Assembly (NCBI GenBank): GCA_030538275.1 | Contig: JAUNUH010000010.1 | Coordinates: forward strand, 1 to 64,000 | DNA: 64,000 bases | Direction: 5' to 3' | Source: Flavobacteriaceae bacterium | GTDB taxonomy: Bacteria > Bacteroidota > Bacteroidia > Flavobacteriales > Weeksellaceae | Notes under the pieces: model-generated | Databases searched by the model: none | Seen by the model: the letters and a program-made list of their open reading frames with translations, nothing else | What the model was told of the DNA's origin: nothing | Program-made: the position numbers and the translations under genes | In this document: positions 1 to 64,000 of the stretch, in pieces | Numbering within the stretch: position 1 is the first letter of the stretch | Layout of the letters: each line of letters starts with the position of its first letter

Positions 1-44
1 ATCAAACATTCAAAATCAAGCATTCATCATTACGCATTCATCAT

Positions 45-74
45 TCACCTGTCCCGAGAGGTATGATTCGGGAA
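45..74. repeat. 30-bp hairpin repeat, copy 1, upstream of the HlyD gene
   Basis: This 30-bp block has an almost identical partner (28 of 30 bases) at 1479-1508, on the other side of the HlyD gene. It contains an inverted pair, TCCCGA (52-57) and TCGGGA (68-73), able to form a short hairpin. It sits in low-complexity AT-rich sequence built from variants of CATTCA/CATTAAAA; the 12-mer GCATTCATCATT occurs at 20-31 and again at 34-45. Function unknown. Confidence 0.6.
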
Positions 75-128
75 TATTCAAAATTCTACACTCAACATTA
101 AACATTCAAAATTAAAAATCCAACATCA

Positions 129-1415
129 ATGAAATTAGATAACATAGAATTACGTTCAGAGTCTGTGCAAGAAGTGCTTAGTCATCCACCCAATTGGATG
201 ATTCGCTGGGGTATTACAGTTATCTTCCTGGCTTTATTAAGCATTTTGGCTGTTTCCTGGTTCATTAAATATCCTGATTTTATCCCCGCACAGGTGCTCA
301 TTACCACTCAAAATCCACCAGAAAAAATAGAAGCACGAATCAATGGAAAAATCGAAAAACTATATATTAAAAACCAAGACAATGTCCATTCCAATCAGAT
401 ATTAGCCACAATTTTGAATAGCGCAAACAATGATGATGTGATAAAATTGTCATCCATTATTGATACGCTTCAAATTGATTATGATAATTTTCAATTTCCG
501 TTTCATAAGTTCGGAAGGCATTCATTTGGCGATGTGGAATCTGAATATATCAATTTCGAAAGAGCATTTATCCAATACAGTCTGCATAAAAAACTACAAC
601 CCTATGCACCCGAAACATTGGCTGATAAACAGGCATTAAATGAAATCAGTTCTCGTCTGATTTCTATCCAAAATCAGAAAAGATTGGAACAGGCCAAGGT
701 TGAGTTGGAGAAGAAAGATTTAGACAGGAATCAATTATTGTATGACCAAGGTGTGATTTCTGCTCAAGAAATGGAAAAAAAGCGTTTTCAATACTTACAA
801 GCAAAGCAAAATTTACAAAATATCGATCTGTCAATCTCACAATTGCAAGAGAGCAGAAATACGGTTCATAAAAGTTTATCCGGTACGAGTATCACAAAGC
901 AGCAAACCGAGACAGAACAATTGAAGGCATTGTTGCAGGCTTATGACCAATTGAGAAAATCCGTGAGCCAATGGGATCAGACTTACCTGTTACGATCCTC
1001 CATTAATGGCACTGTAAGTTTTCAAAATTTTTGGGGCGAAAATCAATTTGTAAAACCTGGGGAAATAATTTTCACCATTCTTCCCGAAGAAGAAGATTTA
1101 TTAGGCAGATTGGTTGTCCCGGCACAAAATACAGGGAAAATAGAGGCAAATCAAAAAGTGATCATCAAATTGGACAATTATCCCTATCAACAATTTGGCG
1201 TAGTAGAAGGAAAAGTAAAAAACATATCTTTGTCGCCGGATGCAGAAGGCAATTATTTTGTAGAAGTCCTCTTACCCAAAGGCCTTAAAACATCACACAA
1301 TCAACATCTTATTTTCAATAAAGAAATGAGCGGCACAGCCGAAATTGTAACCGAAAACCTACGCCTTATAGAACGATTCTTTTATCAGTTCAGAAAGGTT
1401 TTTCAATATCAATAA
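129..1415 (+). CDS. HlyD family secretion adaptor (periplasmic adaptor of an ABC exporter)
   Basis: This 428-residue protein has the layout of a membrane-fusion/adaptor protein. It has a short cytoplasmic N-terminus, one membrane helix at about residues 25-47, a split biotinyl-lipoyl-like domain (about 55-95 and 285-320), a long charged coiled-coil hairpin (about 150-260) and a C-terminal beta-barrel region. Such proteins bridge an inner-membrane ABC exporter to an outer-membrane channel, often for peptides or bacteriocins. The matching ATPase/peptidase is not in the window; it would be expected upstream of position 1, since the next gene downstream (pirin) is unrelated. Start at the first ATG, right after AT-rich repeats. 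Substrate unknown. Confidence 0.85.
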   Translation: MKLDNIELRSESVQEVLSHPPNWMIRWGITVIFLALLSILAVSWFIKYPDFIPAQVLITTQNPPEKIEARINGKIEKLYIKNQDNVHSNQILATILNSANNDDVIKLSSIIDTLQIDYDNFQFPFHKFGRHSFGDVESEYINFERAFIQYSLHKKLQPYAPETLADKQALNEISSRLISIQNQKRLEQAKVELEKKDLDRNQLLYDQGVISAQEMEKKRFQYLQAKQNLQNIDLSISQLQESRNTVHKSLSGTSITKQQTETEQLKALLQAYDQLRKSVSQWDQTYLLRSSINGTVSFQNFWGENQFVKPGEIIFTILPEEEDLLGRLVVPAQNTGKIEANQKVIIKLDNYPYQQFGVVEGKVKNISLSPDAEGNYFVEVLLPKGLKTSHNQHLIFNKEMSGTAEIVTENLRLIERFFYQFRKVFQYQ

Positions 1416-1478
1416 GCATAAATTTCCAAAAACATTCTCACATCTATCTTCTATCATCTATTATTTAAAATTTAAATT

Positions 1479-1508
1479 TCACCTGTCCCGAGAGCTACGA
1501 TTCGGGAA
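1479..1508. repeat. 30-bp hairpin repeat, copy 2, downstream of the HlyD gene
   Basis: Second copy of the element at 45-74 (28 of 30 bases identical, same orientation). The inverted pair TCCCGA/TCGGGA is intact and the two changes fall in the loop. It may act as a weak 3'-end hairpin for the HlyD transcript. Confidence 0.6.
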
Positions 1509-1562
1509 AAACCCCTCCCACATTTCTTAACTTAGGTGAACCAAATCCAACCATTTCCGTGG

Positions 1563-1570
1563 TAACTTTG
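1563..1570 (+). promoter_or_regulatory. Bacteroidetes-type -7 element for the pirin operon
   Basis: TAACTTTG matches the Bacteroidetes -7 consensus TAnnTTTG exactly and lies 18 bases before the pirin ATG. No convincing TTTG -33 element is seen at the expected spacing, so this is tentative. Confidence 0.45.
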
Positions 1571-1588
1571 TATCAAATTATATAAGGT

Positions 1589-2308
1589 ATGAAAACACTA
1601 TATCACGCAGCAAACAGCAGAGGCCACGCCAATCACGGTTGGCTTGATACCCATCACACATTCAGCTTTTCAGGCTATCACAATCCAGAACGAATACATT
1701 TTGGCGTTCTTCGTGTTTTGAACGATGATTGGGTAAAAGGCGGAATGGGATTTGGCAAACACCCGCATAACAACATGGAAATCATCACGATACCCTTATC
1801 TGGCGCGCTCAAACACGGCGATAGCATGGGCAATCACGGAATTATTCAAAAAGGAGAAGTTCAGGTCATGAGCGCCGGAACAGGCATTGTGCACAGCGAA
1901 ATGAATGCCAACAGCCAAGAAGCGGTTACTTTTTTACAGATTTGGCTCTTTCCGCGCGAAATGAATGTAGAGCCGCGTTACGACCAAATTCGTATCGCAG
2001 ACGATTTTGTTCCGAATGAATTCCAACAAATCGTTTCACCCCATCCAAACGATGTCGGAACCTGGATACATCAAGATGCTTGGTTTCACATGGCAAATTT
2101 TGAACAAGGAATTTCCAAAAAATATGACCTCAAAAAGCAAGAAAATGGCGTTTATGTATTTTTAATCGAAGGAAAAATCAAAATAGGAGACCAAATTCTA
2201 GAAAAACGAGACGGATTTGGCTTGTGGGAAACTGATTCGTTTGAAATCGAAGCAATCGAAAAGTCTGAAATTTTGTTAATGGAAATTCCAATGACATTGC
2301 CCCAATAG
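1589..2308 (+). CDS. Pirin family protein (YhhW-like, quercetin 2,3-dioxygenase type)
   Basis: A 239-residue bicupin. The pirin metal-binding set is complete: His58 and His60 in a KHPHNNMEI motif, and His102 and Glu104 in a GTGIVHSE motif. The N-terminal cupin (about 10-125) is the conserved one; the C-terminal cupin (about 140-235) is more divergent, as is usual. Members such as E. coli YhhW can cleave quercetin in vitro, but the physiological substrate is generally unknown. It is the first gene of a tight four-gene run of redox enzymes (gaps of 32, 11 and 15 bp) ended by the terminator at 4711-4744, which suggests a joint role in stress or electrophile response. Confidence 0.9.
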   Translation: MKTLYHAANSRGHANHGWLDTHHTFSFSGYHNPERIHFGVLRVLNDDWVKGGMGFGKHPHNNMEIITIPLSGALKHGDSMGNHGIIQKGEVQVMSAGTGIVHSEMNANSQEAVTFLQIWLFPREMNVEPRYDQIRIADDFVPNEFQQIVSPHPNDVGTWIHQDAWFHMANFEQGISKKYDLKKQENGVYVFLIEGKIKIGDQILEKRDGFGLWETDSFEIEAIEKSEILLMEIPMTLPQ

Positions 2309-2340
2309 TATTTGGTGAAATTTTTGAAGTAAAATCAGCT

Positions 2341-3354
2341 ATGAAAATCAATCAGACTCCCATTTCGATTTTAGATTTATCCTTGGTGAGCGAAGGTTCA
2401 GATTATGCCGATGCCATACGCGAGAGTGTAGCCTACATCCAATTTGCCGAAAAAATCGGAATCAAGCGATTTTGGTTAGCCGAACATCACAATGCCGACG
2501 GTATTGCGAGTTCGGCAACCGCGGTTTTAATCGGTCATTTAGCCGAAAAAACCCAAAAAATTCGTGTAGGTTCTGGCGGAATTATGTTGCCCAATCATTC
2601 GCCGCTGCAAGTGGCAGAAGCCTTCGGCACGCTGGAAACCATGTATCCCGGCCGAATAGATCTGGGTGTAGGGCGAGCTCCCGGAACCGATCAACTCACG
2701 TCCTATGCACTGCGCCGCTCACGCGAAGGTACGGTAGAAGATTATCCTAAAGACATTATGGAAATCCTGCGCTATGTAGATGATTTTGACCCACAAAACA
2801 AAGTGAATGCGTTCCCTGGCGTGGGTACACATATTCCCATGTGGATTTTGGGCTCTAGTCCGTATAGTGCGCAATTAGCTGCTTATCTGGGACTTCCGTA
2901 TTCATTTGCATCGCATTTTGCGCCGCAATATCTGGAATATGCCATGAATTTGTACCGCGACGAATTCAAACCTTCAAGATATTTGGATCAACCCTATTTT
3001 ATGCCGGCAGCTAATATTGTGGTGGCTGAATCCCAAAAAGAAGCCGAATTTCAATCTACCAGTTATTTACAAATGGCCGCCAATATTGTCCAACGCAAAT
3101 CGGGTAAAATTCAAAAACCGGTCGAAAATATGGAAGCCCTGTGGTCACCCCCGATCAAAGAAGCTGTGAAACAAATGCGCACCTATTCTTTTGTAGGAAC
3201 AGCCGAAGTTGTACATCATCAACTTGCTGATTTCATTAACTTTACGCAAGCAGATGAAATCATGCTTACCTCCTATTTCTTTGAATCAAAAAATCGTGAA
3301 AAATCATTTGAAATGTTGAATGATTTTGATAATCAATTAAATTTTAATCCATAA
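2341..3354 (+). CDS. LLM-class flavin-dependent oxidoreductase (luciferase-like monooxygenase)
   Basis: A 337-residue single-domain TIM-barrel flavoenzyme of the bacterial luciferase superfamily, in the YhbW/MsnO8-like group. Typical features are an N-terminal strand with SILDLS, the FWLAEHHN motif around residue 45, GSGGIMLPNHSPLQVAE around 77-93, and GRIDLGVGRAPGTD around 103-116. Such enzymes use reduced FMN and O2. The gene immediately downstream encodes an FMN reductase that could supply FMNH2, which supports a two-component monooxygenase. Substrate cannot be read from the sequence. Confidence 0.88.
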   Translation: MKINQTPISILDLSLVSEGSDYADAIRESVAYIQFAEKIGIKRFWLAEHHNADGIASSATAVLIGHLAEKTQKIRVGSGGIMLPNHSPLQVAEAFGTLETMYPGRIDLGVGRAPGTDQLTSYALRRSREGTVEDYPKDIMEILRYVDDFDPQNKVNAFPGVGTHIPMWILGSSPYSAQLAAYLGLPYSFASHFAPQYLEYAMNLYRDEFKPSRYLDQPYFMPAANIVVAESQKEAEFQSTSYLQMAANIVQRKSGKIQKPVENMEALWSPPIKEAVKQMRTYSFVGTAEVVHHQLADFINFTQADEIMLTSYFFESKNREKSFEMLNDFDNQLNFNP

Positions 3355-3365
3355 AAAAATTATAA

Positions 3366-3917
3366 ATGAAATTAAAAATCGCTGCCATTATTGGCTCACT
3401 TCGCAAAGAATCTTTTAACCGAAAAACGGCAGAAAATCTAATCCGTTTGGCTCCGGAGAATGTAGAAATGGAAATTGTCGAAATAGGACAATTACAACAT
3501 TACAATGAAGATTTGGATAACGAAAATCCACCGGAAGAATGGGTGGAATTTAGAACAAAAATGAAGGAATTTGACGGTGTTTTTCTCTTTACTCCAGAAT
3601 ATAACCGCTCCGTTTCCGGGGTACTCAAAAATGCGCTCGATGTTGGCTCCAGACCTTATGGAAAAAGTGTTTGGGACGGAATGCCCACGGCAGTAGCCAG
3701 TATGAGCATTAGCCCATTGGGAGCAGCAATAGCCAATCACACCTTGCGTCAATCCATGGTTTTTTTGAATATGCCTGTGATGCAACAACCCGAAATTTAT
3801 TTGGGAAATGCCAAAGATTTGTTCGACAAAGATGGAAAAGTAGTGAAGGATTCAGAAGAATTTTTCACCAAAATTATTCAAGCGTATGCCGATTGGGTTT
3901 CGAATTTCAAAAAATAA
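3366..3917 (+). CDS. NADPH-dependent FMN reductase (ChrR/SsuE-like flavodoxin fold)
   Basis: A 183-residue flavodoxin-fold reductase. The phosphate-binding loop GSLRKESFNRK lies at about residues 10-20 and the second FMN-contacting motif TPEYNRSVSGVLKNALD at about 77-93. The family reduces FMN or quinones and some electrophiles with NAD(P)H. It begins 11 bp after the luciferase-like gene and 15 bp before the SDR, so co-transcription is very likely. The pairing suggests it delivers FMNH2 to the neighbouring monooxygenase, though it could act alone as a quinone or azo reductase. Confidence 0.88.
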   Translation: MKLKIAAIIGSLRKESFNRKTAENLIRLAPENVEMEIVEIGQLQHYNEDLDNENPPEEWVEFRTKMKEFDGVFLFTPEYNRSVSGVLKNALDVGSRPYGKSVWDGMPTAVASMSISPLGAAIANHTLRQSMVFLNMPVMQQPEIYLGNAKDLFDKDGKVVKDSEEFFTKIIQAYADWVSNFKK

Positions 3918-3932
3918 CATAAATCACTCATT

Positions 3933-4688
3933 ATGAATCTATTACAGAACAAAGTAGCCATCATTACCGGCGCAGCTTCGGGAATCGGGAAAGATACTGC
4001 CATCCTTTTTGCTAAAGAAGGTGCAAAAGTGGTAGTGAGCGACATCAATGTAGAAGAAGGCGAAAAAGTGGTGCAGGAAATCAAAGAAATGGGCGGCGAT
4101 GCAATTTTCATCAAATGTGATACTTCCAAAGCAGAAGAACATGAAAAAATGGTACAAAAAACCGTGGAAAAATTCGGTGCCTTACATATAGCCGTGAACA
4201 ATGCCGGAATCGGTGGCGCATCTGCAGAAGTGGGCGAATACAGCATAGAAGAATGGAACAAAGTGATTAATATCAATTTGAACGGAGTTTTCTATGGAAT
4301 GCGATACCAATTACCCGAAATGGAAAAAACCAAAAACGCCAGCATTATCAACATTGCCTCTATTTTGGGACATGTAGGATTTGCACAATCGGCGGCCTAT
4401 GTGGCGTCCAAACACGGCGTTGTGGGATTGACCAAAACTGCTGCCTGGGATTATGCCAAAAAAGGCGTTCGTGTGAATGCCATCGGGCCCGGATTTGTGT
4501 ACACAGGTCTGGTAAACGAGGAAACTATGGGCAAAGAAACCTTGAATGCGCTGGAAGAAAAACATGCTTTTGGCCGCTTGGGCGAATCTATTGAAATCGC
4601 CGAAATGTGTCTGTGGCTCGCGTCTGACAAAGCCTCGTTTGTTACGGGCTCATACTACCCAGTAGATGGTGGGTATCTAGCTGTCTAA
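3933..4688 (+). CDS. SDR family oxidoreductase
   Basis: A 251-residue classical short-chain dehydrogenase. The NAD(P) motif TGAASGIG is at residues 13-20, NNAG at 89-92, and the catalytic residues are Ser143, Tyr156 and Lys160 (YVASK). Asp36 at the end of the second beta-strand favours NAD(H) over NADP(H). It resembles glucose/ribitol-dehydrogenase-type SDRs, but substrate identity cannot be assigned. It is the last gene of the four-gene redox operon, followed directly by a strong intrinsic terminator. Confidence 0.9.
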   Translation: MNLLQNKVAIITGAASGIGKDTAILFAKEGAKVVVSDINVEEGEKVVQEIKEMGGDAIFIKCDTSKAEEHEKMVQKTVEKFGALHIAVNNAGIGGASAEVGEYSIEEWNKVININLNGVFYGMRYQLPEMEKTKNASIINIASILGHVGFAQSAAYVASKHGVVGLTKTAAWDYAKKGVRVNAIGPGFVYTGLVNEETMGKETLNALEEKHAFGRLGESIEIAEMCLWLASDKASFVTGSYYPVDGGYLAV

Positions 4689-4710
4689 CAGAAGATTACA
4701 CGAATGAACG

Positions 4711-4744
4711 AAAGCATTTCGACAAAAATCGAAATGCTTTTTTT
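4711..4744 (+). terminator. Intrinsic terminator of the pirin-LLM-FMN reductase-SDR operon
   Basis: A perfect 12-bp stem (4711-4722 with 4729-4740), a 6-base loop and a T-run. It lies 22 bases after the SDR stop codon and just before the converging lipoprotein gene ends at 4748. Confidence 0.9.
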
Positions 4745-4747
4745 GTT

Positions 4748-5134
4748 TTAATTTTTTACCGGCGGATCCAAACGCTTAATTTCATCGCGATGAACGGACA
4801 GCACGCCCTTCACTTTTTTGAAATAAAGAAGCGCTTGTTCCATGGATTTTTCTTCGGGAATTCTTATCGCAATTCCTCTCAATGCCTTGTATTCATATAT
4901 TAATTCTGCACCAAAATCTTCTACCGCCTGCATTAATGGCGCCTTCCCAAGGTCGGGTTGATAATAAATGATTAAATTTCGGGTAAATTCCCGTTTTTTA
5001 CTTTTCGGTTGTAAAATTACTGTATTAGAAATGGAATTTTCAGAAGAATTATTGATCGGTTGGGTCTGACACGAAATCATTAAAACCAGCAAAACCAGTC
5101 CAATTCTACCGAATATTTTAATCGGAATCTGCAT
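4748..5134 (-). CDS. Small lipoprotein with a peptidase-inhibitor I9/subtilisin-propeptide-like domain
   Basis: A 128-residue protein. The N-terminus carries a lipoprotein signal ending at MISC (Cys22), followed by a Ser/Asn-rich linker. Residues about 52-118 look like the subtilisin propeptide/I9 fold: a first strand NLIIYYQP, a helix, the segment FGAELIYEYKALRGIAIRIP and a last helix-strand ending GVLSVHRDE. That pattern is typical of propeptides that fold over subtilase active sites. No protease is encoded with it. Its first 17 bp overlap the 3' end of the upstream dehydrogenase gene, suggesting translational coupling. The domain call is by eye; function as an inhibitor or chaperone is inference. 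Confidence 0.6.
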   Translation of the reverse strand: MQIPIKIFGRIGLVLLVLMISCQTQPINNSSENSISNTVILQPKSKKREFTRNLIIYYQPDLGKAPLMQAVEDFGAELIYEYKALRGIAIRIPEEKSMEQALLYFKKVKGVLSVHRDEIKRLDPPVKN

Positions 5135-6188
5135 TTTTCAAGCTTTTCATATCAATCACAAATCGGTATTTGACATCACTTTTAATCATGCGCTCATAGG
5201 CCTCATTAATTTCTTGAATATCAATTAATTCAATTTCTGAAACAATATTTTTTTCGCCACAAAAATCCAACAATTCCTGGGTTTCTTTGATGCCACCAAT
5301 CAACGAACCGGCAACCGATTTTCTTCCTACAACCATGGGTGCTGTGTTCAAAATTTCATTTAAAGGACCTAAATAGCCCACCAACACCAAAGTTCCGCTG
5401 TGCTTCAACGTAGAAATATAGGGATTCAAATCGTGTACATACGGAACAGTGTCAATAATCACATCAAATTTTCCACGCAGCTGTTTCATCTGGTTTTCAT
5501 CGGTCGAAATAATCACCTCATCCGCACCTAAATCCTTGGCATCCTGAATTTTATGCTGACTTCGTGAAAAAAGCGAAACATGTGCACCCAGTCCTTTTGC
5601 AAGTTTAATTGCCATATGTCCTAATCCGCCCAAACCCACTACCGCAATGGTTGAATTTTTATTTACCTTCCAGTGGCGAAGCGGTGACCAAGTGGTGACC
5701 CCGGCACACAAAACGGGGGCAACAGCTGCCATATCAAGGTTTTCAGGTACTTTCAATACATAATTTTCATCCACAACAATTTTTTCGGAATAGCCGCCAA
5801 AAGTGTGGCCACCCAAATGTGCATCTTTACCATTATAAGTTCCTACCATACCGTTCAGGCAGTATTGTTCCAGATGTTCGCGACAGCTGCTGCAGGTCCG
5901 GCAACTGTCCACAATGCAGCCCACCGCCACCTTGTCACCCACTTTGAATTTCTTCACCTCCGCTCCTACTTTTGTAGCTATTCCCACAATTTCGTGACCC
6001 GGCACAACGGGATATTTGCTTCCGCCCCAATCATTGCGCGCCGTATGAATATCGCTGTGGCAAACGCCGCAAAAAAGAATGTCGATTTCAACATCATTCG
6101 GCAGAATTTCGCGCCGGTGGATTTGAATTTGTTTTAAATCCGCATCTTTAGATTCGGTTCCGTAGGCTTTAATTTGGGGTTTATGCAT
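5118..6188 (-). CDS. NAD(P)-dependent zinc alcohol dehydrogenase (YahK/CAD-like)
   Basis: A 356-residue medium-chain dehydrogenase. Catalytic zinc ligands are visible: Cys43 in GVCHSD, His65-Glu66 in PGHE, and a later Cys in APVLCAG. The structural-zinc cysteines are at 96, 99, 102 and 110. The cofactor motif GLGGLG lies at about 194-199. The pattern matches the cinnamyl-alcohol-dehydrogenase/YahK branch, which reduces a broad range of aldehydes with NADPH. It is transcribed divergently from the GNAT gene and overlaps the start of the lipoprotein gene. Natural substrate unknown. Confidence 0.9.
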   Translation of the reverse strand: MHKPQIKAYGTESKDADLKQIQIHRREILPNDVEIDILFCGVCHSDIHTARNDWGGSKYPVVPGHEIVGIATKVGAEVKKFKVGDKVAVGCIVDSCRTCSSCREHLEQYCLNGMVGTYNGKDAHLGGHTFGGYSEKIVVDENYVLKVPENLDMAAVAPVLCAGVTTWSPLRHWKVNKNSTIAVVGLGGLGHMAIKLAKGLGAHVSLFSRSQHKIQDAKDLGADEVIISTDENQMKQLRGKFDVIIDTVPYVHDLNPYISTLKHSGTLVLVGYLGPLNEILNTAPMVVGRKSVAGSLIGGIKETQELLDFCGEKNIVSEIELIDIQEINEAYERMIKSDVKYRFVIDMKSLKNADSD

Positions 6189-6250
6189 TTTATTTATTCT
6201 TGAAACATATAAATTTAATACAAATTATACTCATTTGAAATTAATTTCTG

Positions 6251-6281
6251 TTTAAATCTGAATTCCATACATTTACCTTTC
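6251..6281 (+). promoter_or_regulatory. Putative Bacteroidetes promoter for the GNAT gene
   Basis: TTTA (6251-6254), a 19-base spacer and TACCTTTC (6274-6281) approximate the Bacteroidetes TTTG-N19-TAnnTTTG promoter. The element ends 14 bases before the ATG. Confidence 0.4.
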
Positions 6282-6295
6282 AAAATTTTGTTTCT

Positions 6296-6802
6296 ATGCA
6301 ACTTGAATTCAGAAAAGCGACTGCAGCCGACCTTCCACAAATCATGGAAATCATTGCATTTGCCATCGAAAGTCGTCGTTTGGATGGTAGCCAACAATGG
6401 CAAGACGGTTATCCGAATGTACAAAGCATTGAAAATGACATAATGAAAGGAAATGGCTATATTCTAGCAGACCCGCATCAAATTCTGTTTTATTCAGCCA
6501 TCATTTTTGCACCTGAATCCGCTTATGAAGCCATAGAAGGCAATTGGTTGAGCGAGGGTGAATATGCCGTAATTCACCGAATGGCGGTGGCAAAAAACGG
6601 AAAAGGCAAAGGATTAGCCCAAAAAATGCTGTACAATGCCGAAAAATTATGTCGTGAAAAGGGTGTTTTTAGCCTAAAAATCGACACGAATTTTGATAAT
6701 TTGGCCATGCTGCATTTGCTTGAAAAATTAGGCTATACCTATTGTGGCAAAGTTTATTTTCGGGGTTCGGCACGAAAAGCATTTGAAAAGCAATTCAATT
6801 AA
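6296..6802 (+). CDS. GNAT family N-acetyltransferase
   Basis: A 168-residue GNAT-fold acyltransferase. The N-terminal strand is LEFRKATAADLPQIMEI. Motif A (acetyl-CoA pyrophosphate loop) is seen as MAVAKNGKGKGLAQKML around residues 98-114, and the C-terminal half carries the usual KIDTNFDN...LLEKLGYTYCG pattern. The acceptor cannot be predicted. It stands alone between the divergent dehydrogenase gene and the sdh operon. Confidence 0.88.
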   Translation: MQLEFRKATAADLPQIMEIIAFAIESRRLDGSQQWQDGYPNVQSIENDIMKGNGYILADPHQILFYSAIIFAPESAYEAIEGNWLSEGEYAVIHRMAVAKNGKGKGLAQKMLYNAEKLCREKGVFSLKIDTNFDNLAMLHLLEKLGYTYCGKVYFRGSARKAFEKQFN

Positions 6803-6854
6803 ATCATTATTGAAATAGGTTTGTTAAAAGTCTTATAAAACACATTATTATTAC

Positions 6855-6862
6855 TATCTTTC
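6855..6862 (+). promoter_or_regulatory. Putative -7 element upstream of sdhC
   Basis: TATCTTTC fits TAnnTTTG at 7 of 8 positions and lies 16 bases before the sdhC start. No clear -33 box is seen. It is the only promoter-like signal between the GNAT gene and the sdh genes. Confidence 0.35.
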
Positions 6863-6878
6863 CTCAAAATTAAAATGA

Positions 6879-7544
6879 ATGTGGTTTACAAGAAATGCCA
6901 TCACCCGCAAGAATTTGATGGCTCTTACAGGTTTATTTTTGAGTTTTTTTCTAATTATTCACCTCATCGGCAATTTACAATTGCTTTTACCGGCAGACCA
7001 GGCCCAAACTGCATATAATACCTACAGTCATTTTTTATCTGATTTTTTGTTAGTGAAAATTATTGCTTATTTATTATATGCCTCGATTTTAATCCACAGT
7101 CTTGATGCCATTTATTTATTTTTTTTGATGAAAAAATCAAAGGGAAAACGCTATGTATATGATAAAAGAGGTCGCGCCAGCAAATGGTACACCCGCAATA
7201 TGACGGCACTGGGCGTGATTATACTTTTGTTTTTAATCATTCATTTCAAAGATTTTTGGTATCCTTACAAATTTATGGAAATACCCATAGACGGCGAAGG
7301 ATACCGTGATTTATACAGTATTGTAATCACAGCTTTCAAACAAGAATGGTATATATTATTGTATTTAATTGCATTTATAGCCTTGGGATATCATTTAATT
7401 CATGGTGTTTTCAGTGCTCACCGCAGTTTAGGGCTTTATAACAAAACCTATTCGTTAATTATAAAAAATTTAAGTTTGATATTCGCAATTATCATCACTT
7501 TAGGCTACAGTATCATCCCAATTTTCATTTATTTATACCGCTAA
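6879..7544 (+). CDS. sdhC: Succinate dehydrogenase cytochrome b subunit (b558 family)
   Basis: A 221-residue integral membrane protein with five hydrophobic helices and histidines placed within or next to them (for example IHLIGN near residue 27, IHSLDA near 71 and YHLIHG near 170), as expected for the di-heme b558 anchor of Bacteroidetes and Firmicutes succinate:quinone reductases. It anchors the flavoprotein and iron-sulphur subunits to the inner membrane and exchanges electrons with menaquinone. Only 3 bp separate it from sdhA, so the three genes form one operon. Confidence 0.93.
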   Translation: MWFTRNAITRKNLMALTGLFLSFFLIIHLIGNLQLLLPADQAQTAYNTYSHFLSDFLLVKIIAYLLYASILIHSLDAIYLFFLMKKSKGKRYVYDKRGRASKWYTRNMTALGVIILLFLIIHFKDFWYPYKFMEIPIDGEGYRDLYSIVITAFKQEWYILLYLIAFIALGYHLIHGVFSAHRSLGLYNKTYSLIIKNLSLIFAIIITLGYSIIPIFIYLYR

Positions 7545-7547
7545 ATC

Positions 7548-9470
7548 ATGGAAAAAATACTCAAGGTAAACCTACCCGAGGGTTCTTTGGAGAACAAATG
7601 GACAAATTACAAGGCCAACGCAAAATTGGTGAGCCCTAACAACAGAAAAAATCTGGAAATTATCGTAGTTGGCACTGGATTAGCCGGTGCTTCACTTGCA
7701 GCCTCACTTGCAGAAATGGGATATGAGGTGAAAGCATTTTGCTTTCAGGACAGTCCGCGTAGAGCGCATTCCGTAGCAGCACAAGGTGGCGTGAATGCGG
7801 CAAAAAATTATAAAAATGACGGTGATAGTGTTTACAGAATGTTTTATGACACGATAAAAGGTGGTGACTTTCGTGCGCGCGAAGCCAATGTGTATCGACT
7901 TGCAGAATGTTCGGCATCCCTTATTGATCAAGCTGTGGCACAGGGTGTTCCATTTGGCAGAGAATACGGTGGATATCTACGAAACCGTTCTTTTGGCGGA
8001 GTACAAGTGTCGCGTACTTTTTATGCTCGTGGGCAAACGGGTCAACAATTACTATTAGGCTCCTATCAAGCGATGATGAGGCAGGTAAATTTGAATAAAG
8101 TAAAACTATATTCCCGTCATGAAATGCTTGATTTAGTTGTTGTAGAAAACAAGGCAAAAGGTATTATTGTAAGAAATCTCGATACGGGTGTTATAGAACG
8201 TCATGGAGCTCATGCGGTGGTATTGGCAACCGGTGGTTTTGGTAAAATTTATTATCTGTCAACCTTGGCCATGGGGTGTAATGCTTCGGCCATTTGGCGT
8301 GCACATAAAAAAGGTGCCTATTTGGCCAATCCCAGCTGGACACAAATTCATCCCACAAGTTTGCCTCAAAGTGGTTCATATCAATCAAAACTCACCCTCA
8401 TGTCTGAGTCCTTAAGAAATGACGGTCGTATTTGGGTTCCGAACGATGAAAATGAAACACGTCATCCCAATGAAATTCCAGAAAAAGAACGAGATTATTA
8501 TTTGGAAAGAAAATATCCTTCATTTGGAAATCTTGCTCCTCGTGATATTGCAAGTAGAGCTGCCAAAGAGCAAATTGACAGCGGAAAAGGCGTTGGAGCA
8601 TTAAAAAATGCCGTATATCTAGATTTCAAAAAAGCTATCGAAGAAAATGGGCGCAAAACGATAGAGGAAAGGTACGGAAACCTTTTCAGCATGTACGAAA
8701 AAATTACGGGAATCAATGCTTATTCAGAACCAATGAAAATTTCTCCTTCGGCGCATTTTTCTATGGGTGGATTGTGGGTTGATTATGAATTAATGACATC
8801 AATTCCAGGCTTGTTTGCCATTGGAGAAGCCAATTTCTCTGATCATGGCGCCAATCGATTAGGCGCTAATTCTCTATTGCAAGCTTGTGTTGATGGGTAT
8901 TTTGTTGCTCCTTATACGATTCAGAATTATTTGTCTGATCTGATACGAGAACCCAAAACAGATACGGCACATCCAGCCTTTGATTTGGCTGAAAATGAAG
9001 TAAAAAATCAATTAAAACGACTGGTATCAATAAATGGAAATAAAACTGCAGACGAGTTTCATCGAGAATTAGGGAAAGAATTATATGATAAATGTGGTTT
9101 GGCCAGATCTGCACAAGGATTACAAGATGCTATCATTCGAATTCGTGAATTAAGAAAAGAGTTTCATAGAGATTTAAAAGTTCCGGGAAGTGTAGAAACG
9201 GTCAATTCTGAATTGGAAAAAGCCGGTCGGGTTCTGGATTATTTAGAATTGGCTGAGTTGATGTGTCTGGATGCCTTGCAGCGCAATGAGTCTTGCGGAG
9301 CCCACTTCAGAATAGAATATCAAACAGAGGATGGAGAAGCCAAGCGAGATGATGAAAATTTCCAATATTCTGCCGTTTGGGAATGGAGCGGAAATCCCGA
9401 AAGACCTGTTTTGAATAAGGAACCTCTCGAATTTGAATTCATTGTACCCACCATAAGAAGTTATAAATAA
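7548..9470 (+). CDS. sdhA: Succinate dehydrogenase/fumarate reductase flavoprotein subunit
   Basis: A 640-residue FAD subunit, the normal length for the b558-type complex. The dinucleotide motif [10 protein letters not shown] is at about residues 42-51, and the FAD-attachment region [17 protein letters not shown] at about 65-82 includes the histidine usually linked covalently to FAD. The capping domain and the active-site stretch (HPTSLPQSG around 268; [10 protein letters not shown] near the C-terminal third) are intact. It oxidises succinate to fumarate in the TCA cycle, or the reverse under anaerobiosis. The FumC and AspA encoded in this window act on the same fumarate pool. Confidence 0.96.
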
Positions 9471-9471
9471 T

Positions 9472-10227
9472 ATGAAAATTTATCTAAAAATTTGGCGACA
9501 AGAAAACCACAATTCTCCTGGAAAGTTTAAAGCTTATGAACTCGATGGCGTGAGCTCTGATATGTCTTTTCTTGAAATGCTCGACATGCTGAATTTTCAA
9601 TTGATAAAATCAGGAGAAATACCTGTCGAATTCGATCACGACTGTCGCGAAGGTATTTGCGGACAATGCGGAATGATGATTAATGGAATTGCGCACGGTC
9701 CGCTCAAAAACACTACCACATGTCAATTGCACATGCGTAGCTTTACGGATGGCGAAACTATTTATTTGGAACCCTTTCGGTCAACGGCTTTTCCTATCAT
9801 TCGTGATTTGAAAATAGACCGTTCGGCTTTGGATCAAATTATTGCTGCGGGCGGTTACATTTCTGTAGATACGGGTCAGGCACCAGAGGCCAATAGTATC
9901 CCTGTTACGTATCAAGAAGCAGAGGATGCCTTTGATGCAGCAGCCTGCATAGGTTGTGGTGCGTGTGTTGCCACATGTAAAAATGCAAGTGCAGCTTTAT
10001 TTACTTCGGCCAAAATAGGACATTTTGTTCATTTACCTCAAGGGCAAAAAGAAACGGCCCAAAGGGTTGTAAATCTGGTAAATGAAATGGAAAAACTGGG
10101 ATTTGGTCATTGTACCAACACCGAAGCATGCCAGGTGGAATGCCCACAGGATATTTCTGTATTAAATATTGCACGAATGAATTATGAATATAACAAGGCA
10201 AAAGTCCTCATCAAAAGCAGAAATTAA
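9472..10227 (+). CDS. sdhB: Succinate dehydrogenase/fumarate reductase iron-sulphur subunit
   Basis: A 251-residue protein with the full iron-sulphur set: the [2Fe-2S] site CREGICGQCG with a later Cys (about residues 58-84), the [4Fe-4S] motif CIGCGACVATC (about 159-169) and the C-terminal CTNTEACQVECP motif (about 212-223) for the third cluster. It passes electrons from the FAD subunit to the cytochrome b anchor. It starts one base after the sdhA stop codon, ending the sdhCAB operon. Confidence 0.96.
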   Translation: MKIYLKIWRQENHNSPGKFKAYELDGVSSDMSFLEMLDMLNFQLIKSGEIPVEFDHDCREGICGQCGMMINGIAHGPLKNTTTCQLHMRSFTDGETIYLEPFRSTAFPIIRDLKIDRSALDQIIAAGGYISVDTGQAPEANSIPVTYQEAEDAFDAAACIGCGACVATCKNASAALFTSAKIGHFVHLPQGQKETAQRVVNLVNEMEKLGFGHCTNTEACQVECPQDISVLNIARMNYEYNKAKVLIKSRN

Positions 10228-10305
10228 TAGAAAATTAAAACGATATTAAAATTTCGTTTACAGATTATTTCATGTTTTTTGAAATTAAAAGACATAATAT
10301 ATTCA

Positions 10306-10313
10306 TAAATTTG
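10306..10313 (+). promoter_or_regulatory. -7 element directly in front of the NDH-2 gene
   Basis: TAAATTTG is a perfect TAnnTTTG match, but it ends only 4 bases before the ATG. A TTTG at 10278-10281 lies upstream with a rather long 24-base spacer. If used, transcription would begin at about the A of the start codon, giving a leaderless mRNA. Confidence 0.4.
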
Positions 10314-10317
10314 GTTC

Positions 10318-11580
10318 ATGAAAGAGCCTAAAAAAGTTGTTGTAATTGGCGGAGGATTTGCCGGACTAGAAGTTGTAAAATACTTGAATAAATCTGATCG
10401 ATTTGATGTAACTCTTGTAGATTTAAACAATTACAACTTTTTCCCACCATTGTTGTATCAAGTGGCTGCAGGATTCATGGAGCCGTCTGCCATCAGTTAT
10501 CCCTTCAGAAAAATTTTGCGAAATCAAAAAACCCGATTCAGAATGGCGGGGCTTGAAAAGGTGGTTCCAGAAGAAAACAAAGTAATTTTATCCAATGGTG
10601 AGTTAAATTATGACATTTTGATTATGGCCACAGGTGCCGAATCCAATTTCTTTGGAAATCAAAGTATAGAGCAGGGCTCATTACCTATGAAAACCATTTC
10701 CGATGCACTTACCTTGAGAAACACTTACCTTTTACGATTAGAAAGAGCTTCTCGCATGACTGATCCTGAACAAAGGAAAAAACTCTTGTCCTATGTAATT
10801 GCCGGGGCTGGACCTACAGGTGTAGAATTATCTGGAATCTTTGCAGAAATGCGTAAAAATATTCTTGAAAAAGACTTTCCCGAGTTGAAAAATGAAGATT
10901 TAGGTGAAATCTATCTCATAGATGGGCAAAGCTCTGTATTGGCTGCAATGAATTCAAAATCACAGAAATACACGCATGAAAAATTACTGAAATTAGGTGT
11001 TAATATCAAATTAAATACTTTGGTAAAGGAATTTAAAGATGATATTGTTTATTTATCAGACGGGAGCGAAATTCCTTGTAGAAACTTAATTTGGGCGGCT
11101 GGCATTATATCTAAAGTCTTTGAAGGATTCAAGCCAGAGAATTTTGGTACAGGGCGTAGATTACGTGTCAATCCTTATAATTTGGTAGAAGGATACGATA
11201 ATATTTTTGCTATTGGAGACACTGCGCTCATGCAGAGCGATTCTGGCTACCCCGAGGGTCACCCACAATTGGCACAGCCTGCTATACAACAAGGTCGTAA
11301 TTTGGGAAAGAATTTAATACAAGAATCAGGCGATTGGAAGGAATTTGTTTATAAAGATGTAGGCTCTATGGCCATTATTGGTCGCAATCAGGCGGTTGCA
11401 GATATTCCACGACCCAAAATCAGTTTCACGGGTTTTCCGGCTTGGTTTATTTGGGTTTTTGTACACATCATGTCATTGGTAAATTTCAGAAATAGATTGC
11501 GTGCACTCTATGACTGGACAGGATATTACATAAGAAAGGACCAATCCTTCCGCATGATAATTCGGCCTAGAAATGATTGA
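10318..11580 (+). CDS. ndh: Type II NADH:quinone oxidoreductase (NDH-2)
   Basis: A 420-residue FAD-dependent pyridine nucleotide oxidoreductase. The N-terminal FAD motif VVVIGGGFAGLEVVKYL (about residues 7-23) is followed by NYNFFPPLLYQVAAG, characteristic of NDH-2. The NADH-binding motif AGAGPTGVELSG is at about 161-172, the second FAD motif around AIGDTALM at about 300, and there is a C-terminal hydrophobic membrane-binding segment (GFPAWFIWVFVHIMS, about 375-390). It transfers electrons from NADH to quinone without proton pumping. It follows sdhCAB and so complements the electron-entry functions there. Confidence 0.9.
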   Translation: MKEPKKVVVIGGGFAGLEVVKYLNKSDRFDVTLVDLNNYNFFPPLLYQVAAGFMEPSAISYPFRKILRNQKTRFRMAGLEKVVPEENKVILSNGELNYDILIMATGAESNFFGNQSIEQGSLPMKTISDALTLRNTYLLRLERASRMTDPEQRKKLLSYVIAGAGPTGVELSGIFAEMRKNILEKDFPELKNEDLGEIYLIDGQSSVLAAMNSKSQKYTHEKLLKLGVNIKLNTLVKEFKDDIVYLSDGSEIPCRNLIWAAGIISKVFEGFKPENFGTGRRLRVNPYNLVEGYDNIFAIGDTALMQSDSGYPEGHPQLAQPAIQQGRNLGKNLIQESGDWKEFVYKDVGSMAIIGRNQAVADIPRPKISFTGFPAWFIWVFVHIMSLVNFRNRLRALYDWTGYYIRKDQSFRMIIRPRND

Positions 11581-12774
11581 TTAAAATTTGGCAACAATTC
11601 CCAGTCGATAAAACCATTTCCCTTCTGGCATCAAATCTTCACTTGCCAATCCGCTATAATAACGCATTCCAAGTCGTATAAAAAGTAAGGATAATTCGCC
11701 GCCGGCATAATAGCCCAATTGTCGTTTATCCAGCGGTGCAAGATATTTTTTGGCAGTAATATCGGTTGTAAGGCCTGCTCCAGCAACTAATTGAACTTGA
11801 TTTTCATAATAACCGGTAAAGCGAATTTCAGGACCCAAATTCACAAAACTTTTCTTAAGTCCAAATTCTTTATCCTTCAAACTCAGGTAACTTGCTGCTG
11901 CATAATAATTGAGGGTTCTGCGTTTGGCCACTCTTGTTTGGAACAACCGCTGTGCAGCATATACTTCAAAATTAAATCCACGTGTATCCATTTCACGATA
12001 ATTGTAATCGCGGATCAATTTTAAATTATTGGTTGTGAGATAAACACCGAAATCCGTACCTGGATTATTGGTAAATATTTTGAAATTATTCTGCTCCAAA
12101 CTTCCCAAATCTTTTCTTTGGTTGTGAATAGAGGAATATTGATCAAAATAGGTTTGCAATCGATTCATTTCAGTCAAAAACATATTATTTTCACTTTCGT
12201 CGTGAATTGAGGTTGCAAAGAAATGCGCTACATCACGCATAAGTTTATCTTTACTTTTTTGAGCGTTTTGATGAACCTTGCCTAATAAATCCTTGGAATG
12301 AGGCAAAATTATTTCTGAAATAAATAAGTTCAATTCTTGCGGAGGCAATTGTTTTAATCGTATTAAATCTTCCTCTGCCGTTACAAAATGGTGTAATAAT
12401 TCGGTTCGATAAAATGGTTGATTTACAGGTTTATATCCCCTGTTTAGTATTTTTCGTTTCTGCTCCAAATTCTTATAAAACTGATTCAAAGATCGCGCAA
12501 CATCTTGTTCCAGCGCACGATAAGAATAGGCGTAAAGTATTTCTGATGCATTGAGATCTTCTGGCGTTAAATATTTCGGGTGCTTCAATTTTTTCATTTC
12601 TCCCGAAATTAGAACTTCGTTGAAAGCCAGTTTATTCAATCTCACCCAAACTTCTACGGTATGATCGCTTTCATTAAAAATTAAAATTTGGTCATCATCT
12701 TGTTTTATTTTCACCTCTTGCGCAAAACACCATGGAATCAGAAACAGAGGCAAATATTTCAAAAAAAATTTCAT
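11581..12774 (-). CDS. Exported protein of unknown function with a probable C-terminal beta-barrel
   Basis: I do not recognise this 397-residue protein. It has a signal peptide (about residues 1-18, cleaved near CFAQ), a short beta-rich N-terminal part that includes a possible EVWVRLNKLAF strand, and a charged helical middle (about 75-215). The last 170 residues have alternating hydrophobic/polar strands rich in Tyr, Gly and Arg, ending in KF. A terminal aromatic residue and that alternation are typical of outer-membrane barrels. It converges exactly on the NDH-2 stop (11580/11581), so no space is left for a terminator. No neighbour suggests a role. Confidence 0.6.
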   Translation of the reverse strand: MKFFLKYLPLFLIPWCFAQEVKIKQDDDQILIFNESDHTVEVWVRLNKLAFNEVLISGEMKKLKHPKYLTPEDLNASEILYAYSYRALEQDVARSLNQFYKNLEQKRKILNRGYKPVNQPFYRTELLHHFVTAEEDLIRLKQLPPQELNLFISEIILPHSKDLLGKVHQNAQKSKDKLMRDVAHFFATSIHDESENNMFLTEMNRLQTYFDQYSSIHNQRKDLGSLEQNNFKIFTNNPGTDFGVYLTTNNLKLIRDYNYREMDTRGFNFEVYAAQRLFQTRVAKRRTLNYYAAASYLSLKDKEFGLKKSFVNLGPEIRFTGYYENQVQLVAGAGLTTDITAKKYLAPLDKRQLGYYAGGELSLLFIRLGMRYYSGLASEDLMPEGKWFYRLGIVAKF

Positions 12775-12849
12775 AATCTATTAATCGAAAATTCAAATAT
12801 AATATTGTTGCAATTGTTTGGTTTAACTTATTATTACAACAAACTATTT

Positions 12850-14289
12850 CTACGGATTACTTGCTGTTTCATCTAATTGATTATTCAATTCTCGTGGTTG
12901 AATCATATTTTCTGGCTTGAGCACTTCGTCCAATTTTTCGCGACTCATCAACTTTTTTTCTAGAATAAGCTCGTACACACTTTTGTTGTTTGCCAGTGCT
13001 TCTTGGGCCACTTGTGTTGCCACCTCATATCCTAGATAGGGATTGAGTGCAGTAACCAATCCTATGCTATTCATTACCAACTCCTTGGCCCTTTCACTGT
13101 TGGCTGTAATTCCATCAACACATTTTTCTCTCAAGGTTTTCATCCCGTTTTTCAAGAATTCTATATTTTCGAATAAGGTCATAGCCATCACGGGTTCCAT
13201 TACATTGAGTTGGAGTTGACCTGCTTCTGCTGCCATACCAATGCAAAAATCATTTCCAATGATGCGAAAAGCTATTTGGTTTACCACTTCTGGAATAACA
13301 GGATTCACCTTACCAGGCATGATAGATGAACCGGGTTGAATGGCAGGTAAATTAATTTCATTGATTCCAGTTCTAGGTCCTGAAGATAATAATCGCAGGT
13401 CATTGCAAATCTTGGAAAGCTTGATAGCCAACCTTTTAATGGCGCCAGAAGAAGATACATATACGCCTGTATCATGGGTAGCTTCTATCAAATTGGGAGC
13501 GGTACGAATTTGAAATCCTGTAATATCTGCTAGAAATTTACGGCAGAGTTCGGCATAAGCAGGTGCCGTATTAATTCCTGTACCGATGGCAGTTGCGCCC
13601 ATATTTATTTCTAAAAGAAAATTTTGATGATAGGAAAGGTTGTTTATTTCTTCTTCTAAATTATAGGCAAAAGCTTCGAACTCCTGTTCCAGCGTCATGG
13701 GAACAGCATCTTGTAATTGCGTTCGTCCCATTTTGATTATATTTTTGAATTCTAATGATTTGGAACGAAACGATTGAATAAGTAATTTTAATTCTTTTTC
13801 TAATTCAGAAATACTACGATACAAGCCAATATTCAATGCAGATGGGTAAGCGTCATTGGTTGATTGTGAAAGGTTTACATGATTATTGGGGTGACAATAC
13901 TCGTATTGCCCCTTTTTATGCCCCAGGATTTCCAAGGCAATATTGGCAATGATTTCATTGGCCGCCATATTGGTAGAAGTACCTGCACCACCTTGCATCA
14001 TATCCAAATCAAATTCTTGGTTGAACTTGCCAGATTTTACTTTATGACAGGCTTGAATGATGGCATCTGCAATTTGATTATTTAAAATTCCGAGTTGTAG
14101 ATTGGCTTTAGCAGCAGCTTCTTTAATTTCTGCGAGTGCGTAAATAAATTCGGGAAAATGCCAAACTCTTGAACGACTGATGCGAAAATTTTCCATGGCG
14201 CGCAATGTTTGAACACCATAATAGGCATTTGCATCGATTTCTTTTTCTCCAATCAGGTCTTTTTCTATTCTGATTTTTATTTTTTTCAT
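12850..14289 (-). CDS. aspA: Aspartate ammonia-lyase
   Basis: A 479-residue member of the aspartase/fumarase superfamily. The signature [11 protein letters not shown] lies at about residues 323-333. The N-terminal YYGVQTLRAMENF motif and GGAGTSTNMAANE are aspartase-like rather than fumarase-like (compare fumC in this window, with [12 protein letters not shown] and [12 protein letters not shown]). It converts L-aspartate to fumarate and ammonia, linking amino-acid breakdown to the TCA cycle. A putative TACCTTTA -7 element on the minus strand lies at 14307-14314, about 18 bases before the start. Confidence 0.93.
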   Translation of the reverse strand: MKKIKIRIEKDLIGEKEIDANAYYGVQTLRAMENFRISRSRVWHFPEFIYALAEIKEAAAKANLQLGILNNQIADAIIQACHKVKSGKFNQEFDLDMMQGGAGTSTNMAANEIIANIALEILGHKKGQYEYCHPNNHVNLSQSTNDAYPSALNIGLYRSISELEKELKLLIQSFRSKSLEFKNIIKMGRTQLQDAVPMTLEQEFEAFAYNLEEEINNLSYHQNFLLEINMGATAIGTGINTAPAYAELCRKFLADITGFQIRTAPNLIEATHDTGVYVSSSGAIKRLAIKLSKICNDLRLLSSGPRTGINEINLPAIQPGSSIMPGKVNPVIPEVVNQIAFRIIGNDFCIGMAAEAGQLQLNVMEPVMAMTLFENIEFLKNGMKTLREKCVDGITANSERAKELVMNSIGLVTALNPYLGYEVATQVAQEALANNKSVYELILEKKLMSREKLDEVLKPENMIQPRELNNQLDETASNP

Positions 14290-14493
14290 TCATGAATTTT
14301 GTTGGATAAAGGTAAATAAATAAATTTTTTTCTGTTTGATTTTGATTTAATTTAACTTAAATCCTTCAGGAATAGGCTTACAATCAATTCAAAAAACAAA
14401 ATTCATCTTGCTTTTTGAAAAAATAGGCAGAAAGAACTTTTGGATGCGATGCGGGGTTTTATTTTTTGGTAAAATAGTAAAACGGAGCGCAAC

Positions 14494-14714
14494 AGGGACA
14501 GTAGCAGAAATCCTTGTATTGCTTCTTTGACCTATGGGTGGAATTTTTGGATCACTTCGAAATTCAAAAATATCGATGGCATTAAAATTCCAAGCAAAGC
14601 AATACAAGATTGGAGCGTATGGCCCGGTCCCGTCCCATCAAAGCGCAAGGGTTATATGGCGTTGCGTTGGGTGGTTATTTTCTTTGATGGGGCGGGAGTT
14701 GCCCAAAAAAACAA
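14494..14714 (-). repeat. Structured 3'-end repeat element, copy A
   Basis: This element fills the right half of the 429-bp gap between aspA and the carboxylase beta gene; the left half (14290-14493) is AT-rich and holds only the aspA promoter region. Two nested hairpins are visible: 14509-14524 with 14597-14611 (one bulged base), and 14634-14643 with 14682-14691, the latter enclosing CGCAA/TTGCG. Conserved blocks GATTGGAGCGTATGGCCCGG (14608-14627) and GCGGGAGTTGCCCAAAAAAAC (14692-14712) recur in altered form in copies B (37350-37556) and C (57930-58086). On the minus strand it starts within a few bases of the stop codon of the gene ending at 14719. Confidence 0.55.
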
Positions 14715-14718
14715 TCGT

Positions 14719-16260
14719 TTATAATGGAATATTACCGTGTTTTCTATCGGGTAAATTTACTTTTTTGTTTTCTAACATGGCAAAACCTTTGATGAGTTTG
14801 CGTCGTGTTTCTTTGGGCAAAATGACTTCATCTATAAATCCGCGTTCGGCTGCTGAGTATGGATTTGCGAATAAATCGGCGTATTCTGCTTCTTTTTCTT
14901 TCCATTTGGCTTCGGGATTTTCTGCTTCTGAAATTTCTTTTTTGAATATAATTTCTGCTGCTCCTTTGGCGCCCATTACTGCGATTTCTGCGGTGGGCCA
15001 GGCAAAGTTCAAATCGGCTTTGATGTGCTTGGAGTTCATAACATCGTATGCGCCGCCGTAGGCCTTGCGGGTGATAACGGTGATGCGCGGCACGGTGGCT
15101 TCACTAAATGCATAGAGTAGCTTGGCGCCATGAACAATGATGCCGTTCCACTCTTGATCGGTTCCTGGCAAAAACCCTGGAACGTCTTCTAGAACGAGCA
15201 TAGGAATATTGAAACAATCACAAAACCGGACAAATCTGGCGGCTTTTTTGGAGCTGTTCACGTCGAGAACGCCTGCCAAATACATAGGGTTGTTGGCGAT
15301 GATTCCGATGGATTTCCCGGCAAGTCTTGCAAATCCTACGATGATATTTTCGGCGTGGTCTTTATGAATTTCGAACCAAGAATCTGGATCGATAATATGC
15401 TGAATGACTTCGTGCATATCATAGGGTTTTGCGGAAGAATCGGGGATAATATTCATGAGCTCTTCGCGCATTTCGTCTTGTAAAGTATAAGGAATTTTTT
15501 TGGGTTTTTCTTTGTTATTCTGGGGGATATAACTCAATAATTTTTTGATATCTTCTAGGCAATCTACATCGTTGGCAGAGACAGTATGTGCAACGCCAGA
15601 TTTGGTGCTGTGCGTGCTTGCGCCACCCAATTCTTCTGATGTAACCTCTTCGTTTGTAACGGTTTTCACAACGTTGGGCCCTGTAACAAACATATAACTA
15701 GTATCTTGCACCATCATCGTGAAATCTGTGATGGCGGGAGAGTACACCGCTCCACCGGCGCATGGGCCCATGATGGCAGAAATTTGTGGAATAACGCCGC
15801 TGGCTTGTACATTTCTATAAAAAATATCTGCATATCCACCGAGCGAGCGCACGCCTTCTTGGATACGTGCGCCTCCAGAGTCGTTGAGCCCGATAACGGG
15901 TGCACCGACATCCAGTGCCATATCCATGATTTTGCAAATTTTTTCGGCATGTGTTTCTGAAAGTGAGCCTCCAAAAACGGTGAAATCTTGTGCAAAAATG
16001 TACACCAAACGGCCGTTGATTGTGCCATAGCCAGTAATTACGCCGTCTCCATAAATTTTTTGATTTTCCATTCCGAAATCCTTGGTTCGGTGGGTAACTA
16101 GCGCTCCAATTTCTTCGAAAGAACCTTCGTCTAATAAGTAAAGGACTCTTTCTCTTGCCGTAAGTTTTTTCTTATTATGCTGATTTTCAATTCTTTTATG
16201 GCCTCCACCCAGTAGAGATTGTTGAATTTTTTCTTGAAATATTTTAATTTGGGATTCCAT
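14719..16260 (-). CDS. Acyl-CoA carboxylase carboxyltransferase (beta) subunit
   Basis: A 513-residue biotin-dependent carboxyltransferase of the propionyl-/methylmalonyl-CoA carboxylase type, with N-terminal and C-terminal crotonase-like halves. Recognisable motifs are [12 protein letters not shown] (about residues 123-134), which binds the acyl-CoA, and a second GG-rich stretch [12 protein letters not shown] (about 399-410). The length matches PccB. It is the last gene of an operon with the biotin carboxylase (6-bp gap) and carrier protein. With the PrpE-like half of the fused synthetase at 54.0 kb, propionyl-CoA is a plausible substrate, giving methylmalonyl-CoA, but acetyl-CoA cannot be excluded. 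Confidence 0.9.
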
Positions 16261-16266
16261 GAGATA

Positions 16267-17706
16267 TTATTTGGGTAAACGTAGAATTTTTTGACTTTCC
16301 AGATAGTGTTTCAATGCCATTTGTGCGGCTAAGCGTGCTTCTACGGCAGATTTTTCTTTAATTTCGTCTGCATTGTAATATTTTTTTACAAATTGGGTAT
16401 CAAAGTTTCCAGAAGTAAATGCGGGATGCTCAAAAACAAATTTCCCAAAGGCTAAGGTTGTTTCTACGCCTTCTACTTCAAAATTATTTATAGCCTCTAT
16501 CATATTTGCAATAGCTTGTTCACGGTTTTGTCCGTAGGTGATAAGTTTGGCTAGCATAGGGTCGTAATAAATCGGCACTTCCATTCCTTCTTCGAATCCG
16601 TTATCTACGCGTATATGTTTTCCTTGTGGAATTTGGTAAACCTCTAAGTTTCCGACGCTGGGTAGGAAATCATTGGCTGGATCTTCGGCATATACTCTCA
16701 ACTCAAGTGCATGTCCTTGAATTTGAAGGTCATTTTGTTCAAATGGAATTTTTTCTCCTCTCGCAATTCTAATTTGTAATTCGACAAGATCTTTTCTTGT
16801 AATCATCTCTGTAACAGGATGTTCTACTTGCAATCTTGTATTCATTTCTAGAAAATAAAAATTTTGATTTTCATCGAGCAGAAACTCTACGGTTCCGGCT
16901 CCAACATAGTTACAAGCTTTGGCCACGTTTACAGCGGCCTCTCCCATGGCTTTTCTGGTTTGGGCTGATAATGCGGCAGAGGGTGCTTCTTCAATTACTT
17001 TTTGATGTCTTCTTTGTATGCTGCATTCACGTTCGAACATATGTACCACATTACCAAAAGTATCTGCTAGAACTTGAATTTCTATATGTCTGGGAGAGGC
17101 AACATATTTTTCGATAAAGACAGATCCATCACCAAAGGCTGATGTGGCTTCTGAAATGGCGCGTTGCATTTGGCTAGGCAATTCTTCGGGGTTTTCTACA
17201 ACACGCATGCCTTTTCCACCGCCGCCTGCCGATGCCTTGATAAGAATAGGAAAACCAATATCATTGGCAATTTCTTGTGCTTTTTCAATACTCACAATGG
17301 CTTCTTCGATGCCGGGAACCATGGGAATATTGTATTCTTTCACTGCTTCTTTGGCTGCGAGTTTGCTGCCCATGATTCTGATGGCATGTGGTCTTGGACC
17401 AATAAAAGTGATACCGTTTTTTTCTGTTAATTCAGCAAAATCGGCATTTTCGCTTAAAAATCCGTAACCGGGGTGTATTCCATCCACGCCAAGCTGTAAG
17501 GCGGCTTCAATGATTTTATCTGCTCGTAGATAAGACTCTGCCGAAGGTGGTGGGCCTAGACACACGGCTTCATCTGCATAGCGTACATGTGGCGCATTAC
17601 GGTCTGCTGTTGAATAAACTGCAACAGTTTTGATTCCCATCTTTCGTGCGGTTTTCATGACACGAATTGCAATTTCTCCCCGATTTGCAACTAGTATTTT
17701 TTTCAT
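16267..17706 (-). CDS. accC: Biotin carboxylase subunit of acyl-CoA carboxylase
   Basis: A 479-residue ATP-grasp biotin carboxylase. The start KKILVANRGEIAIRV is diagnostic. The glycine-rich ATP loop KASAGGGGKGMRVV is at about residues 158-171, the ERECSIQRRHQK motif at about 225-236, and the catalytic region EMNTRLQVEHPVTE at about 287-300. It carboxylates the biotin on the carrier protein encoded just upstream, using ATP and bicarbonate. Being free-standing rather than fused to the carrier, it matches the three-gene arrangement frequent in Bacteroidetes. Confidence 0.93.
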   Translation of the reverse strand: MKKILVANRGEIAIRVMKTARKMGIKTVAVYSTADRNAPHVRYADEAVCLGPPPSAESYLRADKIIEAALQLGVDGIHPGYGFLSENADFAELTEKNGITFIGPRPHAIRIMGSKLAAKEAVKEYNIPMVPGIEEAIVSIEKAQEIANDIGFPILIKASAGGGGKGMRVVENPEELPSQMQRAISEATSAFGDGSVFIEKYVASPRHIEIQVLADTFGNVVHMFERECSIQRRHQKVIEEAPSAALSAQTRKAMGEAAVNVAKACNYVGAGTVEFLLDENQNFYFLEMNTRLQVEHPVTEMITRKDLVELQIRIARGEKIPFEQNDLQIQGHALELRVYAEDPANDFLPSVGNLEVYQIPQGKHIRVDNGFEEGMEVPIYYDPMLAKLITYGQNREQAIANMIEAINNFEVEGVETTLAFGKFVFEHPAFTSGNFDTQFVKKYYNADEIKEKSAVEARLAAQMALKHYLESQKILRLPK

Positions 17707-17745
17707 ATTGTTTAAAAAAAGTAAAAGAATTTAGAAAATAGTTAA

Positions 17746-18231
17746 TTATTCCAGGTTGATGAGAAGTGCTTTTTTCTCAATGGCCTTGGCCTTTTGGGCA
17801 ATAATTTTTTTGATTTTTCCATCACGTGGTGCGGTAATGATATTTTCCATTTTCATGGCTTCCAATATCAAAAGTGGCTGATTGGCAACTACTTGATCAC
17901 CTTCATTTACCAAAATATCCAAAATCAAGCCTGGCATTGGGGAATAAATATCATTCACCTTTGCCTCTGACGAAATTTCGAAACCGAGTTCTTTTATGAG
18001 ATTATCAAGCTGGTCATGAATTTGAATTTGATAAGAATTTCCATTTACTTCTACTTCGTATTTCTTGTTTAGAAAATCCTCTTGACTTATTTTGATATTA
18101 TAGGATTGATGATTTTGAAGTAAATGAAACACTCCTGCAGAGTCTGAAACTGCATCCAACTGTACTAAATCTGCGGCTGAGAGCTGAAAATCATGTACAT
18201 CATTTACCTGAATATTATATGTTTGATTCAT
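17746..18231 (-). CDS. Biotin carboxyl carrier protein of acyl-CoA carboxylase
   Basis: A 161-residue protein with a C-terminal biotinyl domain (about residues 92-160). The biotinylation motif EAMKM places the biotinyl lysine at Lys127, and SPMPG at 97-101 is the typical upstream turn. The N-terminal 90 residues are a less conserved beta-rich part, as in propionyl-CoA carboxylase-type carriers. It is the first gene of the carboxylase operon (gaps of 39 and 6 bp to the next genes), so carrier, carboxylase and transferase would be made together. Confidence 0.9.
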   Translation of the reverse strand: MNQTYNIQVNDVHDFQLSAADLVQLDAVSDSAGVFHLLQNHQSYNIKISQEDFLNKKYEVEVNGNSYQIQIHDQLDNLIKELGFEISSEAKVNDIYSPMPGLILDILVNEGDQVVANQPLLILEAMKMENIITAPRDGKIKKIIAQKAKAIEKKALLINLE

Positions 18232-18421
18232 TTTTGGAGAATTAAAGTAGAAGTTTTAAAGATATTATTTTTCTACAAAATAACAGCAAGAAAAGTGAAC
18301 TGAAAAGGCTGAGTTTGGATTTTCAAAGTAACTAATTGATTAATTAATTCTGAATTCCTTGGTTCATAAGAAATAAATATTTTTAATTTTGCTTTTGAAT
18401 TGGAACTTTGAAGAGCTGTGT

Positions 18422-20488
18422 ATGAGAAAATTTCTACGTAAAAAAAGAGTTAAGCGAATTGATTCGTCCATGCGTAACCTTTTCGAGAAGTATTTTTCAG
18501 AGACTAAGGAATGGCGTAATACTGAATTAACGGAGCCTCTGCATCAAATTGTTCGCATCATTCGACCCAAACGTGGTGATGTTTATGATTTTTTAACTCC
18601 ATTAATTGAAACTTTAAAGTCTAATGAATTGTATCTAAAAAACTTCAGAGAATATATGTCTGCAGTTTTCACCAAACGTTCGTTTACAGAGATGATCATT
18701 GATGTGGGAATAATTTCTGATGAAAGTTTCAGAAAGGAATTTACTCGAAAAATCACAGATAATATCTTACCAGACGCTTCTGATCCTAATAATCTTCGAT
18801 ATGTTTTGCGCCAGGTTTTTTACAAAAAGAATGATTATGAATGGATTTATAGAATTAGCTATGAGCAGCAAATTGAGTTGATTCGCCTTCTCAATTTCAA
18901 GCCTGTAGAAGAATCTTTTGAGTCGAATGGTGTACTATGGCAGGTATATTGGGCCTTGGAAGTATTGGCTTTGCGTGCGAGTGGCGCGGCATTAGAAAAG
19001 AACATTATGCGTCTTACGCCACAGTTTCACAGCAAGTTGAGTCCTTTTTTGGCATTATTCAAAGAAATCGAGTCCATGTGGGATGCGGCGGTACTGAACA
19101 GGAAACTGTCATTTGTAAATGAAGGAGATTACAAGCAAATTTTAGTTTTGATTCATCAATGTCGTGATTATCTGCGACAGGCGCAGAAAAACTCTGAAAA
19201 GTTTGGAATTTCTTTAACAACGAATAAGGATATTTACCGAATCGAGGAGCAACTGGATCGAATTGAATTGTTGATTCCCTTATTAGTACGAGATAAAGAT
19301 GAGGTTCCGGAGATGAAATTAATTCATCTTTTTTATAAATTAATGGAAATTCATTCCAGGCAAAAGAAATTAACTGATTTTATTTCGGATTCCACCCAGA
19401 TGCTGGCTTTGGAAATTTCATCTCATAAGGCAAAAACAGGTGAAAAATACATTTCTCATGACAAAAGAGGATATGGAGAAATGTTGTATGCGGCCTTGGG
19501 CGGCGGTTTGATTGTTGGATTTTTGTGTATTATAAAGCTGTATATCAGTAAATTAAATTTGAGTGATTTTGGTTTCGCCCTGTTATATTCGATGAATTAC
19601 TCGATTGGATTTATTGTGATTTATCTTTTTGGATTTACCTTAGCTACCAAACAACCCGCGATGACGGCAAATACGCTAGCAATTCTCATCAATCAAGGAA
19701 TGAATTCTGATTTGCGGCCGGGATTTAGATTCAAAGAATTTGCGCGATATTTTGCGCAATTATTTCGTACTCAATTCATTGCATTTGTAGGAAATGTTGC
19801 AATGGCTTTTCCTGTGGCTTTGCTGGGGGTTTATTTAATCTATGTTTATACCTCACAAGATATTGCAGAAGAAAAATACCTGGTATTGTTAAAGGACTTA
19901 AGCCCTGTGCATTCACCTGCACTGTTTCATGCAGCAATAGCGGGTTTCTTTTTGTTTCTTTCTGGAATCATTTCTGGCAGCATTGCCAATCAAATCAAGT
20001 TTTTCAACATTCACAAACGTCTGGAGCACAACCCCGCCTTGAAGTTGGCTTTGGGAACAAAAAACACGAAAAAACTTAGTGAATGGTATGCCAAGAAATG
20101 GCCGGGCATTATGTCTAATTTTTGGTTCGGAATTTTTCTAGGTTCTACGGGCTCATTAGGTGCCTTTTTGGGCTTGAACATAGACATCAGACACATTACT
20201 TTTGCAGCGGGAAATTTAGGAATGGCATTTTTTGGTGCCAATTGGGATGTTCCGTTAACGCTGGTATTATGGTCTTCTATAGGTGTTGCTTTGATAGGTT
20301 TTGTCAATTTTATTGTAAGTTTTGCCCTGTCCTTATTGCTGGCCTTCAAATCTAGAGGGATTCATATAAGAGAGCTCAGACCTGTATTGCTGTCTATTCT
20401 GCATGAATTTAAATCAAAACCTATGAGTTTTTTCTTTCCTGTTGGATTAAATCATGAAAATACGGAAAATTCTGCAGAAGGAATTTGA
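18422..20488 (+). CDS. PF10136-family membrane protein (annotated in databases as 'site-specific recombinase')
   Basis: A protein of about 688 residues. The N-terminal half (to about residue 350) is charged and helical; the C-terminal half contains about seven hydrophobic segments, with the family-like stretches TKQPAMTAN and LFHAAIAGFFLFLSGIISG. From memory this matches Pfam SpecificRecomb (PF10136). No recombinase catalytic motif (serine or tyrosine type) is visible, so the inherited name is probably misleading and a membrane role is more likely. I chose the ATG at 18422 over an upstream in-frame TTG (18389) because the basic stretch RKFLRKKRVKR then starts the protein. It is transcribed divergently from the carboxylase operon. 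Confidence 0.75.
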   Translation: MRKFLRKKRVKRIDSSMRNLFEKYFSETKEWRNTELTEPLHQIVRIIRPKRGDVYDFLTPLIETLKSNELYLKNFREYMSAVFTKRSFTEMIIDVGIISDESFRKEFTRKITDNILPDASDPNNLRYVLRQVFYKKNDYEWIYRISYEQQIELIRLLNFKPVEESFESNGVLWQVYWALEVLALRASGAALEKNIMRLTPQFHSKLSPFLALFKEIESMWDAAVLNRKLSFVNEGDYKQILVLIHQCRDYLRQAQKNSEKFGISLTTNKDIYRIEEQLDRIELLIPLLVRDKDEVPEMKLIHLFYKLMEIHSRQKKLTDFISDSTQMLALEISSHKAKTGEKYISHDKRGYGEMLYAALGGGLIVGFLCIIKLYISKLNLSDFGFALLYSMNYSIGFIVIYLFGFTLATKQPAMTANTLAILINQGMNSDLRPGFRFKEFARYFAQLFRTQFIAFVGNVAMAFPVALLGVYLIYVYTSQDIAEEKYLVLLKDLSPVHSPALFHAAIAGFFLFLSGIISGSIANQIKFFNIHKRLEHNPALKLALGTKNTKKLSEWYAKKWPGIMSNFWFGIFLGSTGSLGAFLGLNIDIRHITFAAGNLGMAFFGANWDVPLTLVLWSSIGVALIGFVNFIVSFALSLLLAFKSRGIHIRELRPVLLSILHEFKSKPMSFFFPVGLNHENTENSAEGI

Positions 20489-20495
20489 GCTAATA

Positions 20496-22499
20496 TTATG
20501 AAAGCAGGAACCAATGAATTCCTATCTGAATTTTAAAATCTCTTGCAGGTTGTAATGGAGTAGAAAAATAGTCGCCTTTTTGAAAGATTGAGTTTAAATT
20601 CAAACCTCTTAAATAAATTCTCATTCGGTCCACTTTCATATTAAAAAAAGCGTCGATTTGCGGGTAATTTCCGATTTTGCGTTGCAAATCATCTTGTAAA
20701 ATATAAAATTCATTGAGAATAGGGAAAAATTCGCGAGAATTGAAAGCAGAAAAGTAATGTGCTGTCAGACCAGTTTGTATATGTGCATGGTCTTTGAAAG
20801 CGCGCAAATCGTAATAAATTGTTGACCTGGCAATAATATCTGGTATAGGCATTAAATCTGCATTTTGCAACACTTTTTGATATTGCGCCTTGACATCTAT
20901 TCCGAAATTTCTAAATGAAAATTGTTTTTCGGCACCCATTTGAAAATAATTCATGGCTGCATCTGTCTGTTTCGGTAAAAAATCTGCGCCAATATAGACC
21001 CTATTGGATTGATTGATAAGCGAAGCGAGCAATTTAAGCCCTAATCTATGAGAGGATATTTCTGCAAAAAGTTTCTGTATCGAAGTATTTTTGAAATTCG
21101 GATTATAAAAATTAAAATCTTCATAAAAACTTTGGTTCATATAGTAATGAAGATTTGGATAAGCTGATTCCATTTTGAGCCCTCCACGCAATAGATAATC
21201 GTTCCAAAGAATTATTTGCGCATCTGCTTGAAGGAATAATTCATTCCCGAAAGATTCTCCACGTGTATATTGAGCTTTGGCATTGAATTGAATATCATCT
21301 CTCCAGTCAAATAACAATTTTGCTTGTAATCCAAATCGATTTTCTTTTGCGTCTTGAGGAATATGAATCCTAGGCAAAACGTATGCACTATCGTAGGATA
21401 ACTTGAGCATTTGATGTAGAATTCCAGCTTCCAAATTGAGCCTATTTGACCATTGATAACCTAAAGAAACGCGATTTTCAACAACATCATATTTCTTTCT
21501 GTTATATCTTCTATCGGAGATAACAGGGCTTGCATAATAGGAATCTTCGCGCCATTCGTTGTATTCAAAAGCTTGGTGTTTATAATTGAGTTCGTGCTTC
21601 AAATAAATGGGATAATCGTCCGAATCAGAATTAGTTGTAATTTCCAATGAATCAATTTCTATGGGTTTTGAAAAGGAAAAAACACCAAATTTATGTGCAA
21701 AATGAAACCTTCTTTCATCAAATTTAGACTGGCCGTAGTATGAATTAACGTACATTCTTTCTCGATTGTTGAAATTGGGATTGTTTTGAATAAAATCGTT
21801 CAGACTTTCTGCTGTAAGTCCAGAATTTTCTTGATTATTGAAATCATGCGAAGCAAAACTACTTTGGATTTTGTATCTTCTATTTGGCGTGTTGTAATGT
21901 GTCGAGAAAATAAGTGATGAATTATTACTCAAGGAATTGAGATAATTTCCTTGTGATTTGAGATAATTATAATTGATGGCATAATTCCATCTAGAATGAA
22001 TATTATGGCTGAAAGTAGTAGCTAAATATTGTCCTTCTTTGACACCATTTTCCAAAACAAATTCTGTGAGCGGAGTTTTCACATCATAATATTTCACTTC
22101 ATCCTGCGGAATATACATCCAAGATTTACCTGTGGGTAGTAAATTCAAATTTCCATGACTTTGGGTTGGTATCAGGGGATTGAGAGTTTGTCCCCAGTTC
22201 GGGAATTGTTGATAAGCGAACAAATCTCTTCTATATACATTTTGTTTATAGAAAGAATTGATGTTCAATGCTGTATCTATTTGGCTTTTTGGTAAATTTT
22301 GGGTAAAAAAATTATAATCTCCTATTCCGGGATTAAAAATTTTAAGTGAATCGGCTGGTCTTTGGGAGCGGCCTCTTTCGAGTATAGAATCATTCAATTG
22401 TCTATCCGTTTGAGCGTTTCGCCCGTCTGGAGTGAGTACAATTTGCGCTTGAATTGTACTGAAGATGAATAAAATAAACCCTAGCAGCCTGCATTTCAT
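20496..22499 (-). CDS. Putative porin (Porin_10-like outer-membrane beta-barrel)
   Basis: A 667-residue exported protein. I start it at the ATG at 22499 (MKCRLLGFILF), which begins a good signal peptide cleaved after IQAQ; a longer frame would include the SusCD terminator. After a short N-terminal region, the chain is a series of amphipathic strands rich in Tyr, Asn, Phe and Arg, as in the putative-porin family PF14121 of Bacteroidetes. These are outer-membrane proteins of unproven specificity. It lies downstream of the first SusC/SusD pair but is separated from it by a strong terminator, so it probably has its own promoter. Confidence 0.72.
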   Translation of the reverse strand: MKCRLLGFILFIFSTIQAQIVLTPDGRNAQTDRQLNDSILERGRSQRPADSLKIFNPGIGDYNFFTQNLPKSQIDTALNINSFYKQNVYRRDLFAYQQFPNWGQTLNPLIPTQSHGNLNLLPTGKSWMYIPQDEVKYYDVKTPLTEFVLENGVKEGQYLATTFSHNIHSRWNYAINYNYLKSQGNYLNSLSNNSSLIFSTHYNTPNRRYKIQSSFASHDFNNQENSGLTAESLNDFIQNNPNFNNRERMYVNSYYGQSKFDERRFHFAHKFGVFSFSKPIEIDSLEITTNSDSDDYPIYLKHELNYKHQAFEYNEWREDSYYASPVISDRRYNRKKYDVVENRVSLGYQWSNRLNLEAGILHQMLKLSYDSAYVLPRIHIPQDAKENRFGLQAKLLFDWRDDIQFNAKAQYTRGESFGNELFLQADAQIILWNDYLLRGGLKMESAYPNLHYYMNQSFYEDFNFYNPNFKNTSIQKLFAEISSHRLGLKLLASLINQSNRVYIGADFLPKQTDAAMNYFQMGAEKQFSFRNFGIDVKAQYQKVLQNADLMPIPDIIARSTIYYDLRAFKDHAHIQTGLTAHYFSAFNSREFFPILNEFYILQDDLQRKIGNYPQIDAFFNMKVDRMRIYLRGLNLNSIFQKGDYFSTPLQPARDFKIQIGIHWFLLS

Positions 22500-22517
22500 A
22501 GTCTGCAAATATAATAT

Positions 22518-22550
22518 AAAAAAATAGCTGCCGGCATTACCGGCAGCTAT
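22518..22550 (-). terminator. Intrinsic terminator of the first SusC/SusD operon
   Basis: A perfect 11-bp GC-rich stem (22524-22534 with 22540-22550), a 5-base loop and, on the minus strand, seven Ts (22518-22524). It begins 24 bases after the SusD stop codon. Confidence 0.93.
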
Positions 22551-22573
22551 ATGCATTTGAATTTAACTAAATA

Positions 22574-24058
22574 TTACATATTCGGGTTGTTCACAACCTC
22601 TGCTTGTGGAATATCCAATGTCAAACGAGGGTCGTTATGCTGGAAAGACTGGCCTGGGAACCACAAGTGGTTTGCGGCTCTTGTTCTAGTTTCCTGGTTA
22701 CGTTTGTAAGAGAAATAAGAAACACCTTCACCCCAGAATTCGATTCGGGTTTGAAGTCTGATTTCATCTAACAAAGCAGATCCAGAAAGTCCGTCAACAT
22801 AAGATGCATCTGGCAATCTAATATTCATTAATTGTCTCAATGCTTGTCTAGCACCTGCTTCACCACCTTCTGCACCAGATTTGGCTGCGGCTTCGGCATA
22901 TAACAAGTACATTTCTTCAATTCTCATATATATGTAATCTGTCGTAACACTTCTCTGTCCACCAGAAACTCTATTAGGGTCAAAGAATTTGTTTCTAGGT
23001 TGTTTGTTACCTAACCCCGTAAATTGACCTTTTCTAATGTCATTGGAAGGAATAGCAGCGAACAAATCATTATCTATGATTTTGGGGTCACCTGCCCATG
23101 CATACGAATAGGTAAATGCATCTACTTGTCCCCACCATGAAACCAAGTCTAGTCCCATTTCTATTGTCAAATCCTGACCCCACATCCAACCGGGTGTATT
23201 CACATCATTGAATCCACCACCACTGTTTGTAGCAGAGCTATATACCAAATCACTTGCTGTAAGAAGTGGGAAGTTGCTTCCATCCATTACTGCTTTGGCT
23301 GCAGCTGCAGCTTCTGCATTTCTACCAACTGCCGCATAGGCATAAGCCAACAAACCATTAGCAACATCCTTATTGATTTTTCTCTTATTTCCACCGCGTT
23401 GGTTATCCATTATACTTACTGCAAGTTCCAAATCTGCAATGATTTGACCAAAAACTTCACCTACAGTACTCAGACCTTCCGCTTCTGGAGCCGTATCAGT
23501 TTTTAATGGAATGGCTGGTGCACTTGGGTTTGAAATATCATTAACATACAGGTGCATCAAGTTGAAATATTGATACGCTCTGAGGGCTAGACCTTGTCCC
23601 AAAACATTTCTGGAATCTTGTTCTACCGGTAGGTTATCAAAATCATATCCTCCAATTAATGAGTTAGCACCACGTATAATTCTGTAATAGTATCTCCATG
23701 GCATATAACTACTGTTCGACGCAAAGTTTTCTGTATCTGTCAAGTTACAGATATAGCTATACCATCCATAATTGTTTCCTCCTAATGTCATATCATGAGA
23801 AAGCATATCCATATAGATGTCCCAGCTTTTTTGTCCAAAATCATCATGTCTCAAGTTGGTTCCACCCGAACCCGTGGTGTACATAGTTCTATAAAGACCG
23901 TTCAAGAATCCTTCACATACTTGAGGATTTAATAAACAAGACTCCTGTAAGTCTTCTAAGGCAAAAGTTTGTGTTGGTTGTGCTTCTGTATAATCGTCTG
24001 CACAAGCCAAAAAGCTTGTTAACCCGACGAAAAGCATTATTCTAAAAATATATTTCAT
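22574..24058 (-). CDS. SusD/RagB family nutrient-binding outer-membrane lipoprotein
   Basis: A 494-residue SusD-like lipoprotein. The lipobox LACA (Cys19) follows a standard signal peptide. The helical TPR-like N-terminal part contains GLALRAYQYFNLMHLY (about residues 155-170), the hallmark of the family, and the C-terminal part has YIYMRIEEMYLLYAEAAAKSG (about 374-394, listed in short). Such proteins form a lid over the SusC transporter and capture the ligand at the cell surface. The gene lies 11 bp after its SusC partner. The ligand cannot be deduced, as no enzymes are linked. Confidence 0.93.
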   Translation of the reverse strand: MKYIFRIMLFVGLTSFLACADDYTEAQPTQTFALEDLQESCLLNPQVCEGFLNGLYRTMYTTGSGGTNLRHDDFGQKSWDIYMDMLSHDMTLGGNNYGWYSYICNLTDTENFASNSSYMPWRYYYRIIRGANSLIGGYDFDNLPVEQDSRNVLGQGLALRAYQYFNLMHLYVNDISNPSAPAIPLKTDTAPEAEGLSTVGEVFGQIIADLELAVSIMDNQRGGNKRKINKDVANGLLAYAYAAVGRNAEAAAAAKAVMDGSNFPLLTASDLVYSSATNSGGGFNDVNTPGWMWGQDLTIEMGLDLVSWWGQVDAFTYSYAWAGDPKIIDNDLFAAIPSNDIRKGQFTGLGNKQPRNKFFDPNRVSGGQRSVTTDYIYMRIEEMYLLYAEAAAKSGAEGGEAGARQALRQLMNIRLPDASYVDGLSGSALLDEIRLQTRIEFWGEGVSYFSYKRNQETRTRAANHLWFPGQSFQHNDPRLTLDIPQAEVVNNPNM

Positions 24059-24069
24059 ATTGTTTTATT

Positions 24070-27000
24070 TTAAAGTTTTACTCTTAATCCCATTGTAATT
24101 GTAGATAGCGGATTGTATCTGTACATATCAGAAGCTCCAGAAATACTGGTAGAAGGGTCAAAACCTTTTCTTGCCGACCACAATGCCAGATTGTCTCCTT
24201 GAACAAATACGCCCAATTCACCTACACCAATAGCATTCATCATATCAGATGGGAAAGTATATCCCAATCTTACGTTATTCAATACCAAATAATCAGATTT
24301 AGTCAAAAACCTCGTAGAAACAGCATTAAATTGAGTATCACCAGTTAAGTTATCTGACAGTCGTGGAACATTGGTGATGTCACCAGGTTGTTGCCATCTC
24401 TGTTCAATATCCTTATGCCAGTTATTACCACCAATTTGTCTGTTGTGCATTAAGCCTGCATAGGCGCCATCATAAGAATAACCACCTAGACTATATAGCA
24501 TTTGAATACTGAAATCAATGTTTTTGTACTGAGCTCCTAGGTTGAATGCTCCACGCACATCAGGAATTGCTGATTTATCTACATATTTCTGCGTAGCCAC
24601 AGCCCAGTTGGTAGTAGTTTCCATTGCCACATTTGCTCCAGGATTATCGTGAAGATATTGTGTCATAGAAGAAATACTAGTATCACCTTCGTCAAAAACA
24701 CCATTGCTGTTGGCGTCATCAAAATAACGATTCCACATAGCTGAACCCGTTTCTGGATCAACACCTGCCCATTCTCTGATATAGAAATCATACAAAGATC
24801 TTCCTGCAGATCTACCATAGTTACCTGCAATATCTATATGTTTTTCAAGACCTGTTGTAGGCTCGATAGGCATTTTGGTTAATTCATTATGCAGCAATTC
24901 TCCATTGATACCAAAAGTTAGGTTGAAGTTGTTATTTCTAACAAGATGTGATTTCAAATCAAATTCGATACCTCTGTTCAATAATTCACCATCATTTATA
25001 TTAAAAATAGCATAACCTTGAGACAATGCAACTCTTCTTTCGAACAATAGATTGGTTGTTTTCTTGTTATAAAAATCAACATTTAAATCAACTCTGTTCC
25101 AGAATCCCATCTCTATACCCGCTTGTAGCATTTGTGAAGACTCCCAGGTAAGGTCTGGATTACCCACTGTAGTTTCTGTAAATTCATAATCACCAGCTGT
25201 TCCACTAGTATATAAATTGGCCCATGGATAGTAGCCTAAACCTCTTTGCTCTCCGGTAGTACCATAAGAAGCTTTAAGCTTAAGATGGTTGATTGAATTT
25301 TGATTTGCCAAGAAATCTTCTCTTGAAATTATCCAAGCAGCACCAACTGAGTAGAAATCACCCCATTTATTATTGATAAATCTAGATGAACCGTCTGCTC
25401 TACCTGTAACAGTCAAATAATATTTTCTTGCAAAATTATAGTTGGCTTGTGCAAAATAAGATTCCAAGCTGGCTTTGTTTCCATAAGACCCCATGCTACC
25501 AAACTTAATGGCGTTGTTCCATTCTGTAATAGTAGGAATTACAAGACCTGATCTATAACCATAGGTTCTATTGTGTTGTTGTGCATTATTTTCATGACCC
25601 AACATTACCTCGATCTGGTGGTTTGTACCGAATCTATTTTCATATCTCAATAACTGTAAAGCGTTATAAGAAATCATTTGTTGATGATCTTTGTAGATAG
25701 AACCTCTTGCTTGTGCATCTTGAGCAGCAGATCCATAGTATGGATTGCTAAGGTCATTATACAACCAATTATAATATTGGGAACCAAATCTTGTTTCTAA
25801 GGTCAAACCTTTGAAAATATCCATAATGAATGACACATTGGTATTGAAATCATGGCTTTTTGCATTCATCAGGTTGTACATAGCGTCTGCTACGGCGTTG
25901 GTATTTGCACCAAATCTACGCCCTGTATTTTCGCCAAAACCATAATCGTATTGGAATCCACCATAAATGGGATCAACCACTCTGTTTCCATCAAAGTCAT
26001 ATAAAAATAATGGATAAATAGAAGGAATATTATCTGCAAACCAGAAAATACTTCCAGAATCTTCTGATTGTCCGTTATTATTAGTGTCAGAGAAAGAATA
26101 TCCTAAATTCACAGAAGCGTTTAACCAGCTTGCAATTTCATGGTTTACGTTCAATCTTGTTGATAATCTATCATAATCAGATTTAAGTGAATAACCTTTT
26201 TCATCTAAGTAAGAGAAAGATGAGAAAATACTTGTTTTATCCCCTCCACTTCTAAAGCTTACGGTATTCTCTGTTCTGATACCAGGTGAGAAAGCGTGAT
26301 CTGCCCAATTTTCGGGGCTAAATCTTCTTTGTACATTAGAATTCATTAATCCTGTTGCAGGATTGATAAGCTGGTTTCCAGCTACGTTCCATATATTATA
26401 TAAAGGTGCCAATCCACGACTCCCTCCATACAAGTTAGCCGATGCCCATGCAGCAGGATCAGCTTGTCCTGTAAGAGCTGCATAGTTTTTCATCCCTTCC
26501 CATCCTAATTCCAAGTAACGCTCTGGGCTTGTAATCACATCATATCTAGGTATGAAGTTGTCGTTGAAACCTACTTTACTTTCAAATACTACTTCTGAAC
26601 GTCCTTTTCTACCTTTTTTGGTATTAATTACGATAACACCGTTTGCACCTCTTGCACCATAAATTGCAGTTGCGGTAGCATCTTTCAAAATTACGGTGTT
26701 TTCAATATCACCAGGACTAATAGAGCTTATATCTCCATCAAAAGGAATACCATCAACCACATACAATGGTCTCGTAGTAGCATTAACCGAACCAATACCA
26801 CGTATTTGGATAGTAGCAACCGTTCCGGGCTGTCCAGAAGAGTTTACTACCCGTACACCGGCAGATTCACCGGCTAGTGCCTGTGAAATATTGGATACAG
26901 ATTTCTTTTCAATTTGTGATGCATCAACCACATCTGCGGTACCTGTATAGGCCTCTTGAGTGGTTGTAGAATACCCAAGGGTAATTACATCCGTTAATAC

Positions 27001-27291
27001 TGTGGCGGCATCTACCAAATTGAGATTTCCCAAGTTTGTACCCGTTACATTGAACTGTTTTTCTGCCAATGTATTGGGGTTGAGAATCGTCAAGGTATTG
27101 CCTACACTTGCCGTGATGCTGAAAGCACCGTCATCCCCTGTTTCTGTTGAGACACCGGTTTGGTCAACCGTTACCACTGCCCCTGAAACAGGTCCAAAAT
27201 CGTCCACTACAACTCCTCTTACTTGCGCATAGGCAAAGGAAGCAAAGAGTAATAGTGTAAACACACTAAAAATCAAATTTCTTGTCCTCAT
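24070..27291 (-). CDS. SusC/RagA family TonB-dependent transporter
   Basis: A 1073-residue outer-membrane receptor. It has a signal peptide (cleaved near AYAQ, residue 22), a carboxypeptidase-D-like regulatory domain (about 23-92), a plug domain with IQIRGIGSVNATTRPLYVVDG (about 161-180) and the SusC-specific ILKDATATAIYGARGANGV motif (about 200-218), then a 22-stranded barrel. The C-terminus ends in RVKL. It imports a ligand captured by the SusD partner downstream using TonB energy. It is one of two such pairs in tandem; the sequences differ substantially, so they probably have different ligands. Confidence 0.95.
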   Translation of the reverse strand: MRTRNLIFSVFTLLLFASFAYAQVRGVVVDDFGPVSGAVVTVDQTGVSTETGDDGAFSITASVGNTLTILNPNTLAEKQFNVTGTNLGNLNLVDAATVLTDVITLGYSTTTQEAYTGTADVVDASQIEKKSVSNISQALAGESAGVRVVNSSGQPGTVATIQIRGIGSVNATTRPLYVVDGIPFDGDISSISPGDIENTVILKDATATAIYGARGANGVIVINTKKGRKGRSEVVFESKVGFNDNFIPRYDVITSPERYLELGWEGMKNYAALTGQADPAAWASANLYGGSRGLAPLYNIWNVAGNQLINPATGLMNSNVQRRFSPENWADHAFSPGIRTENTVSFRSGGDKTSIFSSFSYLDEKGYSLKSDYDRLSTRLNVNHEIASWLNASVNLGYSFSDTNNNGQSEDSGSIFWFADNIPSIYPLFLYDFDGNRVVDPIYGGFQYDYGFGENTGRRFGANTNAVADAMYNLMNAKSHDFNTNVSFIMDIFKGLTLETRFGSQYYNWLYNDLSNPYYGSAAQDAQARGSIYKDHQQMISYNALQLLRYENRFGTNHQIEVMLGHENNAQQHNRTYGYRSGLVIPTITEWNNAIKFGSMGSYGNKASLESYFAQANYNFARKYYLTVTGRADGSSRFINNKWGDFYSVGAAWIISREDFLANQNSINHLKLKASYGTTGEQRGLGYYPWANLYTSGTAGDYEFTETTVGNPDLTWESSQMLQAGIEMGFWNRVDLNVDFYNKKTTNLLFERRVALSQGYAIFNINDGELLNRGIEFDLKSHLVRNNNFNLTFGINGELLHNELTKMPIEPTTGLEKHIDIAGNYGRSAGRSLYDFYIREWAGVDPETGSAMWNRYFDDANSNGVFDEGDTSISSMTQYLHDNPGANVAMETTTNWAVATQKYVDKSAIPDVRGAFNLGAQYKNIDFSIQMLYSLGGYSYDGAYAGLMHNRQIGGNNWHKDIEQRWQQPGDITNVPRLSDNLTGDTQFNAVSTRFLTKSDYLVLNNVRLGYTFPSDMMNAIGVGELGVFVQGDNLALWSARKGFDPSTSISGASDMYRYNPLSTITMGLRVKL

Positions 27292-27379
27292 ATATTATCT
27301 TTTAATAACATTTAATTACAAATTAATAACATTATTTTAAGAAATACAAGTAGAGTAACAGAAAGATACTTTATTTAAC

Positions 27380-27412
27380 AAAAAAAAACCGTCACAAATG
27401 CGCGACGGTTTT
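27380..27412 (-). terminator. Intrinsic terminator of the second SusC/SusD operon
   Basis: A stem of 9 bp (27385-27393 with 27404-27412) followed on the minus strand by a run of Ts (27380-27388 read in reverse). It lies 27 bases after the stop of the SusD-like gene ending at 27439, and upstream of the next SusC gene. Confidence 0.9.
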
Positions 27413-27438
27413 GATTTTTGGTATTCAACTTTACTTTT

Positions 27439-29013
27439 TTATGGCATCCACCATAGTTTGCTGTGGAGGTTGTCAAGATGATTTAATCTATTGATTGCTT
27501 GTTGGTAATTTTCTCCATTGAAGCTATGCTCGCCTAATGGATATCTTACACGATAGGGTATATCATCGATATCTTCTAATGGAACAAATGTATATGTAGC
27601 GCCATTTATTTCAGTTCCGATTTCGCCAGGTAATAATAATATATCTGTATCGGGATAGCCGGTTCTTCTATATTCAGACCAGGCTTCTTGTGACTGCAGG
27701 AAGAGTGCGATGTATTTTTGGGTAATTACATGCTCTTGATTTGCTGCAGGTAAAGAAGAAATATAAGAAACGATTTTTGATTCTGCCACTCCCCATCTTT
27801 CCATAGATGCCCTTACACCTTCTTCATAATTCGCTTGGCTCCATCCGTTCATTTCTGATAGGATAAATTGAACTTCGGCAAATTCCATTAACATCTCGGG
27901 ATGGCTTGGTGATAAAATAGAACTGCTGAAAAACGAGAGATTGTTTTGATTATTATTGGCAGAAATTCTGGTTTCAGGTAATCCATAGGGCATTCCTTGA
28001 TAATCAAACACATTATCGCTTGGGGTATAATTCCCGTTTCCTACATCTGCAATTCTGGTATTGATTGGTGCTGCCATTTGTTGTAATCGTGGGTCTTCAC
28101 CATAATCGCCATTTACACCCTGCAATAATTGTATAAACTGGTCATTAACCGCAAAATCTGTTCGATTTTCCACAAAAAAAGCTCTCCATAACGGGTTACC
28201 TTCTAAGGCTGCAGTTCCGTAATGCAATGCTGCATTGTCTTGATTTGATTCAAAAACACCTGCCACAACTGCCTCATTCATAGCTGCTTGGGCTGATGGC
28301 AGCACATGTTTTACCCTATTAGCAATTCTAAGTCGTAGTGAATTTGCAAACTTTTTCCATTTTGCGGCATCACCTTGATAAATAGGGTCACCTGAAACAA
28401 AAACGCTTTCCCCCAAAACAAATTGTGAGCTCGCCTCACCCAACTCTTTGATCATATCTGCATAAATCTTATCTTGAGTTGCATATTTAGGATTTAAATA
28501 ACCATTATTCAATTGCAAAGCTTGGAAATCAGGATCGACCGTGCCGTAGGAATAATACGGAACATCACCAAAATGTTCTACAAGCATTAAAAAAGTATAA
28601 GTGAGCATAACTCTACTTGCAGCTATTTGGTTTTGTGGATTGCCAGATGCTTCCATCATAATAGCTGTTGCTGGGTCTTCAACCAAATCGATTATTTTTT
28701 TGAAATTATTGGCTGCAAAGTACAATTGATCCCATCCGGTTTGTGCAGAAGCAGGTCTGTATTGATAGATATCTTCTTCTACATAATTGATTTGCGCCGT
28801 GTACTGGACCCAAGGATGAATCATTCTTCCTCCCATCCAGCCATCACGTGTATTATCCATCACACGTTTGGTTGCTCTATTGAAAATCGTATGGCTCGGC
28901 ACCACCTCGGGTTCGTTTGGATTTATATTTAATTCTTCCAAACCACTATCACACGACGTGAGCGTCATTAAACCGATAAGAGCAATTCCTATAATTTTAT
29001 AATATGTATTCAT
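27439..29013 (-). CDS. SusD/RagB family lipoprotein (SusD-like_2 type)
   Basis: A 524-residue lipoprotein with lipobox LTSC (Cys21) and the typical start LEELNINPNEPE. The pattern WDQLYFAANNFKKIIDL (about residues 93-109) and MLTYTFLMLVEHFGDVPYY fit the SusD-like_2 branch (PF12771) rather than the classical RagB form of the neighbouring pair. It would be the surface ligand-binding partner of the SusC encoded 15 bp upstream. Members of this branch occur with transporters for varied substrates, including peptides; nothing local fixes the ligand. Confidence 0.92.
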   Translation of the reverse strand: MNTYYKIIGIALIGLMTLTSCDSGLEELNINPNEPEVVPSHTIFNRATKRVMDNTRDGWMGGRMIHPWVQYTAQINYVEEDIYQYRPASAQTGWDQLYFAANNFKKIIDLVEDPATAIMMEASGNPQNQIAASRVMLTYTFLMLVEHFGDVPYYSYGTVDPDFQALQLNNGYLNPKYATQDKIYADMIKELGEASSQFVLGESVFVSGDPIYQGDAAKWKKFANSLRLRIANRVKHVLPSAQAAMNEAVVAGVFESNQDNAALHYGTAALEGNPLWRAFFVENRTDFAVNDQFIQLLQGVNGDYGEDPRLQQMAAPINTRIADVGNGNYTPSDNVFDYQGMPYGLPETRISANNNQNNLSFFSSSILSPSHPEMLMEFAEVQFILSEMNGWSQANYEEGVRASMERWGVAESKIVSYISSLPAANQEHVITQKYIALFLQSQEAWSEYRRTGYPDTDILLLPGEIGTEINGATYTFVPLEDIDDIPYRVRYPLGEHSFNGENYQQAINRLNHLDNLHSKLWWMP

Positions 29014-29028
29014 AATTTATTTAAATTT

Positions 29029-32000
29029 TTAGAATTGTAATTTTAAATTCATTCCATAAGTTCTCGTAGGTGGTAAGCTACCTCCTTCTAGCCCTTGAAT
29101 ATTACCACTTCCAGATGTGGCCATTTCGGGGTCGAAATTCTTATTATCTAATCCCCAAGTAAGCAGGTTTCTTCCAAATAGAGATACATCAACTCCTTTG
29201 AAAGGCCCTAGGAAATTCTGTGGAAATGAATAAGTAAGTGTTACGTCTCTTAATTTGAAATAATCTGCATCAAAAACGTTTTGGCTATGTGGACCGGAAT
29301 AATACCAAGCACCCCAAATAAACGCAGGAATGTTTACATCATTCGGGCTGGTATCCGTAACAGTGTAATTTCCATTTTGATCATAAGTAATTGTACCTTG
29401 AACTCCATCCATCACGATTCCGTTTTCACGGATTCCGTTGGCTGCTGTTTCTTCTAACATACCACTGTACATACCCCACATATTTGAAGTAGAGAAATAT
29501 TTTCCGCCCTTTTGCATATCTATCAAAAAGGAAAGTGCCAGATTCTTGTATCTAATGGTATTTCTTAAACCCATATTATAATCAGGTAAAACAGATCCCA
29601 AATCTTGTACTTGTGCAGTTCTTGCATAGCGTCCATTAGGTAGAATAACTTTATTACCTGCATTGTCATATACAAAGTCAAATCCTCTTAATTGGCCATA
29701 CTTTTTACCTGCTACTGCCCACAATTGAATATTAAAAGGTGCATTGGTCAATCTTAAAGCATCGATTCCTTCTAAAAGTCCCTCTACCATATTGTCATTT
29801 TTGGCAAAATTCCAAGTGATATCCCAAGAGAAATCTTGTGTTTTCAATGGCGAAGCATATACCAATGCTTCAATACCTTTATTTCGCATATCAGCTGAGT
29901 TTTCTGCAGTAGCGCTAAATCCAGTTGTACTCGAAATTTGTACAGGCATTAATAATTGTGATGACTTTTGATCGTAATAGGTTACATCAAAACCAAATCT
30001 ACCTTTGAACATGGACATTTCGAGACCAACTTCCCAAGAATCTACATTTTCTGCTACTAATTCATTATTTTTATTTGTGGTAGTTAGCGTAAAAGTAGGC
30101 GCACCATTGAAAGTTCCACCCGAAACAAATGTATTTAACAACTGATAAGCATCGGTATCATTACCAGAACGTGCCCAACCAGCTCTAATTTTACCAAATC
30201 TTAACCAATTTTCTTTTATTAATTCCGAGAAAACAAAGCTTCCAGAAACGGATGGGTAGAAATATGAGTTGTTATGAGCTGGTAGTGTAGAAGACCAATC
30301 ATTTCTTGCCGTACCTTCCACAAAGAAAATATCATTGAATCCGATGGATAATAATCCTAGCAATGAGTTAACTCGTCGTTGTCTCAAAAAATTTGTAACG
30401 GTTGGTGTATCTGTAGAGTTTCCTAAATTATAAATTCCAGGTGCTATGAGTCCACCTTCTGTATTGGCTAGTACGCTTTTGTAATATTCATCTCTAATGT
30501 TACCACCAATAAATGAATTCACGCTGATGGTTCCATAATCTCGGTCATAGTGTAATCTTGTTTCGTAATTTAATTCACGTGCATTTCTATTTACTTGTGA
30601 ATATTCAGATTGAGCCTGAGAGCCAATTGCTACTCGTTCTGAACCGGTCATTGCGTAGCCATCGCCATAAATATTACCCATGGCGTAAAGATGATTTGTA
30701 ATATTATATCTAAGTTTTAAATTTCCATAAAATCTATTTCTTTCATCTTCTGCCGTATTCATATAAGCGGTCCAGTATGGATTGTCTGAATACAGAGGTT
30801 CGCCATTATCCCAACCTCTTCGATTCCATGTACGTTGTGAACCATTGGGTAAAATGTAGTTACGCAGTCTGCCATAATCTAATTGTCTTTGCCCCCATTG
30901 CAGCATTTTTTGAATTACTGAATTATCACCGTATCCTACTTCAGGTCGATTGAATGCATTATTATTCACATAAGTTAAATCTCCCGATACAGTAAGCTTT
31001 TCACTGAATTTTGAATTTATTCCCAAATTCACTGAATTTCTAGTCAATTTAGAATTAGGAAACATTCCATCTACATACAAATTAGAATATGACATTCTCA
31101 TTACAGAATTATCAAATGATTTAGAAAATGCAATAGAATTATTATAGGTAACCCCGGTTTGGAAAAATGTTTTAGCATCATTTTCGGGAGCAACCCATGG
31201 TCTTGGTCTCAAATAATCATTAGGGAATTCAGGGTCGAATGCATCCCAGTGAAGCACGCTAATATTTGGATCATAACGCGGACCCCAGCTTTCATCCATA
31301 GAATATTCTACAATATTATAGGTATTTCCATTAATATCTACTTGCTCAAAAGTGTCACTTGAACCTCCACCATATAGTCTTTGTAATTTTGGAAATAGAC
31401 TAATGCTTTCGAAAGAAACTCCTGAATTTATCTCGACTTGGTCCACACCTTTTCTACCAGATTTGGTTGTGATTAATATCACCCCGTTCATACCTCTGGA
31501 GCCGTACAGGGCAGACGCAGCTCCACCTTTTAGTACTGATACTTTTTCGATATTATTAGGGTCGATATCAAATGAATTATCACCGTAATCTCGTCCTCCA
31601 GCACCTCTTTGGGTATTGACGGAATTAAAATTATCGTTACTCATGGGAATCCCATCCACTACAATAAGTGGTCTATTCTCTTGAGTTACAGATGCTGCAC
31701 CTCTCAACAATACGCGGGCAGATCCACCCATATTTCCACTGGGTGTAGAAATCTGAACACCCGCTACGTTACCTGATAGAGAAGAAAGTGCGTTATTGCT
31801 TTTTGAAGCATTCAACATATCCCCATCCACTTCTTGTACAGCATATCCCAATGCTTTCTTTTCTCTTTCGATTCCAAGTGCAGTAGCAACCGTAGTTCCT
31901 AAATCCACAGAACCGCCCTTACTCAATTCGAGATTGTAGTTATTGGCATTTCCTACAGCAATACTGCTCGAATCAAATCCAATGAATTCAACAGCAACCG

Positions 32001-32208
32001 TATCGCCTTGATTTACGCTTAAGGTGTAATTACCGTTGGCATCGGTATATACACCGTTGTCGGTACCCTGTACATATACATATGCATCTGCAACAGGGAA
32101 ACCATCTGAATCCGTTACTTGCCCTGTAATTGTTTTCTGTTGGGCCCAAGCAAAGATGGATCCAGCCAGAAAAATCGAAGTTACAAGTAACTTAATGTTT
32201 GTCCTCAT
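29029..32208 (-). CDS. SusC/RagA family TonB-dependent transporter
   Basis: A 1059-residue outer-membrane receptor. It has a signal peptide (about 1-22, AWAQ), a carboxypeptidase-D-like domain starting KTITGQVTDSDGFPVADA (about 25-42), a plug with RVLLRGAASVTQENRPLIVVDG (about 165-186, abbreviated in family terms to LRG...VVDG) and SVLKGGAASALYGSRGMNGVI (about 224-243), then the barrel ending in LKLQF with a terminal Phe. It pairs with the SusD-like protein downstream. The 244-bp AT-rich gap upstream to infB holds no clear gene; a promoter is expected there but I could not place one firmly. Confidence 0.95.
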   Translation of the reverse strand: MRTNIKLLVTSIFLAGSIFAWAQQKTITGQVTDSDGFPVADAYVYVQGTDNGVYTDANGNYTLSVNQGDTVAVEFIGFDSSSIAVGNANNYNLELSKGGSVDLGTTVATALGIEREKKALGYAVQEVDGDMLNASKSNNALSSLSGNVAGVQISTPSGNMGGSARVLLRGAASVTQENRPLIVVDGIPMSNDNFNSVNTQRGAGGRDYGDNSFDIDPNNIEKVSVLKGGAASALYGSRGMNGVILITTKSGRKGVDQVEINSGVSFESISLFPKLQRLYGGGSSDTFEQVDINGNTYNIVEYSMDESWGPRYDPNISVLHWDAFDPEFPNDYLRPRPWVAPENDAKTFFQTGVTYNNSIAFSKSFDNSVMRMSYSNLYVDGMFPNSKLTRNSVNLGINSKFSEKLTVSGDLTYVNNNAFNRPEVGYGDNSVIQKMLQWGQRQLDYGRLRNYILPNGSQRTWNRRGWDNGEPLYSDNPYWTAYMNTAEDERNRFYGNLKLRYNITNHLYAMGNIYGDGYAMTGSERVAIGSQAQSEYSQVNRNARELNYETRLHYDRDYGTISVNSFIGGNIRDEYYKSVLANTEGGLIAPGIYNLGNSTDTPTVTNFLRQRRVNSLLGLLSIGFNDIFFVEGTARNDWSSTLPAHNNSYFYPSVSGSFVFSELIKENWLRFGKIRAGWARSGNDTDAYQLLNTFVSGGTFNGAPTFTLTTTNKNNELVAENVDSWEVGLEMSMFKGRFGFDVTYYDQKSSQLLMPVQISSTTGFSATAENSADMRNKGIEALVYASPLKTQDFSWDITWNFAKNDNMVEGLLEGIDALRLTNAPFNIQLWAVAGKKYGQLRGFDFVYDNAGNKVILPNGRYARTAQVQDLGSVLPDYNMGLRNTIRYKNLALSFLIDMQKGGKYFSTSNMWGMYSGMLEETAANGIRENGIVMDGVQGTITYDQNGNYTVTDTSPNDVNIPAFIWGAWYYSGPHSQNVFDADYFKLRDVTLTYSFPQNFLGPFKGVDVSLFGRNLLTWGLDNKNFDPEMATSGSGNIQGLEGGSLPPTRTYGMNLKLQF

Positions 32209-32452
32209 AAATTATAGTTTTTAAAAAATTCTAAAGCTAAATTAAAAACAATTTTACATTTATAAAAATTTTAACATTAAATACTTGATAAATCAACAAA
32301 CTTTGATTGCATTTAATGCGACAAATTTGATTTATTTTTAACAAATAAAAAATTATTATTCCGAAATTGATATTCCCAATATGGAATTAATAAAAAAAAT
32401 GCCATAAAAATAATATTTACGACATTTTATTATTTAATGATGTTGTAGTATA

Positions 32453-35302
32453 TTACAACTTCTTTTTCACCTCTTTTATCGTGTAGGCTTCAATAATATC
32501 TCCCACTTGAATATCGTTGAAATTCTTGATATTCAGACCACATTCATAGCCCTTGTTCACTTCTTTGACATCGTCTTTGTATCTCTTGAGACTGGCTAAT
32601 TCACCATCGTGAATAACTACACCATCTCGAATAAGTCTGATTTTTGAATTTCTGAAGATTTTTCCATCCAATACCATACAACCTGCAATCGTGCCGACTT
32701 TGGATATTTTGAAGGTTTCGCGAATTTCTACGTTTCCTGTAATTTCTTCTTTCAAATCGGGTGAAAGCATTCCTTCCATAGCCTCTTTGACATCGTTGAT
32801 CGCGTCATAAATAATAGAGTATGTTCTGATTTCAACTTCTTCCTTATCTGCAATATCTCTCGCTGTAACGTTGGGCCTTACATTAAACCCAATAATTACA
32901 GCATCAGAGGCAGATGCCAATAGCACATCAGATTCTGTAATCTGCCCTACACCTCTATGTAGAATATTTACATGTATTTCTTGTGTAGAAAGCTTTTGCA
33001 GTGAATCCGTTAAGGCTTCTACAGATCCGTCCACATCTCCTTTCAAGATGATATTGAGTTCTTGGAAGTCTCCTAATGCAATACGGCGACCGATTTCGTC
33101 GAGCGTAATATGTTTTTGGGTTCGGATGGTTTGTTCGCGCTGTAACTGGCTTCGTTTTGTGGCAAGACTTTTTGCTTCTCTTTCGTCTTGGAAAACTCTG
33201 AATTTATCACCAGCAGTAGGTGCGCCATCCAATCCCAAAACCGTAACAGGTGTAGAGGGACCTGCAGATTGAATGTGTTTTCCTCTCTCATCGAGCATAG
33301 CTCGTACTTTTCCATGGTGGCTACCTGCCAGTAAATAGTCACCTACCTTGAGGGTTCCGTTTTGAACAATAATGGTAGAAACATATCCTCGTCCTTTGTC
33401 GAGAGATGCTTCGACTACCGTACCCAATGCTTCGCGATTGGGGTTGGCTTTGAGTTCGAGAATTTCTGCTTCGAGCAGAACTTTTTCTAGTAATTCATCT
33501 ACATTCAAACCGGTTTTGGCAGATATGTCCTGAGATTGTAAACTTCCACCCCAATCTTCTACCAACAAATTCTTGGTGGCGAGTTGTTCTTTCACCTTTT
33601 CGGGATTTGCGGTGGGTTTATCTATTTTGTTGATGGCAAAAATCATGGGTACACCTGCGGCTTGAGCGTGACTTATAGCCTCTTCTGTTTGGGGCATGAT
33701 TTGGTCATCTGCAGCTATTACGATGATAGCAATATCTGTAAGTTTGGCTCCACGTGCACGCATGGCGGTAAAGGCTTCGTGACCTGGAGTATCTAAAAAC
33801 GCAATACGTTTTTCTGGGGTAACCTGCACGCTGTAAGCTCCCATATGCTGTGTAATTCCACCAGATTCACCAGCAATTACATTGGCTTTTCTAATGTAGT
33901 CTAGCAAAGAGGTTTTTCCGTGGTCCACGTGTCCCATTACGGTAACGATAGGTGCGCGTGCCACCAAGTCTTTTTCTTGGTCGCTTCCGTCGTCTACAAT
34001 GGCTTCTTCTATTTCGGCATCTGCAAATTGAGCATCATACCCGAATTCGTCTGCTACCAATTCTATGGCCTGTGCATCTAGACGTTGATTCATAGTAACC
34101 ATCATTCCCAGAGACATACAAGAAGATATGACTTCCATCACAGATACGTTCATAAGAGATGCGAGTTCATTTACGGTAACAAATTCGGTTACACGTAGTG
34201 TTTTGTCTTTCTCCATTTCGAGCTGTTCCTGCTCTTCCTGTTCGAGTCGAAATCTTCGTTTGTCTCTTCTGTGTTTAGCTGCTCTTGATTTTCCGCCTTT
34301 GCTGGTAAGTTTTTCGAGTGTTTCTTTGATTTGTTTTTGAACTTCCTCTTCGGTAAGTTCTGTTACATCTTTTCTTTGTGGTCTTGTATTTCTATTTTGT
34401 GGACCTTTTACCTCGTCTAGTCTTACGTTTTGGCGAATACGTTTGCGTTTGCGCTTTGTTTTATTTTCCTCTTTCGCTTTTTCTTTCTCTTTTTTCTTTT
34501 CTTCAAATTGCGAAAGGTCTATTTTACCTACTTGGGTTATTCCTTCAAGTTTTTTGTACTTGGTTTCTACTTTTTCCGATTCTTGCGTTTCGGCGGGTTT
34601 AGCAACAGTTGTTTCTATAGGTTTTTGTGTATTAATTTCTTGTTCAGGTATAGGTGCAGGAGCAGGAGTTTCCGTTTTTTTAGTTTCTTGCGGCCGAACT
34701 TTTGGTTGTGTTTCTTTGTTTCTTCTGGTTCTTGCTTCTTTTTCTGCTGGAAGTTCAATTTTACCTAATTTGGTAAGGCCTGGTAATTTTTTGCGGTCTG
34801 AAATTATTTCTTCTGCGGTTTGTTGGCTTTCCACTTTTTCTGGTTCTGCCTCTAGCTTTTGTGTTTCTTGTGCTTTTAAAGCTTCTAATCTTGCGGCTTC
34901 TTCTTTTTCTGCTTTTTCTGCTGCAATGCGTTCAGCTTCTTCCTTCAAACGCTTTTCTTCTGCTTCTTTTTGCCGTTTCTCATCCTCCAGTTTTGCTTTT
35001 TCTTCAGCTTCTTTGCGTGCGGCTTCAATTCTGGCTTGTTCCTCTTCTTTAGCTCTTTTTTCGGCTTCTCTTTTTTCCTTTTGTTCTTGTTCGTATTTAT
35101 TGATTACCACCTCTTCTGATGCTTCTCGTTGAAGTCTATCGGCGTCAAACTTCTGAATAAGAAGTCTGTACGCATCTTCATCAATTTTGGTATTAGGGCT
35201 ACGATCGATTTCTATAGAATTTTCTGCAAGAAAATCTACAGCCCTATCGATAGAGATGTTTAATTCTTTTAATACTTTACTTAATCTGTAAGATGCAGGC
35301 AT
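32453..35302 (-). CDS. infB: Translation initiation factor IF-2
   Basis: A 949-residue factor with a long, highly charged Lys/Glu/Ala-rich N-terminal extension (about residues 70-360), as in other Bacteroidetes IF-2s. The GTPase domain has G1 GHVDHGKTS (about 454-462), G3 DTPGHE and G4 NKID, followed by domains II-IV. It places initiator tRNA on the 30S subunit. It is the third gene of rimP-nusA-infB, with a 122-bp gap after nusA. A long open frame on the opposite strand of the low-complexity region is an artefact of its codon composition. Confidence 0.97.
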
Positions 35303-35424
35303 ATATGCGCTTTGTTTCTTATGGCGTGCAAATGTACTAAGAACTTTACACTTTTTGTTTATATTCCTTTATTTATATGTAAAATTGAATCATTCTTTTG
35401 TTCTTATTTTACATTTATTTTTTT

Positions 35425-36699
35425 TTATTCTTCGGTTGAGTTATCTTTTTCGTCATCGTTGTCTGAAAAGTCGAATTCATTTTTGAGGATTCTTCTTACA
35501 TCTACAATGGTTTCATATTCTAGATCGGTTCGATTTACCAAGTCGTCTATATCTTGTTCCAGCACGGATTTGGCTGTATCGAGGCCTATTTTTTTGAATG
35601 TTTCGATTACCCATTCATCTATTTCGTCATTGAATTCGGACAGCATTACATCTTCGTCTGAAGGTATGTCGCGGAAAATGTCAATTTCTTTTCCGAGCAT
35701 TTGAGATGCCAATCTCACATTATACCCTCCTTTACCGATAGCTCTTGAGACTTCTTCTGGCTTCACGAATACGGCAATATGGTTTTCTGCTTCATCGATT
35801 TCGAGTCTGGAAATATGTGCAGGGCTCAAGGCTCTTTGCGTCATTAATTGCTCGTTTGTAGTGTAATTGATGACGTCTATATTTTCATTCCGCAATTCAC
35901 GAACGATGCTGTGAATGCGCGATCCTTTCATTCCTACACAGGCTCCTACGGGGTCTATTCTATCGTCATAGGATTCGACGGCAACTTTTGCTTTTTCTCC
36001 AGGTATTCGAACTACTTTTTTAATGGTTATCAAACCATCAAATATTTCGGGAATTTCTTGTTCAAAGAGTTTTTCTAGAAATGCAGGAGAGGTTCTGGAT
36101 AGCATAATTTGCGGTTTGCTTCCTTTTAGATTCACTTCGTTTACAACTGCTCTTATGGTATCTCCTTTTCTGAAAAAGTCTGATGGGATTTGTTGGTCTT
36201 TGGTAAGCACCATTTCGTTCTGGTCGTCGTCTATGACAATCACATGTCCTCGGCGTATATGGTGTACTTCACCGCTCACGATTTCGCCTTCCATATCTTT
36301 GAATTTTTCATAGATATTGGCATTGTCGTGTTCCATGATTTTGCCTACGAGTGTTTGTCGTAGTGCCAGTACTGCTCGTCTTCCCAGATCACTAATGAGG
36401 ACTGTTTCTGACACGTCTTCTCCTACTTCGAAATCGGGTTCTATTTTGCGTGCATCTGTAAGTGAAATTTCTGCACTTTCATCTTCTACTTCGCCGTCTT
36501 CTACAACGATTCGGTTATGGTAAATTTCCAAATCTCCTTTGTCTGGATTTACAATAATATCGAAGTGGTCATCTGATCCGTACTTTTTCCTTAATACGGT
36601 TTTAAGTGCCTCTTCTAGAATTGCCATCAGGGTGATTCGGTCTATATTTTTTTCGTCTTTGAATTCAATAAAAGATTCAATGAGTGCATGATTGTCCAT
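35425..36699 (-). CDS. nusA: Transcription termination/antitermination factor NusA
   Basis: A 424-residue NusA with an N-terminal RNA-polymerase-binding domain (to about 130), an S1 domain (about 133-200, including GEIVSGEVHHIRRGHVIV), and KH1/KH2 domains (about 230-345) with VGACVGMKGSRI and AIGKGGYNVRLA GxxG motifs. The acidic C-terminal tail after about 345 lacks the two full acidic repeats of E. coli NusA, as is usual outside Proteobacteria. It modulates pausing and termination. Because it is encoded behind a terminator-like leader hairpin (37196-37227), autoregulation is possible. Confidence 0.96.
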   Translation of the reverse strand: MDNHALIESFIEFKDEKNIDRITLMAILEEALKTVLRKKYGSDDHFDIIVNPDKGDLEIYHNRIVVEDGEVEDESAEISLTDARKIEPDFEVGEDVSETVLISDLGRRAVLALRQTLVGKIMEHDNANIYEKFKDMEGEIVSGEVHHIRRGHVIVIDDDQNEMVLTKDQQIPSDFFRKGDTIRAVVNEVNLKGSKPQIMLSRTSPAFLEKLFEQEIPEIFDGLITIKKVVRIPGEKAKVAVESYDDRIDPVGACVGMKGSRIHSIVRELRNENIDVINYTTNEQLMTQRALSPAHISRLEIDEAENHIAVFVKPEEVSRAIGKGGYNVRLASQMLGKEIDIFRDIPSDEDVMLSEFNDEIDEWVIETFKKIGLDTAKSVLEQDIDDLVNRTDLEYETIVDVRRILKNEFDFSDNDDEKDNSTEE

Positions 36700-36710
36700 A
36701 CTGAATGAAT

Positions 36711-37172
36711 TTATATTTCTATTTGAATAATTGCTTTTTGTATGTCGTTGTAATTTATAGTTTCTGTTTTGGTCACGGTATGTTTTCCTTTTCCAACAGG
36801 TTTATTTTCTCTTACTTTCCATTCTACGATTATGTCTTGCTCGTTGGCGGCAATTAATGTTCCTTCTATTTCGTTATTATTGGAATTAATTTTAATTTTT
36901 CGGCCGATATTTTTTTTGAATTGTCTTGGTGAATTGAGAGATCGATTGATTCCTGGCGAGGAAACCATGAGCGAAAAATCTTCTTGTTCTCTATCCAAGT
37001 TATGTTCTATATGTCGGCTAATTCGTACAACTTCTTCTATATCGAGTCCGTGATCACCATCGACTAATACTTCTATTTTGTTTCCAGGCAAAATTGACCA
37101 ATCGACCAAAAACAGCTCGGGATTTTCATCGATAGCTTCTTGAATAAGTCTCTGTACCTCAACGGTATTCAT
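36711..37172 (-). CDS. rimP: Ribosome maturation factor RimP
   Basis: A 153-residue protein with the two RimP domains: an N-terminal alpha/beta domain with KIEVLVDGDHGLDIEEVVRISR (about residues 28-49, key residues IEVLVDGD) and MVSSPGINRSL (about 68-78), then a C-terminal SH3-like barrel. It assists 30S subunit maturation. It starts the rimP-nusA-infB operon, 11 bp before nusA, an arrangement conserved across bacteria. Confidence 0.94.
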   Translation of the reverse strand: MNTVEVQRLIQEAIDENPELFLVDWSILPGNKIEVLVDGDHGLDIEEVVRISRHIEHNLDREQEDFSLMVSSPGINRSLNSPRQFKKNIGRKIKINSNNNEIEGTLIAANEQDIIVEWKVRENKPVGKGKHTVTKTETINYNDIQKAIIQIEI

Positions 37173-37195
37173 ATTTATAATTTTAATGTTTTAGA

Positions 37196-37227
37196 ACAAA
37201 AAAAGAGCATCGATTTGAGGCTCTTTT
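37196..37227 (-). promoter_or_regulatory. Terminator-like hairpin in the rimP-nusA-infB leader (possible attenuator)
   Basis: On the minus strand an 8-bp stem (37220-37227 with 37201-37208) with an 11-base loop is followed by seven or more Ts. It lies about 25 bases before the rimP start and downstream of a perfect TATATTTG -7 element at 37253-37260. A transcript from that promoter would have to read through it to reach rimP. It could instead be simply the terminator of upstream minus-strand transcription. Confidence 0.55.
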
Positions 37228-37252
37228 AGTGATTATTTCCCTAAAACTTCTG

Positions 37253-37260
37253 CAAATATA
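37253..37260 (-). promoter_or_regulatory. -7 element of the rimP-nusA-infB promoter
   Basis: TATATTTG on the minus strand matches TAnnTTTG exactly. It would give a leader of roughly 75 bases containing the hairpin at 37196-37227. No TTTG is visible at the ideal -33 position. Confidence 0.4.
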
Positions 37261-37349
37261 CGAATAAAATTGGAATGGGCATCATTTTTCTATATAATAT
37301 ATTACGTGCAATGATTTCTTGTTTAAGATTTTGGGGCCCTATTTATTGG

Positions 37350-37556
37350 TGCGCGTGAGGGATGCGTAGGGCTTGGTCACGTTACGGCCTACTGCACAAA
37401 CCTTGTTGCCGTAAGGTGACGGAACCCCGTAGCAGCCCGACCCTGCAAAATTGCGGCTTGTTATTATCGAGCTTTGCAAGTGGATAGAGAAATAGACTTG
37501 CTAGTATGTATGGTGTAATGCGGGAGTTGGCCGTGATTTTGCAGGGGCACGCCCAA
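37350..37556 (-). repeat. Structured 3'-end repeat element, copy B
   Basis: It occupies most of the 408-bp gap between the Omp28-like gene and rimP; the rest holds the rimP promoter and leader. The plus strand reads GCGTGAGGGATGCGTAGGGC, then a hairpin (37376-37388 with 37408-37420, one mismatch), the core GTAGCAGCCCGACCC, a second hairpin (37441-37451 with 37536-37546, perfect) and CACGCCCAAAGAAAC. The order of conserved block, variable stem, core, variable stem and CGCCC end matches copies A and C, while stem sequences differ. On the minus strand it begins 16-25 bases after the stop codon at 37581. Confidence 0.6.
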
Positions 37557-37580
37557 AGAAACTTATTTAGCGTTGTAATA

Positions 37581-38678
37581 TTAGTCGAAATCTTGACTTT
37601 GTCCTACTTTTACGTATTGTGCATTGATCACCTCGTTGTTATCATTGCCCAAAACGAAAGCCACAAGGCTTAATTTGTTATTATTCTCGACGGCAGATGG
37701 TATTGCTACATTAAAATCTTGGGTATAAATTCCTTGGTTTGCGATGAATTGTGGGGGAATTTCGTCTCCGAAGATATGGGTATATGCTTTTCTGAGCACG
37801 TGGTTGTGTTCATAATTGGGGATTCTGACTGGGTAAGTGCTGTAATTACAAGCTGCGTTTCCATTTCCAGAGAAGTAATTTTCTTGGCTATAAATTAGTC
37901 CATCCTCGAGTAAATATACAACTAGTTTGGCGTTTGTTATTTGATTGACTACAAATCCTACTTTTACTTGAAACTGAATTCGATTTGCGTTCATTTGCGA
38001 ATTGATTGCGATTCCTAGTGGTGCGGGTTGATCGAGGTATTCTTGAATCATGGCTTCGTAGTGCGTTTGATTGGTACCGCAGGTATCTGTAAAATGATTT
38101 TCCACGGCGAATTGGAATGGATAAACGCGGTTGATTTGTGCTCTTGGCAATCCTGTGGTGCCATAAGCTTCTTGTAATTGCGCTTGGAATTCGTATCTGT
38201 ATGGGTCTGAATCACAGTGAATTGCAACTGGAATTACGTTGTTGCTATAATTGGTAAAATGTTGAATTATATTATTCATTCCTGGGCAATATCCACACCA
38301 AGTTCCTGTATAGTCTTCGAATAGTACTTTTCTGGTATAGGTATCTGGGATTGTTTCTCTTGGTTCGCTTGCAAATTCGATGGTATTGGATGTGAATCCG
38401 TTCCAAGTTGCATAGGCTGTGTTGTCTTGTTGGGCGATGGTTGGTGTAAATGAATTTCCATCAATTTCCTCTCCATTTACATAAAAAGTGGCGTCTGAAG
38501 TTACGATTCCGGTATTTTGTGAAACGGCCGTAAAAGAAATTTCATTTCCAATATACACCAGGTTTGAGCTGGTTGAAATAGTAAGTGTATCTGGCACAAT
38601 TTCTTCTTCTGTTCCGCAAGAGAGCAAATTGAGTAAGATAAAAAGAGAGATGGCGATCGCTGACAGCTTATTTGTCAT
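37581..38678 (-). CDS. Omp28-family outer-membrane lipoprotein with thioredoxin-like CxxC motif
   Basis: A 365-residue lipoprotein (lipobox LLSC, Cys21). Residues about 30-105 look like an Ig-like domain. From about 115 it matches Omp28-type proteins, with the redox motif FEDYTGTWCGYCPGMNN (Cys128 and Cys131) in a thioredoxin-like context. Omp28 was described as an outer-membrane protein of Porphyromonas gingivalis with unclear function. It is transcribed divergently from the TlpA-like gene (56-bp gap), which opens a run of further exported proteins including a second Omp28-like protein at 40961-42838. Confidence 0.82.
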   Translation of the reverse strand: MTNKLSAIAISLFILLNLLSCGTEEEIVPDTLTISTSSNLVYIGNEISFTAVSQNTGIVTSDATFYVNGEEIDGNSFTPTIAQQDNTAYATWNGFTSNTIEFASEPRETIPDTYTRKVLFEDYTGTWCGYCPGMNNIIQHFTNYSNNVIPVAIHCDSDPYRYEFQAQLQEAYGTTGLPRAQINRVYPFQFAVENHFTDTCGTNQTHYEAMIQEYLDQPAPLGIAINSQMNANRIQFQVKVGFVVNQITNAKLVVYLLEDGLIYSQENYFSGNGNAACNYSTYPVRIPNYEHNHVLRKAYTHIFGDEIPPQFIANQGIYTQDFNVAIPSAVENNNKLSLVAFVLGNDNNEVINAQYVKVGQSQDFD

Positions 38679-38734
38679 TTTTAAATTATTTTGTAATGTA
38701 TTGCGAAAATAATACTTTTTAATATCTTTACCGA

Positions 38735-39229
38735 ATGATTCGTAACAAAAAACACATTTTAGCGGTATTGTTTTCGTTTATAATTTTCTCTATAAACGCA
38801 CAGGAAAGTGAGATTCCGGCTATGTCTTTGCCCAATTTGAATGGTGAAATGATCAATGTGCAATCCATTTCGTCATCTGACGAGCCTGTGGTATTTTCTT
38901 TTTGGGCTACTTGGTGCATGCCTTGTATCAAAGAATTGAATGCTATTGCAGATGTATATGATGATTGGAAGGATGAAACTGGCGTGAAAATTTATGCAAT
39001 TTCTGTAGATGATTCAAAGACGGTGAGTCGTGTGAATCCTATGGTAAATGGAAAAGGTTGGGAGTATGATATTTTATTGGATACCAATAACGATTTGAAA
39101 CGCAGTCTCAATATTCCTACAGTTCCCCATTTAATTTTGGTACATAAGGGGAAGATTGTTTACCGACATTCTGGTTATCAGCCAGGGTCTGAGATAGAAT
39201 TGTACGAGGAATTACTTAAATTGAATTAA
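38735..39229 (+). CDS. TlpA-like exported thiol-disulphide oxidoreductase
   Basis: A 164-residue protein with a signal peptide (cleaved near NAQ, residue 23) and one thioredoxin fold. The active site is FWATWCMPCIKE (Cys61, Cys64) and the cis-proline loop is IPTVPHLILV (about residues 130-139). The motif and lack of a membrane anchor suggest a soluble periplasmic reductant of the TlpA/ResA type. It lies 46 bp upstream of a DUF6029 gene and could keep the exported CxxC proteins encoded nearby reduced; that link is inference from position. Confidence 0.88.
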   Translation: MIRNKKHILAVLFSFIIFSINAQESEIPAMSLPNLNGEMINVQSISSSDEPVVFSFWATWCMPCIKELNAIADVYDDWKDETGVKIYAISVDDSKTVSRVNPMVNGKGWEYDILLDTNNDLKRSLNIPTVPHLILVHKGKIVYRHSGYQPGSEIELYEELLKLN

Positions 39230-39275
39230 ATTCTTAAAATAAAGTATAACTTCGGTTTTTAATTAAAATTCAAGA

Positions 39276-40940
39276 ATGAAAAGATTTTTGCTCATGATTT
39301 CTGTCTTATCGGCAGGATTTGGGATTTCGCAAGAGATTAATTTAGGTAATTTTTCTGGTAGTTTAGAGTCGAATTCTCAATGGTTACATGATGATGAGGA
39401 GTTGGCTTTTGAAGCGGGTAAAGAGCGCTTCAGAAGTAATAATTACTTTAAGCTAGATTATACACAAGGCAATGTTACTGCAGGTGTTCAATATGAGGCC
39501 TATTTGCCTGTTTCTATGCTTGGGTACTCTGATGCCCTAGAAGGCAATGGAATTGCGACTTATTATGCGCGCTACAAGAATGAAAAACTGGATATTACAG
39601 CAGGTAATTATTATGATCAATTTGGTAGTGGCTTGATCTATCGAAGTTGGGAGGACCGGCAGATAGGCATTAACAATTCTTTGCGTGGTGTACGTGTAGG
39701 ATTCACGCCCAATGATTTCACTCAAATCAAAGGTATTATGGGTAAACAACGTCGTGGATTTGACATGACAGAGGGTACCATACATGGAATTGATGCGGAG
39801 ACCAATTTGTTGCGTGTTTTTAATAAAAACTCTGAAGTAAGCGGTCCTGTATTGAATTTGGGCGCAAGTTATGTAGGGAAATACGAAGAATATATTGGCG
39901 CCAATGAAACGGTTCCATCGAATGTATCTAATTATGCTGTGCGTATGAATTACTTTGGTCAAAAAGGGATTTATACAGGATTAGAATATGTATTGAAAGG
40001 TAAAGATGTGATAATGCTCAACGGCAATCCATCAAATCGTATGTTTGATGGCAATGCGTTTTTGTTTAATTTAGGATATTCTACGCGAGGGTTTGGGATT
40101 AATTCTAGTTTCAGAAGGTTAGAAAATATGGGATTATTCAGCGAAAGAAGATTGTCTGAGCCAGGATTTAATCAATTTAATGAAGGAAACATCAATTATT
40201 TACCTGCACTCACCAAGCAGCATGATTATTTATTAACCAATATTTATGTATATCAAGCGCAGCCACACTTGAATTTTTTGAATAACCAAGTGGGTGAAAT
40301 CGGTGGGCAGGTTGATATTTTTTATAATATTCCAAGAGGTACTTTTTTGGGAGGGAAATACGGAACCAAGCTTGCTGTAAACGGCTCTTATTGGAATGGA
40401 ATTAATGCAGAATTTTCACAAGGAGAATATACAGCTGGATTTTTAGATTTTGGAAAAAAGTTCTTCCATGATGTCAATTTTGAAATTTCGAAGAAATGGA
40501 CATCAGATTTAAGTTCGATTTTCACCTATATGCACCAGTATTACGACAAAGGCATTGTAGAGGGTGGAAATTACTCTCATTTGATTGCCAATGTGGTGGT
40601 AGCAGATATTTTATATAAATTAACTCCCAGAAATTCTATTCGTGGAGAATTACAACATTTACAAACCAAGCGGGAGCGCAAGAATTGGGCAGCCGCTGTT
40701 TTGGAATATAATCATAATTTTAAATGGAGTTTTTATGCCACAGACACTTGGAATTATGGTAATGACGATCCCGACAAGCGATTTCATTATTATAGTGTAG
40801 GTGGTAGCTATACGGCCAATACGACTAGATTACAATTGAATTATGGTCGACAACGTGGCGGATTGATTTGTGTAGGCGGCGTGTGTAGGTATGTGCCAGA
40901 AAACAATGGATTGACATTAAATTTACAATATTCATTTTAA
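39276..40940 (+). CDS. DUF6029-like exported protein, probable outer-membrane beta-barrel
   Basis: A 554-residue protein with a signal peptide (about 1-18, FGISQ) followed by repeated amphipathic strands (for example NNYFKLDYTQGNVTAGVQYE and LDITAGNYYDQFGSGLIYRS) and a terminal Phe (LNLQYSF), as in barrel proteins. By recall it matches DUF6029, which is common beside TlpA-like and Omp28-like genes in Flavobacteriia. Two cysteines close together near the C-terminus (ICVGGVCRY) could form a disulphide. It is 20 bp upstream of the T9SS-tailed Omp28-like gene, so co-expression is likely. Function unknown. Confidence 0.78.
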   Translation: MKRFLLMISVLSAGFGISQEINLGNFSGSLESNSQWLHDDEELAFEAGKERFRSNNYFKLDYTQGNVTAGVQYEAYLPVSMLGYSDALEGNGIATYYARYKNEKLDITAGNYYDQFGSGLIYRSWEDRQIGINNSLRGVRVGFTPNDFTQIKGIMGKQRRGFDMTEGTIHGIDAETNLLRVFNKNSEVSGPVLNLGASYVGKYEEYIGANETVPSNVSNYAVRMNYFGQKGIYTGLEYVLKGKDVIMLNGNPSNRMFDGNAFLFNLGYSTRGFGINSSFRRLENMGLFSERRLSEPGFNQFNEGNINYLPALTKQHDYLLTNIYVYQAQPHLNFLNNQVGEIGGQVDIFYNIPRGTFLGGKYGTKLAVNGSYWNGINAEFSQGEYTAGFLDFGKKFFHDVNFEISKKWTSDLSSIFTYMHQYYDKGIVEGGNYSHLIANVVVADILYKLTPRNSIRGELQHLQTKRERKNWAAAVLEYNHNFKWSFYATDTWNYGNDDPDKRFHYYSVGGSYTANTTRLQLNYGRQRGGLICVGGVCRYVPENNGLTLNLQYSF

Positions 40941-40960
40941 AACAATTAAAAAATCATAAT

Positions 40961-42838
40961 ATGAAAAGAATTTTTACAAGTTTACTGCTCATTTTTTCGG
41001 CAGTTGTTGCATTAAATGCACAGGTTTATTATTCGAATAACTTTGATGGAACACCCGCCGCTCAAGGTTGGTCAGTCTTTAACAATGGGATAGGAATACA
41101 GCAAAGTTGGGGTATTTATCAAATCGGATATTCTGCTCCCAATGCAGCCGCCATTCAGTATGAAAATGTACCCAATGGCTCTGTTGCAGAAGATTATCTT
41201 GCTACTCCCTTAATTGATCTCACAAATGCGGTGAATCCCAGACTCACCTTTATGGCAGCGCAATCGTGGGCACAAAATTACGGCTCTATGTATTATGTGC
41301 TTGTTTCTACGACTGAACAAAGTAATCCCGCTGCTTACACAACCATTGCTTCTTGGACCGAACCAGAGTTGAGCGGCGCGGGATTCGCGTTTAAGAGTGT
41401 AGATTTATCTGCTTATGTGGGGCAACAAATTTATATTGCGTTTATGATGGCCAATGACGATGGTGACAACTTCATCATAGACGATGTAGTAGTAGACGAG
41501 GCTGTAGATAACAATATCACATTGATTAGCTTGGAAAGCACGCGATATGTATTAGCAAACCAAGACATAGAATTTGTAACCAATGTTAGAAATTCTGGTA
41601 CAAATACGATTACATCTATTGAATATAATTTGAATGACGGGACTGATCATATTGCCGTAATGAATGTAAATATAGCACCTGGAGCTACAGCTCAAATAAC
41701 ACATCCTGCCTTACTCAATTTTTCTACAACTGGTGAATACACGATTACAGGAACCATAACACAAGTAAACGGAGGTGCTGACAGCTACCCATCAGACAAT
41801 ACTGCAACTATCAATGTGAATGTAATTTCACAAGATGGAGGTAAAAAAGTTGTATTCGAAGAAGGAACAGGTTCTTGGTGTGGATGGTGTCCACGTGGAT
41901 TTGTGATGATGGAATATATGACAGCCAATTTCCCGGATTCATTCATTGGAATTGCCGTGCATAATGGTGACCCTATGGCCTTTGCAGAATACAATAATGG
42001 AGCTGCATTTTCTGGTTTCCCATCTATGAATATCGATAGAACAGAATTGGGAGCAAATGTGGAAGGAAATCATGAAGCATCCATTGCTCAATTAAATCGT
42101 AATTTGTATCCAACTCCTGTTGCTGTAAGCGCAAGCGCAACACGCACGGGTCGTGAGGTAAGCATCGATACGCAAGCTACTTTTTATTCAGATTTTTCTA
42201 ATTCAAACTTCAGATTTGCAGTTGTAATCGTAGAAAATGGCGTTACAGGTACCTCTTCTGGATATGCTCAAGAAAATTATTATTCGGGTGGTGCAGCTGG
42301 TCCAATGGATGGATGGGAAAACTTACCCAACCCTGTACCTGCAAATCAAATGGTATATGACCATGTAGGACGTGCATTACTAGGCGGTTACCACGGAGTA
42401 GCGGGTAGCGTACCAGCGGTTATTGCAGATGGACAAACCTTCAATTACTCGTTCAATTATACTGTTCCAGCTTCTTTCAATTTAGAGAATGTATATGGTG
42501 TAGTATTAATGCTAGACAACAATACAGGCAGAATCATGAATGCAAATACATTCCCAATTGGAAACCTGAGCACTAACGAGGTAGCTACTGTAAAAGAAGG
42601 CTTTACGATTTATCCTAATCCTGCAAAAGATGTAGTGAATTTGAATATTTTAGAAGCTGGCAAGTACCAAACGGTAATTTATAACACTTTGGGGCAAGAA
42701 GTTGCAAGACATAACTTGAGCCAAATCAACTCTAGCGAAAATATCAGTTTACCTGTATCACATCTAAGTCCTGGAGTTTACATCATCAGTTTAATGAAAG
42801 ATGGAAAATCATTCAGTAAAAAACTGATTATAAAATAA
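40961..42838 (+). CDS. Omp28-related secreted protein with cleaved-adhesin-like domain and T9SS sorting tail
   Basis: A 625-residue multidomain protein. It has a signal peptide (about 1-20), an N-terminal choice-of-anchor J/cleaved-adhesin-like domain (about 22-175, starting YYSNNFDGTPAAQGWS), a CARDB/Ig-like segment (about 180-285) and an Omp28/thioredoxin-like domain with GTGSWCGWCPRG (Cys307, Cys310). The C-terminal T9SS type A sorting domain (about 545-625) has FTIYPNPAKDVVNL and ends in SKKLIIK. It is therefore exported across the outer membrane and attached or released by the T9SS. A redox role at the cell surface is plausible but unproven. A strong terminator follows. Confidence 0.85.
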   Translation: MKRIFTSLLLIFSAVVALNAQVYYSNNFDGTPAAQGWSVFNNGIGIQQSWGIYQIGYSAPNAAAIQYENVPNGSVAEDYLATPLIDLTNAVNPRLTFMAAQSWAQNYGSMYYVLVSTTEQSNPAAYTTIASWTEPELSGAGFAFKSVDLSAYVGQQIYIAFMMANDDGDNFIIDDVVVDEAVDNNITLISLESTRYVLANQDIEFVTNVRNSGTNTITSIEYNLNDGTDHIAVMNVNIAPGATAQITHPALLNFSTTGEYTITGTITQVNGGADSYPSDNTATINVNVISQDGGKKVVFEEGTGSWCGWCPRGFVMMEYMTANFPDSFIGIAVHNGDPMAFAEYNNGAAFSGFPSMNIDRTELGANVEGNHEASIAQLNRNLYPTPVAVSASATRTGREVSIDTQATFYSDFSNSNFRFAVVIVENGVTGTSSGYAQENYYSGGAAGPMDGWENLPNPVPANQMVYDHVGRALLGGYHGVAGSVPAVIADGQTFNYSFNYTVPASFNLENVYGVVLMLDNNTGRIMNANTFPIGNLSTNEVATVKEGFTIYPNPAKDVVNLNILEAGKYQTVIYNTLGQEVARHNLSQINSSENISLPVSHLSPGVYIISLMKDGKSFSKKLIIK

Positions 42839-42860
42839 ATAAAATGTAAATTTTTCATTC

Positions 42861-42890
42861 AAATGCCGGAAATTTTTTCCGGCATTTTTT
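42861..42890 (+). terminator. Intrinsic terminator after the T9SS-tailed Omp28-like gene
   Basis: A perfect 11-bp stem (42861-42871 with 42877-42887), a 5-base loop and a T-run, 22 bases after the stop codon. It ends the TlpA-DUF6029-Omp28 run. Confidence 0.92.
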
Positions 42891-42911
42891 ATGTTAAGTT
42901 TTTCGGAAAGT

Positions 42912-42942
42912 TTTTATTTATAATTATAAAAGCTTAATTTTG
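42912..42942 (+). promoter_or_regulatory. Putative promoter for the small T9SS-tailed protein
   Basis: TTTT (42912-42915), a 19-base spacer and a perfect TAATTTTG -7 element (42935-42942), 21 bases before the ATG. With the terminator just upstream, this gene is probably its own transcription unit. Confidence 0.5.
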
Positions 42943-42963
42943 TAGTCTTTAAACATAATTATA

Positions 42964-43680
42964 ATGAAAAATCTTTTACTTATTCCTGCATTAATTTGTT
43001 TTGTACTTCAAGCCAATGCGCAATTTCATATGACCACCAAGACAGGTGAAGCCATAGAAAACGAACAAACTTTCAGTTTCAATACTACTCTAGAAGACAT
43101 TGCCAAGGTAGGATATATAGTACACAACGACACTTCGAACACCATCATCATGAAAGCCGAGGTAGAAGCCATTACAGGATCAGACGGTTCTTTGTTTGAA
43201 CTTTGTTTTGGCGGTTCATGCTATTTTGATGTGAGTGTAGGCTTAATTATGCCTGTTTCTCCTGTAGCTATTCCAGCGGGTGGAATTCAAGGAATGTTTG
43301 ATCATTTTTGGAATAAAAATACATCCAATTCAATCATAGAATATAGAATTAAATTCTTTCAGTTAGACGGAATGGGTAACCCAACCGGCGAGCCTTTTTA
43401 CATTAATTATATCTATAACGAAAATCTTTCAACGAGTGATATCCGAGCTACACAAGATATCAAAGTTTTGAACACACTTGTGAGAGATCAAATTCAGGTT
43501 CAATCTCAAATCAGCGGAAATGCAATTCTGTATGCAATGGATGGAAAAGCTATTCAAAATATGACTTTTCAAAATGGATTAAACATTTTTAATGTATCTC
43601 ATTTGAAACCTGGTAATTATATATTACATTTAAAAGGTGAAAATGGTAATTTTGTTTCAACGAGAATTATGTTGAAATAA
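42964..43680 (+). CDS. Small secreted protein with a C-terminal T9SS-like sorting tail
   Basis: A 238-residue protein with a signal peptide cleaved near ANAQ (residue 20). The middle is beta-rich, with a cysteine pair in ELCFGGSCYFD (Cys81 and Cys86) and an IPAGG turn. The last 75 residues resemble a T9SS type A tail (NIFNVSHLKPGNYILHL, ending RIMLK). By recall, similar small proteins with a C-x-GG-x-C pattern are encoded near Omp28-like genes in Bacteroidetes. It has its own promoter and terminator but the same orientation as the preceding cluster. Function unknown. Confidence 0.75.
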   Translation: MKNLLLIPALICFVLQANAQFHMTTKTGEAIENEQTFSFNTTLEDIAKVGYIVHNDTSNTIIMKAEVEAITGSDGSLFELCFGGSCYFDVSVGLIMPVSPVAIPAGGIQGMFDHFWNKNTSNSIIEYRIKFFQLDGMGNPTGEPFYINYIYNENLSTSDIRATQDIKVLNTLVRDQIQVQSQISGNAILYAMDGKAIQNMTFQNGLNIFNVSHLKPGNYILHLKGENGNFVSTRIMLK

Positions 43681-43706
43681 TTTTTATGATTATTTTATGG
43701 TTATTT

Positions 43707-43738
43707 AAATTCCGTTCTTTGTAAGAGCGGAATTTTTT
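43707..43738 (+). terminator. Intrinsic terminator after the small T9SS-tailed gene
   Basis: A 12-bp stem with one G-U pair (43707-43718 with 43724-43735) and a T-run, 26 bases after the stop codon and before the converging queG gene. Confidence 0.88.
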
Positions 43739-43755
43739 ATTTAGTACTAATTGCG

Positions 43756-44697
43756 TTAATCTTCTATTTTTGGGTTTTCTTTTAAAAACTCAATATTCCG
43801 CATCAAACCTGTATATTTTGTACGTTTAACGGCAGATTTTTTAAAAATTTCATTAAACAATTCTTGTGATAATTCATTCCATTCATTTTTAGAGAAATTT
43901 AAAATATTTTTATCCGGATTAAATTTCTCTTGAAAATGGGGTTCAGAAAACCTATTCCACGGACAAACATCCTGGCAAATATCACATCCAAACATCCAAT
44001 CCTCCATTTTATTTCTAAAAAATTCTGGAATTTCTGAACGCAGTTCAATGGTAGCATAAGATATACATTTAGAGGCATTTACCACCTGCGGCGCCTCTAT
44101 GGCTTGGGTAGGACAGGCATCTATACATGCGCTGCAACTCCCGCAATGGTCTGTTACTGCAGCGTCATACTCTAATTCTAAATCTGAAATAATTTCTGCT
44201 AAAAAATAAAAAGACCCTCTTTTTTTGGTTAAAACCAATGAGTTTTTTCCAATCCATCCGATTCCGCTTTTTCGAGCCCAAGCCTTATCCAATACGGGCG
44301 CAGAATCTGTAAAAACCCTTCCGTCAATTTCTCCAATTTCAATTCGAATCCATTGAAAAAATTCTTTTAGCAAGTCTTTTATTACAAAATGATAATCCTG
44401 TCCATAGGCATATTTGGAAATTTGATAAGAATCCTGTCGTTGTTGTTCTCGCGGAAAATAATTATATGCCAATGAAATAACAGATTTGGCACCAGGAACC
44501 AATAATGTTGGATCTAATCTTTTATCAAAATAATTTTCCATATAGCCCATTTCTCCATGAAATCCTTGTTGCAACCAGCGTTCTAGGCGTGGCGCATCTT
44601 CTTCTAAAAAGGCTGCCTTGGAAATTCCACAATATAAAAAGCCTAATTCAAGTGCTTTTTGTTTGATTAAATTGGTATGTTTATTTCTTAAATCCAA
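43756..44697 (-). CDS. queG: Epoxyqueuosine reductase QueG
   Basis: A 313-residue protein catalysing the last step of queuosine tRNA modification, a cobalamin-dependent reduction of epoxyqueuosine. Two ferredoxin-type [4Fe-4S] motifs are present: [12 protein letters not shown] (about residues 182-193) and [11 protein letters not shown] (about 240-250). The N-terminal part has [20 protein letters not shown], typical of QueG. The start codon is TTG: an in-frame TAA lies two codons upstream and no ATG occurs before the conserved region, so a non-ATG start is forced. Confidence 0.93.
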
Positions 44698-44809
44698 GGT
44701 TTAAACGCATAGAATAAATGTAGGTATTTTCATTTTTTAAGCAATGCTAATTCTTCATTTAGGCCACAAATAGATAGTTTAAAGCACTAAATTCGAGAAA
44801 ATCTTTTCG

Positions 44810-45832
44810 TCAGAACAATTTTCCCTGCTCGTCTGCACGTGATTTGCCCAGATGCAAATAAGCCTTGTTGGTGGCCTCACGACCACGTGGTGTGCGCATT
44901 ATATAACCCTCTTGAATCAAAAAAGGCTCATAAACTTCTTCTATAGTTCCTGGGTTTTCTGCTACAGCCGTAGCAATGGTGGTAATTCCCACAGGTCCCC
45001 CTTTAAACTTGTCTATAATGGCAGATAAAATTTTATTATCCATTTCATCCAGGCCGTTTTGATCGACTTTTAGCATTTTCAAACTGTATTGTGCAATTTT
45101 TTCGTCGATACGACCATTGCCTTTAATTTGAGCAAAATCGCGAGTTCTGCGCAGTAGCGCATTGGCTATACGAGGTGTACCACGGCTTCTGCCGGCAATT
45201 TCTATAGCTGCTTGTTCTTCTATAGGCATGTTCAATATACGAGCAGATCGTTCTACAATAGAGGTGAGTAATTCTACATTATAATATTCAAATCGTGAAT
45301 TAATGCCAAAGCGAGCCCGCAATGGAGCCGTCAATAATCCCGAACGCGTAGTTGCACCAATCAGCGTAAAAGGATTTAAACTGATTTGTACGGTACGTGC
45401 ATTCGGTCCAGATTCAAGCAGAATATCAATCTTGTAATCTTCCATGGCAGAGTATAAATATTCTTCTATTACGGGTGACATTCGGTGAATTTCATCAATA
45501 AAAAGAACATCATTTTCTTCTAGATTCGTCAACAATCCAGCCAAATCTCCAGGTTTATCCAACACGGGGCCTGAAGTAATTTTGATACCAACACCCAACT
45601 CATTGGCAATAATATGCGCCAACGTTGTTTTTCCTAGTCCCGGCGGACCGTGTAATAGCACATGATCTAGCGATTCCCCACGAAGTTTGGCAGCTTTTAC
45701 AAAAACTTCAAGATTATCGAGAATATGTGCTTGTCCTGCAAAATCTTCAAAACTTTGAGGCCTGAATTTTTCTTCCTGTTGCAATTCATTTTCAGGAAAA
45801 AAATCATCATTCGGATTCAAATAGTCATCCAT
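44810..45832 (-). CDS. ruvB: Holliday junction branch migration helicase RuvB
   Basis: A 340-residue AAA+ ATPase. It has Walker [12 protein letters not shown] (about residues 65-75), Walker [10 protein letters not shown], the sensor region [18 protein letters not shown] (about 160-177) and a C-terminal winged helix with GPVGITTIA and RTPRGREAT. With RuvA it drives branch migration during recombinational repair. A TAACTTTA -7-like element on the minus strand (45837-45844) sits only 4 bases upstream of the ATG. Confidence 0.96.
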
Positions 45833-46017
45833 TCGGTAAAGTTAAGTTATTTAAACGCTGGTTGTATTGATTAAAATAATTTTGTGAGCATCAACTTCAA
45901 ATATATCTTTATTTTATTGGTTTTGATGTCTATTTACCGATTAATTCTAATTTGCATTTGAATTAACTTTTGACAGAATTAGCATCAAATTCATTAAATT
46001 TATAAAAATTTTTGAAT

Positions 46018-46620
46018 ATGAATAAAGCATTAATTATCATCGATATGCAAAACGACTTTTTACCTGGCGGAAGCCTTGCCGTTCCGGGAGGAGACGAAAT
46101 TATCCCGGTTATTAATCAACTTTCAAAAGAATTTAATTTAGTGGTGGCAACACAAGATTGGCACCCTCAAAATCATGGTAGTTTTGCATCGAATCATGAC
46201 AACAAAAAAGTTTTTGAAATGGGTGAACTCAATGGCCTGCCCCAAATGATGTGGCCCGATCACTGCGTACAAGGAACTTTTGGTGCCGAGTTTCATAAAG
46301 ATATTCAAATGAATCATGTAGAAACGATTTTCAGAAAAGGAATGAATCCCAAAATAGACAGTTATAGTGGTTTTTTTGATAATGGCCATCAGAAATCTAC
46401 GGGATTGGCAGGTTTTCTTCTAGAGAAAAAAGTAGAAGAAATTCATTTCTGTGGTCTTGCTGCCGATTATTGTGTTTATTTTTCGATCAAAGACGCATTA
46501 GAACTTGGTTTCAAAACGGTTTTGATAGATAACGCTACCCGTCCTATAGACGCAGAAAATTATAGAAATCAAAAGCATGAATTAGAAAAAATGCAGAATT
46601 TCAGCTTGGTTTCATTTTGA
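46018..46620 (+). CDS. pncA: Nicotinamidase (bifunctional nicotinamidase/pyrazinamidase)
   Basis: A 200-residue cysteine hydrolase converting nicotinamide to nicotinate for NAD salvage. Seen are the catalytic Asp9 in LIIIDMQNDF, the metal-binding motif TQDWHPQNHGSFASNH (about residues 47-62), the catalytic Lys in RKGMNPKIDSYSGFFDN, and the nucleophile Cys in GLAADYCVYFS (about 153). I chose the ATG at 46018 rather than an in-frame TTG at 46012. It is followed by a small membrane protein gene on the same strand. Confidence 0.93.
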   Translation: MNKALIIIDMQNDFLPGGSLAVPGGDEIIPVINQLSKEFNLVVATQDWHPQNHGSFASNHDNKKVFEMGELNGLPQMMWPDHCVQGTFGAEFHKDIQMNHVETIFRKGMNPKIDSYSGFFDNGHQKSTGLAGFLLEKKVEEIHFCGLAADYCVYFSIKDALELGFKTVLIDNATRPIDAENYRNQKHELEKMQNFSLVSF

Positions 46621-46664
46621 TTTATGTTAATATTTCATAATATTGGCGTCTCAATCGTCAAAAC

Positions 46665-47159
46665 ATGAAAAAATACATTACCAAATATGAGTGGCGCTGG
46701 GCTTCAATTATTACGATTTTGTCGCTCTTGTGGACTGCTTTTGAATTTGAAATGGGTTGGCATAGCCATGATATAGACAGCCATAAATACTTTACATTTT
46801 TCTTTCTTTTTTTCCTGACATTAGGATATTATTTATTTTTTCTGGATAAAAGAGGAAATCGGTTTAAAAAGCGGTTCAAATTTAGACACGCTTTCTATTC
46901 TGGATTGGGGTTGACCGTTTTGATTGCCTTGTTTTCGATTCCTACACAACTTTTTGTACATTATTTTGTTACGCCTGATTATTTGATAAATGCCAAAGAT
47001 TATGCAATTACATCGGGAGAACTAACTTCACAACAAGCGGGAAAAGTCTTCAAACTGACCAATTTTGTTCTATTTTTTCCAATTGTATATATTCTTTATG
47101 GAATTTTGATTTCGGCTGTATTTGCCTCTCTTTTACAGCGCAGCAACCGCAAAAAATAA
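46665..47159 (+). CDS. DUF4199-like integral membrane protein
   Basis: A 164-residue protein with four predicted membrane helices (about residues 12-30, 42-60, 78-98 and 132-156) and a basic cytoplasmic loop after helix 2 (DKRGNRFKKRFKFRH). The layout and size resemble the DUF4199 family, which is widespread in Bacteroidetes and of unknown function. It is 44 bp downstream of pncA and precedes a bidirectional terminator. Confidence 0.65.
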   Translation: MKKYITKYEWRWASIITILSLLWTAFEFEMGWHSHDIDSHKYFTFFFLFFLTLGYYLFFLDKRGNRFKKRFKFRHAFYSGLGLTVLIALFSIPTQLFVHYFVTPDYLINAKDYAITSGELTSQQAGKVFKLTNFVLFFPIVYILYGILISAVFASLLQRSNRKK

Positions 47160-47168
47160 AACAAATAA

Positions 47169-47209
47169 AAAAATCGGTTTTAAATAAAATGAATTTAAAA
47201 CCGATTTTT
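47169..47209. terminator. Bidirectional terminator between the DUF4199-like gene and fumC
   Basis: A long inverted repeat (about 17 bp, 47169-47185 with 47193-47209) with A/T runs on both sides, placed between two converging genes (stops at 47159 and 47229). It can serve both strands. Confidence 0.9.
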
Positions 47210-47228
47210 ACTTTATAAATAAACTACT

Positions 47229-48617
47229 TTAGATCATATCTTCTGGCCTCACCCAGGCATCAAAATCCTCTGCCGAAACATAGCCCAATCTTATAGCTTC
47301 TTCTTTAAGCGTTGTTCCGTTTTGATGTGCAGTTTGCGCTATTTCTGCGGCTTTGTAATAGCCAATTTTAGTATTAAGTGCGGTAACCAGCATCAACGAA
47401 TTGTCTAGCAACTCCTTGATTCGCTTATGATTAGGCTCGATTCCGTTTACGCAATTTTCGGTAAATGAAACACAAGCATCTCCCAACAATTGAGCCGATT
47501 GCAAGGCATTATAAGCCATAACAGGTTTGAAGACATTTAACTCAAAATGACCTTGAGTTCCTGCAATTGTAATGGTTACATCATTTCCCATCACCTGCGC
47601 GCACACCATTGTAATGGCTTCTGACTGTGTAGGGTTTACCTTTCCTGGCATGATAGAAGATCCTGGCTCATTGGATGGAATCAAAATTTCTCCAATTCCC
47701 GACCTTGGTCCCGATGCCAGTAATCGAATATCATTGGCAATTTTGTTGAGCGAAACGGCGAGCTGTTTCAACGCGCCATGCGTCTCTACAATGGCATCAT
47801 GCGCAGCCAAAGCTTCAAATTTATTTTTTGCTGTTTTGAAGGGTAAACCGGTAAATTCTGCAATGTATTCTGCTACTTTCACATCATAACCTTGCGGTGT
47901 ATTAAGCCCCGTACCCACTGCTGTACCGCCCAAAGCAAGCTCAGATAGATGGTCTAAAGTATTTTTCAATGCTTTGATTCCATAATCGAGTTGTGAAGCA
48001 TATCCAGAAAATTCCTGACCCAATGTCAATGGTGTAGCATCCATAAGATGGGTTCGGCCTATTTTTACAACATCTTTGAAGTCATTTGCCTTTGTCCATA
48101 AGGCATCCCGCAGCATTTCTACCCCAGGAATTGTGGTTTCTATAACTTTTTTGTAAACTGCAATATGCATACCTGTTGGGAAGGTATCATTGGATGACTG
48201 TGATTTGTTCACATCATCATTGGGAGCCAAGGTTTTTTCGCCTTCGCCAATAGCATGTCCCGCAATTTCATGAGCTCGATTGGCAATTACCTCATTCACG
48301 TTCATATTAGACTGTGTTCCAGAACCTGTTTGCCAAATAACCAAGGGAAATTGATCGTTTAATTTTCCTTCTAGTATTTCGTCACAAGCTTGTGCAATAA
48401 AATCTCTTTTTTCTATTGATAATATGCCCAGTTCATGATTGGTATATGCAGCGGCCTTTTTGAGATAGGCAAATCCCTCTATAATCTCTAGTGGCATAGA
48501 TGCCTGCGGTCCAATTTTGAAATTGTTGCGTGATCTCTCTGTTTGCGCTCCCCATTTTTTATCTGCAGGAACTTTTACCTCACCTAATGTGTCTTTTTCA
48601 ATTCTGAAATCGCTCAT
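47229..48617 (-). CDS. fumC: Class II fumarate hydratase
   Basis: A 462-residue iron-independent fumarase. Family motifs are the N-terminal [12 protein letters not shown] (about residues 22-33), [18 protein letters not shown] (about 96-113) and the signature [12 protein letters not shown] (about 317-328) with the catalytic serine. It interconverts fumarate and malate in the TCA cycle. Its differences from the aspartase at 12850-14289 in the first two motifs support the assignment. A TATCTTTA -7-like element on the minus strand at 48641-48648 may drive it. Confidence 0.95.
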
Positions 48618-48789
48618 GTTTTTTGAATTTTAATAAGGGATAAAGATAAGCCTTATGCACTAGATTTGAAATGAAAATAACACAAATCAAGCTATTTTCC
48701 CCTATTTTGGATAGTGCTTATTTCATATTAAATTAAGAATAAATAAATGAAATATTTATGAATAATGAAATCTACCCCTTTGTTATTTC

Positions 48790-50100
48790 TTAATTATAAA
48801 TTAAATTGACAATATCGTTGCCAAATATAAACACCATAAGACCTACCAAAAATATGAATCCTATAATCTGCATTACTTCCATAAATTTGTCTCCAGGTTT
48901 ATGCCCTGTAATCATTTCATAAAGCGTAAACATGGCGTGTCCACCATCCAGACCTGGAATTGGAAGAAGATTCACAAAAGCAAGCCATGCAGACAATAAG
49001 GCCGTAAAACTCCAAAAGAATCCCCAGTCCCAAGTGGGTGGAAGCTGATTGGCAATTCCGATGGGTCCGCTTACGTATTTGGTGGCTTTTCCTTTGAGTT
49101 TCCATAAGACTCCAAAAGATTGCACCTGGTCTGTAACGGTTGCAAAAGTGAGTTTGATTCCTCTCACAATGGATTCTGCCAAGCCAAATTCTTGGGTATC
49201 TGTTACACTACTCAAATCAAAGCCTGGACCTATTCCTATTTTTGCCTCGGCGGGCACGGGAATTTCTATTATTTTGTTTTCCCCATTCCTATCCAGTTCG
49301 AATGTCAAAGTTTGATTAGCACTTGCAGCAATAGTTTCGGTAACAGAACTCCAGCCATTAATAGGTTTTCCGTTCAGACTCAAAATTTGGTCACCTTTGC
49401 GAATTCCCTTTTCTTGTGCAATACTGAAAACGGTATCTACACGAATTGGAACATTTGGCCAAAAAAACATGCCTTTTTGCTCGAGCATACTCACCAAAAC
49501 ATCTTCTGTAATTGGCAATTTCACCTCTTCACTTCCTCTTTTGACATGCAACTCGCCGCCATCGATCAAAGCTCTTTTACTGATGTCGTTCAATTTTTGA
49601 TAATGAACACCATTCACACCAATCGGTACATCTCCAGCCTTCATTCCCATGGCTAGTTGTGCAGAATCTACGACGATTCCTTGTGTAAGTTTATTTACAT
49701 TGACATAAGATTCGCCTCGAAAAAAACTGATGGCAGAAAAGATAATCATGGCCAATACAAGGTTCACGATAATTCCTGCGAGCATGATAATGAGACGTTG
49801 CCAAGCGGGTTTTGATCTGAATTCCCAAGGTTGGGCGGGTTGTTTCATTTGCTCAGTATCCATACTTTCATCAATCATTCCGGCAATTTTCACATAACCA
49901 CCTAGTGGCAACCAACCAATGCCATAAACCGTTTCACCGATTTTTTTCTTCCACAAGGCAAATTTTACATCAAAAAAAAGAAAAAAGCGCTCTACTTTGG
50001 TTTTGAATAATTTGGCTGCAGCATAGTGTCCACCTTCGTGCAAAACCACGATAATCGACAGAATGAGAATCATCTGTGCAGCTTTAATCAATATTTCCAT
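48790..50100 (-). CDS. rseP: RIP metalloprotease RseP (site-2 protease)
   Basis: A 436-residue intramembrane zinc protease with four membrane helices. The HExxH zinc motif reads VVLHEGGHYAAAK (about residues 19-31) in helix 1. The periplasmic part holds a PDZ domain, including IAQEKGIRKGDQILSLNGKPI (about 226-246, key GIRKGDQI). The third zinc ligand is in LLPIPGLDGGH (about 380-390) in a later helix. It cleaves anti-sigma factors or signal-peptide remnants in the membrane. No sigma or anti-sigma gene is adjacent. Confidence 0.94.
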   Translation of the reverse strand: MEILIKAAQMILILSIIVVLHEGGHYAAAKLFKTKVERFFLFFDVKFALWKKKIGETVYGIGWLPLGGYVKIAGMIDESMDTEQMKQPAQPWEFRSKPAWQRLIIMLAGIIVNLVLAMIIFSAISFFRGESYVNVNKLTQGIVVDSAQLAMGMKAGDVPIGVNGVHYQKLNDISKRALIDGGELHVKRGSEEVKLPITEDVLVSMLEQKGMFFWPNVPIRVDTVFSIAQEKGIRKGDQILSLNGKPINGWSSVTETIAASANQTLTFELDRNGENKIIEIPVPAEAKIGIGPGFDLSSVTDTQEFGLAESIVRGIKLTFATVTDQVQSFGVLWKLKGKATKYVSGPIGIANQLPPTWDWGFFWSFTALLSAWLAFVNLLPIPGLDGGHAMFTLYEMITGHKPGDKFMEVMQIIGFIFLVGLMVFIFGNDIVNLIYN

Positions 50101-50270
50101 TTGGTATTTTCAAAATTAGGCTGCAAAAGTAGTGAAATTATTACGAAATCCGTTTTGGAAATAATGCGTAATATGATTGTAATATAATTTGCTTAGGAAT
50201 CAAAAACCTAATCGGATGATTCGAATAATCTTTTTTGAAGGAATATCAATCAATTTGAAGAAGATATTAC

Positions 50271-50690
50271 CTATAGAAAAATTTGAATAGCCTCGGCATA
50301 TCCTTCCAGGCCTTTTCCAGAAATCATTTTGACACAATGCGCTGCGGTAAGCGAAACTTTCCTAAAATCTTCTCGTTGAAAAATGTCTGAAATATGCACC
50401 TCAACCACTGGAGTTTCTATGGCACGAACAGCATCTGCCAATGCATAGGAATAATGAGTAAGCGCACCTGCGTTCAGAACAATACCTTTAAACCTAAATC
50501 CTGTATCGTGTATTTTATCAATTAAATCTCCCTCATGATTGGATTGAAAATAGTACAATTCTAATTGTGGAAAGCGAATTTGAAGTTCTTCGAAATAGTT
50601 TTCAAAAGTTTGATTGCCATAGATAGAAGTTTCTCTTTTTCCAAGAAGATTAAGGTTGGGCCCGTTAATAATCTGTATTTTGTTATTCAT
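50271..50690 (-). CDS. aroQ: 3-dehydroquinate dehydratase, type II
   Basis: A 139-residue type II dehydroquinase of the shikimate pathway. The motifs are IINGPNLNLLGKRE with active-site SIYGNQTFE (catalytic Tyr about residue 24), FQSNHEGDLID, LNAGALTHYSYALADA, and VEVHISDIFQREDFR with the substrate-binding HIS. It produces 3-dehydroshikimate. Another shikimate gene, aroC, lies 1.2 kb away on the same strand, separated by fbp on the opposite strand. Confidence 0.95.
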   Translation of the reverse strand: MNNKIQIINGPNLNLLGKRETSIYGNQTFENYFEELQIRFPQLELYYFQSNHEGDLIDKIHDTGFRFKGIVLNAGALTHYSYALADAVRAIETPVVEVHISDIFQREDFRKVSLTAAHCVKMISGKGLEGYAEAIQIFL

Positions 50691-50770
50691 ACACTAAGAG
50701 AAATTAAAAAATTCACAACAATTACATCAAAAATCAGTTTGGTATTTTATGATTGCAACAAAATTAATCA

Positions 50771-50778
50771 TAAATTTG
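50771..50778 (+). promoter_or_regulatory. -7 element for fbp
   Basis: TAAATTTG matches TAnnTTTG exactly, 31 bases before the fbp ATG. A weak TTTA at 50746-50749 could be the -33 box, with a 21-base spacer. Confidence 0.45.
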
Positions 50779-50809
50779 AAAACTTACTTATAATCAGTTT
50801 TTTTCAATC

Positions 50810-51874
50810 ATGGGAAAATCATATCAAACATTAGGTGAATTTATCATTGACAATCAAGGTGATTTTAAATATTCTACGGGTGAATTGTCTAGATTGCTGA
50901 GTTCTATACGCTTGGCAACCAAAATTGTAAATCAACAAGTTAATAAAAATGGCTTGGTCGAGGATATTCTAGGTGATATGGACGAGGAGAATATTCAAGG
51001 TGAAAAACAAAAAAAACTAGATGTATTTGCCAATGAGACATTTATTAAAGCCTTGACACAAAGAGAAGTGGTGTGCGGAATCGCTTCAGAAGAAAATGAA
51101 TTTTTCATTCCCGTAGAGTCCAAACACAATAGTCACCTCAGCAAATATGTGGTATTGATTGACCCCTTGGATGGCTCTTCCAATGCAGATGTAAACGTTA
51201 CAGTAGGCACAATTTTCTCAATTTACAGGCGCGTAACACCAGAAGGAACGCCTGTTACACTAGAAGATTTTTTACAACCCGGAAACAAACAAGTTGCAGC
51301 TGGTTACGTGGTTTATGGTTTATCTACGATGTTGGTTTACACAACAGGTCATGGGGTCAACGGATTCACGCTAGATCCTGCCTTGGGCATTTTTTACCTA
51401 TCTCATCCCAATATGACTTATCCAAAAGACGGTCATATTTACTCTGTAAACGAAGGGAATTATGTGCATTTTCCTCAAGGTGTAAAAGATTATATTAAAT
51501 ATTGTCAAAAATCTGAAGACGACCGTCCATATACCTCAAGATATATTGGTTCTTTGGTTTCTGATTTTCATAGAAATATGTTGAAAGGCGGGATTTATAT
51601 CTATCCCTCAGGTACTACTTCGCCCTATGGCAAGTTGAGGCTGCTGTATGAATGCAATCCCATGGGCTTCTTGGCCGAACAGGCTGGCGGCATGGCTACA
51701 GATGGCTATCAGCGCATTCTCGATATAGACCCAAGCGATTTGCACCAACGTGTTCCGTTTTTTTGCGGCTCTGAAAACATGGTAAAAAAAGCACATGAAT
51801 TTATGAGTAAATATCCAGATGATCAAATTGATTATGATGAATTAAAGCGAATCAAGTTGAGCGGTGAAAAATAA
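50810..51874 (+). CDS. fbp: Class 1 fructose-1,6-bisphosphatase
   Basis: A 354-residue class 1 FBPase, the key gluconeogenic enzyme. The metal-binding motif [21 protein letters not shown] is present (about residues 122-141, key DPLDGSS), with upstream GIASEENEF giving the Glu ligands, and [20 protein letters not shown] (about 279-298) near the C-terminus contacting the substrate. Gluconeogenesis fits a life on organic acids such as acetate, whose activation is encoded at 54.0 kb. It is ended by the terminator at 51904-51933. Confidence 0.96.
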
Positions 51875-51903
51875 ATGAAAATGATATCTTTCAGAATGAA
51901 TTT

Positions 51904-51933
51904 AAAGGATTTAGTTGAGGCTAAATCCTTTTT
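51904..51933 (+). terminator. Intrinsic terminator of fbp, overlapping the aroC stop codon
   Basis: An 11-bp perfect stem (51904-51914 with 51921-51931), a 6-base loop and five Ts. The right arm contains the stop codon of the converging aroC gene (51921-51923), so coding end and terminator share bases. Confidence 0.88.
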
Positions 51934-52982
51934 GTTTGATTTAATAATACAAAATCCGCCAAAGCCATAGCTGTCAGAGCTTCTACCACAGGTACCGCAC
52001 GTGGAACAACACAGGGGTCGTGCCGGCCTTTGGCTTGCAGTTCTATCAAATTTCCATCATGGTCGAGCGTGGTTTGTGGTTGCATCAAAGTGGCTACTGG
52101 CTTGAAGGCAACACGAAAGTAAATATCCATACCATTGGAAATTCCTCCTTGAATTCCACCAGACAAATTGGATTGAGTGCTGCCATCTGCATTGAATAAA
52201 TCATTATGCGCAGAGCCCTGCATTTTCGCCCCGCAAAATCCGCTGCCGTACTCAAATCCTTTTACGGCATTGATTCCCATCATATACTGACCCAAACGGG
52301 CATGTAATTTATCAAAAACAGGTTCACCCAATCCCACAGGCACATTGCGAACCACACAAGTAATCGTGCCACCAATGGTATCACCCTGTTTGCGCACATA
52401 TTTGATTTTTTCTATCATTTTTTGCGCTACTTCATGATCTGGACAACGAACGGCATTCTCCTCTATAAGAGAAAAATCAAGGTCTTGATAGGGCTTTTTT
52501 AAAAATATTTCTCCTACTGACGAAACAAAAGCATGAATCTGAATTTCGGGGATGATTTGTCTGGCTACAGTTCCCGCTACTACCCAATTTGCGGTTTCAC
52601 GCGCAGAGGAGCGTCCGCCACCACGATAATCACGAATTCCATATTTGGATTGATAGGTAAAATCTGCATGTGAAGGCCGATAAACCTCAGCCAAATGATT
52701 ATAATCTGCAGATTTATGGTCTGAATTGAGAATTTGAAAACCCATTGGCATTCCGGTGGTTTTGCCTTCAAATACTCCACTTAAAAACTTTACTTCGTCA
52801 TTTTCTTTTCGTTGTGAAACGATAGCTGATTGGCCTGGTTTTCGCCGCATCATTTCGTATTGAATATTTTGGGTGTTTAATAGAATTCCAGCCGGACAAC
52901 CCTCTATTATACCACCTATTGCCTCACCATGGCTCTCACCAAAAGTTGTAAGCTTGTAAATTTTTCCGATAGAATTAGACAT
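51921..52982 (-). CDS. aroC: Chorismate synthase
   Basis: A 353-residue enzyme that uses reduced FMN to convert EPSP to chorismate, the last shared step of aromatic amino-acid synthesis. Motifs seen are the N-terminal [20 protein letters not shown] (about residues 11-30), RRKPGQS (about 46-52), [15 protein letters not shown] (about 118-132) and the C-terminal [17 protein letters not shown] (about 321-337). Its stop codon lies in the fbp terminator stem. It is transcribed divergently from the lipoprotein gene at 53091. Confidence 0.96.
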
Positions 52983-53090
52983 AAAACAAAATTAGGTAAA
53001 GTTTTCAAAAAATCATTTGTTAAATCCAGAATTCATTGTGGGTATTTTATTAACTTTATCCAATGTAAACCATTTTTAAAATCATTCAAA

Positions 53091-53909
53091 ATGAAAAAAT
53101 TTGTCGTATTTATTTTTAGCTTTATTTTCTCCTTTTCTTGTGCACAACAGTTATCAGACTATAAATACATTGCTTTACCCGAAAAATTCAGTGATTTTGA
53201 CAAAGGTCAATATCAATTAGAAAACTATTTGCGCTTGTTATTGGGCCAAAAAGATTATGTACCTCTTCCAGAACAGCACATTCATTGGCCAGAAGAAGCA
53301 CGCCTGAACCCTTGTCTCGTCCTCACTACAGATGTTATAAAAGTTGCTGCAGCCTTTAGAAATAAAATTAAAATAAATTTTAAAGACTGTAATCAAACAT
53401 TAGTTTCGGAATTACATGGCGAATCTCATATCAAAGAATTTGATGCGGGATATAAAGATGCTTTGAAAAATGCTTGGGCTCAAGCCAAAAATCAAAATGC
53501 CGTTATGCCCAGCTATCGCGAAGCTGAAAATCAACAGATTACAATCGTAAAATCGACAGAAACAGAACATCCTGCCAGAGATTTGTTTCGGCAGCACTCC
53601 AATCAGAATACTCAACCAACTCAACAAAGCTTGAGCCTGGATACATCTCAATTGACAGCATGGGAATATAATGGACAAGTGGTTTACACTACACCTGTGG
53701 TAGATGGAGAATTTAAAGTAGTAGATGCAAGCAAATCCAAAATACTAGCCAATTACTATCCTTCTACCCGAGCTGGAATTTACCACGTAAAGGTTGTGAG
53801 TGGAAACACTTCATTTACGAGTATAGGTTATTATGACGGGAATAATCTTTCATACGAATATACTGCAGATTGGAAAACATGGACTTTGGTAAATTTTATT
53901 AAAAAATAA
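53091..53909 (+). CDS. Putative lipoprotein of unknown function (Flavobacteriia family)
   Basis: A 272-residue protein when started at the ATG at 53091; the frame is open further upstream, but that part is antisense to aroC and precedes the signal peptide. The signal MKKFVVFIFSFIFSFSC ends in a lipobox-like FSC (Cys17). The N-terminal domain starts DYKYIALPEKF and includes NPCLVLTTDV and INFKDCNQTLV, followed by GESHIKEFDAGYKDALKNA. I recall this pattern from uncharacterised Flavobacteriia proteins. A Gln/Asn/Thr-rich linker (about 165-195) leads to a beta-rich C-terminus. No function can be assigned. Confidence 0.68.
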   Translation: MKKFVVFIFSFIFSFSCAQQLSDYKYIALPEKFSDFDKGQYQLENYLRLLLGQKDYVPLPEQHIHWPEEARLNPCLVLTTDVIKVAAAFRNKIKINFKDCNQTLVSELHGESHIKEFDAGYKDALKNAWAQAKNQNAVMPSYREAENQQITIVKSTETEHPARDLFRQHSNQNTQPTQQSLSLDTSQLTAWEYNGQVVYTTPVVDGEFKVVDASKSKILANYYPSTRAGIYHVKVVSGNTSFTSIGYYDGNNLSYEYTADWKTWTLVNFIKK

Positions 53910-54008
53910 GCTCAACTGCATTCATTTCTATGATGAATTTAAGCTTGAATATTCAACTTATTTTATCAGTGAAAAACCGCAAAAAAGCAGAAAATAAATA
54001 CATCAATT

Positions 54009-57000
54009 ATGAACTACCAGCAATTATATCAATATAGTTTAGAACAACCCGAAGAATTCTGGTTAGAACAAGCCAAAATGTTGAAATGGTTTAAAGAACC
54101 ACAAATAGCTGTAAATCAAGATGAAGATGGAATTTATCATTGGTTTCCAGATGGTGAAACAAATTTATCTTATTTATGTATAGATAAACATATAGAGGAT
54201 GGTCATGGAGATGAAATTGCCATGATTTATGATTCGGCGGTGCGGCATTGGAATATTCCATACACTTACAATCAGATGAAGGAAAATGTAGAAAAGATTG
54301 CCGGTGGACTTCTCAAACTAGGTGTAGAAAAAGGGGACACTGTGATAATTTATATGCCTATGATTCCACACGCCATATTTTCTATGCTGGCATGTACACG
54401 CATTGGCGCAATTCACTCAGTTGTATTTGGTGGTTTTGCACCGGCAGAACTTGCAGTAAGAATTGAAGATGCAAAACCCAAAGTTTTGATTACGGCCACC
54501 TCTGGAATTGAAATTGATCGCATAATTCCCTATAAACCCATGGTAGATGAGGCCATAGACCTATCTGCACACAAGCCAGAAAAAGTAATCGTATATAATC
54601 GTGAATTGGGCGCAGACAAACCCGAACGTGAATATGATGTGGACTATGAAGAATTGATAAAGGATGCAGAACCAGCTAGTTACATCCCAGTAAAATCAAA
54701 TCATCCTTCCTATTTTTTGTACACCTCTGGAACAACAGGAAAGCCCAAAGGCGTATTACGCGACACGGGAGGATATGCTACAGCACTTAAGTTTTCTATG
54801 CAAAAAGTCTATGGAATGCAACCCGGAGATGTTTTCTGGGCAGCTTCTGACGTGGGATGGGTCGTGGGGCATTCTTTTATTTGTTACGGACCATTAATTA
54901 ATCGTAACACAACCATTCTTTTTGAAGGCAAACCCGTAAAAACGCCTGATGCCTCTGCTTTTTGGCGTGTAATCGAACAACATAGAGTCAATGCTATGTT
55001 TACGGCACCTACGGCCTTCAGGGCGATAAAGAGGGAAGATCCAGAGGGTGAATTCATCAAAAAACATGATTTATCTTCATTAAAATATCAATTTTTGGCG
55101 GGTGAACGCTGTGACGAGGCTACTCTGCGTTGGGCCGAATCGAATTTAAAAATTCCTGTGATTGATCATTGGTGGCAAACCGAATCGGGTTGGCCTATGG
55201 TGGCCAATTTTATGGGATTGGATTTTTTTCAGACCAAAGCTGGCTCAAGTGGAAAGCCAGTTCCGGGATATCAACTACATATTTTAACCGAAGAGGGATA
55301 TCCTGCCAAAACGGGTGAAGAGGGTTATGTCGCAATCAAATTACCTATGCCTCCAGGGTTTATGCCAACTCTTTGGCAAAATAATGACCGCTACAAAGCT
55401 GGCTACTTACAACGATTTCCTGGTTATTATTTTTCAGGAGATGGAGGGTATGTAGATGATGATGGTTACGTTTTCATCACAGGTAGAGTAGATGACGTCA
55501 TTAATGTAGCCGGACATCGACTTTCCACATCTACTATGGAAGAAGTAGTGGCCATGCATCCAGCTGTTGCAGAATGTGCCGTAGTAGGAATCGAAGATGA
55601 ATTACGAGGTCAAATCCCTCATGCTTTGGTTGTTATGAAAGTTGGGCAAGAAGATTATGAGCACTTCAAACTTCAAACAGAAATCGTTCAAATGATTCGG
55701 GAAAAGGTAGGTGCCGTAGCAGTTCTCAAAACTATTTCGGTAGTAAAACGCTTACCAAAAACACGCTCTGGAAAAATTTTGAGACAAACCTTACGTCACA
55801 TGATTGACGGCAAGACCTACTCGATTCCATCAACCATAGAAGAGCCTGTGGTTATAGATGAGTTGATTGAACAGTTTCGATCAGAAAAAATTGGCGTATT
55901 TGCCAAAGTAGCCAAGGATAATTATGCAAGTTCTCTAAAAGTACTTGCCGACAGTTATTATAATATTGATTCACTAGCAAAGTATATTGATGTTTACCGA
56001 ATTTCCAAAGAAGTTCCTGAGGATTTTTGGAGCACGATTGCGGCAAATAATTTTCATTGGAGAAAAACCTGGGACAAGGTTCTCGATTGGAACAAAGCCG
56101 AAAGTCGTGTGCAATGGTATCAAAATGCCAAATTGAATATTACTGAAAATTGCATAGACAGGCATTTAGAAAAAAATGCAGACCGTACAGCTATCATTTT
56201 CGAGCCTAACGACCCTCGAGAAGTAGCCAAACATATAACTTATAAACAGCTGAGCGAACATGTCAATAGAATTGCTAATGTATTGAAAAACAATGGGATA
56301 AAAAAGGGAGACAACGTATGTATTTACTTACCAATGATTCCAGAGCTCACTTATACCATGTTGGCTTGTGCTAGGATTGGCGCGGTTCATTCGGTTGTTT
56401 TTGCTGGATTTTCGGCAAAAGCGCTTTCAACTCGAATTCAAGATTTGAATTGTAAATTAATCATAACATCAGACGGCTCTTATCGTGGAAATAAAAGCAT
56501 TGATTTGAAAAAAATCGTTGACGAAGCTCTTCTTCAATGCCCTACTGTTGAGACTTGTTTAATTGTAAAGCGAATTCATGACAAGGTGGAATGGATAGAA
56601 GGTCGTGATAAATGGATGCACGAGGAATTGATGCTTGTCAATGCAGAATGTGAAGCCGAAGAAATGGATGCAGAGGATGCTTTATTTGTTTTATACACCT
56701 CTGGATCAACGGGTAAGCCCAAAGGAATGGTGCACACCACTGCGGGTTATATGGTTTTCACGGCATTCACTTTCCATAATGTTTTTCAATACAAGGAAAA
56801 AGATATTTTTTGGTGTACAGCAGATATTGGCTGGATTACGGGACATTCTTATATTGTTTATGGTCCCTTGCTCAATGGGGCAACGACTGTGATGTTTGAG
56901 GGAATTCCTACCTATCCAGATCATGGTCGCTTTTGGGAAGTCATTGAAAAGCACAAAGTAACACAATTTTACACTGCACCTACGGCAATACGTTCCTTGG

Positions 57001-57857
57001 CCAAACAAGACTTAAATTATGTAGAAAAGCATGATTTGAGCAGTTTGAAGGTAATTGGCTCTGTTGGCGAACCCATCAACGAAGAGGCTTGGCACTGGTA
57101 CAATGACAATATAGGAAAGAAAAAATGTCCGATTGTGGATACTTGGTGGCAGACAGAGACGGGAGGCATCATGATTTCACCAATTCCATTTGTAACGCCT
57201 ACCAAGCCTACCTATGCCACATTACCTCTACCTGGGATTCAACCGGTATTGATGCAGGCAGATGGCAGTGAAATTGAAGGCAATCAAACGGATGGAAAGC
57301 TTTGTATTCAGTATCCATGGCCGGGCATGGCGCGAACGATTTTTGGTGACCATCAGCGGTATATCGATACGTATTTTTCAACGTTCAAGAATAAATATTT
57401 TACAGGTGATGGTGCTTTGCGTGACGAGGTAGGCTATTATCGAATTACGGGACGTGTAGATGATGTTGTGATTGTGTCTGGGCATAATCTGGGTACAGCG
57501 CCTATAGAAGATGCTATTAATGAGCATCCTGCGGTGGCCGAGTCTGCTATTGTGGGTTATCCGCATGATATTAAAGGAAGTGCTTTGTATGGTTATATTT
57601 CGTTGAAAGAAGATGGCTGGAGTAGAGATCAGGCTAATTTGAGTAAAGAAATTAACCAAGTGATTTCTGAGCGGATAGGTCCGATTGCCAAACTTGATAA
57701 GTTACAGTTTGTAAGACATTTGCCCAAAACGAGAAGTGGTAAAATTATGCGTAGGATTTTGCGTAAAATTGCCGAAAATGATATAGAAAACTTGGGTGAT
57801 ATTTCAACTTTGTTGAATCCAGAGGATGTTCAAGGTATTATTGATGGCAAAATATAA
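54009..57857 (+). CDS. Fused acyl-CoA synthetase: propionyl-CoA synthetase-like half plus acetyl-CoA synthetase half
   Basis: One uninterrupted 1282-residue frame contains two complete ANL-superfamily synthetases in series. The first (about residues 1-620) has the P-loop YTSGTTGKPKG (about 239-249), the PrpE-like stretch GKPVKTPDASAFWRVIEQH, HWWQTESGW and the C-terminal lysine motif PKTRSGKILR (about 583-592). After a short linker, the second (about 645-1282) begins with an Acs-like VPEDFWSTIAANNFHWRKTWDKV, has LYTSGSTGKPKG (about 894-905), VDTWWQTETGG with the acetate-pocket Trp, and PKTRSGKIMRR (about 1239-1249). All catalytic motifs look intact in both halves. Normal Acs and PrpE are about 620-660 residues each. 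It would activate propionate and acetate to their CoA thioesters. Confidence 0.88.
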   Translation: MNYQQLYQYSLEQPEEFWLEQAKMLKWFKEPQIAVNQDEDGIYHWFPDGETNLSYLCIDKHIEDGHGDEIAMIYDSAVRHWNIPYTYNQMKENVEKIAGGLLKLGVEKGDTVIIYMPMIPHAIFSMLACTRIGAIHSVVFGGFAPAELAVRIEDAKPKVLITATSGIEIDRIIPYKPMVDEAIDLSAHKPEKVIVYNRELGADKPEREYDVDYEELIKDAEPASYIPVKSNHPSYFLYTSGTTGKPKGVLRDTGGYATALKFSMQKVYGMQPGDVFWAASDVGWVVGHSFICYGPLINRNTTILFEGKPVKTPDASAFWRVIEQHRVNAMFTAPTAFRAIKREDPEGEFIKKHDLSSLKYQFLAGERCDEATLRWAESNLKIPVIDHWWQTESGWPMVANFMGLDFFQTKAGSSGKPVPGYQLHILTEEGYPAKTGEEGYVAIKLPMPPGFMPTLWQNNDRYKAGYLQRFPGYYFSGDGGYVDDDGYVFITGRVDDVINVAGHRLSTSTMEEVVAMHPAVAECAVVGIEDELRGQIPHALVVMKVGQEDYEHFKLQTEIVQMIREKVGAVAVLKTISVVKRLPKTRSGKILRQTLRHMIDGKTYSIPSTIEEPVVIDELIEQFRSEKIGVFAKVAKDNYASSLKVLADSYYNIDSLAKYIDVYRISKEVPEDFWSTIAANNFHWRKTWDKVLDWNKAESRVQWYQNAKLNITENCIDRHLEKNADRTAIIFEPNDPREVAKHITYKQLSEHVNRIANVLKNNGIKKGDNVCIYLPMIPELTYTMLACARIGAVHSVVFAGFSAKALSTRIQDLNCKLIITSDGSYRGNKSIDLKKIVDEALLQCPTVETCLIVKRIHDKVEWIEGRDKWMHEELMLVNAECEAEEMDAEDALFVLYTSGSTGKPKGMVHTTAGYMVFTAFTFHNVFQYKEKDIFWCTADIGWITGHSYIVYGPLLNGATTVMFEGIPTYPDHGRFWEVIEKHKVTQFYTAPTAIRSLAKQDLNYVEKHDLSSLKVIGSVGEPINEEAWHWYNDNIGKKKCPIVDTWWQTETGGIMISPIPFVTPTKPTYATLPLPGIQPVLMQADGSEIEGNQTDGKLCIQYPWPGMARTIFGDHQRYIDTYFSTFKNKYFTGDGALRDEVGYYRITGRVDDVVIVSGHNLGTAPIEDAINEHPAVAESAIVGYPHDIKGSALYGYISLKEDGWSRDQANLSKEINQVISERIGPIAKLDKLQFVRHLPKTRSGKIMRRILRKIAENDIENLGDISTLLNPEDVQGIIDGKI

Positions 57858-57929
57858 TTTTGATGGATTGAAAAAATGATTTGCTGCGTTGGAAAAGGTT
57901 GAAATTCTCATATTCCGATTAGGTCGGAA

Positions 57930-58086
57930 CGCGACCCGGATAGAACGGATATCCCGCAAAGCTGTATGTCTAAACAAATAACAGCATACAAGATTGAAAG
58001 TGAAGCGAAAATCCTTGTATGCTGATTATTTGTGGGCATACAACTGCGGAATAGAAGTGATAGCCGGAAATGTCGCCCAAAAAAAC
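57930..58086 (-). repeat. Structured 3'-end repeat element, copy C (with duplicated stem arms)
   Basis: It lies between the converging synthetase and hydrolase genes. The plus strand reads GCGACCCGGATAGAACGGATATCCCGC, hairpin arms, GATTGAAAGTGAAGCGAAAATCC, more arms, GAAGTGATAGCCGG and TCGCCCAAAAAAAC, matching the block order of copies A and B. The 8-mer GCATACAA occurs at 57984-57991 and 58036-58043, and its complement TTGTATGC at 58014-58021, so the middle arm can pair with either side. On the minus strand the element begins 4 bases after the stop codon at 58090. Confidence 0.5.
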
Positions 58087-58089
58087 GAA

Positions 58090-58743
58090 TTATTTTACTT
58101 GTTCTATCCAGTCGAGCATGTCATAAAAGTTTTGTGGTACGATACCATGCCCGCTTCGATATTCTTTGTAAACATGTGGAATTTTGAGTTGATTGAGCCA
58201 TTGGTCAGCTTGTCGAGCCCAATCGATGGGAATCACAGTATCCTCTACGCCGTGAGAGATAAAGAATTGTAAATCAATGTATTCACCCTGCAATTTATCG
58301 CCGATAATATCGGGAGATGGGTAACCACTGAGGCAGATTACGCGTTTGATATTTTGTTGTTGCTGTAGTGTGAGCGCGTAGCTGAGGATGGCACCCTGAC
58401 TGAATCCTGTGAGCCAAACTTGGTCTGGATTGAGGTCGTGATTATCGATGCATTCTGCAATAAATTGTCGAATCAGGCTTATGGATTGTTGGGCTTGTTC
58501 TACATTATTGAACTTTTGCGCATCCATAAAATTGATGTCGTACCAGGCAAATCCACCATATGGAAGGCTACGCGGGGCACGAACCGAAATTATGAAAAAA
58601 TTATCGGGCAGCTGGTCAGCGAACGAAAACAAATCGGCCTCGTTGCTCCCATAGCCATGAAGTAGCAACATTAGCACAGGTTTTTTGATATTTTTGTGCG
58701 CAGGTTTGTAGAGGTAATTCAGTGATAAATCGGTTTGCAGCAT
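58090..58743 (-). CDS. Alpha/beta hydrolase (phospholipase/carboxylesterase family)
   Basis: A 217-residue serine hydrolase. The oxyanion-hole motif LLLHGYGSNEADLF is at about residues 26-39, the nucleophile elbow GFSQGA at about 112-117 (Ser114), the acid in HGVEDTVIP (about 169-177) and the catalytic His in RSGHGIVPQ (about 196-204). The order and length match the PF02230 carboxylesterases. Cytoplasmic, since no signal peptide is seen. Substrate unknown. Confidence 0.88.
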   Translation of the reverse strand: MLQTDLSLNYLYKPAHKNIKKPVLMLLLHGYGSNEADLFSFADQLPDNFFIISVRAPRSLPYGGFAWYDINFMDAQKFNNVEQAQQSISLIRQFIAECIDNHDLNPDQVWLTGFSQGAILSYALTLQQQQNIKRVICLSGYPSPDIIGDKLQGEYIDLQFFISHGVEDTVIPIDWARQADQWLNQLKIPHVYKEYRSGHGIVPQNFYDMLDWIEQVK

Positions 58744-58828
58744 AGATGTAAAATTTGTCCAATTTAGTTTTTTATCTGTATTTTTTATAAATAATCTTCA
58801 ATTTTTGTGTGAGAATTAATCGATTTGC

Positions 58829-59530
58829 TTATAAAATAGGAATGATTTCCTGAAGTTTTTTGACGTTTGGAACCTTTGGCATTTGGTTGTTGGCGCGGAG
58901 TGTATCAAAGAAAATGGCCTGCCAGCCAACGCCGATTCCGCCAATGATATCTGCTATCCAATCGTCGCCAATAATGAGTGATTCTGAGTTTTTGGCTTGT
59001 GATTTTTCCATGGCCAAATGAAATATTCGGGGATCGGGTTTGCGCAAATTGAGCTCATCTGCACATGTGAGCGTTTGGAAATAGCCGTTGAGGGCAGAAT
59101 TTTCTATTTTGGCAGATGAAACTTCGATAAAACCGTTGGTGATGATGTGCAAATGATATTTGGGTTCGAGATATTGCAATAATTCTACTGCGCCCTCTAC
59201 AATTCCATTCATTTTGCCCATTCGGGTGAGGTAAATTTCTTCCCATTCGTCTGCCAATGCATCGTTTTGAATATCAAAATGGGAAAAAGGATCTCTGAAA
59301 CGTCTTTTTCTAAGTTCCGCTTTTGGGATTTGGCCTTCACGAATCATTTCCCAGAGGAGTTCGTTTTTGTCATAAAAAACAGAATGCCATTTGTCAAATG
59401 GGATTTGATATGAATTTTCCATGTCATATTCTGCGTACATTTTTTTGAGTGTTTCTTCCGAATTTTTGCGGTGGTCCCAGAGGGTATTGTCCAGATCGAA
59501 GAAAATATGTTTCACTAAATGTTTGTCCAT
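58829..59530 (-). CDS. YjjG-family HAD nucleotidase
   Basis: A 233-residue HAD hydrolase when started at the ATG at 59530; a GTG two codons upstream is also possible. Motif I is FFDLDNTLWDHRKN (catalytic Asps about residues 11 and 13), motif II IITNGF, motif III around LRKPDPRIF and motif IV IGDDWIADIIGG. The LWDH continuation after motif I is typical of YjjG pyrimidine 5'-nucleotidases, which remove noncanonical nucleotides. The gene is transcribed divergently from the polysaccharide cluster. Confidence 0.88.
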   Translation of the reverse strand: MDKHLVKHIFFDLDNTLWDHRKNSEETLKKMYAEYDMENSYQIPFDKWHSVFYDKNELLWEMIREGQIPKAELRKRRFRDPFSHFDIQNDALADEWEEIYLTRMGKMNGIVEGAVELLQYLEPKYHLHIITNGFIEVSSAKIENSALNGYFQTLTCADELNLRKPDPRIFHLAMEKSQAKNSESLIIGDDWIADIIGGIGVGWQAIFFDTLRANNQMPKVPNVKKLQEIIPIL

Positions 59531-59588
59531 AGGCACAAAACTATAAGTAAATAAAAGAATTATCGTTAATTTGTTGTGAAATTTAGTT

Positions 59589-60806
59589 TTGGGAAAGACA
59601 TTGATACATAAAAAAGTTTGTTTTTTGATGGATAGGCGTGGTTTGTACGATGACCGTGCGTATTGGAAGCAGGCCTTGGCGTTGAAAAATGCCGGTATGG
59701 ATGTTTTTTATCTGGTTATCGATTATGAATCGAGCGTAGAATCCCACGAAGGAACAACGCCAGAAGGCATTCATTATCAAATATTTGCAGCAAAAAAATA
59801 TATTCCGAATATTTTATTGAATTATGCTTTGAAAAAGTTCACTCCCATATCTACAGAATTGGACGAAATGCTGAATGCGGTTATTAAAATAAAGCCAGAA
59901 TTAATTCAGATTGTTGATTTACGTATTTTGCGCATACTCGATGCCTTGAAGCGTCTAGAATTTCAACCCAAGATTATTTACGATATACGGGAGCCGCGCG
60001 AGCAAAATTTGCTGGATTTGAGGATGAAATCATGGAGAATCCCATTTGAATTGAAGAAAAGATATGCAAGATATATTCAAAATTGGGAATATCGACAGGC
60101 ATCAAAGTGTGATTTTATTCTAGGTGTAGATGATGGAATTGGCGCAAAAATACAATTGAATTTGCCTGACAAGCCGTATTTGAGTTTGTATAATTTTACC
60201 AATCTCGCTACGGAAAGGGCGCATATTCCCTTGCAAAACAGAAAGTACGATGCGGCTTATGTGGGTGCGCTCAGCGAGTTGCGCGGGGCCAAAACGATGC
60301 TACATGCGTTAAAGATTGTAGTGGCCACAAAACCAGATTTTAAACTTTTGTTTTTGGGAAAAGCCTATCCCAAGTCTCTGGGCGATAATATATTGGATTT
60401 TGTAGAAAAAAATGGATTAGAAAAAAATTTAGACTGGATTCAAGGCGTTGATTTTCAAGAAGTTTCTGGATTTTACAATCAAGTAAAAATAGGCTTGAAT
60501 CCTTTGCATCACATTTCTGCGCACGAAGAAATTATGCAGATTAAATTATTTGAATATATGAATTACGGTATTCCATTGATTACCAGTAATTTTGGCAAGA
60601 TGTGTGAAATTGTAGTAGAAAGTAAAACAGGAATTTGTATTGCGCCAAATCGTCCAGAAATTTTGGCAGCAAGCCTTTTACATTTACTTTCCAACGAGGA
60701 CGAAATGAAAGAATATTCTCTGAACGGAATTGCTGCTGTTGACAAAAAGTATAATTGGTCTATCATGGAAAAAGCTTATTTAGAAATTATTAAAAGCTTA
60801 ATTTAA
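59589..60806 (+). CDS. Glycosyltransferase (GT-B fold, GT4-like), non-ATG start
   Basis: About 400 residues. The N-terminal Rossmann strand KKVCFLMDRRGLYDDRAYWKQ precedes the only nearby ATG (59628), so translation must begin at TTG 59589 or 59601; an in-frame TGA lies at 59577-59579. A TAGTTTTG -7 element at 59584-59591 would favour 59601 with a very short leader. The C-terminal domain has the retaining GT4 pattern HEEIMQIKLFEYMNYGIPLI (about residues 317-336) with the acidic pair, then a nucleotide-sugar binding loop. Its stop overlaps the flippase start (TAATG), implying a role in assembling the same surface polysaccharide. Confidence 0.85.
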   Translation: MGKTLIHKKVCFLMDRRGLYDDRAYWKQALALKNAGMDVFYLVIDYESSVESHEGTTPEGIHYQIFAAKKYIPNILLNYALKKFTPISTELDEMLNAVIKIKPELIQIVDLRILRILDALKRLEFQPKIIYDIREPREQNLLDLRMKSWRIPFELKKRYARYIQNWEYRQASKCDFILGVDDGIGAKIQLNLPDKPYLSLYNFTNLATERAHIPLQNRKYDAAYVGALSELRGAKTMLHALKIVVATKPDFKLLFLGKAYPKSLGDNILDFVEKNGLEKNLDWIQGVDFQEVSGFYNQVKIGLNPLHHISAHEEIMQIKLFEYMNYGIPLITSNFGKMCEIVVESKTGICIAPNRPEILAASLLHLLSNEDEMKEYSLNGIAAVDKKYNWSIMEKAYLEIIKSLI

Positions 60807-62257
60807 TGAATGTTACAAAGGATAGTTCGGCGTTTTTGCGGCATTTTACCTGGTATCTATCCGGGGCGATTTTTCCTTTGTTATTAAATTTTGTGAAAAA
60901 CCCGATTTTTACACGTCATTATAGTGCAGAGGATTTTGGGATTTTGGGATTGGTTTTAATTTCTGTGGGATATTTATCCACTGTTCTATTTTCCTGGCTT
61001 ACAAGTTGTTTGTGGCGGTTTTATCCAAAATTCAAAGCAGAAAACAATTTGAATGAATTGTATGTTCATTTGTTGTTTTTGTATGTTATTTCGGGGATTA
61101 TCATGTTAATTCTCGCCTATTTTTCTGGATTTTTTTTTGAAAACAATCAGATTATTGAATTGATATATTTAGCTGCTGTACATTTCATTTTTCGTGAATT
61201 ATTGAATTTATATTTTATTGTACTTCGTTTGCGGGGAAAATCGCGAGATTACAATTTATTAATTTCTATACAAACAGCCGTTTCATTTGGCTTATTATTA
61301 GTTTTATCCTTTATATTTCATTTGGATATTTCGGCAATGTTTTATAGTTTGATTATTATCGATGCATTATTTATTCTTTGGATTTTTCTGAGTTTCATTC
61401 GAAGAAAGTCATCTATATTATTGAATTTCAACCGAATAAAAGCTTCGACTTGTAAATTACTTTTTGGGTTTGGTGGAAAAAATTTAATCACAACTTTGAT
61501 TTTGATGTTGATCGTCTCAAGCGACCGCTACATCATTTCCCTATATGAACCCATGAAAGAAGTTGGAATTTATACCAAAACTTATGATGTTGCGCAAATG
61601 AGTATTTTGGCATTGATTTTCATTTTCTTTAGTACGATTAACCCCACCATGAACCATATTTTGGAAAATAACAGGCAGGATTCGCGCAAAATTGTTTCTG
61701 GTTATATTCATGCTTTCAGTTTTTTATTTATTCCAGTGGTGATTTTCGCCTCGATTTTCAGTGAAGAAATTACAGAAATATTATTAGGTGCAGAGTTTCG
61801 GTCGGGCTATGTTTTGATGCCCTATATTTTTATAAGTATGTTATTTTTTGGAGTGATAAAATTCTTTGAAAATGAGTATAAATTTGCGGGGAAATTAGGC
61901 AAAATGGCTATTTATTTTGGCATTGGATTATTGGTGAATTTAATTTTAAATTTTGCTTTGATACCTATTTATGGAATGATTTGGGCTGCGATTTCGACTT
62001 TAATCAGCTATGCGGTAATTTTATTCATCTTTGCTTTCAATGACAATTTTGCGCATTTTAGGCGAGAAAATTACAACAACAGATTTTGGTTTTTACTTTT
62101 GTTTACCAGCTTGTGTGTTGTGGTGGATTTTATACTTCGGCGATGGATGGAATTCGATTTAGTAACAAGTGTTTTAGAATTGAGTTTATTTGGTATTCTG
62201 TGGTTTATTCTATTTTATAAAGACATCAAATCATTAAAAACACCTGTTTTTGAATGA
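60806..62257 (+). CDS. Oligosaccharide flippase family protein (Wzx-like), first of two
   Basis: A 483-residue inner-membrane protein with about 12-14 hydrophobic helices over its whole length and the early motif FVKNPIFTRHYSAEDFGILG, typical of polysaccharide-biosynthesis (MATE-like) flippases. These move lipid-linked oligosaccharides across the inner membrane. It starts at the last base of the glycosyltransferase stop codon and ends in an ATGA overlap with the second flippase, so all three genes are translationally coupled. Confidence 0.88.
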   Translation: MNVTKDSSAFLRHFTWYLSGAIFPLLLNFVKNPIFTRHYSAEDFGILGLVLISVGYLSTVLFSWLTSCLWRFYPKFKAENNLNELYVHLLFLYVISGIIMLILAYFSGFFFENNQIIELIYLAAVHFIFRELLNLYFIVLRLRGKSRDYNLLISIQTAVSFGLLLVLSFIFHLDISAMFYSLIIIDALFILWIFLSFIRRKSSILLNFNRIKASTCKLLFGFGGKNLITTLILMLIVSSDRYIISLYEPMKEVGIYTKTYDVAQMSILALIFIFFSTINPTMNHILENNRQDSRKIVSGYIHAFSFLFIPVVIFASIFSEEITEILLGAEFRSGYVLMPYIFISMLFFGVIKFFENEYKFAGKLGKMAIYFGIGLLVNLILNFALIPIYGMIWAAISTLISYAVILFIFAFNDNFAHFRRENYNNRFWFLLLFTSLCVVVDFILRRWMEFDLVTSVLELSLFGILWFILFYKDIKSLKTPVFE

Positions 62258-63528
62258 AAGGAATCATCAATTTCATATCGGATTTTTACAAAAACAGTGG
62301 TGGATGGATTTTTGCTTCTACCCTATTCAACAAGTTTATTTTATTTTTGATAAAAGTCTTTGTTTTGATGTATGTTGAGAAAGAAACATTCGGGCATATC
62401 ACCTATTCCCTTGCATTATTAGCATTTTTTACGCCTTTTGTAGGAATGGGATCTCCGGCAGGATTGCTTCGATTTGGGTCGGTGATACAACAGGCACAAA
62501 CTCGCCTTCAATTAGCAGGCTATGCCTTTGGTCTTGGGTTGATTTCTACCTTGTTCATGATTTTTTTGATGGCGTTGGGATTTTATTTTTACGAAAAAGA
62601 CCAACCCATAGTTTCCCTGTTTTTATTGATTTTGGTTTGGCGCATGTTGGCCTTGTTTCTTTACAATCATCAATCTGCTCAAATGCGTATTGAAAATAAG
62701 AACAAATTATTTGGCCAGTATGATATGGTAAATAGTCTTGTTTTACTATTGTCAGCGGTATTGCTCACCATTTTTTTCAATGCTACGGGCTATATTTTTG
62801 CACTGGTGATTTCACCCATTATTACATTTATTTTTTATAGCTTTCGGTTTGGATTTCCCAAAATCCAGTTTAACATGCCCAAGGAAATAGCCAAAAAGTC
62901 CTTTTGGAATTATGCTATGTTGAGTAGTTTTACCAGCGTAATTGCACAAATAGTTTTCTTTTTAGATGTATTTTTGATTGAAAAATTCATGACAGCAGAT
63001 GACGTGGCTGAATATGGAGCTGCTACTTTGATTCCGCTCAATATTTTGATTTTGCCGCTTATTTTTATGCGAACAGACTTTACCAAAATAGCACAAAACG
63101 AGCTGAATTACAAATTCTTACGTAATTATTACAAGAATTATTTTTATTTATTTTTGATTATAACTTCTGTGGGAATGCTACTATCTTATGTGCTGGGTGA
63201 ATGGCTATTTAGTTTTTTGGACGACGCATATTCTCCGTTTGACATATTTTTAATACTTATGCTGGGGTCCTGCTTTGCGATTCTATTGCGGGTTCCACTC
63301 ACAGGAATTTTAAATGCCTTGGGATTTGCCAAAATCAATACGATTACAGGTTTATTTACATTGTTTTTGAGTTTGGGGTTGAATTTATATTTAATTCCAA
63401 TTTATGGATTACATGGAGCGGCTTGGGCTACCACATTGAGTTTGATGGTTTCTGGCGTTTTGAGTTGGATATATTTTGAGTGGTATTTGAGAAAAATTAA
63501 AAATCAAGCCCAAATAGCAAAGGATTGA
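62254..63528 (+). CDS. Oligosaccharide flippase family protein (Wzx-like), second of two
   Basis: A 424-residue multi-span membrane protein of the same broad superfamily as the preceding gene but clearly different in sequence. It has an early VEKETFGHITYSLALLAFFTP segment (key ETFGHITYSLA), about 12 helices and a basic C-terminus (YLRKIKNQAQIAKD). It could flip a second glycan, or the pair may be specific to different intermediates. The last 25 bp overlap the 3' end of the converging FemAB-like gene. Confidence 0.85.
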   Translation: MKGIINFISDFYKNSGGWIFASTLFNKFILFLIKVFVLMYVEKETFGHITYSLALLAFFTPFVGMGSPAGLLRFGSVIQQAQTRLQLAGYAFGLGLISTLFMIFLMALGFYFYEKDQPIVSLFLLILVWRMLALFLYNHQSAQMRIENKNKLFGQYDMVNSLVLLLSAVLLTIFFNATGYIFALVISPIITFIFYSFRFGFPKIQFNMPKEIAKKSFWNYAMLSSFTSVIAQIVFFLDVFLIEKFMTADDVAEYGAATLIPLNILILPLIFMRTDFTKIAQNELNYKFLRNYYKNYFYLFLIITSVGMLLSYVLGEWLFSFLDDAYSPFDIFLILMLGSCFAILLRVPLTGILNALGFAKINTITGLFTLFLSLGLNLYLIPIYGLHGAAWATTLSLMVSGVLSWIYFEWYLRKIKNQAQIAKD

Positions 63529-64000
63529 TTTTCTGCACCAAAACTTTTCATAAACTCGGCAACGCCCGGAATTTCGGAACCTTCAAAATCAAAATAATTA
63601 TATTTACCTGCATACTTTTGAATCACGAAATCAATAAGAAAATGCATGGCTAGGAACTTACGTCCAGATGTTGTCGAGGCAGAATTCAGATAATAAATTC
63701 GGTCTTGATAGAAGGCAAACAAGGCTGTAGCAATAATTTCTTCCTCTTTTTTTACAAAGTACATTTCAACGGATTTACGTTTTATCAACTCCGAAATAAG
63801 TGAATTCCGCATTTGTTGAATTTTGAAAGACTCTTTTGCCACTTGATGTTTATGGAAAAACTGCAAAAATTCTTTCGAATCATCTAATTCTATGATTTCC
63901 AGATTGTTTCTGAGCGCATTGCGCACGGTTTGTCGCTTTGAGGTTGAATAATTTTTGAATATTTCTGAATAATCAGGCCGAATATCCAACACATAATTCG
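63504..64000 (-). CDS. FemAB/GNAT-like acyltransferase, C-terminal part (runs off the window)
   Basis: Partial gene: the reading frame is open to the window edge, so the first visible GTG (63992) is probably an internal valine and the true start lies beyond 64000. The visible 160-odd residues have the GNAT-like pattern of FemAB/CelD-type proteins: a basic segment TSKRQTVRNALRNN, the strand pair MYFVKKEEEIIATALFAFYQDRIYYL (key IIATALF) and a C-terminal NYFDFEGSEIPGVAEFMKSFGA. Such proteins acylate peptidoglycan or polysaccharide precursors. The location next to flippases and a glycosyltransferase fits surface glycan modification. Confidence 0.65.
   Translation of the reverse strand, partial: NYVLDIRPDYSEIFKNYSTSKRQTVRNALRNNLEIIELDDSKEFLQFFHKHQVAKESFKIQQMRNSLISELIKRKSVEMYFVKKEEEIIATALFAFYQDRIYYLNSASTTSGRKFLAMHFLIDFVIQKYAGKYNYFDFEGSEIPGVAEFMKSFGAENQSFAIWA

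Follow-up and report, generated by a model that had tools for sequence, protein, structure and literature searches.

Three copies of a folded intergenic element allied to the Rfam family Flavo-1 (RF01705) occur in the window, the whole 64-kb stretch of DNA analyzed here, and comparison of related genomes revealed that Flavo-1 sites persist while their contents are replaced by those of other copies. We tentatively favor reading Flavo-1 as a REP/REPIN-like DNA repeat, dispersed between genes and non-autonomous, that is recognized as a folded single strand. This reading is preferred because the position of the element, its strand relation to genes, and its block replacement need no transcription. 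The three window copies, the parts of copy 1, and the adjoining genes are as follows.

14489..14711, + (folded strand): copy 1, whole Flavo-1 element (Rfam, anatomy scan, fold)
14489..14493, +: copy 1, P1 5' arm GCAAC, pairing with GTTGC at 14698-14702
14498..14513, +: copy 1, box 1, ACAGTAGCAGAAATCC (Rfam alignment)
14514..14607, +: copy 1, P3 variable hairpin, TTGTATTGC...GCAATACAA (Rfam alignment, fold)
14608..14622, +: copy 1, box 2, GATTGGAGCGTATGG, antiparallel to box 1 (Rfam alignment, family covariation)
14628..14697, +: copy 1, P4, second hairpin, the other stem of an earlier sequence-only reading (fold)
14698..14711, +: copy 1, P1 3' arm GTTGC and constant tail CCAAA (fold, P1 arm comparison)
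37353..37558, +: copy 2, divergent relative, P1 GCGTG/CACGC, P4 at 37441-37547 (anatomy scan, fold)
57931..58083, +: copy 3, divergent relative, P2 CCGG/CCGG, AAAT at 58068-58071, long P3 (anatomy scan, fold)
14719..16260, -: gene adjoining copy 1, stop codon 16 nt away, presumably carboxyltransferase-like (ORF list)
37581..38678, -: gene adjoining copy 2, stop codon 28 nt away, with an orthologue in G001 (ORF list)
58090..58743, -: gene adjoining copy 3, stop codon 13 nt away (ORF list)

All three copies have the same order on the + strand: P1, a short P2, box 1, the variable hairpin P3, box 2, P2, P4 or a bulge, P1, and GCCCAAA. The closing stem P1 is GCAAC/GTTGC, GCGTG/CACGC, and GCGAC/GTCGC in copies 1, 2, and 3, and the 3' side carries the second hairpin P4 in copies 1 and 2 and a 4-nt AAAT bulge in copy 3. 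Copies 1 and 3 fit a pattern in which the two boxes pair by way of P2 and the central step and enclose P3. Copy 2 retains P1, P2, P4, and the tail, but its box region is a different variant with symmetric CGTAG/CGTAG boxes, unlike copies 1 and 3. The boxes of copy 3, GATAGAACGG and AGTGATAGC, follow the family covariation as read from the sequence. The tip of its P3 (CAAGATTGAAAGTGAAGCGAAAATCCTTG, ~57985-58025) resembles box 2 followed by box 1 and looks like a permuted inner Flavo-1 core nested within the element. Fold z-scores on the + strand were -3.6 (copy 1), -4.4 (copy 2), and -8.1 (copy 3). Read on the minus strand, each site presents a stop codon, a T run, GGGC, and then a long foldable stretch.

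A scan for this anatomy (closed-fold P1 and GCCCAAA within 240 nt) recovered exactly three matches in 64 kb, each of them on the + strand, while 20 windows shuffled by mononucleotide gave no match; the scan was drawn up after the three copies were known, so its value is the lack of other matches in the window and the shuffles. The claim of the sequence-only reading that the window holds three copies in the same orientation is thereby confirmed. That reading also had each copy begin about 4-25 bases from a stop codon. The copies do lie near minus-strand stops, at slightly wider distances of 16, 28, and 13 nt from the P1 end for copies 1, 2, and 3.

Copy 1 matches RF01705 with 43.1 bits at 14487-14633 + (gathering score, 42) and has the same boxes and the same P2-P3 fold. 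Copies 2 and 3 had no Rfam match even at an E value of 5, so strictly only copy 1 scores as RF01705; the other two were classed as Flavo-1 relatives through shared anatomy. It is close to certain that the three form one family allied to Flavo-1. The Rfam model has 76 positions and lacks the outer P1, the P4 or bulge, and the tail, which is GCCCAAA or GCTCCTAAA. Box and P2 pairing are already part of the Rfam structure; what is added here is P1, the 3' hairpin or bulge, and the strand statistic given below. Flavo-1 was described as an orphan family without known function and rated 'y' as an RNA, not as cis-regulatory (Weinberg et al. 2010; PMC2864571), and Rfam assigns it the type 'Gene; sRNA'. 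The sequence-only reading was thus correct that a structured family of this kind is present in other Flavobacteriia, and the name it did not give is Flavo-1.

Matches to Flavo-1 were found in 43 of 79 relatives within the order (1 to at least 51 per genome) and in none of the other 36. Deeper scoring gave at least 110 copies in G010, 123 in G093, 68 in G097, 40 in G027, 37 in G028, and 38 in G033. The genome search missed copy 1 itself, so every copy number is a lower bound, and Rfam alone undercounts the family. None of 14 control genomes had a match; among the genomes searched, Flavo-1 was seen only in Bacteroidetes relatives. Two further forms were observed. In an inner type (L364, L365, and L366), CCCACAGCA...GCGAGGA replaces the T/A-rich base of P3. 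Another subclass, GCAGCCCGACTTGAGYGG...GGAGCGGAAGGCGGATTAAGCTGCCCAAA, scores below the gathering score and has its own outer stem, CAGC/GCTG (L367:2065-2142, L371:3748-3849, L372:2704-2806, and L375).

The Flavo-1 fold is real, and selection acts on it on one strand. In the box motif, all pairs of the central step are Watson-Crick in 131 of the 137 distinct copies, in the combinations GT/AC (45), AC/GT (44), GC/GC (32), and AT/AT (10), the letters at this step being restricted by the pattern that collected the copies. P2 covaries, its second pair being C-G in 86, T-A in 24, G-C in 23, and A-T in 1 of the 137; Flavo-1 copies share ancestry, so these counts are not independent events. (A first covariation pass used 114 copies.) Mismatches in P3 that are flanked by true pairs were G-T in 29 cases vs A-C in 5 (137 distinct copies, p = 4e-5). 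This bias would reverse on the other strand, so the relevant strand is that of Rfam, which in the window is the + strand, the one opposed to each of the three upstream genes.

P1 arms are complementary in 11/11 copies from the window's own genome in which P1 was read, the three window copies included, a result that is favorable by construction since the arms were chosen from folds. Seven P1 pairs were represented (GCAAC/GTTGC, GCGTG/CACGC, GCGAC/GTCGC, GCGCC/GGCGC, GCGAT/ATCGC, GCGGT/ACCGC, and GCGTT/AACGC). Shuffling of the 3' arms gave a mean of 1.9 matches, and 11 were reached in 0 of 20000 shuffles. The order of P1 and tail was afterwards verified by script, in which L004 is unlisted because its arms are closer than the distance window of the script. 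The sequence-only reading had proposed that structure is selected, with stems that differ between copies yet remain self-complementary, and the box and P2 covariation together with the P1 arms bear this out.

Rfam's view, that the folded strand is a small RNA or a protein-binding UTR element controlling or stabilizing transcripts, is possible and in our judgment somewhat unlikely. It draws on the strong covariation, on the excess of G-T over A-C on one strand, and on the G.A mismatches in the box motif, tandem mismatches of this kind being a typical feature of structured RNA. The Rfam type and the published rating as an RNA (PMC2864571) agree with it. Against it, the relation of the element to the direction of transcription is not constant. 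Gene contexts of 70 copies, in folded-strand orientation (F, element; arrows, flanking genes), were <F< 26, >F< 18, >F> 16, and <F> 10, in a set that contains orthologues and for which genes were called as simple open frames. The difference between the codirectional contexts (26 vs 16) is not significant. Within the window, the genes flanking copy 1 run in one direction, as do those flanking copy 2, and those flanking copy 3 (an acs-like gene and 58090..58743) converge; the upstream gene and the folded strand are antisense to each other at 3/3 sites.

Position relative to transcripts varies as well. The locus L090 of G010 was traced in 23 congeners, where nearly every species has a recognizable element (a few are degenerate, and a contig end truncates one) and gene A varies. 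In several of these species the element lies between the intrinsic terminator-like hairpin of gene A and the promoter of gene B. Such a hairpin is on the opposite side of the element at copy L082, so some copies are within transcripts and others are between them. No common promoter was seen by eye upstream of the listed copies. The context result agrees with RNA-seq of F. psychrophilum, in which Flavo-1 matches show no bias toward sense or antisense and in many cases fall outside transcribed regions (PMC9723704). We infer that DNA, not RNA, is recognized, because all gene contexts are used and some copies sit between a terminator and a promoter.

Comparison of the sister species G010 and G038 identified 15 orthologous Flavo-1 sites with 82-96% identity in the flank alignments. 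Element cores are 91-100% identical at nine of the sites and 69-76% identical at the other six, where they are as unlike as unrelated copies. At five of these six, the version in one genome is 90-100% identical to another copy within that genome, and in two example alignments the flanks are recognizable right up to the element. One of the six (G010:C1:1723499 vs G038:C10:101199) has different elements with only the downstream flank conserved and a non-homologous upstream side; synteny may be broken there. Contents at fixed sites are thus replaced, by ectopic gene conversion or by insertion into an occupied site, both of which explain the G010/G038 data equally. Another short repeat (TATTGCG/TCATTGCG...CGCAATGA) was observed inside P3 of some copies (G010:C1:1681930-1682021 and 1767420-1767515; G038:C10:58991-59086) and could be one route by which the stem changes.

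On a longer scale the sites themselves are gained or lost. The gene pair around copy 2 is separated by 207 bp in G001, with no element, vs 492 bp in the window genome (G000); at 68-71% identity, this filled and empty pair is too diverged for the element ends to be read. The site of copy 1 has a terminator-like hairpin in G001 and an element of a different class in G002, and the neighbors of copy 3 are not syntenic in either genome. A pattern search, which divergent copies could escape, found the element after the gene of copy 1 in 0/80 named relatives. No clean empty site with a target duplication was found in the G010/G038 blocks, G001, or G002.

One defined strand (+ here) folds into P1, P2, the box motif, and P3, with P4 or the bulge on the 3' side. 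The box motif is two-fold symmetric, with G.A mismatches around the covarying central pair step, and under the REP-like reading the folded single strand would be recognized by some component of the cell. New sites would arise slowly, and existing sites would be retained while other copies replace what they contain, the copying being done by a dedicated enzyme or by host recombination. The modest lagging-strand preference described below speaks for this reading in some genomes, and its lack in others speaks against it. Further evidence against it is that no mobilizing enzyme was found, that close pairs of copies bracket no recurrent gene, that plasmids, phages, and viral contigs gave no match in a search that had no positive control, and that no insertion with clean ends or a target duplication was seen. 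The retention of one locus across 23 congeners also counts against it, since such retention would be superfluous for a purely selfish element. A narrower version, in which Flavo-1 is a self-propagating folded-ssDNA repeat that copies mainly into occupied sites (homing-like) by means of an unrecognized, non-RAYT enzyme of Flavobacteriia, seems unlikely to us.

Several candidates for a mobilizing partner were considered. Among Flavo-1 carriers, 31 of 43 have Y1 transposase genes, vs 5 of 36 non-carriers. A Y1 transposase or RAYT was rejected as the partner; Y1_Tnp genes are missing from the Flavo-1-rich G038 and from the genome of the window, and Flavo-1 was never beside one (0/30 loci by pattern, 0/20 by Rfam scan). 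An autonomous partner gene bracketed by paired copies was also rejected, as pairs 1.2-3 kb apart enclose different ordinary genes, none of them recurrent. In the same Rfam scan, matches below the gathering score to 'Acido-Lenti-1' (RF01687) flank 4 of 20 flavobacterial Y1_Tnp genes, once on both sides (L042:1944-1988, L053:1281-1390, L054:1396-2058, and L058:1233-1280). This 'RNA' may be the REP of those Y1 transposases; its identity with the CATTGCGA repeat was rejected.

Flavo-1 could also be a chromosomal DNA site, bound or processed by a nucleoid protein or in replication, repair, or supercoiling and kept by the host at operon boundaries, which we regard as quite unlikely. The retention of one site in 23 congeners while neighboring genes change is in its favor, as is the result that no Flavo-1 was found on plasmids, phages, or viral contigs, a weak negative given that the search had no positive control for flavobacterial DNA and that the low-complexity filter of BLAST may mask part of the query. 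A lagging-strand preference in some genomes points the same way. With replication boundaries taken from coarse GC-skew profiles, the folded strand is on the negative-skew (lagging) strand for the larger share of copies in G010 (73/110 copies, p = 8e-4) and, among the matches listed, in G097 (40/58, p = 0.005) and G093 (53/92, p = 0.17), three genomes of one genus with shared ancestry. G027 and G028 lack this preference, and in G033 it does not reach significance. Universal replication polarity was therefore rejected, and the strand preference, which is modest, is kept as a tendency in one genus and as a lead. Besides this lack of universality, copy numbers from 0 to >120 among relatives imply no essential role and count against a chromosomal site.

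The proposal of the sequence-only reading that the copies are 3'-UTR modules terminating or processing the upstream mRNA is very improbable: a stop codon does face the 3' side in 3/3 window copies and in 44 of 70 sampled copies, often 3-20 nt away, but a start codon does so in the other 26, so the stop-codon placement holds in part; the element is preceded by a separate terminator in some species; and it follows the gene of copy 1 in none of the 80 named relatives. The scan for terminator-like hairpins gave nothing for copies 1 and 3; its one match, in copy 2, is a weak 5-pair site on the strand opposite to the gene and near chance. On the gene strand of the window copies the T run comes before the fold, not after it, and an intrinsic terminator was rejected, there being no G+C-rich hairpin with a T run on the transcribed strand.

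Flavo-1 is a known orphan family, a common unexplained folded element of Flavobacteriia catalogued as an sRNA without function, to which new facts on its evolution are added here. Its anatomy is now fuller, with an outer stem, a 3' hairpin or bulge, and a constant tail, and its folded strand is fixed statistically. Sites that persist while their contents are exchanged between copies make DNA recombination worth study alongside RNA; the placement and replacement observed here need no transcription.

Among known systems, MITEs are likewise non-coding, dispersed, and present or absent between species. For Flavo-1, however, there was no sign of a parent transposon, of terminal inverted repeats, or of a target duplication, and structure is conserved on one strand only. 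The attC sites of integrons also have conserved boxes around a variable terminal hairpin, one folded strand, and a position often just past a stop codon. Flavo-1 differs in being scattered singly among ordinary genes and not in cassette arrays, an isolated placement that argues against integron membership, and in the one copy examined (L004) its outer arms are GTT...AAC vs AAC...GTT in attC. REP, REPIN, and BIME elements (with RAYT transposases; GTAG or CGTC tagged) are, like Flavo-1, short intergenic folded repeats with no coding capacity, tens to >100 copies, and a strand-defined hairpin. Compared with REP, Flavo-1 is longer and has a two-box internal loop, no RAYT beside it, and no established GTAG/CGTC foot, and its stems vary freely between copies where those of REP are near constant.
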